Origin: Campylobacteraceae bacterium
GTDB lineage: Bacteria; Campylobacterota; Campylobacteria; Campylobacterales; BB28
Assembly (NCBI GenBank): GCA_016744535.1
Contig: JADGEE010000015.1
Span: forward strand, 1-40,610
Direction: 5' to 3'
DNA: 40,610 bases
Below the pieces are notes generated by a model, which saw only the letters and a list, made by a program, of their open reading frames with translations, was not told where the DNA came from and ran no database searches. Below, piece after piece: positions 1 to 40,610 of this stretch (positions within the stretch are counted from its first letter, which is position 1; every line of letters begins with the position of its first letter). Position numbers and translations under genes: made by a program.

Positions 1-243
1 TATATATTCATATAATATTAATAATATTTTAGATATGCAAAATCAATTATCAATTCCGTTTTTATGGTATCTATGAGTATTTATAAAAAGTTGTGACTTT
101 TATGTGATTTTCACAAAATAAACAATTTAAGCTTAAGCTATTTAATGAATTTTTTAAAAAATATTTAATTAATTATAATTTAATTGAATTATCTTTAAAA
201 TACGATTATCTATTGCAAAAATTTAATAAAACTAAGGATCATA

Positions 244-1776
244 ATGTTTCCAAATTACGATAAAAAGTTATCAGATAATGTTAAAAATGCTTTGAGAGAG
301 GATTATAAAAAAGCTGATAAATTAATGCTTATGTTACTTTTTGCCCATTGGGTTGTTGTCAGTACTGTTAGTGCTTATGCTTATGATACTTATTTACTTG
401 GTATTGTAGGTGGAGGTCTTACTTTTGGAATTGCTTTTTTAGCTTATAAATTTTTTGCAGGAACTGCAATATCTAGGGCAATTATGGGAATCTCTATGAT
501 GATATTTTCAGCTATTTTAATTCAACAACACTTAGGTAGAATAGAGCTACATTTTCACATATTTAGCGGACTTGCTTTTTTAGTTATATATAAAGATGTT
601 GTACCACTTTTAGCAGCAGCTGGTGTTATTGCTGTTCATCATCTTACATTTAATTTTTTACAGCAATTTAATGTGGAAATTTTAGGCAGTCCTATTGTTA
701 TTTTTAATTACGGATGTGGAATTGATATTGTACTTCTACACGCATTTTTTGTTATATTTGAGACAGGTGTTTTACTTTATATTATTTTAAATATTACAAA
801 AAGATTTATTTCAGATGCTCAAATTTCATCAATGATGCAATTTATTATTCAGAATAGAGATTTATCAAAAGTAATTAAAAATTCTAATGAAGAGACAGAT
901 ATGTTTAATAATTTTGTTGGTGAGCTTAGAACTATATTTTCAACAACACAAGAAGAGATAACCACAGTTTTAGATTCAACTAAAAATATGGTTGAAAATA
1001 TGGATAGTATCGAAAAAAATTCATTTACTCAAAAAGATGGAATAGATAGAAGCACAGATAGTATCTCAAATATCTCTAATGATGTAAGTCAAGCAAAAGA
1101 GAATATGAGTGTAGTATCTAGCACAATTGAAAATAATGCCGAATTACTTCACAAAAATTTAAATCTTTTAAATAAGTTAATTAATGTATTTTTAGAAAAT
1201 TCAGAATCAGAACAAGAACTTTCACATAAATTGACACAACTTACAAATGAAGCTGATAATATTAAAAATGTTTTAGGAGTAATAGAGAATATTGCAGACC
1301 AAACAAATTTACTTGCATTAAATGCAGCTATTGAAGCAGCTAGGGCAGGGGAGCACGGTCGTGGTTTTGCTGTTGTGGCTGATGAGGTTAGAAATTTAGC
1401 TGAAAATACACAAAAAAGCTTAAGTGATATAAATATTACAGTAAATACGATAGTTCAATCAATTTCAGATATTAGTGTAAGAATAGAAGAATCTATCGAA
1501 AAGTCAAAAGATATTACAAGTTTATCCGAGAAACTTTCAAGTGAAAATCAAGAGGTCGAAGCTAGTACAATAACTACTTTAGATGTTGTAAAAGAGACAT
1601 CAGTTTTAACTGATAATATTCAACAAAAGATGAATAGCATAAATGAGGATATTTTTAAAATAAACTCTTTGGCTGAAACAAATATTGATTCAATTAAAAC
1701 AAATAATCAATTTTCAAAAAATTTATATTCTAATTTTGAGAAGATAAAAGAGTACTTTAGCAGTTATAAGATATGA
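244..1776 (+). CDS. Methyl-accepting chemotaxis protein with His-rich multi-TM sensor
   Basis: Chemoreceptor that would signal through CheW/CheA to the flagellar motor. The first ~190 of 510 residues hold about five or six hydrophobic segments (about 27-47, 51-71, 77-95, 104-137, 150-187) with no periplasmic domain. This membrane part is rich in histidines: H35, H96, H103, H105 (in ELHFHIF), H132-H133 (VHH) and H166. A similar ELHFHxF...HH membrane domain is known to me fused to GGDEF or MCP modules in other proteobacteria. No HAMP domain is recognisable. A long helical signalling domain follows, with the conserved hairpin tip at about 355-390 ([20 protein letters not shown]). The start has an AAGGA box five bases upstream. 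The stop overlaps the next start (ATGA), so the two are co-translated. The ligand is unknown; the histidines would suit heme or metal (inference). Confidence 0.93.
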
Positions 1777-2357
1777 GCAAATTAAAATTAATTAGTGGAA
1801 TCTTTTTAATTTTACTCTCTATCTCTTTAATTTTTTCGATTGTTTTTTTTGGACACTTTACTGGAAACAGAGCTGGTAGGGTTGAAGTTAATAATCAAAT
1901 AAAAACTGATTTTTTAAAATATGAGAAAAGTGAAATAGTTCTTCTATTTTTTGGATATGTTGGTTGTCAAAGTATCTGCACCCCCGCATTAAATATAATT
2001 CAAAATATTTATAAAGATTATAATTTAAAAACAGAAGATAATTCACTTCAAGTGATATTTATAAATTTATTATCTGAATTAGAACCAAGTAGTGTAGATA
2101 TATTTGCAAAATCGTTTGATAAAGATTTTAAAGGTAAATATTTAAATAAGCAAGAAATTTATAAAATTTCAAGAGAATTTAAAGTATATTTCTCTCCATC
2201 TTTAACTAATAAATATGAACTTTCGCACACAGCTTATGTTTATCTTTTATTAAAAGATAAACATAGTTATAATATGAAATATATTTATACCTCCTATCCA
2301 CCTCAAAAAGAGGAAATTTTAAAAGATTTGTTAGAGGTAAATAAAATTTTAAATTAA
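1773..2357 (+). CDS. SCO1/SenC-like thioredoxin-fold protein
   Basis: Membrane-anchored SCO-type protein. SCO proteins carry copper or thiol reductant to the CuA site of cytochrome oxidases and have a CxxxC motif plus a distant His. Here residues 5-27 form an N-terminal membrane anchor, C65 and C69 lie in GCQSICT, and H152 lies in [10 protein letters not shown], giving the full Cys-Cys-His set. The second Pro of the usual CPxxCP motif is absent. Its ATG overlaps the stop of the chemoreceptor by four bases, which implies coupled expression. No cytochrome oxidase gene lies nearby. It could act in redox signalling or oxidase maturation; assignment to the SCO family is good, the exact role is inferred. 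Confidence 0.82.
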
Positions 2358-2375
2358 ATTCAAAGGAGATATTAT

Positions 2376-3086
2376 ATGGGAAGAGCATTTGAGTATCGTC
2401 GTGCAGCTAAAGAGAAGAGATGGAGTAAAATGTCCAAAGTATTTCCAAAACTTGCAAAAGCGATTACAGTAGCAGCAAAAAATGGAGTCCCTGACCCTGA
2501 AATGAATTCAAAGTTACGAAGTGCAATAAATAATGCTAGGGCCGAGAATATGCCAAAAGATAATATAGACGCAGCTATTAAAAGAGCATCAGGAAAAGAT
2601 GCACAAGATATTTCTGAAATCGTGTATGAAGGAAAAGGTCCTCACGGTGTTTTTATTATTGTAGAGTGTGCAACTGAAAATAATACAAGAACAGTAGCCA
2701 ATGTTAAGAGTTATTTTACAAAAGCAAAATCTCAATTAGTTCCAAGTGGTTCATTTGATTTTATGTTTTCGAGAAAAGCTGTATTTGAATTTAAAAAGAG
2801 TGATGAAATGGATTTAGAAGAGTTAGAGTTATCTTTAATTGATGCTGGACTTGAAAGTATCGAAGAGCAAAGTAATACAATTTTTGTTTATGGAGATTAT
2901 ACAGACTTTGGAACTTTATCAGAAGAGTTTGAGAACTTAAATATTGAAATTACTAAAGCAACTCTTCAAAGAATTCCAAACTCAACAGTTGAATTTAATG
3001 ATGAACAATTAGTTGATATTGAAAAATTAATAGATAAAATTGAAGATGATGAGGATGTACAAGTAATATTTACAAATATCGCTTAG
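2376..3086 (+). CDS. yebC: YebC/PmpR family protein
   Basis: Member of the YebC family, cytoplasmic proteins described as transcriptional regulators and, more recently, as helpers of translation through difficult sequences. The N-terminus [19 protein letters not shown] and the segment [19 protein letters not shown] are diagnostic. The 236-residue length is normal for the family, and the C-terminus is acidic. A strong AAAGGAG box lies eight bases before the ATG. It starts 18 bases after the SCO gene, so it may share that transcript. Nothing unusual is seen. Confidence 0.95.
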
Positions 3087-3161
3087 TTTTTTCATCTTTT
3101 TTCTAAAATCGTAATCTACTTATTCTATTTTTTAAATTAAATTATAATTTGACATTTTTTT

Positions 3162-3170
3162 TGCTAAAAT
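3162..3170 (+). promoter_or_regulatory. Extended -10 promoter of the 701-residue gene
   Basis: TGCTAAAAT preceded by a run of eight T, 26 bases before the ATG at 3197. It matches the TGnTAnAAT box seen upstream of several genes here. A TTGACA at 3149-3154 is only ten bases upstream of the hexamer, too close to act as its -35. Confidence 0.6.
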
Positions 3171-3196
3171 AAATTTTTTTAAATTTAGGGATAAAA

Positions 3197-5302
3197 ATGG
3201 TTAATAAATTAATTGAAAAAATAGAAAATTATAAAAAACATATCTATTCCTTTGAAGAAAATGGGATGATTTTATTAGATAAAAAAGACCCAAGTGCAAA
3301 TAATATAATTAATCAAATATATAAAGATGCAAATGATATATTAAAAATATATAGTAAAAAAGATAATGATATTGAATTAAATACTTTTATAAAAGATGCT
3401 TTAAAGAAAATGGCATTTAATTATAGTCAAGGTGTTGTATTAATTCAAGATGAAAAAATTTTAATAAGAGGAGAGATTGAGAAAGAGAGTATAACTGACT
3501 TAATGAAATTGATATTTTCTGATAATAAAAGTTTAAATCAATTTTTATACTCTTCAATCTCTCTACATCTTGATTCGATAGATATTAAAATTTTATCTAT
3601 AAAAGAGTTGTTTAATATTGATTCTATATATAAAAGATTAATGAATGAATTCATAAAACTTTTACAAAATGATTTTGATATTAAAGATAGGTTAAAAGAT
3701 AGTTCTATAAATATAGATGAGTTAAATAGAGATAATAATAAGAGTTATATTAAAATAAATTTAATTGTAGAAAAAATTGTAAAGGGTAGTTTTAATAAAA
3801 AGAGTGGAGTAGTTTTAGGATTTATGAGTGATTTTTTACTTAGAAGTGTAGCTACAGATAATGCTCTTAATGTAAAAATTATTAAGCTTTTTTTTGAAAA
3901 AGAGATAATAGAAAATAGTAATAAATTTAATTTTGTAGCTATTAGACAAAATTCTGTAGCAAGAGAGAGATATTTAAAATCAATAGACATTTCTGAACAA
4001 AAAAACCAAGAGACAAAAGATAAAGTAAATTATTTTTTGAAAATAGAAGAGTCTGAATATAAAAAAGAGAGTGAGATAAAAGAGTTTTTAATAAAAACTC
4101 AAAATGAATTAAAAGATATTGAGGTTTTACAGAAAGATTTATTTAATAGAAGAAATAAAATAGGTAATAAAAATTCAACGGAATATTTAAGTTTATCAAG
4201 TCAAATTAAAATTATTCATACAAAAAAAGTTGAGATAGATATTGAAGTTAAAAATTTAAACTCAAAATATGAACTTGCAAAACAAGTACTAGTAAATGTC
4301 AAACAAGATAGAGTTGATTATTTAAAGTTATTACCTGAATTAGTTGATATAGAAGAGAAAAAAATTGAGGAATTAAATCAAAATTTAAAAGAGTTTGAAG
4401 ATGAATTTTTAAATATTAAGAGATTTGTTATTAAAATTTTAATGAAAAAAAGACCAAACTTTGATTTTGAAAAACTTTTACAAAAATTAAAAAAAGTAAA
4501 AATTAAAAAAGAGTTTTGTGATGATATAAAAGATAAACAAAATTTAAATGAGCAGAGGTTTAATGGTCTACCAATTAATGAATTAGAAGATTTAAAAAAT
4601 CAAATATTTAAAGATGAAGAGAATCTTAATAAATTTATTGTAATTATTACAAATCAAGCACTTAAAAGGGAATTAAATTTTAGAAAAATATCTAATATTG
4701 AATTTATGAATAGTAATGTTAAAATTATTCAAAAATATATCTTTTTATTTTTAAATAAAATTATTAAAAATACAGAAAACACTCTTATAGAGGGGTTTGG
4801 TAACTTTTTATTAAGAGATAAATTTAATTTAGTATTAGCTATTGAAGCTAAAAAACTGTTAAAATTTTTAATTAATAAAAATATAAATTCACAAACTTTT
4901 ATCTCTTATTTTAATGGAGAAATTGAAGAAGATATAAACGGTAAATTTAAAAAACCTGAATTAATAGATAAAAATGACAATAAAATTTGTATAACAAAAA
5001 TAAATTCAATAATTAGACAATATAGAGATTATTTAAATTTTTTAACTAAAAGAGCTGAATTAATTGATGGGTTTAATATTAAACTTATTAAATTAAATAG
5101 TTTAAAAAAACAACCAACTGATGACGAAGGAATGATAGAGTTAATTAATAAACAGTGTGAAATTACAAAACAGGATTTAGAGATTGTAAAAAAGCAAAGA
5201 GATGAATTTTTATCAGCACAAAAAGATATAAATAGTGAATTTGAAAATTTAATAGATGTTATTGCAAATGTTTTACATAAGAGAAGAGAAAAAATAAATT
5301 AA
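3197..5302 (+). CDS. Large charged coiled-coil protein of unknown function
   Basis: I do not recognise this 701-residue protein. It has no signal peptide or membrane segment, so it is probably cytoplasmic. It is very rich in Lys, Glu, Asn and Ile. Residues of about 255-410 look like long coiled coil (many E/K heptads, for example around YLSLSSQIKIIHTKKVEI), as do about 610-690. Residues 70-90 contain a compact beta-like stretch (YSQGVVLIQDEKILIRGEI). No catalytic motif or P-loop is visible. The start has AGGGA six bases upstream. The MFS gene follows after 13 bases, so they are probably one operon. The family may be restricted to close relatives. Confidence 0.75.
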   Translation: MVNKLIEKIENYKKHIYSFEENGMILLDKKDPSANNIINQIYKDANDILKIYSKKDNDIELNTFIKDALKKMAFNYSQGVVLIQDEKILIRGEIEKESITDLMKLIFSDNKSLNQFLYSSISLHLDSIDIKILSIKELFNIDSIYKRLMNEFIKLLQNDFDIKDRLKDSSINIDELNRDNNKSYIKINLIVEKIVKGSFNKKSGVVLGFMSDFLLRSVATDNALNVKIIKLFFEKEIIENSNKFNFVAIRQNSVARERYLKSIDISEQKNQETKDKVNYFLKIEESEYKKESEIKEFLIKTQNELKDIEVLQKDLFNRRNKIGNKNSTEYLSLSSQIKIIHTKKVEIDIEVKNLNSKYELAKQVLVNVKQDRVDYLKLLPELVDIEEKKIEELNQNLKEFEDEFLNIKRFVIKILMKKRPNFDFEKLLQKLKKVKIKKEFCDDIKDKQNLNEQRFNGLPINELEDLKNQIFKDEENLNKFIVIITNQALKRELNFRKISNIEFMNSNVKIIQKYIFLFLNKIIKNTENTLIEGFGNFLLRDKFNLVLAIEAKKLLKFLINKNINSQTFISYFNGEIEEDINGKFKKPELIDKNDNKICITKINSIIRQYRDYLNFLTKRAELIDGFNIKLIKLNSLKKQPTDDEGMIELINKQCEITKQDLEIVKKQRDEFLSAQKDINSEFENLIDVIANVLHKRREKIN

Positions 5303-5315
5303 AAAAAGAGAAAAC

Positions 5316-6527
5316 TTGGAATATATCAAATTTTTAAAATCACAACCTATAATTTTAAGGTTAAGTACAATTCAATTAATAGCTTATTTTGGTTCTTGGT
5401 TTACAAATGTAGCAATTTATACACTTTTAATAGAGTTAAATGTCTCTGCTTTAGTTATAGCTTTAACTTCAGCTTTACATTTTTTACCAGCAGTTCTACA
5501 AGCTCCTTTTGTTGGTGTTATAATTGATAAGTTAAATATAAAAAAGTTAATGTTAATTCTATTAAGTGTCGAAGCAATTGCTACATTTTTTATTATATTT
5601 ATAGATTCAAGTGAGCTTATTTGGTTACTTTTATTACTAGTTTATATAAGAATGAGTTCAGTTAGTTTTTATTTTACTTCTGAAATGTCACTACTTCCTC
5701 AAATAATTTCAGGAAAAGATTTAAAAATTGCTAATGAGATACACTCTATTATTTGGTCATTTAGTTACACTGCTGGAATGGCTATAAGTGGATTAGCAGT
5801 CTATTTTTTTGGAATTAAAACAGCTCTCTTAATTGATGTTTTGTTATTTATAATCGCTATTTTTATTCTTTTTAATACTAAAATTGTAGAAAAAACAAAA
5901 GAGAGTAGTGAAAAATTTGTAGATATGATAGTTGAGGGTCTTAAATATTTAAAAGCAAATCCACTTATAATTCATCTGATATTTATTCACTCAACTGTCG
6001 GTTTTACTGCTTTTGATTCACTTGTGACTCTATTAGCTGATTTTAAATATAAAGAGGTAATAGCTATCTCACTTGCAATAGGCTTTATAAATGCAACTAG
6101 AGCTATTTCACTTATGATAGCTCCAATATTTTTGAGTAAATTTTTAAATCATAAAAGCTTTTTTTATATTTTATTTCTTCAAGGTATTTCGATACTTATA
6201 TGGGGAGTTTTGCAAGAGAATTTTTATATTAGTCTAATAGGAGCATTTTTATCTGGACTTTTTACGACTATCATTTGGTCATATAGTTACACTCTTTTGC
6301 AAGAGAGTATAGAAGAGAAATATTATGGTCGAGTTATTGCATATAATGATATGATATTTATGTTAGTTGGAGTTATTACATCTTTGAGTATAGGAATTTT
6401 AGCTGATTTAGGAGTTGAATTAAATTACATCACTTATTTAATAGGTTTTATGTTTATTTTAAGTGCAATTTACTATAAAATAATTTTAAAGAAAATAGAA
6501 AAAAATAGTGTTAGATTAAAAAAATAA
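5316..6527 (+). CDS. MFS transporter, drug/siderophore exporter type
   Basis: Inner-membrane major facilitator of 403 residues with about 12 hydrophobic segments. It resembles the EntS-like/MFS_3 group of exporters: the N-terminal LRLSTIQLIAYFGSWFTNVA, the loop between TM2 and TM3 with DKLNIKKLM, and the central loop around VDMIVEGLKYLKANPLI are typical of that group. The start is TTG, 13 bases after the upstream stop and preceded by AAGAGA; no ATG nearby would keep the first helix. The substrate cannot be told. Its pairing with an unknown coiled-coil protein gives no further clue. Confidence 0.88.
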   Translation: MEYIKFLKSQPIILRLSTIQLIAYFGSWFTNVAIYTLLIELNVSALVIALTSALHFLPAVLQAPFVGVIIDKLNIKKLMLILLSVEAIATFFIIFIDSSELIWLLLLLVYIRMSSVSFYFTSEMSLLPQIISGKDLKIANEIHSIIWSFSYTAGMAISGLAVYFFGIKTALLIDVLLFIIAIFILFNTKIVEKTKESSEKFVDMIVEGLKYLKANPLIIHLIFIHSTVGFTAFDSLVTLLADFKYKEVIAISLAIGFINATRAISLMIAPIFLSKFLNHKSFFYILFLQGISILIWGVLQENFYISLIGAFLSGLFTTIIWSYSYTLLQESIEEKYYGRVIAYNDMIFMLVGVITSLSIGILADLGVELNYITYLIGFMFILSAIYYKIILKKIEKNSVRLKK

Positions 6528-6550
6528 AATTTAGATATAGATATTAAATA

Positions 6551-6581
6551 AAATTATAAGAGAGAAAATCTCTTATAATTT
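6551..6581. terminator. Bidirectional terminator between convergent genes
   Basis: Perfect 13-bp inverted repeat (AAATTATAAGAGA / TCTCTTATAATTT) around the loop GAAAA. It lies between the convergent MFS and peroxiredoxin genes and its right arm overlaps the peroxiredoxin stop codon. It is AT-rich but symmetric, so it could end transcripts from both sides. Confidence 0.6.
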
Positions 6582-7169
6582 ATCTGATTCTTCAGCTAAA
6601 TATTCAGCTACACCATCAGTTGAAGCTTTCATAGCTTTATCACCTTTTTGCCATCCAGCTGGGCAAACTTCACCATACTCATTTGTGAATATCATAGTAT
6701 CAACCATTCTAATCATCTCATCAATATTTCTACCAAGTGGTAAATCATTAATTACAGCATGTCTTACAGTTCCATCTTTATCAATTAAAAATGAGCCTCT
6801 AAGTGCTACTGAATCATTTAATAAAACATCATAATTTTTTGAGATTTGTTTATTTAAATCTGCTACTAATGGAAATCTTACTTGACCAATACCACCATTT
6901 TTTACATCTGTATTTTTCCAAGCAAAATGGCTAAATTGTGAATCAACAGAAACTCCGATTACATTAATACCTCTTGATTTAAACTCATCTAATCTATGGT
7001 CAAATGCAATGATTTCTGATGGACAAACAAATGTAAAGTCTAATGGATAGAAAAATAGAACTGTTCCATTTTCACCAAAATTTTCAGATAAAGTGAAATT
7101 ATCAACTATTTGATTATCTCCTAAAACTGTTGTAGCAGTAAAATCAGGTGCTTTTTTTGTAACTAACAT
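6573..7169 (-). CDS. 2-Cys peroxiredoxin, AhpC/Prx1 type
   Basis: Cytoplasmic thiol peroxidase that reduces H2O2 and alkyl hydroperoxides. The 198-residue length is typical of the Prx1/AhpC group. The peroxidatic cysteine is C49 in DFTFVCPSE and the resolving cysteine is C169 in GEVCPAGWQKG. The substrate-binding surroundings YPLDFTFVCP are complete. It is a single gene without a dedicated AhpF reductase next to it, as is usual in Campylobacterota, where thioredoxin is the likely reductant (inference). The start ATG has AAGGAAT upstream and the gene has its own promoter. It is divergent from metK. Confidence 0.96.
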   Translation of the reverse strand: MLVTKKAPDFTATTVLGDNQIVDNFTLSENFGENGTVLFFYPLDFTFVCPSEIIAFDHRLDEFKSRGINVIGVSVDSQFSHFAWKNTDVKNGGIGQVRFPLVADLNKQISKNYDVLLNDSVALRGSFLIDKDGTVRHAVINDLPLGRNIDEMIRMVDTMIFTNEYGEVCPAGWQKGDKAMKASTDGVAEYLAEESDKL

Positions 7170-7212
7170 ATATATTCCTTATGGATAATTTTTATCATTT
7201 GATGAAAAAAAG

Positions 7213-7221
7213 ATTTTAGCA
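7213..7221 (-). promoter_or_regulatory. Extended -10 promoter of the peroxiredoxin gene
   Basis: On the minus strand this reads TGCTAAAAT, about 45 bases before the peroxiredoxin ATG, with no clear -35 hexamer. Confidence 0.55.
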
Positions 7222-7241
7222 TAAAAATATAAAATATTGGT

Positions 7242-7247
7242 TATAAT
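7242..7247 (+). promoter_or_regulatory. Candidate -10 box for metK
   Basis: Perfect TATAAT hexamer preceded by TGGT, 33 bases before the metK ATG. No SAM riboswitch-like structure fits in the short leader. Confidence 0.45.
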
Positions 7248-7280
7248 TTTTAAAAAATTTTAAAATAAGGATATATAAAT

Positions 7281-8441
7281 ATGGCAAAAGAATTTATTTT
7301 TACTTCTGAATCTGTAACAGAAGGACACCCTGATAAGATGGCTGACCAAATTAGTGATGCGGTACTTGACTACATAATAGAAAGAGATGCAAATGCTAGA
7401 GTTGCTTGTGAAACTCTATTGTCTAATGGTTATTGTGTAATTGCAGGAGAGCTTAAAACTCATACTTATGCACCTCTTCAAAATATAGCTAGAAAAGTTA
7501 TAAAAGAGATAGGTTATACTGATGCAAGATATGGATTTGATTATAGAAGTGCTGGAGTTTTAAATGGTGTAGGTGAGCAATCACCCGATATTAATCAAGG
7601 TGTTGATAGAGCTGATGGTGAAATTGGAGCAGGAGACCAAGGTTTAATGTTTGGTTATGCTTGTCGTGAAACTGATGTTTTAATGCCTCTTCCAATTAAT
7701 TTATCACATAAATTAACTTCAAATTTAGCAAGACTGAGAAAAGATGGAACTCTTCCATTTTTAAGACCAGATGGAAAAGCACAAGTTAGTGTTAAATATG
7801 TTGATGGAAAACCTACAAAAGTTGAAACAATAGTAATTTCAACTCAACACTCACCTGAAGTTACTCAAAAGCAAATTCACGAAGCTATCATAGAAGAACT
7901 TATATATAAAGAGATTCCTAAAGAGCTTTTAAGTGATGATATAATTTATCATATTAATCCAACTGGACAATTTATTATTGGAGGTCCTCAAGGTGATGCA
8001 GGACTTACAGGAAGAAAAATTATTGTTGATACTTATGGTGGAAGTTGTCCTCACGGTGGAGGAGCATTTAGTGGAAAAGACCCAACAAAAGTTGATAGAA
8101 GTGGAGCTTATGCTGCAAGATATGTTGCTAAAAATTTAGTAGCTGCTGGAGTTGCTGATAAAGCCACTGTTCAAATCGCTTATGCAATTGGAGTAGTTGA
8201 GCCAATTTCAATTATGGTTGATACTCACGGTACTAGTAAATTTGATGAAAAAGTGTTAGAAGAGTGTGTAAAAGAGTTATTTCATTTAACTCCAAAAGGG
8301 ATTATAGAGAGCCTTGATTTACTGAAGCCAATTTATAAAAAGACTGCAAGTTATGGTCATTTTGGTAGGGAATTACCTGAGTTTACTTGGGAGAAAAAAG
8401 ACAAAGTTGAAGCCATAAAAGAGTACTTAAATATTAGTTAA
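7281..8441 (+). CDS. metK: S-adenosylmethionine synthetase
   Basis: Makes S-adenosylmethionine from methionine and ATP in the cytoplasm. The 386-residue length matches the family. Visible signatures are the N-terminal [20 protein letters not shown] (catalytic His and Mg ligand), [12 protein letters not shown] (methionine/ATP loop) and the glycine-rich [16 protein letters not shown]. The start is supported by AAGGATATATAA. It reads alone from its own promoter, divergent from the peroxiredoxin gene. Confidence 0.98.
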
Positions 8442-8497
8442 GTCTCATTTTATTTTCTTTTTGATATAGTTCAATTTAACTAAAAAAAGGAGTTTTA

Positions 8498-8770
8498 ATG
8501 GCTGTAAAAATTACTGATATTTGTATAAATTGTGGCGCATGTATTGATGAGTGTCCTGTTGAAGCTATCGTAGATGATGAGGATAATCCGACTGGGGAAG
8601 AGATTTATTATGTGTATCCTGATAAGTGTGTTGAGTGCGTAGATCACCACGATGAAGTAGCTTGTGCAGCAGCTTGTCCAACAGAGGGCTGTATTGTATG
8701 GGATGCTGTAGCTGACGGTATGCCAGCGGCTGCAAATAGAGGCGAAAATGGAACAGCTTGCGTTGACTAA
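8498..8770 (+). CDS. 2[4Fe-4S] ferredoxin, Alvin (YfhL-like) type
   Basis: Small electron carrier of 90 residues with two [4Fe-4S] sites. The first is the usual CxxCxxCxxxCP (CINCGACIDECP). The second is CxxC-x8-CxxxCP (CVECVDHHDEVACAAACP), the expanded spacing typical of the low-potential Allochromatium vinosum-type ferredoxins. An acidic linker separates the two. A strong AAAAAAGGAG box precedes the ATG. In Campylobacterota such a ferredoxin often serves pyruvate and 2-oxoglutarate:acceptor oxidoreductases (family knowledge; partner not seen here). It ends at a good terminator. Confidence 0.93.
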   Translation: MAVKITDICINCGACIDECPVEAIVDDEDNPTGEEIYYVYPDKCVECVDHHDEVACAAACPTEGCIVWDAVADGMPAAANRGENGTACVD

Positions 8771-8779
8771 ATTTTAATT

Positions 8780-8810
8780 TTTAGGGGCAACTCCCCTAAA
8801 CTACTTTTTT
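8780..8810 (+). terminator. Rho-independent terminator after ferredoxin
   Basis: Stem TTTAGGGG / CCCCTAAA with loop CAACT, followed by CTACTTTTTT. It starts nine bases after the ferredoxin stop and separates that gene from ndk. Confidence 0.85.
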
Positions 8811-8845
8811 ACTTCAATTTTTTAATCAATTTTATATATTATTTT

Positions 8846-8854
8846 TGGTACAAT
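8846..8854 (+). promoter_or_regulatory. Extended -10 promoter of the ndk operon
   Basis: TGGTACAAT, 33 bases before the ndk ATG and just downstream of the ferredoxin terminator. It fits the TGnTAnAAT consensus of this window. Confidence 0.55.
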
Positions 8855-8887
8855 CCTACCCATTTTTAATTTTTAATAGGAGAATTG

Positions 8888-9301
8888 ATGGAAAAAACTT
8901 TATCAATCATAAAACCAGATGCAGTAAAAAAGAGTGTTATAGGTAAAATTGTAGATAGATTTGAAAGTAATGACTTAAGAGTTGCTGCAATGAAAAAAGT
9001 ACAACTTAGCGAAGCTGATGCAAAAGCATTTTATGCAGTTCATAGCGAGAGACCATTTTTCGGTGAACTTGTTGAATTTATGATAAGTGGACCAGTTGTT
9101 ATAATGGTGCTTGAAGGTGACAATGCAGTTGCTAAAAATAGAGATTTAATGGGTGCAACTAATCCAAAAGAGGCAGCTGCTGGGACAATTAGAGCAGATT
9201 TTGCAGATAGTATTGATGCAAATGCAGTTCACGGAAGTGATTCTCATGAAAATGCAAAAATAGAGATAGATTTTTTCTTTGCACAGAGAGAAATTGTTTA
9301 A
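8888..9301 (+). CDS. ndk: Nucleoside diphosphate kinase
   Basis: Transfers the gamma-phosphate of ATP to nucleoside diphosphates through a phosphohistidine. It has 137 residues. The active-site motif [12 protein letters not shown] is present with the catalytic H115, together with the N-terminal [16 protein letters not shown] three bases upstream could also start the frame, but the AGGAG box is five bases from the ATG at 8888 and only two from the TTG, so the ATG is chosen. It is the first gene of a run ndk - DUF177 - rpmF - plsX - fabH - trpS. Confidence 0.97.
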
Positions 9302-9321
9302 GTTGAGGAATTTATAATTTA

Positions 9322-9690
9322 ATGCAAATTGAATTTAAAAAAATTACAAAAACACCGAAAGAGTTTGAATTAACATTAGATAATATTAGATTCTTTGGTG
9401 AATTAAAAAAAAGTTTAAATAATTCAAGTTTAGTAGAGATTGATTCAACGCTAAGTGGTAGATTAAATTCTCTTTGTGATAGATGTGCTAGTGAATTTAA
9501 TTTAAAATTAAACGAAAAGTTAGATTTAAAAGTTTATAATGGAATTTACAAAGGCGATGAAGAAGTTTTTGAAGTAGAGGATGTTATAGACTTTAAAGAG
9601 ATTTTAATAAGTGAAATTGAACTTATTAAAAATGATTATCACATATGTAACGAATGTAAAGATATAAAAATTTTTGAAATAGAATATTAA
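9322..9690 (+). CDS. DUF177 (YceD) family protein
   Basis: Small cytoplasmic protein (122 residues) of the YceD/DUF177 family, almost always found just before rpmF and plsX. In plants and bacteria the family is linked to 23S rRNA processing or stability. Two CxxC pairs are visible, CDRC near residue 55 and CNEC near residue 112, which could hold a zinc ion. The ATG has a GAGGAAT box 14 bases upstream, which is rather far. rpmF follows after 11 bases. Confidence 0.85.
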
Positions 9691-9701
9691 AGGAAAATAA
9701 A

Positions 9702-9851
9702 ATGGCAGTTCCAAAAAGAAGAGTATCACACTCAAGAGGTGCAAAGAGAAGAACTCACTATAAAATAACATTAGCTAGACCTATAAAAGATAAAGATGGT
9801 AGTTACAAAATGCCACATCGTGTAAACCCTGTGAGTGGTGAATATAAGTAA
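9702..9851 (+). CDS. rpmF: 50S ribosomal protein L32
   Basis: Ribosomal protein of the large subunit, only 49 residues. It starts [20 protein letters not shown] and ends with the conserved [12 protein letters not shown]. It lacks the four zinc-binding cysteines found in some L32 proteins, so this is the zinc-independent form. An AGGAAAATAAA box precedes the ATG. It sits in the classical DUF177 - rpmF - plsX - fabH order. Confidence 0.97.
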
Positions 9852-9864
9852 TTAAGGCTGAAAA

Positions 9865-10845
9865 TTGAAAATTGCAATTGATGCTATGGGTGGGGACTTT
9901 GGTCCTATACCTATTATAGAAGGTGTGCTTTTAGCCTTAAAAGAACAAGAGTTTAAACCAATTTTAGTTGGAAAAGAGGATGAGATTTTACCTTTGATTC
10001 CAAATGGATTTAAAGATAAAATCTCTATAATCAAAGCTAATGATGTGATTAGTATGCACGATAAAGCTAGTAATGCACTAAAGAGAAAAGATAGTTCAAT
10101 CTTTAAAGCAATAGATCTTGTAAAAACTAATGAGGCACAAGCAGTAGTATCTGCTGGGCATAGTGGTGCAAGTATGAGTTTAGCTACTCTTAAAATTGGT
10201 AGAATAAGGGGAATTTCGCGTCCTGCAATTGCTGCACTTATGCCAACTTCAGACGGTGGGTCAAGTCTTGTTTTAGATGTAGGTGCAAATGTTGATTGTA
10301 AAGCTGAACATCTTTTACAGTTTGCTATTATGGGTGAAGCTTATGCTAAAGATGTAATGAAGATAGAAAACCCTAGAATAGGCTTACTCTCAAATGGTGA
10401 AGAGGAGAGTAAGGGAAATGAAACCACAAAAGAGGCATTTAAACTATTAAAAGATATCCCTAACTTCATTGGAAATGTTGAGGGGAACAATATTTTTGAT
10501 GGTAAATGTGATGTAATAATTTGTGATGGTTTTGTCGGTAATTTAGTTTTAAAGACAGGCGAAGGCGTAGCTGATTCAATAAACTATTTTTTAAAAACTA
10601 ATATTAAAAAATCTTCTATTGCAATGCTTGGTGCAATTTTAATGAAAGGTGTCTTTAAAGCACTAAAAAAGAGAGTAGATTATGCTGAATATGGTGGAGC
10701 TCCTCTACTTGGTGTTAATGGATGTGTTATTATAGGTCACGGTAAAAGTAATTCAAAAGCTATTAAAAATGCTATTTTTCAAGCTATAAATTTTATAAAT
10801 TCTGGAGTTAATGAAGATATAAAAGAAAAATTAAACTCAATTTAA
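9865..10845 (+). CDS. plsX: Phosphate acyltransferase PlsX
   Basis: Converts acyl-ACP to acyl-phosphate for the first acylation of glycerol-3-phosphate. The 326-residue length is normal. Signatures are [12 protein letters not shown] at the N-terminus, [15 protein letters not shown], and [18 protein letters not shown] near the C-terminus. The start is TTG, preceded by TAAGG eight bases away and 13 bases after rpmF; no ATG would keep the conserved N-terminus. It is followed by fabH, the usual partner in lipid initiation. Confidence 0.97.
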
Positions 10846-10877
10846 ATTTAATAGATTCTCTTTAAAAAGGAAACAAT

Positions 10878-11876
10878 TTGTTTGCATCTTTTAAATCTAT
10901 TGGAGCTTATGTCCCAAAAGAGAAATTAACTAACTTTGATTTAGAAAAAATGGTCGATACCACAGATGAGTGGATAAAGAAACGAACGGGGATAGAAAAT
11001 CGTTATATTGCAAAAGAGGAAGTTACGAGTGATTTAGCACTCAAAGCAAGTGAAATTGCAATTAAACGAAGTGGTTTAGCAAAAGATGATATTGATGCTA
11101 TAATTTGTGCTACAATTTCACCGGATTATCTGTGTATGCCATCAACCGCGTGTGTAATTGCTGATAAACTTGGAATTAAAAATAGACCTGCATTTGATAT
11201 TAGTGCTGCTTGTACAGGTTTTATCTACTTAGTTACTATCGCAAAATCTTTCATTGAATCAAATCTATATAAAAATATTTTAATTGTTGGAGCAGAGAAG
11301 CTAAGCTCAATTGTTGATTGGTCTGATAGAAATACTTGTGTACTCTTTGGTGATGGGGCAGGTGCAGCAGTTATTAGTGCAACTGAAGATAAAAATGAAG
11401 CCATTATAGATACCCATATCTCTTCAGATGGAGAGTATCAAGATTTTTTAATAACTCCTGGAAGTGGAAGTAAAAATCCTTGTTCACAAAAAGTAATAGA
11501 TGAAAATATGGCTTTTATGAAAATGAAAGGTAATGAAACTTTTAAAGTTGCTGTTAAAACTTTAACAAAAGATGTAAAAGATATTTTAAAAAAGAATAAA
11601 ATTTCAGCTAATGAAGTTGATCTATTTATTCCACATCAAGCAAATTATAGAATAATAAAAGCTGTTGGAGATAGTCTAAAATTTGATAAAGATAAAATTG
11701 TAATTACAGTTCATAAATATGGCAATACAAGTTCAGCCTCAATTCCAATGGCGATAAATGATATGTATGAGAGTGGAAGACTTAAAAAAGGTGATTTAAT
11801 GCTTCTTGATGCTTTTGGGGGTGGACTTACTTGGGGAAGTGCATTAGTAAAATTTAATGGAGAGGAGATTAAATGA
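10878..11876 (+). CDS. fabH: 3-oxoacyl-[ACP] synthase III
   Basis: Condenses acetyl-CoA with malonyl-ACP to start type II fatty-acid synthesis. It has 332 residues. The catalytic triad is in place: Cys about 112 in SAACTGF, His about 253 in PHQANYRI, and Asn about 282 in [10 protein letters not shown]. The start is TTG with AAAAAGGAAA upstream. The stop overlaps the trpS start (ATGA), so translation of the two is coupled. Confidence 0.97.
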
Positions 11877-12838
11877 AATTTTTATCAGGAATTCAACCCT
11901 CAGGTGATATGCACTTAGGAAATTATTTTGGAATGATGCAACAGATGGTAAATCTACAAGCAGAGGGTGAACTTTTTGCTTTTATTGCAAATTATCACGC
12001 ATTAACTTCTGTAAGTGATGGTAAATTTTTAAAGAAAAGTACACTTGAAGCATCAATTAACTTTTTATCACTTGGACTTGATCCAAAGAAATCAACTTTT
12101 TGGGTTCAATCAGATGTAAAGGAAGTATTAGAGTTATATTGGATTTTATCAAACTTTACTCCAATGGGGCTACTTGAGAGAGCTCATAGTTATAAAGATA
12201 AAACAGCTAAGGGAGTTTCAGCAAATCACGGACTCTTTTCTTATCCAGTTTTAATGGCTAGTGATATTTTGATTTTTGATTCAAATATAGTTCCAGTTGG
12301 AAAAGACCAAATTCAACATGTTGAAATGACAAGAGATATTGCAATTAAATTTAATAATGCTTATGGTGAAGTTTTTACTATTCCAGAATTTAGAGTTGAT
12401 GATAATGTAGCAACAGTCCCTGGTGTAGATGGGGCTAAAATGAGTAAATCATATAAAAATACAATAGAAATTTTCTCAAGTGAAAAGCAGTTAAAAAAAG
12501 CTGTTGGAAAAATTATAACTGATTCAACTCCACTTGAAGAGCCAAAAGAGTGGCAAGATTGTAATATATTCAAAATTTCAAAACTGTTTTTAAATGAAGA
12601 TGAACAAGAAAATTTAAAAGATAGATATGGTTCTGGTAAAGAGGGTTATGGGCATTTTAAAATGTATTTAAAAGATGTAATATGGAAACACTTTGAGCCA
12701 TATAGAGAGAAAAGAGAGTATTATTTAAATAATATTGATATTGTAAAAGATATATTAAGTGATGGTGCAAAAAAAGCAAGTGCTATTGCACAAGTAAAAA
12801 TAGAAAAAGTTAGAGAAGTAGTAGGAATTGATTATTAA
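11873..12838 (+). CDS. trpS: Tryptophanyl-tRNA synthetase
   Basis: Class I synthetase charging tRNA-Trp, 321 residues. The HIGH-like motif is in [12 protein letters not shown] near the N-terminus, the KMSKS loop is near residue 190, and [15 protein letters not shown] is typical. It overlaps fabH by four bases and is followed after nine bases by two tiny paralogous genes. Confidence 0.97.
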
Positions 12839-12847
12839 GGAAAAAAA

Positions 12848-13066
12848 ATGTACACAATAGATATAGAAAAGAGATGTGGTTGTTTTAAGAGAGATGATAT
12901 TGATTTACCAAAAAATTTTGAAGATGCAAAAAATGCAGAATATGAAGTTTTGAAATTAGCAAATCATATGAATGCAAATTATTGTAAAAAACATAGATTT
13001 TTTCTAACTAAAGAGGATAATAATTTTACTATAATGGTTGAGTTAGCTTCAAGTCAGGATTTATAA
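12848..13066 (+). CDS. Small Cys/His protein, copy 1
   Basis: Unrecognised 72-residue cytoplasmic protein. It shares a clear pattern with the next gene: CxCFK near the start (C10, C12), F.DA...A in the middle, then MN..YCKKH (C46, H49) and DN.FTI near the end. The spacing from the second Cys of CxC to CxxH is 33 residues in both copies, so a CxC plus CxxH metal site is plausible (inference). Start ATG with AAGGAAAAAAA upstream. Its stop shares a base with the next start (TAATG). It lies between trpS and serS. Confidence 0.85.
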   Translation: MYTIDIEKRCGCFKRDDIDLPKNFEDAKNAEYEVLKLANHMNANYCKKHRFFLTKEDNNFTIMVELASSQDL

Positions 13067-13278
13067 TGTTTGAAGTTATAATTGAGGGAGTTGAAGATTG
13101 TAACTGTTTCAAAAAAAGAGGTAAAAAGTTTCCACAAACATTTGAAAGCAGTTATGGAGCTAAAACTAAAGCCCAAGAGTTAATAGATAGTATGAATGAT
13201 ACATTTTGTGGAGTTCACCACTTTTCACTAAAAATAGAAGATAATAAATTTATAATATTAGCAAAGAGAGTTGTATAA
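13066..13278 (+). CDS. Small Cys/His protein, copy 2
   Basis: Unrecognised 70-residue protein, a tandem paralogue of the preceding gene. Matching positions are CNCFKK (C12, C14), FESSYGAKTKAQEL, MNDTFCGVHHF (C48, H51) and EDNKFIILA. Alignment is gap-free through the core apart from a two-residue offset at the N-terminus. The start overlaps the previous stop as TAATG, implying translational coupling and perhaps a heterodimer (inference). serS follows after nine bases. Confidence 0.85.
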   Translation: MFEVIIEGVEDCNCFKKRGKKFPQTFESSYGAKTKAQELIDSMNDTFCGVHHFSLKIEDNKFIILAKRVV

Positions 13279-13287
13279 GGGGAGTGA

Positions 13288-14529
13288 ATGATTGATTTAA
13301 AAGAGTTGCAGAGAGATTTTGATGGTGTTAGTGAAAATCTTCAAAGAAGAGGATTAGATAAAAAATTAATAAAAAATTTAAGAGAAATTAGTGAGATCTT
13401 AAAGTCAAAAAAACAAGAAGTTGAAGGTTACCAAGCTGAACAAAATAAAAATAGTAAACTTTTTGGAGAGTATTTAAAAGAGAAAAAAGATATTACAGAG
13501 TTAAAAGTAAAAGTAGCTAAAAATAAAGAGGATATTGCAAGACTTAATGACGAGTTAAGGGTTGTTGAAGATAAACTTTTTAAAATAGCTCTGAATGTTC
13601 CAAATTTGATTGATGATGATGTTCCAAATGGAGCTGATGAGAATGATAATATTGAACTTAAAAAAGTATTAGAGCCAAAAGAGTTTAATTTTACTCCTAA
13701 AGAGCATTGGGATATTGATAATAATTGGATAGACTTTGAAAAGGGTGTAAAACTCTCTAAGAGTAGATTTTCTGTTCTTTTAAATGATGGTGCAAGAATC
13801 TATAGAGCATTAATTAATTATATGCTTGATTTTAATAGAAGTAGAGGTTTTAGCGAAGTGACTCTACCTTATATTGCAAATGAAGAGACACTTTTAGGTA
13901 CAGGACAACTTCCGAAATTTGAGGATGATTTATTTAAAATTGTAGATGAGCAGTTATATTTAATTCCAACGGCTGAAGTTGCATTAGTAAATTTATATAG
14001 AGATGAGATTATAAATATAAATGAGCTTCCAATGAAATTAACTGCTTATACAGAGTGTTTTAGAAAAGAGGCTGGAAGTGCTGGAAGAGACACAAGAGGA
14101 ATGATAAGACAGCATCAATTTGGAAAAGTTGAGTTAGTATCTATCACAAAACCAGATGAGAGTGAAGAAATTTTTGAGGAGATGGTAAATTGTGCCTCTG
14201 ATTTACTCACAAGTCTTAAACTACCACATAGAATAGTAAAGCTTTGCACTGGTGATATTGGTTTTGGAGCAAATAAAACAATTGACCTTGAAGTTTGGTT
14301 ACCTGGACAAAATAGATACCGTGAAATTAGTTCAGTTTCTAATACTAAAGATTTTCAAGCTAGAAGAGCAAAAATTAGATTCAAAGATGGAAAAAAGAAT
14401 AGATTAGTCCATACGCTAAATGGTTCAAGTTTAGCAATTGGTAGAACACTAATTGCAATAATGGAAAATTATCAAAAAGAAGATGGTACTATAGAAATAC
14501 CTTCAATTTTACAAAAATATTTAACTTAA
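13288..14529 (+). CDS. serS: Seryl-tRNA synthetase
   Basis: Class II synthetase charging tRNA-Ser, 413 residues. An N-terminal coiled-coil tRNA-binding arm (about residues 30-105) precedes the catalytic core. Motif 2 is visible in [20 protein letters not shown] and motif 3 in [19 protein letters not shown]. The GGGGAG box lies close before the ATG. It forms the end of the run beginning at ndk, followed after 16 bases by the TPR gene. Confidence 0.98.
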
Positions 14530-14545
14530 CTTTTGAGGTAATAAA

Positions 14546-16855
14546 ATGGCTGAATCCAATGATGAAATTGTAATTATTGAGGGAGATGAAGAGGAAGAAG
14601 AGAATCTAGAACTAGAAAAAGAGAAAAAAAAAGGGAATGGTAAAAAGAAAAAATTAATCGTTCTTATTGCTACTCTTTTTACTCTGATATTAATAGCAGT
14701 AATTTTATACTTTATACTCTCAAAAGATGCAAAAAAACCTCAAACAGAAGATTTAAATGTAAGTGAAATATCTCAAAGATTAATGCGAGAAGATAGTCAA
14801 ATAATTAGACAATCTGAACTTGAATCTATAATAAGAAAAGCAAATTTACTCTATAATAAGGGTAACAAAGAGGAAGCTTTAGTTCTTTTTGAGAGAATCT
14901 CATCATATAGTGAAGCTATTTCACATTATAATTTAGGTATTGCTAAAATGAGAGAGGATGATTACTCATCTGCTTTAGATTCTTTTAAAAAAGCTATAAA
15001 AAATGAAGAGAATAGATGTGTCAGTGCTCTTAATGCTGGAGTTTGTGCCTATAAGTTAAATGATATAGATAGTTTTGATTACTATATAAATTTAGCACAT
15101 ACTTATTTACCGCAAGAGAGTTCAGCACCACTATACTCATACTATTATGGTGTTATTATGTATTATAAAAATTTATATATTGAGACACTCTCAGCCCTTG
15201 AGCATCCATCAAGTGAATTTTATAAAGATAAGTATGCTCATTTAAAATCAAAAATTTACCTGACTCTAAATGATACTATAAATGCTATTGCTTCAATTGA
15301 AAAAGAGAGAGACCACGATGATAAACTATCTTTAGGGCTTTTATATGCAAGAATAGGTGAATATGATTTAGCAATTAAATATATTGAAGATTATATGCAA
15401 TCTCCACGAGAAGAGTTAAAAGCTATTTTAGCATTGGCTTTAATTCATTTAAAAGAGGGAAGAGGAAATACAGCTAGTAAATTATTAAGAATGGCTTATG
15501 CTAAATATGAAGATAATGTAACTAAAACTTATCCTATTAGAGTTAAATTAAAAGATGATATTTTTGATATAAATAAAGCACAAGAGAAATTTATTAAAGA
15601 GTTAAAATCAAATGATAGAAGAGTTTATGATCTGTTTTTCTATTTTGCTCCATATAAAGTCTTTAATGCTCAACATACACTTAATTATATAAAAAAAGGA
15701 AATGTAAACATATTTATTGATGAGATTCAAGAAGCTAAAGATATTTTTAAAAAAAGTTCAACCTTAGCACAAGTTAATTTAGTTATTTCAAAGGCTATTG
15801 AATCTTCACTTAAATATGATACTAGAGAAGCTAATCGTCTTTTTAAATCAGTCATTAATAAATATCCAAATCACTCTATTTTACATTATAATTTAGCTTT
15901 AACTTATGCACAGATGGGAAATTATAAAGATGCATATAGACATTTTATTAAGAGTTACCATTTAAATAATAAAATTTTCTTATCTGGAATTTTTTCTATT
16001 ATGACTGGGAAATTAATAGATAAAGATACTAGTAGAACTCAAAGAACTATTCAAGAGGATTTAGGTAATTCTAATTCTCTAAAAGAGCAATTTTTTTCAT
16101 ATTTATCTTCATTTGCCGGAGGAAATATTCCAGCAGCTGCTCAATGGGTTGAAGTTCAAAAAGATTATACAAATAGAAAACCTATTGAAATTTTATTTGA
16201 TTTAATTTTAGCTTTAAAGTTAAAAAATAGTGATGAGCTTTTCAAAGTTTCTAGTGAATTTAAAAATTTATTGAAAGAGGACGTTGTTGTAAATTCATTA
16301 GATATTTATGCTAAATATCAAGCTTTACCTATTAAAGATTTTGCAAAAAGAGCACAAGATTATCTAAATACAACTAATTTAAATTTAGAAGCAGTTTATA
16401 CTGGACCTGAAATTGCAAGATATATTTATATTAACTTACTAAGAGTAACAGGAAGACTTTATCCATTTAGAGAAGAGTTAAAAGATATTGTTTCAACTAA
16501 AATTTCTGATAAGAGAGGACTACTTCAAGCATTAGCTTTAACAAATATCTATTTAAAAGATTTTGAAGAGGCATTTGTAACTTATAATACTCTAATTGAT
16601 GAGTTAAACGAGAAAAATTCTCAAACAATTTTTTTGACAGCAGTTTCAGCAATTGCTGCAGAACATCATCCAAATGCAATTGCTTTACTTGAGCTTTCTA
16701 AATTAATTGATACAACTAATTTAGAGGCTAAATACGCATTAGGTCTATTGTATCAAGAGGTAGAGAACTTTAAAGGTGCAATAATTCAATATAGTAATAT
16801 TGGAGATAATAAATTTAAATCTGAATATTTTGATTTTAAAATAGAGAAAAATTAA
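14546..16855 (+). CDS. Membrane-anchored TPR-repeat protein
   Basis: 769 residues. An acidic N-terminal tail (EGDEEEEENLELEKEKKKG) is followed by a Lys patch and a single membrane helix at about 37-58. The rest would then be periplasmic and is made of TPR-like helical pairs, for example about 100-165 (LYNKGNKEEALVLFERI..., HYNLGIAKMREDDYSSALDS) and again about 425-500 (HYNLALTYAQMGNYKDAYRH) and at the C-terminus. No enzyme motif is visible. Such proteins act as scaffolds. Related genes occur near mfd in Campylobacterota as far as I recall, but I cannot name a function. Confidence 0.85.
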   Translation: MAESNDEIVIIEGDEEEEENLELEKEKKKGNGKKKKLIVLIATLFTLILIAVILYFILSKDAKKPQTEDLNVSEISQRLMREDSQIIRQSELESIIRKANLLYNKGNKEEALVLFERISSYSEAISHYNLGIAKMREDDYSSALDSFKKAIKNEENRCVSALNAGVCAYKLNDIDSFDYYINLAHTYLPQESSAPLYSYYYGVIMYYKNLYIETLSALEHPSSEFYKDKYAHLKSKIYLTLNDTINAIASIEKERDHDDKLSLGLLYARIGEYDLAIKYIEDYMQSPREELKAILALALIHLKEGRGNTASKLLRMAYAKYEDNVTKTYPIRVKLKDDIFDINKAQEKFIKELKSNDRRVYDLFFYFAPYKVFNAQHTLNYIKKGNVNIFIDEIQEAKDIFKKSSTLAQVNLVISKAIESSLKYDTREANRLFKSVINKYPNHSILHYNLALTYAQMGNYKDAYRHFIKSYHLNNKIFLSGIFSIMTGKLIDKDTSRTQRTIQEDLGNSNSLKEQFFSYLSSFAGGNIPAAAQWVEVQKDYTNRKPIEILFDLILALKLKNSDELFKVSSEFKNLLKEDVVVNSLDIYAKYQALPIKDFAKRAQDYLNTTNLNLEAVYTGPEIARYIYINLLRVTGRLYPFREELKDIVSTKISDKRGLLQALALTNIYLKDFEEAFVTYNTLIDELNEKNSQTIFLTAVSAIAAEHHPNAIALLELSKLIDTTNLEAKYALGLLYQEVENFKGAIIQYSNIGDNKFKSEYFDFKIEKN

Positions 16856-16874
16856 ATAAATTAAAGGAGTCTTA

Positions 16875-17124
16875 GTGGCTAAATTAGATGGATTAAAAGA
16901 GTTACTAAATACTTTATAGAGTATTCTTTACAGTTGTAGTTTTAATAATAATTGCATTAACAAGTGGTTTAATAAATAGAATTGATAATGATAAAATTGA
17001 TTCTACACTCTATTTTGGTGCTGTGGCCGATATAATTTTAATGTTTAGTATTTTATACATATTAAAAATGATTGCAAAAACAACAAAAGAAGTAAAACAC
17101 ACAAAAGGAGTGAGTTATGAATGA
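16875..17124 (+). pseudogene. Frameshifted small two-helix membrane protein
   Basis: A GTG with an AAAGGAG box opens a frame reading MAKLDGLKELLNTL, which ends at TAG (16917-16919). The +1 frame carries on without a break as YRVFFTVVVLIIIAL..., a membrane helix, a polar loop, a second helix and a KTTKEVKHTKG tail, ending at TGA 17122-17124. That second frame has no usable start codon before its first helix. Joined, it would be a protein of about 80 residues with two membrane helices. A one-base shift near 16905-16916 (sequencing error, recent mutation or programmed shift) explains it. The end overlaps the next small gene. Confidence 0.7.
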
Positions 17125-17209
17125 GGGTGAAATAATTATTCTAGTTTTAGGAGTAGTGTTTGTATTTGTTATGACTTACGGAATTTATTCAGTAGTGAAT
17201 GAGAGTTAA
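17117..17209 (+). CDS. Tiny single-helix membrane protein (30 residues)
   Basis: Starts MNEGEIIILVLGVVFVFVMT and is one hydrophobic helix with a short polar tail ending SVVNES. AAAGGAG lies six bases before the ATG. It overlaps the end of the frameshifted two-helix gene by eight bases and is followed after two bases by mfd. A similar two-helix plus one-helix pair occurs at 27071-27354. Function unknown. Confidence 0.7.
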   Translation: MNEGEIIILVLGVVFVFVMTYGIYSVVNES

Positions 17210-17211
17210 GT

Positions 17212-20163
17212 ATGCAAAGCAGTATTTACGAATTTTTAATTAAAAATCCAAAAGTTGAATTAGTTGTTGTAAAAGATGAAAAAGAGACAATTGAAGCTAG
17301 TAGTGTTGCCTCTTTTTTAGGTTATGAAAATTTTATTTTACCTGATTTTAGAGCAAGTTTCGGCGATGATTTGAGAAGTTTTCAAGATGAACTTTTTGAA
17401 ATTACAGCCAATTTAAAACACTACTTTGAGAGTGATTCTAAAAAGCTTTTAATTTCTCCAATTAGGACAATTTTAAATCCACTTCCAAAAGAGAACTTAC
17501 TCAAAAGTTTTAAAATAGAGTTTGCAGATAATTTAAATATTAAAGAGTTAAAAGAGAAATTTTTATATTTTGGCTACTCTTTTGTAGATGTTGTGGAAAC
17601 TAAAGGAGAAGTCTCTTTTAGAGGAGATATTATTGATATATTTGCTATTAATAGTGAGATTCCAGTTAGAATTTCTCTATTTGATAGTGAAGTAGAAGAG
17701 ATTAAAGCTTTTGATATAAATTCACAACGAAGCAAAGAGGAAATTGAAGAGGTTGAAATTTATCCAGCTCCATTTGGATTTAGTGAAGATGAGTATGAGA
17801 TAATTGAATTTAATGTCAAAAATCACGAAAGTGAATCATTTTTTAAAGATGTAACTTCACTTGGTTTTTGGTACTTAAATGATTTAGCTTTAAATTATAC
17901 AAGAGAGTTAAAAACTTATTTTTTATTAGATATTAAAGAGGAGTTAGAGGAGATTGCTTCTTTTTCAAATATAAATTTAGATGAGTATAAAAATATAAAA
18001 TATATTCCCCAAGCAAAAAATTATAAAGATATAATGCCTATTAATCCAAAAGAGTTAATAGAGTTTCATAAAGATAAAAAAGTAAAATTAATTTCACTAA
18101 CTGAAACTAACATAAGAGAATTCAGAGAGTTTTCAAATGTAGAATTTATTCAAAGTAGCGTAGTTTTAAATATAATGAGTAGAAATGAATTAATAATTTC
18201 ACTCAATCGCAATAGAACTAAAAAACGAAAAGTAAAACCCTCAATTATTTTAGATGAGTTAAAAGTTGGAGAGTATATTGTCCACGGAGATTACGGAATA
18301 GGAATATTTGAAGGAATTACACAAACTAGAGTTTTAGGAAGTACTAAAGATGTTGTTTCCATTAAATATTTAGGTGATGACAAAGTTTTAATTCCAGTTG
18401 AGAATATTGATATTGTGGATAGATATATAGCTGATAGTGGAACAACTCCTACACTTGATAAGTTAGGTAAAGGAAGTTTTAGCAAATTAAAAGCTAAAAT
18501 CAGAGAAAAACTACTTGGAATTGCAAGTGAAATAATAAATATCGCAGCACAAAGAGAGATAATTGAGGGTGTTAAAGTAAATACTAATTTGCCTGAAATT
18601 AAAATATTTCAAGCACAATCAGGCTTTAAATATACAGATGACCAGAGTAAATCTATTGAAGATATTTTAAATAACTTAAGCAGTGGACAAGTGATGGATA
18701 GGCTTTTAAGTGGAGATGTCGGTTTCGGTAAAACTGAAGTTGCAATGAATGCAATGTTTGCTTGTGCTAAAAATGGTTTTCAATCGGCTATGATTGCTCC
18801 AACAACTTTGCTTAGTAATCAACATTTTAAGAGTATTAGTGAGAGATTTAAAGACCACGGAATTAAAATGGCTCAACTGAATCGTTTTGTGAGTGCAAAA
18901 GAGAAAAAATTAATCACAAAAAGACTTGAAGAGGGTGATATTGATGTAATTATCGGAACTCATTCACTCTTTGGAGTTAAATTTAAAAAATTAGCTTTGA
19001 TTGTAATTGATGAAGAACACAAATTTGGAGTTAAGCAAAAAGAGAAATTAAAAGAGTTAAAGGAAAATTCTCATATTTTAAGTATGAGTGCAACTCCAAT
19101 TCCTAGAACTTTAAATTTAGCCCTTTCACAAATTAAAACTTTTAGTGAATTAAAAATTCCACCAACAGAGAGATTAGGTGTTAGAACGTTTGTAAAAGAG
19201 TTTAATAATAGTGTTGTAAAAGAGGCAATTTTAAGAGAACTTCGTCGAGGTGGACAACTATTTTATATTTATAATGAAATTGCTACAATCGAAAATAAAA
19301 AAATGGAACTTTTAAAAATATTACCTAATTTAAAAATCACAGTTTTACACTCAAAAATTAGTGCAGTTGAAACTGAAAAAGAGATGATGAAATTTGAAAA
19401 TGGTGAATATAATTTATTATTATCTACTTCAATAATTGAATCAGGAATACATATGCCAAAAGTAAATTCCATTATAGTTGATGGTAGCGATAGATTTGGT
19501 ATTGCTGATTTACACCAACTTAGAGGAAGAGTAGGAAGAGGGAGCAAAGAGGGGTTATGCTACTTTTTAGTAAATTCTAAAGAGAATATTACAGAAGATG
19601 CTAAAAAGAGACTTATCGCACTTGAATCAAATTCATATCTCGGAAGTGGTGCAAATTTAGCTTATCACGATTTACAAATTAGAGGTGGCGGAAATATCCT
19701 TGGAACGGCACAAAGTGGTCAAATAAAAGGAGTTGGATATTCACTCTATTTAAAAATGTTAGAAGATGCCTTAAACGCTTTAACTGGAAAACAGACAGTA
19801 GAAAATAGGGAGGTCGATTTAAAACTAACCATAAATGCTTTTATTTCACCTGAACTTGTAAGTCAAGATAGAGTGAGACTTGAAATTTATAGACGACTTG
19901 GGAAAGCAAAAGAGTTAAGTGATATTAGTGAAATTGAAGAGGAAATAATTGATAGATTTGGAAAACTTGATACTTATACAAAAAACTTTTTAGACTTAAT
20001 AATAATTAAAATTTTAGCAAGTGGCAAAAATATAATTAGAGTTAGTAATTATCAGCAAAATATATCTTTTATATATGAAAATGATAAAAAAGATATTATA
20101 AAATCAAAAAGTAGAGATGAAGATGATATTTTGAGTACAGTATTAGGATATTTAAGAAAGTAA
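17212..20163 (+). CDS. mfd: Transcription-repair coupling factor
   Basis: Removes RNA polymerase stalled at DNA lesions and recruits UvrA. It has 983 residues, short against about 1150 in E. coli but usual for Campylobacterota. Order: N-terminal UvrB-like region (about 1-320, degenerate), RNA-polymerase-interacting CarD-like domain (about 345-410, starting LKVGEYIVHGDYGIG), helicase core with Walker A GDVGFGKTE (about 500), DEEH (about 600), GRVGRG (about 772), and the C-terminal TRCF domain. It begins two bases after the small membrane gene. Confidence 0.97.
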   Translation: MQSSIYEFLIKNPKVELVVVKDEKETIEASSVASFLGYENFILPDFRASFGDDLRSFQDELFEITANLKHYFESDSKKLLISPIRTILNPLPKENLLKSFKIEFADNLNIKELKEKFLYFGYSFVDVVETKGEVSFRGDIIDIFAINSEIPVRISLFDSEVEEIKAFDINSQRSKEEIEEVEIYPAPFGFSEDEYEIIEFNVKNHESESFFKDVTSLGFWYLNDLALNYTRELKTYFLLDIKEELEEIASFSNINLDEYKNIKYIPQAKNYKDIMPINPKELIEFHKDKKVKLISLTETNIREFREFSNVEFIQSSVVLNIMSRNELIISLNRNRTKKRKVKPSIILDELKVGEYIVHGDYGIGIFEGITQTRVLGSTKDVVSIKYLGDDKVLIPVENIDIVDRYIADSGTTPTLDKLGKGSFSKLKAKIREKLLGIASEIINIAAQREIIEGVKVNTNLPEIKIFQAQSGFKYTDDQSKSIEDILNNLSSGQVMDRLLSGDVGFGKTEVAMNAMFACAKNGFQSAMIAPTTLLSNQHFKSISERFKDHGIKMAQLNRFVSAKEKKLITKRLEEGDIDVIIGTHSLFGVKFKKLALIVIDEEHKFGVKQKEKLKELKENSHILSMSATPIPRTLNLALSQIKTFSELKIPPTERLGVRTFVKEFNNSVVKEAILRELRRGGQLFYIYNEIATIENKKMELLKILPNLKITVLHSKISAVETEKEMMKFENGEYNLLLSTSIIESGIHMPKVNSIIVDGSDRFGIADLHQLRGRVGRGSKEGLCYFLVNSKENITEDAKKRLIALESNSYLGSGANLAYHDLQIRGGGNILGTAQSGQIKGVGYSLYLKMLEDALNALTGKQTVENREVDLKLTINAFISPELVSQDRVRLEIYRRLGKAKELSDISEIEEEIIDRFGKLDTYTKNFLDLIIIKILASGKNIIRVSNYQQNISFIYENDKKDIIKSKSRDEDDILSTVLGYLRK

Positions 20164-20210
20164 ATTTAAGAAAAAATTTTGACTTTTCAGTTCATTATAT
20201 TTTATTTTCC

Positions 20211-20552
20211 TTAATTACTCAAAACTGCTGAAACCCTATTAATATTATCACTTTTATTTAAACTAAGTCTCACTATACTCTCTTTTTTAGCAACCAAACT
20301 ATGTGGTACATTCGCATCAAGTGTAATAATATCACCATCTTTTAAAATAATAGTCTCATCATTTACACCAAATTCAATTTTACCTCTAAAAACTTCAATA
20401 CTTATAGGAAATGGTGCTTTGTGTTCCTTCATCTCTTGAAGTTCTCTAAAAGTTATTCTTATCTCTTTAGAATAAGAGTTATCTAATAAAATGGAAATGG
20501 CTGGTTTTTTATCATCAAACTTTAAATCTTTTAACATAGACGCTATTTGCAT
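20211..20552 (-). CDS. Small cupin-domain protein
   Basis: 113 residues forming a single cupin barrel. Visible features are FPISIEVFRGKIEFGVNDE, LKDGDIITLDANVPHSL and a closing strand with RLSLNK. Of the usual metal ligands only the His of PHSL is clear, while the first HxH pair is not seen. This fits the small cupin_2 proteins that bind ligands rather than catalyse. It has its own promoter and AAAAAGGAG box. Substrate unknown. Confidence 0.8.
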   Translation of the reverse strand: MQIASMLKDLKFDDKKPAISILLDNSYSKEIRITFRELQEMKEHKAPFPISIEVFRGKIEFGVNDETIILKDGDIITLDANVPHSLVAKKESIVRLSLNKSDNINRVSAVLSN

Positions 20553-20570
20553 ATCACTCCTTTTTATCTT

Positions 20571-20579
20571 ATTTTAGCA
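20571..20579 (-). promoter_or_regulatory. Extended -10 promoter of the cupin gene
   Basis: Minus-strand TGCTAAAAT preceded by seven T, 18 bases before the cupin ATG. It lies between the DUF1501 stop and the cupin start, so the cupin is probably transcribed separately. Confidence 0.6.
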
Positions 20580-20608
20580 AAAAAATAAAACTATTTCATT
20601 GAGGTAAA

Positions 20609-22030
20609 TCAACTAAATAATTTTTTTAAATTTACACCCTCTTCAACTTTAGAACTCTCTAAATTAAATATTTTTTCGCCACTTCCAACTTTTAATTTAT
20701 CACAAATAGATGCTAAAATGCTATCAATTGAAGTTAAGCCATTTATATCTTCGTTTGGGATACTAAATTTTTCAATTTCACTATTTGGAAACATATCCCC
20801 ATAAACTCCACCATTTATACTGTTTCCAATAATTAATATAGAACTTCCTCTTCCGTGGTCTGTTCCATTATCTCCATTTGATGCTAGTTGTCTTCCAAAT
20901 TCGCTAGATATTACAAATATTAAATTATCGCTAATTTTAGGCATATCTTGTTTAATTAGCTGTGTGACTCTATCTAATCCTCTATCAGTTCCGAAAATAT
21001 CATCAATTTTTGTCTCTATTGATTTAATTTGTTGTTTATGACTATCCCAACCACCATATTCTAAACTTGCAACTTGCATATTTAAAACATCATTACAAAT
21101 CAGACTATCATATAAATTTCTAAGTTGTTTTCCAAAATATTTATTATCTAAATGTTTATTAGATTTTCTATCATAAAGTTCTGTTAAATTAGTAGGTTCA
21201 GGAATATTTGATAATTTCTCTTTTATCTTTCTGCCAAACTCTATTAAAAGTTTTTCGTGTTGAATAAATTTATAATATGGTGAATTAGTCTCTATTAAAT
21301 CTCTTTTGGCTTCATAGTAACTACTAAGTGAGCGAGATAAAATTGCTTTATATCTCCACCTATATTTTTTGTCTCCATTATCTATATCAGCTTGTGTGTT
21401 ATACTCATAAAGACCTATATTTCGGCTATCACTTGCAGATATTACAATATCATTATGATGCTCTAATTTATTATTACCATTTGGTGCGTTACAAAAAAGC
21501 CTAACATTTCTTGTAAGTGATACTACATTAGAGTTTAATTCTCTCGCTAACCTTCCACCCCAACCGCTTCGCTCAAAATCGTGAGCTTCTGCTAAATTAT
21601 CGCCACTCTCTAATTTTAAAAGTGAGTGTGAATGATCACGATTTTTTGAATTTATAACATTATTTATAATTGCTACATTTCCACTTTCAAATTGCTCTTT
21701 TAACCATCTAGCATTTGGATTTATTCCAAAGCTTAAACCATCTTTATTAACACTCAAATACTCATCACTTCTAGCTTGAAGAGAAGCTAAATTATTTCCA
21801 TCTAAATTATGTGAAGAGGCTCTATTTTTCCAAAAATTATAACCATAGCTATGCTTATCTTCACTAAATAGTGGGCTAAAAATATGTCTAAAGTCAGCTC
21901 CACCATCTAAAATTAAATTTACAATTATCGGTTTTTGATTGTTTATAACCTCATCTGCATTTAGTTTAAAATTAAATCCCATTAACGCTAGAGTAGCTAG
22001 TGAATATTTTAAAAAACTTCTTCTTTTCAT
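20609..22030 (-). CDS. DUF1501 protein, Tat-exported
   Basis: 473 residues. The N-terminus MKRRSFLKYSLATLALMGF is a twin-arginine signal (RRSFLK), so the protein is exported folded. DUF1501 features follow: GGADFRH near the start, LEYGGWDSHKQQ, SSEFGRQLASNGDNGTDHG and SILIIGNSINGGVYG, resembling the alkaline phosphatase/sulfatase fold. The start at 22030 is preferred over one 13 codons earlier because it follows a GAGGG box, overlaps the DUF1800 stop as TAATG and places the Tat motif at the N-terminus. DUF1501 and DUF1800 genes pair widely in bacteria. Their biochemical role is not established. Confidence 0.9.
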   Translation of the reverse strand: MKRRSFLKYSLATLALMGFNFKLNADEVINNQKPIIVNLILDGGADFRHIFSPLFSEDKHSYGYNFWKNRASSHNLDGNNLASLQARSDEYLSVNKDGLSFGINPNARWLKEQFESGNVAIINNVINSKNRDHSHSLLKLESGDNLAEAHDFERSGWGGRLARELNSNVVSLTRNVRLFCNAPNGNNKLEHHNDIVISASDSRNIGLYEYNTQADIDNGDKKYRWRYKAILSRSLSSYYEAKRDLIETNSPYYKFIQHEKLLIEFGRKIKEKLSNIPEPTNLTELYDRKSNKHLDNKYFGKQLRNLYDSLICNDVLNMQVASLEYGGWDSHKQQIKSIETKIDDIFGTDRGLDRVTQLIKQDMPKISDNLIFVISSEFGRQLASNGDNGTDHGRGSSILIIGNSINGGVYGDMFPNSEIEKFSIPNEDINGLTSIDSILASICDKLKVGSGEKIFNLESSKVEEGVNLKKLFS

Positions 22031-24018
22031 TATTTTCCCTCTTGTAGAAAAATATAAGGAGTAGTACATATAAAAGCTATTGCTTTACCAACTCTCTCAT
22101 TTGCTTCTCTTTTTATCTCTATATCATTTGAATTTAAATCAACTCTTGCAACTCCTGCATCATTTATCTTATCAACTATTAATCTATCATTTTGAAGTTC
22201 ATCTATTTTATAAACTTTTAAAGGATTCTCTTCATCTAAAAATAGAGATAAATCAACACCACTCGCTAAAAGTGTATAGATATGAGCTATCTCTAAAGTT
22301 TGAAGATTTTTACCACTATCAGCGATAAAATAATTCCATAACCACTTAGCTACATCTTTAACAATATAATTTCCATCTACACTTTTTGGGATAATACTAC
22401 TCCAATCTTTTTCCCAAATTACTTTATTATTATCATCAACTTCATAACTTTGAGTATAAAACCAATTTTTATCTATCGCTTTATTATAAGCAAATTGGAA
22501 TACTGTTGGAGAATCTGAAGCCTCTAAGGAACTTTGATGTCCAAAAACATCATGGATAGGGTGAAATGGTTTTGCATCCTCATCATTTAAAATCCAATAA
22601 TGACTATAAATATTTAAGTAGCTATCTTCATTTTTTAGTGTCATTTTATTTAAAATTAACATATTTCTATCAATTGAACTATAATATTTAAATCTATCAT
22701 TTGAGTGGAACATCTCTGAAATTGCATAATTTTGTATAAACTCTAAAAGATTTTTAACTTCCATCTTTTTCCAATTATATTGAAGTTTTTTAATTTTTTT
22801 TTCATTTAAATTATCATCTGCTAAATTTCTAATGATAATAATTGGTAAATTATTTAAGGATTCTTCGTGTTTTATAGCTATTTTTGATAAATTAAACATT
22901 TTCTCTTTGGCATTAGTTCCATTTATCTCTTTTTTTAAAATCTCTAATGAGCTTGGATAATGAAAATTGCTATCATAAGTGGCGATAATATCAGGACCAC
23001 CCTCATCTTCTCTATGCCAGTCAGCAACTATTCCAGTTAATGCTTTTGCTGTATTTCTAATTGAGTAAAATTCGTGATAATCACTATCATATTCCCCAAA
23101 AATTCCAAAGAATAGTTGATGAAATTCTCTTGCAAAATCTTCATTACCTTTAAATGCTCCATCTTCAAAAATATTCCTATTATGTCCATATTGATACGCA
23201 ATAGCACTTGATACAGATGCTTTTGCTAAAATTTCTTCATAGGGTAAGCCTTTAGCTAACTCCTCCATAATACTATCATAGTAATTAATTATAGCTGGTG
23301 CATATACGCCAACATCTCTATTGACAACCATATGATAGTTAGTTTCAAAAAGTCCTATTTTTTCTCTAAATGGATTTAAACCTCTTCTATTTACTGCTGA
23401 AATCCAAGTTACATCAGGAGAACTTCCGTTAGTTTTATCAAAATACTCTTTATGCTCATAATCTGTTAAATTGGTTTTATTCCAAAACTCTCTTAAACTT
23501 TCTAAATTTTTATATTGATTTAGTTTATCACTTTGAGGTGGAGAGAGTTTTATATTAGAGTTATCAAAAGTCAATATCTCTTTAATTGCTAACTTTGGAT
23601 TCATATCTACCCAAATATTAATTTGATTTTCAGTTGCAAATGAGCCATAAGCAAAAAGATGTAAAATTTTTCTAACTGCTAACTCATCCCAATTTTGAAG
23701 TGGAATAAATTCAAGTGTTTGACTGTTTTGTTCTGTTTTAATTGGCTCATTTGTAGAAAACTTACAATCATCTTTTCCTATAACCCAAAAACCTTGCTCT
23801 TTATCTAATGAATTTAAGTTTGAACTTTCATTATTGGGCTTATAGATATACCAATTATCATCTTTAAACGCCCAAAGTGCTTTAAGACAATCTCTATTAA
23901 AAACGGTTATATCATCTATATTTTCAGAAGTTCCCAAAAGTTTCCATTTTTGATTTAATTCAATGTTTTGGGAGTATGAAAATATAGGGAGTATAATTAA
24001 TAATATAAGTTTTTTCAT
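22030..24018 (-). CDS. DUF1800 protein with N-terminal W/G-rich module
   Basis: 662 residues. A Sec-type signal (KKLILLIILPIFSYS) is followed at about 22-75 by a module of the pattern WKLLGTS ... ALWAFKDDNWYIY ... GFWVIGK, also seen in neighbouring exported proteins. The DUF1800 region runs from about 105 (WDELAVRKILHLFAYG) and contains NEDFAREFHQLFFGIFG, the family signature (usually NENYARELLELFTLG), and later ALTGIVADWH. Start ATG with AAGGAATCC upstream. It is coupled to DUF1501 by TAATG. A decayed second copy of its 5' part lies at 27722-27949. Function unknown; extracytoplasmic. Confidence 0.88.
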   Translation of the reverse strand: MKKLILLIILPIFSYSQNIELNQKWKLLGTSENIDDITVFNRDCLKALWAFKDDNWYIYKPNNESSNLNSLDKEQGFWVIGKDDCKFSTNEPIKTEQNSQTLEFIPLQNWDELAVRKILHLFAYGSFATENQINIWVDMNPKLAIKEILTFDNSNIKLSPPQSDKLNQYKNLESLREFWNKTNLTDYEHKEYFDKTNGSSPDVTWISAVNRRGLNPFREKIGLFETNYHMVVNRDVGVYAPAIINYYDSIMEELAKGLPYEEILAKASVSSAIAYQYGHNRNIFEDGAFKGNEDFAREFHQLFFGIFGEYDSDYHEFYSIRNTAKALTGIVADWHREDEGGPDIIATYDSNFHYPSSLEILKKEINGTNAKEKMFNLSKIAIKHEESLNNLPIIIIRNLADDNLNEKKIKKLQYNWKKMEVKNLLEFIQNYAISEMFHSNDRFKYYSSIDRNMLILNKMTLKNEDSYLNIYSHYWILNDEDAKPFHPIHDVFGHQSSLEASDSPTVFQFAYNKAIDKNWFYTQSYEVDDNNKVIWEKDWSSIIPKSVDGNYIVKDVAKWLWNYFIADSGKNLQTLEIAHIYTLLASGVDLSLFLDEENPLKVYKIDELQNDRLIVDKINDAGVARVDLNSNDIEIKREANERVGKAIAFICTTPYIFLQEGK

Positions 24019-24051
24019 AATTTGGATTCCTTATTTTATATTTTTAATATT

Positions 24052-24354
24052 TTATGAAATTTCACTCAAATATAGTTTTTCTAATTTTTTTTCAATTTCT
24101 AATTCTAATTTAGATTTTTTATTTATACTTTGAGAGTTTAAAAATAAGTATTCAGGTGCAAAATCTGCTTCATTTTCCCATATAATAGTTCCATAATCTA
24201 CTTTAAAATTTTTAAATTTTTCAATATCTTTTAAAGGCTTATAAATTTTACCATTTAAGCTATTTTGTAAATCTATTACTCTTTTTATATTATTAGTGAA
24301 TAGAAGTTTAATTTTAAATTCTTTTAAATATGTGGCTTTTATTACTTTTATCAC
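24052..24354 (-). CDS. DUF2442 family protein
   Basis: 100 residues matching the DUF2442 pattern: VIKATYLKEFKIKLLFTN near the start, then LKDIEKFKNFKVDYGTIIWEN and the closing ADFAPEYLF. The start is GTG (minus strand) with GGAGTGAATT before it, ten bases after the DUF4160 stop. DUF4160 and DUF2442 genes often form two-gene units; a toxin-antitoxin-like role has been suspected but I know of no firm proof. It ends 33 bases before the DUF1800 gene. Confidence 0.82.
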   Translation of the reverse strand: MIKVIKATYLKEFKIKLLFTNNIKRVIDLQNSLNGKIYKPLKDIEKFKNFKVDYGTIIWENEADFAPEYLFLNSQSINKKSKLELEIEKKLEKLYLSEIS

Positions 24355-24363
24355 AATTCACTC

Positions 24364-24621
24364 CTACTTTAAAGGTTCAATTTTTTCTAAAGCTTTTTTA
24401 TCTCTTGCTAAATACCAATCTCTTAATAACTCTTCTTTGTGTATTTCTGCCCATTCTAAAACAAGATTTAAAGCCCTCTTTGGCATTTTACCATCAACTA
24501 CCCAACCATCAATACATATTAACACACTATATTCTCCATACTCTGCGTGAAAATGGGGAGGATTATGGTCGTTATAATTTATAAAAACTCTGATATCATA
24601 AAAATTACTAATTTCAGGCAT
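24364..24621 (-). CDS. DUF4160 family protein
   Basis: 85 residues matching DUF4160: MPEISNFYDIRVFINYNDH, then PPHFHAEYGEY, the hallmark of the family, and LVLEWAEIHKEELLRDWYLA. AAAAAGGAATAAAA precedes the ATG. It is the first gene of a DUF4160-DUF2442 pair, which is common on mobile or accessory DNA. No enzymatic role is established; the HFH segment could bind metal (inference). Confidence 0.85.
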   Translation of the reverse strand: MPEISNFYDIRVFINYNDHNPPHFHAEYGEYSVLICIDGWVVDGKMPKRALNLVLEWAEIHKEELLRDWYLARDKKALEKIEPLK

Positions 24622-24652
24622 TTTTATTCCTTTTTAAATTTATTTATCGTCG

Positions 24653-24668
24653 GTCGGCTAAAGCCGAC
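24653..24668. repeat. Isolated GC-rich hairpin
   Basis: GTCGGC-TAAA-GCCGAC, a perfect 6-bp stem with a 4-base loop, strikingly GC-rich for this DNA. It lies between the end of the DUF1566 remnant and the DUF4160 gene and has no T-run on either side, so it is a poor terminator. It could be a REP-like element or the hairpin of a lost IS200/IS605-type insertion; no transposase is present. Confidence 0.5.
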
Positions 24669-24714
24669 TTTACTTAGAGAAGATAGGAAAAAAGTATCAA
24701 ATAAATCAAAGTTG

Positions 24715-26079
24715 TTAATTTTTATTATTTCTTACGCATTTAAATCCACTATATCTATTTATTTTACTATCTTTACTAGTAGATCCTCTTACAAAATTAA
24801 TAAGTAATCCTTTAGAAGAATCATTTATATATTCATCTGAACTCCATAAATAACTACGAGGATTTTCAAATGCTAAATCTAAAAAAGAGTTACCATTTTT
24901 TAAATCTTCATTTTCATTATACCATTCGTTATAATTATTATCATTATTTTCATAATAAGTTGTCATAATTGAGTGTAATTCGTTTATATTTGGAAGTTTC
25001 CAGTCACTATATTCTGCAAATATTAAGTTGCTACAAGAATCTATCGCTTTTTGCCAATTATATCCTTCATTTGCTAAATTATCTTGCCACATTAAATTGT
25101 TTTTTGTGTCGATTACTATTTCTAAAGAGTCATCTCGGTAGAAGTTGCCTTTGGTTAAATTAGTTGATGATTCTTGTGACTTATCCTCACAATATCCACT
25201 TCCATCACTATAATATTTTAAATCTTGATTTGAACTACAAGATGGACAATTAGGAGAGTATTCTTTACAAGTTTTATTATTTAATGTGTTAGCTATTTGA
25301 ATAACTTCATTTAAATCATTTTCAGCCTCAAAATTTACTCTTGGTGACATCAAAGTTCCAAAATTTTGACTACCATTTTCTTTTAGAATATCTCCTATTG
25401 TATAAGAATCAAGAGCTACTAGACCTAAATCTGTTCCAAGCTCTTTTGCTAATCCTACTATACATTTACCTTTATTTGGTGGAACACAATTTGTTACACT
25501 TCCTAACTTTCCAATTACATATGTACTTTGTTTAATTTCTTCTTTTTCCTCTGCTTTAAGTAATGGTTCAGCTAAATCTGCAACATCTGATACAACAGAA
25601 GCACCTAAACTAATACAAGAAAAAGTAGCAATTCCACCTGTACCTGTACAAGCAATATCAATTGCACCTCCAATTAACTCTCCTACAGTAATTTCTTCAA
25701 ACTTTCCAATAACAGCTTTTACAAATATTTTTACAAGACTTCTTTTAAATGCTCTCATTGTGGATTTATTAACATTTCCACTATTAATAACAACTCCATC
25801 ATTAACTTGTTTAAATGAGTAACTACTTCCATCAAATTCAAAATATATGTTATTTCCATCAGAATCTGTCATAGCCTTGGGGTTACCATTATCATCTAAA
25901 GTAAAAGAACTCCATTTTTCATTATTTGCAATAGTAATATTTTTAATTCCAGATGGTTGATTATTGCTATACTCAAAACCAACAGCTGTTATAAAATTTT
26001 TATTAGGGTTATTAAGATTTACTACTCTTGCAGTAACATCAAAAGGATAATCTTTATCAGTAATAAAAAGCAGTTGTTC
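24715..26079 (-). pseudogene. 5'-truncated surface protein with C-terminal DUF1566 domain
   Basis: Open frame of 454 codons that begins directly after, and in the same frame as, the TAA of the upstream DUF1566 gene. It reads EQLLFITDKDYPFDVTARV... and shows no ATG, GTG or TTG for 69 codons. The first ATG (25872) has a poor site (AAGG two bases away) and falls inside a beta-rich stretch, so I doubt it is a true start. The middle has a glycine/alanine-rich, Cys-containing segment (GELIGGAIDIACTGTGGIA). The last ~140 residues are a DUF1566 domain (LMWQDNLANEGYNWQKAI, SDWKLPNINELHSIM, YLWSSDEY, GFKCVRN). Most likely the 3' part of a larger surface gene joined here by recombination, or a readthrough product. 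Confidence 0.55.
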
Positions 26080-27102
26080 TTAATAGCTATAAGTTGGCTC
26101 TTTAAATGGTACACTTCCACCCACTCTAACCCAAACGCCTCTGCCTTCTTCTATTATAATATCACCATCATTAAAAGAGGTGTACCAAACATCATCTATA
26201 TAAGTATAAGCATAACTTGCATAATCATATCTGCTTACTGTATCAGCTAAAGTTTCAAGCCTAGTTCCTGAAATTAAAAACCATCCATTATAATCTAAAT
26301 ATAATCCACCTGTACCATCTCCATCATTTGAAAATTTCAAACCATCAATATCATACGACGATTTCGCCCAAAAACCTTGACCTGATAATACATTACCATT
26401 TTGTGTCCAAGCATTATAATCAAAAGTCCAAGTAACATCAATATTATTTTTATATATAGTTTGAGAAGTATTTGAAGCATTACCAACTAAATTCCAACCC
26501 TTTTTAAGTGGTGGGGTAGTAGAAATATAAACTTCTATAAAATCATCTTTTAAACTTGAAAGAGAGGAAAAAGTTGAATTATCAAAACTGCCCTTACTAA
26601 CTCTTGCACATCTAACATATTTATTATCACTTTTATTAGATAAATAACTATTACCATTACGAAATCCAATATCCCAAGCTTTATCATTACTGTAACTTTC
26701 ACTTGTCCAAAAATGAGAGAAAGAACCAATATTTTCAAACTCTTCGACTATAAAGAAATCATTATTTTTCATATATCCATTTGTAATATTCCAATCTTCC
26801 CAATTATCATCATATTCTCCATAATAAGCCGTCATAATTGAGCTTAATACATTTCTATTTGGTAGATACCAATCACTAACTCCAGCCAAATTTAAATTAT
26901 CACAATAATCTATTGCTTCTTGAAAAATATAACCTTTACTATTTGCAGTATTGATGGTGTCTTCATACATTAAGTCTGAAGATGTATCTAAAACTACATC
27001 TAAATTATCATTTCTGATAAACTCTGCACTTAAATAACTAATAGCTATAAGCAAAAAAATAAAAACTCTTTTAAATATTTTTTTCTTCCTTATTATTAAC
27101 AA
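26080..27102 (-). CDS. Exported DUF1566 protein with two W/G-rich modules
   Basis: 340 residues. A hydrophobic N-terminus (FKRVFIFLLIAISYLSAEF) looks like a Sec signal. Residues 30-170 form a DUF1566 domain (VVLDTSSDLMYEDTINTANS, SDWYLPNRNVLSSIMTAYYG, FWTSESY, KYVRCARVS). Two W/G-rich modules follow, about 201-260 (GWNLVGNAS ... WTFDYNAW ... GQGFWAKS) and about 275-335 (GWFLISG ... YAYTYIDDVWY ... GRGVWVRV). The start is uncertain: TTG at 27102 has no good ribosome site and lies inside the preceding small gene, while AAGGAAG is followed only by ATA. The stop TAA is followed in frame by the truncated gene downstream. Confidence 0.7.
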   Translation of the reverse strand: MLIIRKKKIFKRVFIFLLIAISYLSAEFIRNDNLDVVLDTSSDLMYEDTINTANSKGYIFQEAIDYCDNLNLAGVSDWYLPNRNVLSSIMTAYYGEYDDNWEDWNITNGYMKNNDFFIVEEFENIGSFSHFWTSESYSNDKAWDIGFRNGNSYLSNKSDNKYVRCARVSKGSFDNSTFSSLSSLKDDFIEVYISTTPPLKKGWNLVGNASNTSQTIYKNNIDVTWTFDYNAWTQNGNVLSGQGFWAKSSYDIDGLKFSNDGDGTGGLYLDYNGWFLISGTRLETLADTVSRYDYASYAYTYIDDVWYTSFNDGDIIIEEGRGVWVRVGGSVPFKEPTYSY

Positions 27103-27160
27103 TAAAAAAAATAACCCAAGCTATTGAACCAGCAATAACTGCCATAATTGCAACTTCCAT
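27071..27160 (-). CDS. Tiny single-helix membrane protein (29 residues)
   Basis: Starts MEVAIMAVIAGSIAWVIFFI and ends NNKEEKNI: one membrane helix and a charged tail. GGAG stands six bases before the ATG, and the start lies two bases after the stop of the 63-residue gene. Its end overlaps the likely start of the DUF1566 gene. It matches in size and layout the 30-residue gene before mfd. Confidence 0.6.
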   Translation of the reverse strand: MEVAIMAVIAGSIAWVIFFIVNNKEEKNI

Positions 27161-27162
27161 TT

Positions 27163-27354
27163 TTACTCCTTATTTCCTCTGTTTACAAGAATATATCCCA
27201 CATAATATAGTGACATTACTCCATAGATTAAACTTAAAACAATTAAAACATTAAAATTACTCTTTTGAATATATGTATTTAATAAAAAAAGCACAAATAA
27301 AAGATTAGCTAATGTTATAAACCCTTTCCCAACTTCTTTTAATCCCTCATTCAC
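27163..27354 (-). CDS. Small two-helix membrane protein (63 residues)
   Basis: Starts NEGLKEVGKGFITLANLLF after a GTG start with AAGGATTATTTT upstream. It has two hydrophobic helices (about 13-30 and 36-56) separated by a short polar turn, and a charged tail VNRGNKE. The layout and the GLKE near the N-terminus recall the frameshifted gene at 16875. It is followed after two bases by a 29-residue single-helix gene. Function unknown. Confidence 0.7.
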   Translation of the reverse strand: MNEGLKEVGKGFITLANLLFVLFLLNTYIQKSNFNVLIVLSLIYGVMSLYYVGYILVNRGNKE

Positions 27355-27461
27355 AAAATAATCCTTATATAAATTTTATTTATTCTATCTAATAAATATT
27401 CAATAAAACTTTTATTTAAACAAATACACAATATAGAGTTTTCAAAAGTAGAAATAGATAA

Positions 27462-27659
27462 TTTTCATCAAAAAATGTAAAAAAAATTAGAAAGTCAAAA
27501 AATATATCTCAACTTGAATTAGCTTTATTTATCGGACATAAATCCATTGGACTTATTTCTAGTGTTGAAATTTCTATAAATAATAAACACTTTAATTTAG
27601 AACACTTATATAAAATAGCAAAAGTTTTAAAAGTTGATATTTATGAGTTTTTTAAGTAA
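27462..27659 (+). pseudogene. XRE-family HTH regulator remnant
   Basis: The frame reads VKKIRKSKNISQLELALFIG then SISL-like helix positions (SSVEISINNKH), then FNLEHLYKIAKVLKVDIYEF, a recognisable Cro/CI helix-turn-helix domain ending at TAA. There is no ATG, GTG or TTG start after the previous in-frame stop (27459-27461). An ATG at 27476 is immediately followed by TAA in another frame, next to a run of eight A, so a slippage there probably destroyed the start. It is the only plus-strand gene trace in this accessory block. Confidence 0.6.
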
Positions 27660-27721
27660 TATTTATATTTTCTAACTCTTTTATAATACTATTTTGAAGA
27701 TTTAATAAATATTTACCTATT

Positions 27722-27949
27722 GATTTAATTTATCACTTTGAGGTGGATAGAGTTTTATATTAGAGTTATCAAAAGTCAATCCAAATTTTAATTTGATTTT
27801 CAGTTGCGAATGAACCATAAATAAATGTAAAATTTTTCTAATTACTAGCTCATCCCAACTTACAAGTGAAGTTAAATTAGAACTTTCATTATTTGGTTTA
27901 TAGATATACCAATTATTATCTTTAAAACTCCAAAGTGCTTTTAGACAAT
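27722..27949 (-). pseudogene. Decayed copy of the DUF1800 gene 5' part
   Basis: This stretch matches the intact DUF1800 gene at about 23517-23915, same strand. Near-identical segments include TTATCACTTTGAGGTGGA (one mismatch region), TATTAGAGTTATCAAAAGTC and TATAGATATACCAATTAT. Relative to the intact gene it lacks about 35 bases after the first segment and over 100 bases in the middle, and has a 4-base deletion in the HLFAYGS region, so it cannot be translated as a whole. It still spells part of the W-rich module (CLKALWSFKDNNWYIYKPN). No gene for the rest of the protein remains nearby. Confidence 0.85.
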
Positions 27950-28073
27950 TTCCTGTTATATATTTTTTGATACCAGCTCACTATTATTCTTAAATTTTAA
28001 AAACTCCAAAACAACTCCTCATTAAAATTCTATATTATAGTAAATTTTTCTAAACAGTAGGTTAGCTTTAATT

Positions 28074-28082
28074 TGATAAAAT
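28074..28082 (+). promoter_or_regulatory. Extended -10 promoter of carB
   Basis: TGATAAAAT, 45 bases before the carB ATG. It shows that the half-gene has its own promoter in the expected place. Confidence 0.5.
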
Positions 28083-28127
28083 TACGAAAATAGAATTTGA
28101 AGTTAGATATTAAAAGGATAAAAAAGA

Positions 28128-29729
28128 ATGAAGAAAAAAGTTTTAATTATTGGTGGCGGTCCAAATAGAATTGGTCAAGGAATTGAATTTGATTACTGTT
28201 GTGTTCACGCCTCTTTTGCCCTAAAGGATATGGGAGTTGAAACTATAATGTATAACTGTAATCCTGAAACTGTTTCAACTGATTATGATACAAGCGATAT
28301 TTTATATTTTGAGCCAATTACACTAGAGCACGTTAGAAGTGTAATTGAGAGAGAGAATCCTGATGGGGTAATTGTTCACTTTGGTGGTCAAACTCCACTA
28401 AAACTTGCTAAGCCTTTAACTGCTATTGGTGCAAAAATAATTGGAACTACTGCAAAAGTTATCGATTTAGCAGAAGATAGAAAAAAATTCTCTAAATTTG
28501 TAATTGAAAATGATTTACTTCAACCTGAAAATGGAACTGCAATCTCAAAAGAGGAAGCGTTAGATATAGCAAAAGAGATAGGCTATCCAGTGCTTGTTAG
28601 ACCTAGTTATGTATTAGGTGGTCGAGCTATGAGAATTGTTTATAATGAAGATGAGCTTAAAATTTATATGGATGAGGCTGTAAGTGTAAGTAATGATAGC
28701 CCTGTTTTAGTTGATAAATTTTTAGATAGAGCTATTGAGCTTGATGTGGATGCTATTTGTGATGGTAAAGAGGTTTATATAGGTGGAGTTATGCAACATA
28801 TCGAAGAGGCTGGAATACACTCTGGCGATAGTGCTTGTTCACTTCCTGCTATCTCTATTTCAGATGAAACTATCAAAAAAATAGAAGAACAGACTAAAAA
28901 AATAGCTTTAGGTTTAGGAGTAAAAGGTCTTTTAAATATTCAATATGCAATTCATCAAAATAGTGATATTTACTTAATTGAGGTAAATCCTCGTGCAAGT
29001 CGTACTGTTCCATTTGTATCAAAAGCTACTGGAATTCCTTTAGCAAAAGTGGCTACTAAAGTTATGTGGGAAGGGAATTTAAGAGATGCCCTTAAATTTT
29101 ATGATGACTATAATATTATATACGAAGATAATGGAGTTTTAAAGCCTAAATTAAAATCTCACGTATCAGTAAAAGAGGCAGTTTTTCCATTTAATAAATT
29201 AACTGGGGCTGATTTAATTTTATCTCCAGAGATGAAATCAACTGGTGAAGTTATGGGAATTAGTGATAATTTCGGAATTAGTTTTGCCAAAAGTCAATTT
29301 GCTTGTGGTAATGTATTACCTACTGAAGGTCAAGTATTTTTATCACTTACAAACTTAGATAAACCTTTTGCCAAAGAGATAGCTAAGAGTTTTATAGATT
29401 TAGGTTTTGAAGTTTGTGCAACGGGAGGAACTTATAAAGTTTTAGAAGAGGCAAACATTGAATCGAAAAAAGTGCTTAAAATTAGTGAAGGGCGACCAAA
29501 TGTTGAAGATATGCTAAGAAATGCAGAGATAACATTGGCCATTAATACAAGTGATAATAAATCAAGTAAAGATGATGCTAAAAAAATTAGAAATACAGTA
29601 TTAAAAAGTAATGTTCCTTACTTTACGACATTAGCTGGTGCATTTGCCACAATTGAAGCGATTAAAGTTTTAAAAAGTGGACAAGATTGTTTAACACCTA
29701 AAGCACTACAAGATTACTTAAAAGATTAA
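28128..29729 (+). CDS. carB: Carbamoyl-phosphate synthase large chain, C-terminal half (split CarB)
   Basis: 533 residues equal to the second half of the usual ~1070-1090-residue CarB. It begins at the domain border with VLIIGGGPNRIGQGIEFDYC. It contains the second preATP-grasp and ATP-grasp domains (SYVLGGRAMRIVYNEDEL, the ISDE/SACSLPAISIS region, LIEVNPRASRTVPFVSKATG), which phosphorylate carbamate, and then the C-terminal MGS-like allosteric domain (about 390-533, LGFEVCATGGTYKVL). AAAAGGATAAAAAAGA precedes the ATG and a promoter box lies upstream, so it looks like a true gene and not a fragment. The N-terminal half (carboxyphosphate synthesis) and CarA are not in this window. Split CarB is known in Aquifex and some archaea. 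Confidence 0.93.
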   Translation: MKKKVLIIGGGPNRIGQGIEFDYCCVHASFALKDMGVETIMYNCNPETVSTDYDTSDILYFEPITLEHVRSVIERENPDGVIVHFGGQTPLKLAKPLTAIGAKIIGTTAKVIDLAEDRKKFSKFVIENDLLQPENGTAISKEEALDIAKEIGYPVLVRPSYVLGGRAMRIVYNEDELKIYMDEAVSVSNDSPVLVDKFLDRAIELDVDAICDGKEVYIGGVMQHIEEAGIHSGDSACSLPAISISDETIKKIEEQTKKIALGLGVKGLLNIQYAIHQNSDIYLIEVNPRASRTVPFVSKATGIPLAKVATKVMWEGNLRDALKFYDDYNIIYEDNGVLKPKLKSHVSVKEAVFPFNKLTGADLILSPEMKSTGEVMGISDNFGISFAKSQFACGNVLPTEGQVFLSLTNLDKPFAKEIAKSFIDLGFEVCATGGTYKVLEEANIESKKVLKISEGRPNVEDMLRNAEITLAINTSDNKSSKDDAKKIRNTVLKSNVPYFTTLAGAFATIEAIKVLKSGQDCLTPKALQDYLKD

Positions 29730-29746
29730 GAGATTTTTCTCTTTTT
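29728..29746 (+). terminator. Probable weak terminator after carB
   Basis: AAGAGA-TTTT-TCTCTT followed by TTT, overlapping the carB stop. The stem is short and AT-rich, so termination may be partial. Confidence 0.45.
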
Positions 29747-29802
29747 AAATAATTACTCTGACGAGTTAGTTAAAACAATAAAATTAAAACAAGAGACTAG
29801 GG

Positions 29803-30510
29803 ATGAATTTAAAAATAGAGATAAAACGAGATGGAATATTTAAAAAATTTGAATTAAATTCAAATGCTACAACTTTACTTAATGTACTTGAGTTTATAAA
29901 AGAGAATATAGATTCAACACTTTCATTTAAGAGTTCTTGTAAAAGTGGAGTATGTGGAAGTTGTGCTGTTAGAGTTAATGAAAAAGAGGTTTTAGCTTGT
30001 GAGTATAAAGTACAAGATGGTGACAAAATCGAACCTCTTCAAAATTTAAATGTTATGAGAGATTTGATTGTAGATTATGAAAATGGACTGAAGACTCTTA
30101 AAAATAGAGTATATTTAGAGAGTTATAAAAATATTAAAGTTAATATTGAAGATGAACGATTATATAGAAAGCAAAGTAGTTGTATATTGTGTTTTAGCTG
30201 TTACAGCTCTTGTCCTGTTTATGAATTTAATCCAAAATTTTTAGCTCCTTTTACGCTTAGTAGAGTATATAGATATGTAGTTGATACACGAGAAGATAGT
30301 AAAAAATCTAAAATTGATATAGTTCAACAAAATGGAATTTGGGATTGTACACTTTGTGGAAATTGCTCTTTAGTATGTCCTAAAGGAATTGATATAAAAG
30401 GGGATATTTTTATGCTTAGAAATCAAAGTGGCTCTTATGGATACTCCGACCCAAATTTTGTACAATTTGATAGTTTTGGTTCAGGTGGAATAAACTTTTC
30501 AAGTTTTTGA
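29803..30510 (+). CDS. Fumarate reductase/succinate dehydrogenase-like iron-sulfur protein
   Basis: 235 residues. The N-terminal ferredoxin fold binds [2Fe-2S] through C46, C51, C54, C66 (CKSGVCGSC...C). The C-terminal part has C127/C130/C133/C137 (CILCFSCYSSCP) and C182/C185/C188/C192 (CTLCGNCSLVCP). In ordinary FrdB/SdhB the second Cys of the last motif is replaced by another residue and the site holds [3Fe-4S]; here it is Cys, so two [4Fe-4S] clusters are predicted. This occurs in unusual (type E-like) enzymes. No flavoprotein or membrane subunit is adjacent. ATG with ACTAGGGATG context. Confidence 0.88.
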   Translation: MNLKIEIKRDGIFKKFELNSNATTLLNVLEFIKENIDSTLSFKSSCKSGVCGSCAVRVNEKEVLACEYKVQDGDKIEPLQNLNVMRDLIVDYENGLKTLKNRVYLESYKNIKVNIEDERLYRKQSSCILCFSCYSSCPVYEFNPKFLAPFTLSRVYRYVVDTREDSKKSKIDIVQQNGIWDCTLCGNCSLVCPKGIDIKGDIFMLRNQSGSYGYSDPNFVQFDSFGSGGINFSSF

Positions 30511-30531
30511 TTGAATACTTTTAAAAAAAAA

Positions 30532-30540
30532 TGATATAAT
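30532..30540 (+). promoter_or_regulatory. Extended -10 promoter before the hairpin RNA
   Basis: TGATATAAT, a perfect extended -10. The expected start point, about seven bases downstream, coincides with the first bases of the 12-bp stem at 30546. Confidence 0.5.
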
Positions 30541-30545
30541 AAAAA

Positions 30546-30610
30546 AGTGAAGGAAGGAAGTTTATAAACTTTTGACGAACTCTATACCCTAATCCCTACC
30601 TTCCTTCACT
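30546..30610 (+). ncRNA. Candidate structured small RNA
   Basis: A perfect 12-bp stem, AGTGAAGGAAGG with CCTTCCTTCACT, closes a 41-base region that contains a second perfect palindrome (AAGTTTATAAACTT) and the single-stranded run GACGAACTCTATACCC. A good promoter lies just upstream on the plus strand. On the minus strand the stem is followed by TTTTTT, and a TATAAT lies at 30680-30685 (minus), so a minus-strand RNA ending here is the alternative. It does not match SRP RNA, tmRNA or 6S RNA as I know them. It sits in a 196-base gap before a large exported-protein gene. Confidence 0.4.
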
Positions 30611-30706
30611 AAAGCAATAATTGTTCCAAAATCCACACTGTCTTTTAATTAATTAAAATTTTAAATTGACGATTTACATATTATAGTATAAATATAGGAA
30701 TGAATT

Positions 30707-33700
30707 ATGCAAAAATTTATAAGTATAATAGGTGCAAACCTTTTAATAGGTTCACTTTATGCAGCACCTGTAATTGACATTCATAAAGTAACTTCAAACG
30801 ATAGTGCAACAAATGAAATTTCAGATAAAGAGACAAGTTCATACTCTAATATACAACTGAGCGTATCTGGGGTAACAATAAAATCAAATATTTCAGATAG
30901 CAGTAATTATGGATTAGTTGCTTGGGATACATTTTTAAAGAATAGTAATCTTTTTTTTAATGATGATAGTTATACTGAATTAAATAATACTGTAGTTAGT
31001 GTTTCTAGTTCAGATGTAGATTGGCAAGGTTATATAACTTCATCTTCATTTGATTTTAATATCACATTAGATGGAAATAGTTCACTATTTGATGATAAAA
31101 TAAGTTATGGAATATTTATAAAAGATGCTGCAACTGGTGGACAAGCCCAAACATCACTCTATTTAATAGATAATACAAAACCTCAAATTGTAAATGCAAA
31201 TATTGCAGATGATATTTTATATATAACTTTTGATGAAGATTTAAGTGATGGTAGTGGAACATCTACTACAAATGGAACTATCTTAAGTGACTTAAATGAA
31301 GATGATTTTAATATTTCAACAACAGGAGTAGTTCTTAGTAGTGCTAGTTTTGCTTCAAATAATAAAAAGAGATTGCAATTTAGTATATCGGGTACAGATA
31401 TCACAGGAGGTGACATAAATATTTCAGGTGCTATTGTATCTACTATTAAAGATATTACAGGAAATCCGTTAGATAGTGATGCTATGGTTATAATAAAACC
31501 AGCACCAATGGTACTTGATGCTAAAACTGTAAATACAACTGATTTTACACTTGAATACTCAAAAACTATGACAGTAGGAGATACTAATACTTCTTGTGCT
31601 GACAAAACTAGTAATTATACTATACTTGATAGTTCAAATAATTCTCTTAGTGGTATTGTTTCAATTGCTTCTATCGCAACTTCTGATAATACAACTTTTA
31701 CACTTACTTTAACCGGGGCAACTATTTTAAATTCTGGTGAACTCAATATTACTGCTTCAGGAATATTATATAGCGGTTGGCAAGTAAATGTAAATGCAAA
31801 TGTAGCTGATAGTAGTAGTTCATATACAATTAATGATTCTGGTGAAGTAACTTTTGAGGTAGAGGATTATATTTCAGCAATTCCATCAAATCCAATCTGG
31901 TATGATGAAGACTTTGATGGTAAACTTGATAAATTAGAGATTACTTTTGATGAGCCTATGAATACAAATATTAGTTCAATGGCTAGTGGAGTTTTAAGTG
32001 TTAGACACGATGGATCAGCTATTTCAGAAAATAATTTTAACTTAGATTCACTAACTTGGTCTTATGATGAATTAACAGTTTATATTCCTCTAAAGAGTGG
32101 ATATGAGTTAGATGATACAAGCGTAGCTGCTGATGATACTATTACTTTAACTGGAACCGGTTCAAATTTAACTGATGCTAATGGGAATATTGAGATAGAC
32201 TCACTCGCGTCTACTCTTCCAATTGACAAGGCCTCTCCTATTGTAACTTCTCTTGAATTTTATGATAACTATGGAATGGAAAGTTTTAGCACTACTGATA
32301 GTTTAGCTGAATTTAATACATCAGGAACAAAAGATAGTATATCTAGTGATATTCTAAAAATATATTTTTCTGAAACTCTAACGACTTTAGATGATACACT
32401 AATATCAATTAGTACTGATTATGGATACAACTATACTACTTTAGTAGATGGTACAGTAGGGCTTTCGAGTGATAATAGTTATGCCATAATTGATTTAAGT
32501 AGTGATACTATAACTTTAAACGCCCTAAGAGTTAAAACTTCAAGTGCTTTTGCAACTGATAGCAATGGAAATTCAATCACTTCAGATATAGTTTATCCAA
32601 CATCTTTACCAATTAGTGATGAGAGTAGTTTTTATATAGATTCAAATGATACGCTAAGTGTCGCTTCAACTAAAGTTATAATTCCTTTTTCAGAAAATAT
32701 TAGTACGACAGCTATTGAGTTAAATAGTGAAGATTTTGCGGGTCAATTTAGCACTACTTGTTTAAATATTAGTTGTAATGGAATTGATACAAAAATCATA
32801 GATGATACAACAATTGCAGTTGAATTTAATTCTACAGTAGATGATGATGTTACTTTTACTTATATACCAAGTTCTTATCTATTACAAAATAGTGATAAAT
32901 CAAAAGATTTAAAAAAGAGTAATACTCTTTTGACTAAAACTACTGAAGCTGATAGTTTAGATACAAATGGAAGTATTAGCTTTGTAACTTTAAAAGGAAT
33001 ATTATATCAATCTGATGATTCAGAGGCTGTAATGGGTACAATTTTAACAGCATTTTTAGCAACTAACGCTTATCAGATAAAAGTTAGTGCAAGTGATACT
33101 ATAAACGGTGAGAGCATAGGTGCTGGAAATTATATCATTACACCTCACGATAGTACATTATATAATATCACTGTTGGAAGTGTAGATGATATAAATGTTA
33201 GTATAAATTATGATGATTCAAATGTAACTTTAACTAAAGGGGCGTCTTCAATTTCATTTACGACAGCTGAATCTACTCTAATTGATGAGGTGAGAGTAAT
33301 TGAACCTTTTATTGTTGGTTCAACTGTAATTTCAGAAACAGATGGCAGTTATGAGTTAAAAGTTAGAAATCCTCACGGAATAAGTTCTGATGTTATTATT
33401 TTAGCCAAATATGGGGAAGATGGAGATTACTCTCCTGTTACATCTACTATAAATGAAAATAGTATTACAGTATCGGGAAATACAGTTGATAGATATTTAG
33501 CATATTCAACTGTTTATGGTATTTTAAATGAATCTATAGTCGTTAATTTAAGTATGAAAAATATAAATAAAATAGAATTAACACAAGATAGTAATAAAAA
33601 TTTTAATACATTTTATCTACCTGTCAAAAAATCATATTATGAATATGGAAATTCAGACGAATTGACACCTAGTGCAAATAGATTAAATGCAAATAGTGAT

Positions 33701-34258
33701 TTAAGTAGTTTGGAACTTAGTAGTGGTTATGATTTAAATGACCTTTTACTATCTATTAAAACTGAAAATTCAAAAATAGTTCCATATTTAGTAGAATCTA
33801 ATTTTAATTTAACTACAAGAGCCTTAAAAGATGGACTTACAAATTGTATTAAATATGATGGAATAGTGAATAGTTCATCTACAGGAATTAGTGGATTTAA
33901 AGCTATTACAGCAGGATATGGAATTGGATGTTATATTCCAGAAGCACTAGATTTATACTTTTTTGGAGAGGCTATTACTTCAAGTGATACAATAGAATCT
34001 GTTAGCTCTATTTCAACTTGGGCAATGGTTGGAAATTGGAGATATGAAGGGAGTTTAAGTGGAGATTCTCAAAATGTATCTCCTAGCTTAGATGACAATA
34101 TAACTCAAATAGTTCAATATAATAGTAATACAGAAAGTTCACTTTATAATTTACAAGTTGCTGATGACTTTAGAGAAACAATAATTTTCTCTACAACACA
34201 AGATGGAGACGATGCACTCTTTATTCAATTTAATGACGATACAACTGTAACTTGGTAG
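30707..34258 (+). CDS. Large exported protein with Ig-like repeats
   Basis: 1183 residues. A Sec signal peptide (ISIIGANLLIGSLYAA) is followed by a long Ser/Thr/Asp/Asn-rich chain of beta domains resembling SbsA/Big_5 and SwmB-type Ig-like repeats: IDNTKPQIVNANIADDILY with ITFDEDL (about 155-180), LEITFDEPMNTN (about 410-425), LKIYFSETLTTLDD (about 550) and VIIPFSENISTTAIEL (about 660). A Ca-binding-like DEDFDGKLD precedes the second. The C-terminal ~250 residues are less repetitive (GFKAITAGYGIGCYIPEAL, STWAMVGNWRYEG). No membrane anchor, LPXTG or autotransporter barrel is seen. AGGA lies before the ATG. The next exported gene follows after ten bases. Confidence 0.85.
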   Translation: MQKFISIIGANLLIGSLYAAPVIDIHKVTSNDSATNEISDKETSSYSNIQLSVSGVTIKSNISDSSNYGLVAWDTFLKNSNLFFNDDSYTELNNTVVSVSSSDVDWQGYITSSSFDFNITLDGNSSLFDDKISYGIFIKDAATGGQAQTSLYLIDNTKPQIVNANIADDILYITFDEDLSDGSGTSTTNGTILSDLNEDDFNISTTGVVLSSASFASNNKKRLQFSISGTDITGGDINISGAIVSTIKDITGNPLDSDAMVIIKPAPMVLDAKTVNTTDFTLEYSKTMTVGDTNTSCADKTSNYTILDSSNNSLSGIVSIASIATSDNTTFTLTLTGATILNSGELNITASGILYSGWQVNVNANVADSSSSYTINDSGEVTFEVEDYISAIPSNPIWYDEDFDGKLDKLEITFDEPMNTNISSMASGVLSVRHDGSAISENNFNLDSLTWSYDELTVYIPLKSGYELDDTSVAADDTITLTGTGSNLTDANGNIEIDSLASTLPIDKASPIVTSLEFYDNYGMESFSTTDSLAEFNTSGTKDSISSDILKIYFSETLTTLDDTLISISTDYGYNYTTLVDGTVGLSSDNSYAIIDLSSDTITLNALRVKTSSAFATDSNGNSITSDIVYPTSLPISDESSFYIDSNDTLSVASTKVIIPFSENISTTAIELNSEDFAGQFSTTCLNISCNGIDTKIIDDTTIAVEFNSTVDDDVTFTYIPSSYLLQNSDKSKDLKKSNTLLTKTTEADSLDTNGSISFVTLKGILYQSDDSEAVMGTILTAFLATNAYQIKVSASDTINGESIGAGNYIITPHDSTLYNITVGSVDDINVSINYDDSNVTLTKGASSISFTTAESTLIDEVRVIEPFIVGSTVISETDGSYELKVRNPHGISSDVIILAKYGEDGDYSPVTSTINENSITVSGNTVDRYLAYSTVYGILNESIVVNLSMKNINKIELTQDSNKNFNTFYLPVKKSYYEYGNSDELTPSANRLNANSDLSSLELSSGYDLNDLLLSIKTENSKIVPYLVESNFNLTTRALKDGLTNCIKYDGIVNSSSTGISGFKAITAGYGIGCYIPEALDLYFFGEAITSSDTIESVSSISTWAMVGNWRYEGSLSGDSQNVSPSLDDNITQIVQYNSNTESSLYNLQVADDFRETIIFSTTQDGDDALFIQFNDDTTVTW

Positions 34259-34268
34259 GGGATTTATT

Positions 34269-36470
34269 ATGAATTTTATAAAAAAATTATTACTTTTTTT
34301 TCTTTTTTTATCTTCTCTATTTGGGGCTAATGCAGAGTATTTTATAAAAGATAATATAAAACAATTTCGCTCTAGTAGTGAATTTTTTGATAATCACTCA
34401 CAATATATCAGCTTTATGAAACTATATGTAAGTAGCAGTTTTAGTGTAGAAGTTGGAGATGAGTTTGGTATATTTGTAGAAGATAGTAGTAGTGATGAGT
34501 ATGGAATTTTAATTGGTTCATACAAGATAGAATCAAATGATATGAAAGAGAGTAAAGCAGATGAAATTGATATAGTCTGTTTTATGAGTAGTGATGACAA
34601 TTTAACTTTAAAAGATGGTGCATTTAGTGATGATACTCTCTATTATAAATTTTATGATAAGAGTACTGGGAGTGTTTATAAAGCACTTTCAGGTAGTGAT
34701 ATAACTTTTACTAAGGGTGGATTAGTATCTCCTAGTTTTAAAGAGACATCTCTTGTTTTAAGTGATGAGATAGAGAGTGAGACTATTTCGCCTTTATCAC
34801 TCTCAACTTACTCTAAAGATTTTATATTAGGGAGTAGTAGTAGTTATGATGTTTTAATTAGTGGAGGATTAGCACCTTATAGTGCTAGTTATGATATTAA
34901 TATAGTAGATGTAACAATCAATGGTAGTATTTTAAATATTACTCCACTTTCAACTGGTAGTACTGAAATTATTGTAAGTGATAGTGCTTCTAGTCAAAAA
35001 AATATTGATATAAGTGTTAGTGTTGAATCTTTTAGTATCTCAACCAATGCAATAGAATTTGATTTGAACTCTATTGTTACAACAGATGTAATAATTAATG
35101 GAGGAGTTGAGCCTTATAGTATCTCAAATATATCAAATAGTATTGTTAGTACAAATTTAAATAGTGATACGCTAAGCATTACACCAACAGTAGTTGGAAG
35201 TACATTTGTAACAATAAGTGACTCAATGGCTAATTCTCAAATAGTAGCAATTACTATTATAGATAGTTCAAGTTCTTCAAATAATAGCGGAAATAATGCA
35301 CCTATAATTTCATCAATATTATTTAGTGAAGATGAAGTTTTAGAGAGTGATAGTGTAACAATAAATATAGTAGCAAGTGATAGTGACGGAGATACTTTAA
35401 CTACAATTTGTAGTAGTAAAGAGGGAAGTGTTACAAATTTAAATAATATTTCAACTTTTAGAGCTCCATTTGTAAGTAGTGATAAATATGTTGAGATAAC
35501 TTGTTTTACAAGTGATTCTAAAGTTACAACTTCAAAAACAGCGTCAATAAGAGTAATAGATATTCCTACAAACACAGATAATAGTGACGATTCTAATGAT
35601 GATGACAACGAAGATAGTGAAAATAACAATAATGACTCTTCTAATTCAACAAACTATTCTCCAACTATTTCTCAAATATATTCAGGATTCACAGAGATAA
35701 ACGAAAACTCTTCAATTTCTATTTTAATTATTGCAAGTGATTTAAATGAAGATGATTTAATTTACTCTTGTAGTAGTAGTATAGGAGAAATTGAGCCATT
35801 AAATGAAAATAGTATAACTTTTCTATCTCCTAATGTAATTGCAGATGTAAATGTAACTATTATTTGTTCTGTTAGTGATGGAAATACTTTAGTATATCAA
35901 ACTAAAGAGTTAAAGATAAAAAATATTAAAAACTCTTTATCCTCAACAGATGATATAAATTCAGATAGTGAAAATAGCCAAAATGATGAAAATGGAGTTG
36001 AAGATAATAACTTTTATGAAATAGGTTTTATAACTTATAATATAAAAAATGGTTGGAATTTAATTGGGAATAGCTCAAACAAAGAGATAGGTAAAGAGTT
36101 TTTTAAAGATATTTTCTCAAAAGATGTTGAAATATATACATTCTTTAACAATAGTTGGTTTAATTTTTCAAATCAAGATACAATTAATATTTTGCCAAGA
36201 CAAGGTTTTTGGTTAAAGTCTCTATCTTCAAAAGATTATAATATAACTCTTGATGCTAGAGGTGATGGAAGTGCAGAGTTTGTTACTCCTACCTCTGGTT
36301 GGTCTTTAATGGCTGTTATAAATAATAATCTTTTAATTGAAATTAAAAATTCATTTAATGCTTCTAAAATTTGGAGATATGATAATAATTCTAAAACTTG
36401 GTTTAATGCAATAGAAAATCCAACCCATAATTTAAAAATAGGAGATGGGTATTGGGTATTTATACCCTAA
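34269..36470 (+). CDS. Exported protein with Ig-like domains and two W/G-rich modules
   Basis: 733 residues. Sec signal (KKLLLFFLFLSSLFGANAE). About 20-150 is a beta domain (KLYVSSSFSVEVGDEFGIF). About 180-335 holds two Ig-like repeats with matching LSITP and LNITP strands. About 345-440 and 475-555 are PKD/cadherin-like domains (APIISSILFSEDEVLESDSV) separated by an Asp/Asn/Ser-rich linker (about 437-470). The C-terminus carries two W/G-rich modules: about 594-652 (GWNLIGNSS ... FFNNSWFNF ... RQGFWLKS) and 676-733 (GWSLMAV ... KIWRYDNNSKTWF ... GDGYWVFIP). It is probably co-transcribed with the preceding gene and ends at a terminator that overlaps its own stop. Confidence 0.85.
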   Translation: MNFIKKLLLFFLFLSSLFGANAEYFIKDNIKQFRSSSEFFDNHSQYISFMKLYVSSSFSVEVGDEFGIFVEDSSSDEYGILIGSYKIESNDMKESKADEIDIVCFMSSDDNLTLKDGAFSDDTLYYKFYDKSTGSVYKALSGSDITFTKGGLVSPSFKETSLVLSDEIESETISPLSLSTYSKDFILGSSSSYDVLISGGLAPYSASYDINIVDVTINGSILNITPLSTGSTEIIVSDSASSQKNIDISVSVESFSISTNAIEFDLNSIVTTDVIINGGVEPYSISNISNSIVSTNLNSDTLSITPTVVGSTFVTISDSMANSQIVAITIIDSSSSSNNSGNNAPIISSILFSEDEVLESDSVTINIVASDSDGDTLTTICSSKEGSVTNLNNISTFRAPFVSSDKYVEITCFTSDSKVTTSKTASIRVIDIPTNTDNSDDSNDDDNEDSENNNNDSSNSTNYSPTISQIYSGFTEINENSSISILIIASDLNEDDLIYSCSSSIGEIEPLNENSITFLSPNVIADVNVTIICSVSDGNTLVYQTKELKIKNIKNSLSSTDDINSDSENSQNDENGVEDNNFYEIGFITYNIKNGWNLIGNSSNKEIGKEFFKDIFSKDVEIYTFFNNSWFNFSNQDTINILPRQGFWLKSLSSKDYNITLDARGDGSAEFVTPTSGWSLMAVINNNLLIEIKNSFNASKIWRYDNNSKTWFNAIENPTHNLKIGDGYWVFIP

Positions 36471-36480
36471 ATTTTTTTTT
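36454..36480 (+). terminator. Terminator inside the 3' end of the exported-protein gene
   Basis: GGGTA-TTTA-TACCC followed by TAAA and a run of T. The stem encodes the last residues (WVFIP) and the stop codon lies between stem and T-run. It also covers the end of the convergent membrane-protein gene. Confidence 0.8.
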
Positions 36481-37273
36481 TCAGTTTTTTATAATCAATT
36501 TTATAACATACTCTAAGTCCATATAAAAATATTATCCAAGAGAAATATATCCATAAAAAGAAAAATAAAATTGTTGAAAATGAGCCATATAGACTTGAAT
36601 AAGTTTTGTTATAAAATACATAATATATAAATAGAGATTTTGCCAAATACCAAGTAAGTGAAGCTAAAAATGAAGATATTAAAGCAGTTTTTGTACGAAC
36701 TTTCAAATTTGCTGAAATTTTATAAGTTACAAAAAATAGAAGCCAAATAATTAAAAATGGAACGGCTGTTAAAAAATTTATATTATTTGTAAGTGTTGAA
36801 GTGTTTAGTAAATCTTGAATATAGTGAGAGAGATAAAAAGAGATTATAATACCTATTGGAGTTAGAGTTATCAATGTCCAGTAGATTGTAATTGCATCTA
36901 AAAATTTTCTAGGTTTTGTATGAAAAATTTGGCTAATAATAAATTCGTAATTTTTAAAAAATAAAAAAGATGTAAATAGAATATATATAAATCCAACAAC
37001 TCCCATTTTAAAAGAGTTTTTAAGAAATGAATCGATGTAATTTGCGACTACATCTGTATCTGTTGGAAATAAGTTTGAAAATATAAAATCTTTAATATTT
37101 TCATAATACTCTGCAAATGTTGGTAAATTTGTAAAAATTGAAAGTACAATAAGTAGAAGTGGAATTATTGCAAATACAGTATAAAAACTTAAACTCGCAG
37201 CGTAATATTCTACTTGTTCATCTAAAATATCCCATATAAATTCTTTGGTTTTTATAAAATACTCTTTCATCAC
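36467..37273 (-). CDS. YihY/BrkB family membrane protein
   Basis: Inner-membrane protein of 268 residues with about six helices. YihY-family features are AASLSFYTVFAIIPLLLIVLS near the N-terminus, GVVGFIYILFTSFLFFKNYE in the middle, and YGSFSTILFFFLWIYFSWII close to the C-terminus. It was once misannotated in other species as ribonuclease BN; its transport or other role is unsettled. The stop overlaps the end of the convergent exported gene by four bases. It has its own weak promoter. Confidence 0.92.
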   Translation of the reverse strand: MMKEYFIKTKEFIWDILDEQVEYYAASLSFYTVFAIIPLLLIVLSIFTNLPTFAEYYENIKDFIFSNLFPTDTDVVANYIDSFLKNSFKMGVVGFIYILFTSFLFFKNYEFIISQIFHTKPRKFLDAITIYWTLITLTPIGIIISFYLSHYIQDLLNTSTLTNNINFLTAVPFLIIWLLFFVTYKISANLKVRTKTALISSFLASLTWYLAKSLFIYYVFYNKTYSSLYGSFSTILFFFLWIYFSWIIFLYGLRVCYKIDYKKLKKKI

Positions 37274-37295
37274 TACACTACTTTATTTTTTAATA

Positions 37296-37304
37296 ACTTT
37301 AGCA
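37296..37304 (-). promoter_or_regulatory. Candidate -10 box of the YihY gene
   Basis: Minus-strand TGCTAAAGT, one mismatch to the TGnTAnAAT box, about 23 bases before the ATG. Confidence 0.35.
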
Positions 37305-37353
37305 GATAAATTGTAAATTGCAACTTATCTTAAGAAAATTCAATAATCTATTT

Positions 37354-37362
37354 AGCTAAAAT
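37354..37362 (+). promoter_or_regulatory. Candidate -10 box of tpx
   Basis: AGCTAAAAT, 28 bases before the tpx ATG. It differs from the local consensus only in the first base. Confidence 0.4.
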
Positions 37363-37390
37363 ATCTTAAAAAATAGAAAAGGAGTTTTTA

Positions 37391-37897
37391 ATGGCTACTA
37401 CAAAATTAAAGGGAAACTTAGTAAACTTAAGTGGAAATGATGTAAATATTGGAGATAAAGCACCTGAAGTTACTTTAATTGGTACAGATTTGACTGAAGT
37501 TAAAGTTGGTGGAGAGAGTGATAAGACGCAACTTTTAGTTATAGTTCCATCTCTTGATACTGATGTTTGTGCAACAGAGACTAGGACTTTTAATAAACAA
37601 ATTTCTATGTTTGGAACAGTTGATATAATAGTCGCTTCAATGGATTTACCTTTTGCTTCAAAGAGATTTTGCTCAACTGAGGGAATTGATGATTTAACAG
37701 TAACAAGTGATTATGTCGATAAAGAACTTGGAAAAGCTTATGGAGTCTTAATTGCTGATGGTGTATTAAAAGGGCTTTTAGCTAGAGCTATTTTTGTAAT
37801 TAATGAAGAGGGTATAGTTACATATAAAGAGATAGTTGAAGAGATTACAAGTGAGCCAAATTATGATAAAGTAGTTGAAGCTATAAAAGATGCTTAA
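37391..37897 (+). CDS. tpx: Thiol peroxidase, atypical 2-Cys peroxiredoxin
   Basis: Reduces hydroperoxides using thioredoxin. It has 168 residues, as in the family. The peroxidatic cysteine is C60 in LDTDVCATETRTF and the resolving cysteine is C94 in KRFCSTEGI, the spacing expected for Tpx. AAAAGGAG lies seven bases before the ATG. It stands alone between a promoter box and a terminator, next to a hemerythrin protein. Confidence 0.97.
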   Translation: MATTKLKGNLVNLSGNDVNIGDKAPEVTLIGTDLTEVKVGGESDKTQLLVIVPSLDTDVCATETRTFNKQISMFGTVDIIVASMDLPFASKRFCSTEGIDDLTVTSDYVDKELGKAYGVLIADGVLKGLLARAIFVINEEGIVTYKEIVEEITSEPNYDKVVEAIKDA

Positions 37898-37902
37898 TAA
37901 AT

Positions 37903-37931
37903 AGTAGGATTTATCCTACTTAATATATTTT
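37903..37931 (+). terminator. Terminator after tpx
   Basis: AGTAGGA-TTTA-TCCTACT followed by TAATATATTTTT, beginning six bases after the tpx stop. Confidence 0.75.
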
Positions 37932-37949
37932 TATAAAAGAGGGTATATT

Positions 37950-38759
37950 ATGAGAGAAAAAGAGATAGAGTTAAGTGATTTATATGTTTTATATGAAGTA
38001 TGTGCTGATAATAAAATTATTTTTGTAAATAGTGCTTTTTGTAAACTTGCTAACTATAATAAATCTGAAATTATAGGTATGCCTCATCATAATATTAGAG
38101 ACTCTAATATGCCAATTTCTATTTTAAGAGATTTAGAGGAATCTATAAGTATAAAGGGTTTTTGGGAAGGTTTAATTAAATATATATCTAAAAATGGTAA
38201 TTTGTATTGGTTGCATATAATCGCACTTAAAAAAGTAAATAACTCTAAAGAATCTTTTCTATTTATAGGATTAAAGCCGACTAAATTTGAAATTAAAGAA
38301 GTTGAATATAATTTTAGTGATTCTACCTTTAAAGAGGAAGAGCATAATATTAAAGAGTTAGTTAGTTGGAGTGATGCACTTAGTGTCGGTTTTGCCCCAA
38401 TTGATACACACCATAAAAATTTAGTTGATTTATTAAATAGATTAAATAGTGCAACTCTAAGTGGAAAAGGACGACGAGTAATAGAGAATATTTTAAATGA
38501 GTTAGCAGAGTATACAGTTTATCACTTCGGATATGAAGAGGAGCAGATGCAAAAATTTAATTATCCAAATTTTGATGAGCATAAAGAGGAACATACCACT
38601 TTTGTAAGTCAAGTAACTGATTTTATCAATAAATTTAAATTAGGTGAATCTAATTTAGATGAGGATATTTTAAACTTTTTGATAAAATGGTTATCTAATC
38701 ATATATTAGGAACTGATAAGAAATTAGGAGGATATTTATCTCCATCTAAAATATTATAA
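37950..38759 (+). CDS. PAS-hemerythrin protein
   Basis: 269 residues in two parts. About 10-110 is an Aer-type PAS domain (KIIFVNSAFCKLANYNKSEI, GMPHHNIRDSNMP, GFWEGLIKYISKNGNLYW), which in Aer binds FAD. About 138-262 is a bacteriohemerythrin domain with all seven diiron ligands visible: H155, H192, E196, H211, H215, H251, D256. It would bind oxygen reversibly and may sense redox or oxygen. There is no output domain (no MCP, kinase or GGDEF), so it must signal through a partner or simply deliver oxygen. Start ATG with AGAGGGTATATT upstream. Confidence 0.92.
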   Translation: MREKEIELSDLYVLYEVCADNKIIFVNSAFCKLANYNKSEIIGMPHHNIRDSNMPISILRDLEESISIKGFWEGLIKYISKNGNLYWLHIIALKKVNNSKESFLFIGLKPTKFEIKEVEYNFSDSTFKEEEHNIKELVSWSDALSVGFAPIDTHHKNLVDLLNRLNSATLSGKGRRVIENILNELAEYTVYHFGYEEEQMQKFNYPNFDEHKEEHTTFVSQVTDFINKFKLGESNLDEDILNFLIKWLSNHILGTDKKLGGYLSPSKIL

Positions 38760-38770
38760 TTTAAATCAAA

Positions 38771-38846
38771 TGGTGACCCGTGTTGGATTCGAACCAACGG
38801 CCCATTCCTTAAAAGGGAATTGCTCTACCAACTGAGCTAACGGGTC
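38771..38846 (-). tRNA. tRNA-Lys (UUU), distal copy
   Basis: Folds as a 76-base cloverleaf with encoded CCA. Acceptor GACCCGT pairs with ACGGGTC. The anticodon loop CTTTTAA gives UUU, and GGTTCGAATCC is the T arm. It is identical to the copy at 39216-39291 and is the last gene of the array. Confidence 0.97.
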
Positions 38847-38917
38847 ATTATAAACTAATACAATAAACGAAAACTTAAAAAATTTGATATTTATTAAAAA
38901 TTTTGATTTTTTAAAAA

Positions 38918-38994
38918 TGGCGGAGCGGACGGGATTCGAACCCGCGACCCCCTGCGTGACAGGCAGGTATTCTAACCAGCTGAACTACCGCTCC
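38918..38994 (-). tRNA. tRNA-Asp (GUC)
   Basis: 77 bases with encoded CCA. Acceptor GGAGCGG pairs with CCGCTCC. The anticodon loop CTGTCAC gives GUC, and the T arm is GGGTTCGAATCCC. Confidence 0.97.
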
Positions 38995-39001
38995 AAAAAA
39001 G

Positions 39002-39077
39002 TGGTGGTCGATAGAAGACTCGAACTTCTGACGTCCACCTTGTAAGGGTGGCGCTCTACCAACTGAGCTAATCGACC
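39002..39077 (-). tRNA. tRNA-Val (UAC)
   Basis: 76 bases with encoded CCA. Acceptor GGTCGAT pairs with ATCGACC. The anticodon stem CCACC/GGTGG encloses CTTACAA, giving UAC. Confidence 0.97.
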
Positions 39078-39084
39078 GAAATAG

Positions 39085-39160
39085 TGGCGACCCCAAGGGG
39101 ATTTGAACCCCTGTTACCGCCGTGAAAGGGCGGGGTCCTAGGCCACTAGACGATGGGGTC
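39085..39160 (-). tRNA. tRNA-Glu (UUC)
   Basis: 76 bases with encoded CCA. Acceptor GACCCCA pairs with TGGGGTC. The anticodon stem CCGCC/GGCGG encloses CTTTCAC, giving UUC. Confidence 0.97.
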
Positions 39161-39169
39161 ATCGTTTTT

Positions 39170-39215
39170 TTTAAATAAAGTTTAAACTCTTATTTAAATT
39201 TAAACTTTATTTAAA
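39170..39215. repeat. 17-bp inverted repeat in the tRNA spacer
   Basis: TTTAAATAAAGTTTAAA and its exact complement flank a 12-base loop, filling nearly the whole spacer between tRNA-Glu and the proximal tRNA-Lys. All but two bases of each arm... are A or T. It may mark an RNA processing site or a duplication junction. Confidence 0.6.
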
Positions 39216-39291
39216 TGGTGACCCGTGTTGGATTCGAACCAACGGCCCATTCCTTAAAAGGGAATTGCTCTACCAACTGAGCTAACGGGTC
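39216..39291 (-). tRNA. tRNA-Lys (UUU), proximal copy
   Basis: First gene of the array, 76 bases with encoded CCA and anticodon UUU, identical base for base to the distal copy at 38771-38846. It begins about 20 bases after the -10 box of the operon promoter. Confidence 0.97.
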
Positions 39292-39312
39292 ATCTTTCGT
39301 AATGTGGGTGGA

Positions 39313-39341
39313 ATTATATATAAAATTATTTAATTTGTCAA
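39313..39341 (-). promoter_or_regulatory. Consensus sigma-70 promoter of the tRNA operon
   Basis: On the minus strand TTGACA and TATAAT are separated by exactly 17 bases, a perfect match to the sigma-70 consensus. It drives Lys-Glu-Val-Asp-Lys. It is the only promoter in the window with a full -35 box that I found. Confidence 0.9.
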
Positions 39342-39369
39342 GGGGTTTTTGAAAAAAAATTAAAATTTT

Positions 39370-40455
39370 TTAGAAAAGGTCATCTCTTGCTATTTCTACT
39401 AGCATCATAATGGCGTAATAAGCTGATTGTTCTTGAATATGATTTCTATCTCCATTAAATTTCATTCTAGAAATTAACTCTTCATTACTTTTTCTATTTT
39501 TTACTCCAATAAATACAGTTCCAATGGGTTTCTCTTTCGTTCCTCCACTAGGTCCAGCCACTCCACTAACTGCAATTGCATAATCTGCACTAGTTGCGTC
39601 AATAACTCCTCTTAGCATATCTTTTATTACTGCCTCACTAACAGCTCCAAAATTCTCTAAATTTTCATTTTTAACCGCTAACCAACCATTTTTAATTCGA
39701 TTTGAATAAGTTACCAAACTTCCCTCTAACATATCACTAGCACCTGATTGTTTTGTAAACATAGATACTAAAAGACCACCTGTACAAGATTCTGCAAAAG
39801 TTATATTTTTACCTAAAATCCCAAATTTTTCCACTATATATTTAATTATATCATCTGTAGCAATTATTTTATTTGGTAAAATCTCTTTTGCTTTTTCTAC
39901 AAATTGAGATACTCTTCCAAAATTCTTAGCTTTAACTAATATCTTTGTCCATCCCTCTATAAATTTATATGTAAAAAGTTCAGCTTCAAACTCTTCTGTA
40001 ATTGAAGAGAGTAAAATTTCACTAGATTTCTCATCTATTCCAAAAATATTCAGAGTTGTGTCCACTTTTTTACTATTTAAAAGTATTTCAGGAAGTTTTT
40101 CACTCTCTTTAATAGCTAAGACATTTATTAGTTTTTCTTGAAACTCTATTACAAATGAATTTTTTATATAAGGTTCAGCTTTAAGTGGAATCTCCATTCC
40201 ATATCTCTCTTTTGTACTATCATTTGTTAAATTTACTAAAAATAGTGAAATTTTATTAAAATTATCTCTATTTGAGAGAATTAGTATATTTTTGCTTTCA
40301 TTTATAATATTTGTAATTTTAGTTTCGTTTATATCATTTAAATAAATTATTAAATCAATACTCTTTAATGCATCTTTTATTTCTCTAATAATGTAATTAT
40401 TAAAAATTTCATTTAACTTGAAAATTTCCCCAATAACTATCAAACTATTTCCCAT
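39370..40455 (-). CDS. CinA-family protein with PncC amidohydrolase domain
   Basis: 361 residues. The C-terminal ~155 residues are a clear CinA/PncC nicotinamide-nucleotide amidohydrolase domain: ITFAESCTGGLLVSMFT, GSLVTYSNRIKNGWLAV, AIAVSGVAGPSGGTKEKPIG and TVFIGVKNR. The domain turns NMN into nicotinate mononucleotide. The N-terminal part would match the MoaB-like domain of CinA but is short and poorly conserved; only VIGEIFKLNE recalls the usual VGTELLLGQ start, and its catalytic features are not visible. GAGGCTAAAAA precedes the ATG. It lies downstream of its own extended -10 promoter. Confidence 0.88.
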   Translation of the reverse strand: MGNSLIVIGEIFKLNEIFNNYIIREIKDALKSIDLIIYLNDINETKITNIINESKNILILSNRDNFNKISLFLVNLTNDSTKERYGMEIPLKAEPYIKNSFVIEFQEKLINVLAIKESEKLPEILLNSKKVDTTLNIFGIDEKSSEILLSSITEEFEAELFTYKFIEGWTKILVKAKNFGRVSQFVEKAKEILPNKIIATDDIIKYIVEKFGILGKNITFAESCTGGLLVSMFTKQSGASDMLEGSLVTYSNRIKNGWLAVKNENLENFGAVSEAVIKDMLRGVIDATSADYAIAVSGVAGPSGGTKEKPIGTVFIGVKNRKSNEELISRMKFNGDRNHIQEQSAYYAIMMLVEIARDDLF

Positions 40456-40478
40456 TTTTTAGCCTCTTCTTTTTGATT

Positions 40479-40487
40479 ATTATAACA
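40479..40487 (-). promoter_or_regulatory. Extended -10 promoter of the CinA-family gene
   Basis: Minus-strand TGTTATAAT, 23 bases before the ATG. It fits the TGnTAnAAT consensus exactly. Confidence 0.6.
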
Positions 40488-40549
40488 AAAAATTAAAACA
40501 TTGAAAGAATATTGAAGTGATATTAAATATTTTTAAAGTATTTTTAAAA

Positions 40550-40555
40550 TATAAT
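40550..40555 (+). promoter_or_regulatory. Candidate -10 box pointing out of the window
   Basis: TATAAT in an A/T-rich stretch, directed towards a gene beyond the right edge. No open frame is visible in the remaining 55 bases. Confidence 0.3.
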
Positions 40556-40610
40556 GCCTTTTATAACAAAGGGGTGGTTATTTAATTTAAATACCTCAAT
40601 AATATACTAT

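Follow-up and report, generated by a model that had tools for sequence, protein, structure and literature searches.

A long Lcl_C surface-protein frame divided by an in-frame TAA in a Campylobacteraceae bacterium, probably a broken gene

Does the TAA codon at 26080-26082 on the minus strand of contig JADGEE010000015.1 end one surface-protein gene in front of another, or does it cut through a single gene? ORF A (27102-26080, minus strand, TTG start, 340 codons) terminates at this codon (26082-26080). It encodes a signal peptide, an Lcl_C (DUF1566) domain, a two-repeat GWNL module and a 14-residue tail. Past the TAA the frame of A remains open for another 454 codons, here called ORF B (26079-24715, minus strand), which encode a beta-rich orphan region, a hydrophobic Gly-rich region, a Cys-rich stretch and a C-terminal Lcl_C domain. 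The original prediction had pointed to this open run without stating the strand, and the run is as described. The window, which is the whole 40,610-nucleotide stretch of DNA that was analyzed, has 28 ORFs, and A is the only one followed by such a long open run in the same frame. The next longest run, of 242 codons, is an ordinary neighboring gene that starts 6 codons past the stop. A neighbor in the same frame is thus ordinary, but one without a beginning is not.

Coding signal and start sites around the stop codon

The first 69 codons of B (25873-26079, minus strand) contain no ATG, GTG or TTG and no ribosome binding site, and yet carry a full coding signal. Their codon usage scored 0.42 bits/codon compared to 0.43 ± 0.15 for the genes of the window, and no segment in a non-coding frame reached 0.42 bits/codon. 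The probability of finding 69 consecutive open codons at the local base composition is ca. 0.002. By coding signal and open-run probability, the joining of A and B exceeds chance. The earlier claims that B codes from its first codon and has no good start for 69 codons were both confirmed, and a clear start with a ribosome binding site within 25873-26079, which would have contradicted them, was looked for and is absent.

The in-frame ATG codons of B lie at 25872 (codon 70, the earliest) and 25758 (codon 108, the next). Their Shine-Dalgarno matches are 3/6 each, whereas 21 of the 22 gene starts of the window that served as controls have a match of at least 4/6. CTG and ATT codons occur close behind the TAA. 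A start and ribosome binding site of its own, as expected for the downstream member of two independent tandem genes, were not found for B, and no signal peptide was seen in it. With neither a means of initiation at its natural 5' end nor an export signal, B is most likely not translated.

The start region of A (27076-27102, minus strand) is abnormal as well. The DNA encoding its signal peptide matches that of a paralogue on G000:C12, and the sequence AAAAGAGTTTTTAT is common to both. An AAGGAA site is present in A at the usual distance, but the ATG of the paralogue aligns with TTT (27075). The only standard start is the TTG at 27102, which lies upstream of the AAGGAA site and has a Shine-Dalgarno match of its own of 2/6, that is, no ribosome binding site. 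Translation of A could proceed from this TTG by coupling to a small membrane-protein ORF (27160-27071) or from a rare ATA codon. As the second abnormal signal in the gene of A, the start points to decay. The small ORF belongs to a pair (63 and 29 aa; 27071-27354, minus strand) directly upstream of A. Similar pairs of about 63-70 and 29-36 aa occur in several copies in the same genome and in other families (L199, L202, L206 and L208), and the pair gave no Pfam match.

Domains, module placement and relatives

The prediction of DUF1566 at both ends is upheld by the Pfam search. Lcl_C (PF07603) was matched with 66 and 58.9 bits at the two ends, well above the cut-off of 34.9, and both matches cover profile positions 2-117 of 117. 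The domains span residues 36-167 of A (26599-27027, minus strand) and 321-450 of B (24718-25152, minus strand). They share an insert of ca. 19 residues that is absent from five other copies aligned from the same genome. Since Lcl_C domains of another family have a similar insert, those of A and B belong to one subtype, with their sisterhood unproven. A tree of 64 Lcl_C domains likewise placed A and B in a group with two domains of another family that also bear an insert (support 93/85) and did not show them as sisters. The two domains are 42-45% identical in protein sequence and 71% identical in DNA over 206 nt. The TAA junction lies ca. 0.5 kb from the first and ca. 1 kb from the second.

Following its Lcl_C domain, A has a two-repeat module (GWNL...GRGVWVR; 26125-26514, minus strand) with the consensus GWNL...GFW.K...GW.L...G.GFWVK, for which Pfam gave no match in the copy of A. 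GWNL copies were located in both genomes of the genus sample (G000 and G001), and the frame of each was followed to its next stop codon, giving 42 copies. In 34 of these the stop follows 0-5 residues past the module, with at most 45 open codons thereafter where the next stop was readable. Another seven copies are followed by 136 to more than 680 further residues, and in five of the seven the module is near the N-terminus; internal and N-terminal placements are found on contigs C57, C86 and C47. A is the only copy with an intermediate tail, of 14 residues (26083-26124, minus strand), and also the only one in which the stop is followed by a long open frame. Because this tail fits neither class of copies, it suggests a native end of the module other than the present stop, and a chain that formerly extended into B. 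The argument concerns one outlier, and hence supports former continuity without proving it. The prevailing C-terminal placement, with the stop 0-5 residues away, can usefully serve as a rule for annotation in the genus, and the module possibly has a sorting or anchoring role.

For B, the orphan beta-rich stretch comes first and gives an RHS/YD-like hint (RHS repeat, E 0.15) that lies below the cut-off. The Gly-rich hydrophobic region follows, then the Cys-rich stretch, which resembles repeats in G000:C60 and G293, and finally Lcl_C. Searches of the genus (two genomes), family, order, phylum and class samples and of GTDB contigs, IMG/VR, plasmids and phages matched B only in its Lcl_C domain and Cys-rich stretch. 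For the first ca. 260 residues no relatives were found in the order, phylum and class samples or in these four collections. None of the relatives searched has an uninterrupted A and B frame or B by itself, and the same genome has no full-length gene from which B could derive. Weak matches to B in the phylum sample (E 0.001-0.3) were rejected as chance; those that were read fall in unrelated proteins, including a phosphoglycerate mutase-like protein and one with DENGN repeats. No solved structure matched B in sequence, and an AlphaFold2 model of its residues 1-160, computed with no alignment, had a pLDDT of 35, too poor for use.

Weighing the origin of the divided frame

We consider it somewhat probable that A and B are the halves of one former secreted surface-protein gene of ca. 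795 codons that was cut by a nonsense codon, in other words an ordinary broken gene. The stop lies in frame with a coding signal on both sides, and what follows it has no start. We infer a formerly uninterrupted frame and a gene that is no longer active. The former product would have had ca. 795 residues, comprising signal peptide, Lcl_C domain, GWNL module, linker, beta-rich, Gly-rich and Cys-rich regions and a second Lcl_C domain; it would probably have been adhesive. With the nonsense codon past the GWNL module the product would now end there. A, if translated at all, would give a shortened Lcl_C-GWNL protein, and B would be silent, having neither a natural start nor an export signal. Besides the stop and the abnormal start of A, no lesion is seen in the frame, and the same would be expected if both parts were still in use. 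If the pseudogene is real, so few lesions mean that the breakage was most probably fairly recent.

The surroundings bear signs of gene loss. The 5' end of the DUF1800 gene recurs ca. 0.6 kb upstream of A as a decayed and interrupted copy (27711-27952, minus strand; 74-93% identity), and an apparently startless fragment of an XRE-type regulator (27480-27660, plus strand) is 69% identical to G000:C61:7740-8024, which precedes the N-terminal half of carB. Together they mark the locus as a site of duplication and loss. The DUF1800 gene itself (22030-24018, minus strand) has a single GWNL-like repeat at the N-terminus of its product and adjoins a DUF1501 gene (20609-22069). Downstream of B lies a DUF2442 and DUF4160 pair (24052-24354 and 24364-24621, minus strand), a type of pairing that is frequent in toxin-antitoxin-like loci. 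CarB, named by motifs as the large subunit of carbamoyl-phosphate synthase, is encoded in both genus genomes by two ORFs on separate contigs, and no full-length copy was found in either. The ORFs are at 28128-29729 of the window (plus strand; the C-terminal half, 533 aa), G000:C61:8296-9951, G001:C17:8874-10469 and on G001:C109. A scan of promoters and terminators gave counts no higher than shuffled sequences, and no Rfam RNA elements were detected.

The chief rival explanation is that A is complete and ends naturally at the TAA, and that B comes from a different secreted-protein gene, of which the 3' part, deprived of its start and signal peptide, was placed behind A by deletion or recombination. 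We regard this as possible though rather unlikely. It needs no lost continuity, and since the module forms the C-terminus in most of its copies, a stop near the module of A is not odd by itself. The region has also been rearranged, as shown by the truncated DUF1800 copy and by the genus mate (L195), in which the position upstream of the carB half is taken instead by another Lcl_C gene together with an ORF resembling a methyltransferase. However, such a fusion leaves the 14-residue tail of A unexplained when every other C-terminal copy has 0-5 residues, and the junction must fall exactly at the stop while leaving the foreign frame open, where it would be in frame by chance in one of three cases. 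The lack of a source gene for B in the same genome also counts against it. In the specific form of the original prediction, recombination between DUF1566 copies, fusion does not fit, since the junction is far from both of these rather dissimilar copies and exchange between them cannot place it at the TAA. B might alternatively be an independent gene, translated by reinitiation from one of its internal ATG codons (25872 or 25758) or from a non-standard codon such as the CTG or ATT just past the TAA. Such starts do exist, but they have no ribosome binding site, the product would have no signal peptide despite its Cys-rich stretch and Lcl_C domain, and the coding signal begins 69 codons ahead of the first ATG; we consider this improbable.

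It is decidedly improbable that the gene is whole and the TAA an error of sequencing or assembly, or a cell-to-cell variant in the sampled population. The assembly is a draft of 174 contigs, but assembly seldom introduces a single substitution into a unique, non-repetitive stretch, and the start of A is abnormal independently of the stop. Readthrough of the TAA, either regulated or leaky, would yield a short and a long protein and would account for the 454 intact downstream codons with normal codon usage. In E. coli reporters TAA is the least leaky stop, with a mean readthrough of about 0.01-0.05% of wild type (PMC11126739). The RNA on either side of the TAA folds no better than shuffled sequences (z 0.23 and 0.30), so no stimulatory structure was found, and with TAA as the stop neither was the leaky context of programmed readthrough. 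TAA is also the usual stop of most genes in the window, which makes stop reassignment implausible. For these reasons we judge readthrough very unlikely. That bypass of the TAA is frequent enough to yield two lengths from one frame, a long surface adhesin with two heads and a short one with a single head, appears even more doubtful. The absence of an ATG where the paralogues start and the decayed gene copies around A make a pseudogene likelier than readthrough. The predicted ca. 795-residue product interrupted by TAA is therefore better supported as a broken gene, while its readthrough version is not upheld.

If the gene is indeed broken, the finding has little import outside annotation, where pipelines would predict two genes and assign an incorrect internal start to the second. 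The locus would then be one example of gene decay within the multi-copy Lcl_C and GWNL-module surface proteins of the genus.

Comparison with known systems

The Lcl_C (DUF1566) domain is borne by the collagen-like adhesin Lcl of Legionella (PMC11162425), and its presence at both ends of the A and B frame is the point of likeness. Lcl-type adhesins are trimeric and glycosaminoglycan-binding, and have a collagen-like stalk. No Gly-X-Y repeats were found in translated A and B, where Lcl_C is joined instead to the GWNL module and the orphan beta-rich region and has the ca. 19-residue insert in both copies.

DUF1566 proteins are often the targets of diversity-generating retroelements (PMC4159848), with which A and B have the domain family in common. 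A role as such a target was rejected, as the window has no TR/VR pair and no reverse transcriptase match. The sole reverse transcriptase match of the genome is interrupted and looks like another type; the 29 nt it has in common with the A and B region belong to a stretch coding for coiled coil. A reverse-transcriptase-like gene at 162-2025 of L210 (G000:C60), apparently disrupted by both a frameshift and a stop codon in frame, is another interrupted gene of this genome.

The tandem Lcl_C proteins of the genus (G000:C61, G001:C17 and C12) are also secreted and have two Lcl_C domains, which are adjacent there but ca. 480 residues apart in A and B. The locus differs from other nonsense-interrupted bacterial pseudogenes in having no intact orthologue in the samples searched and few lesions, but it resembles them in its single in-frame stop, the loss of the canonical start and the gene debris nearby.
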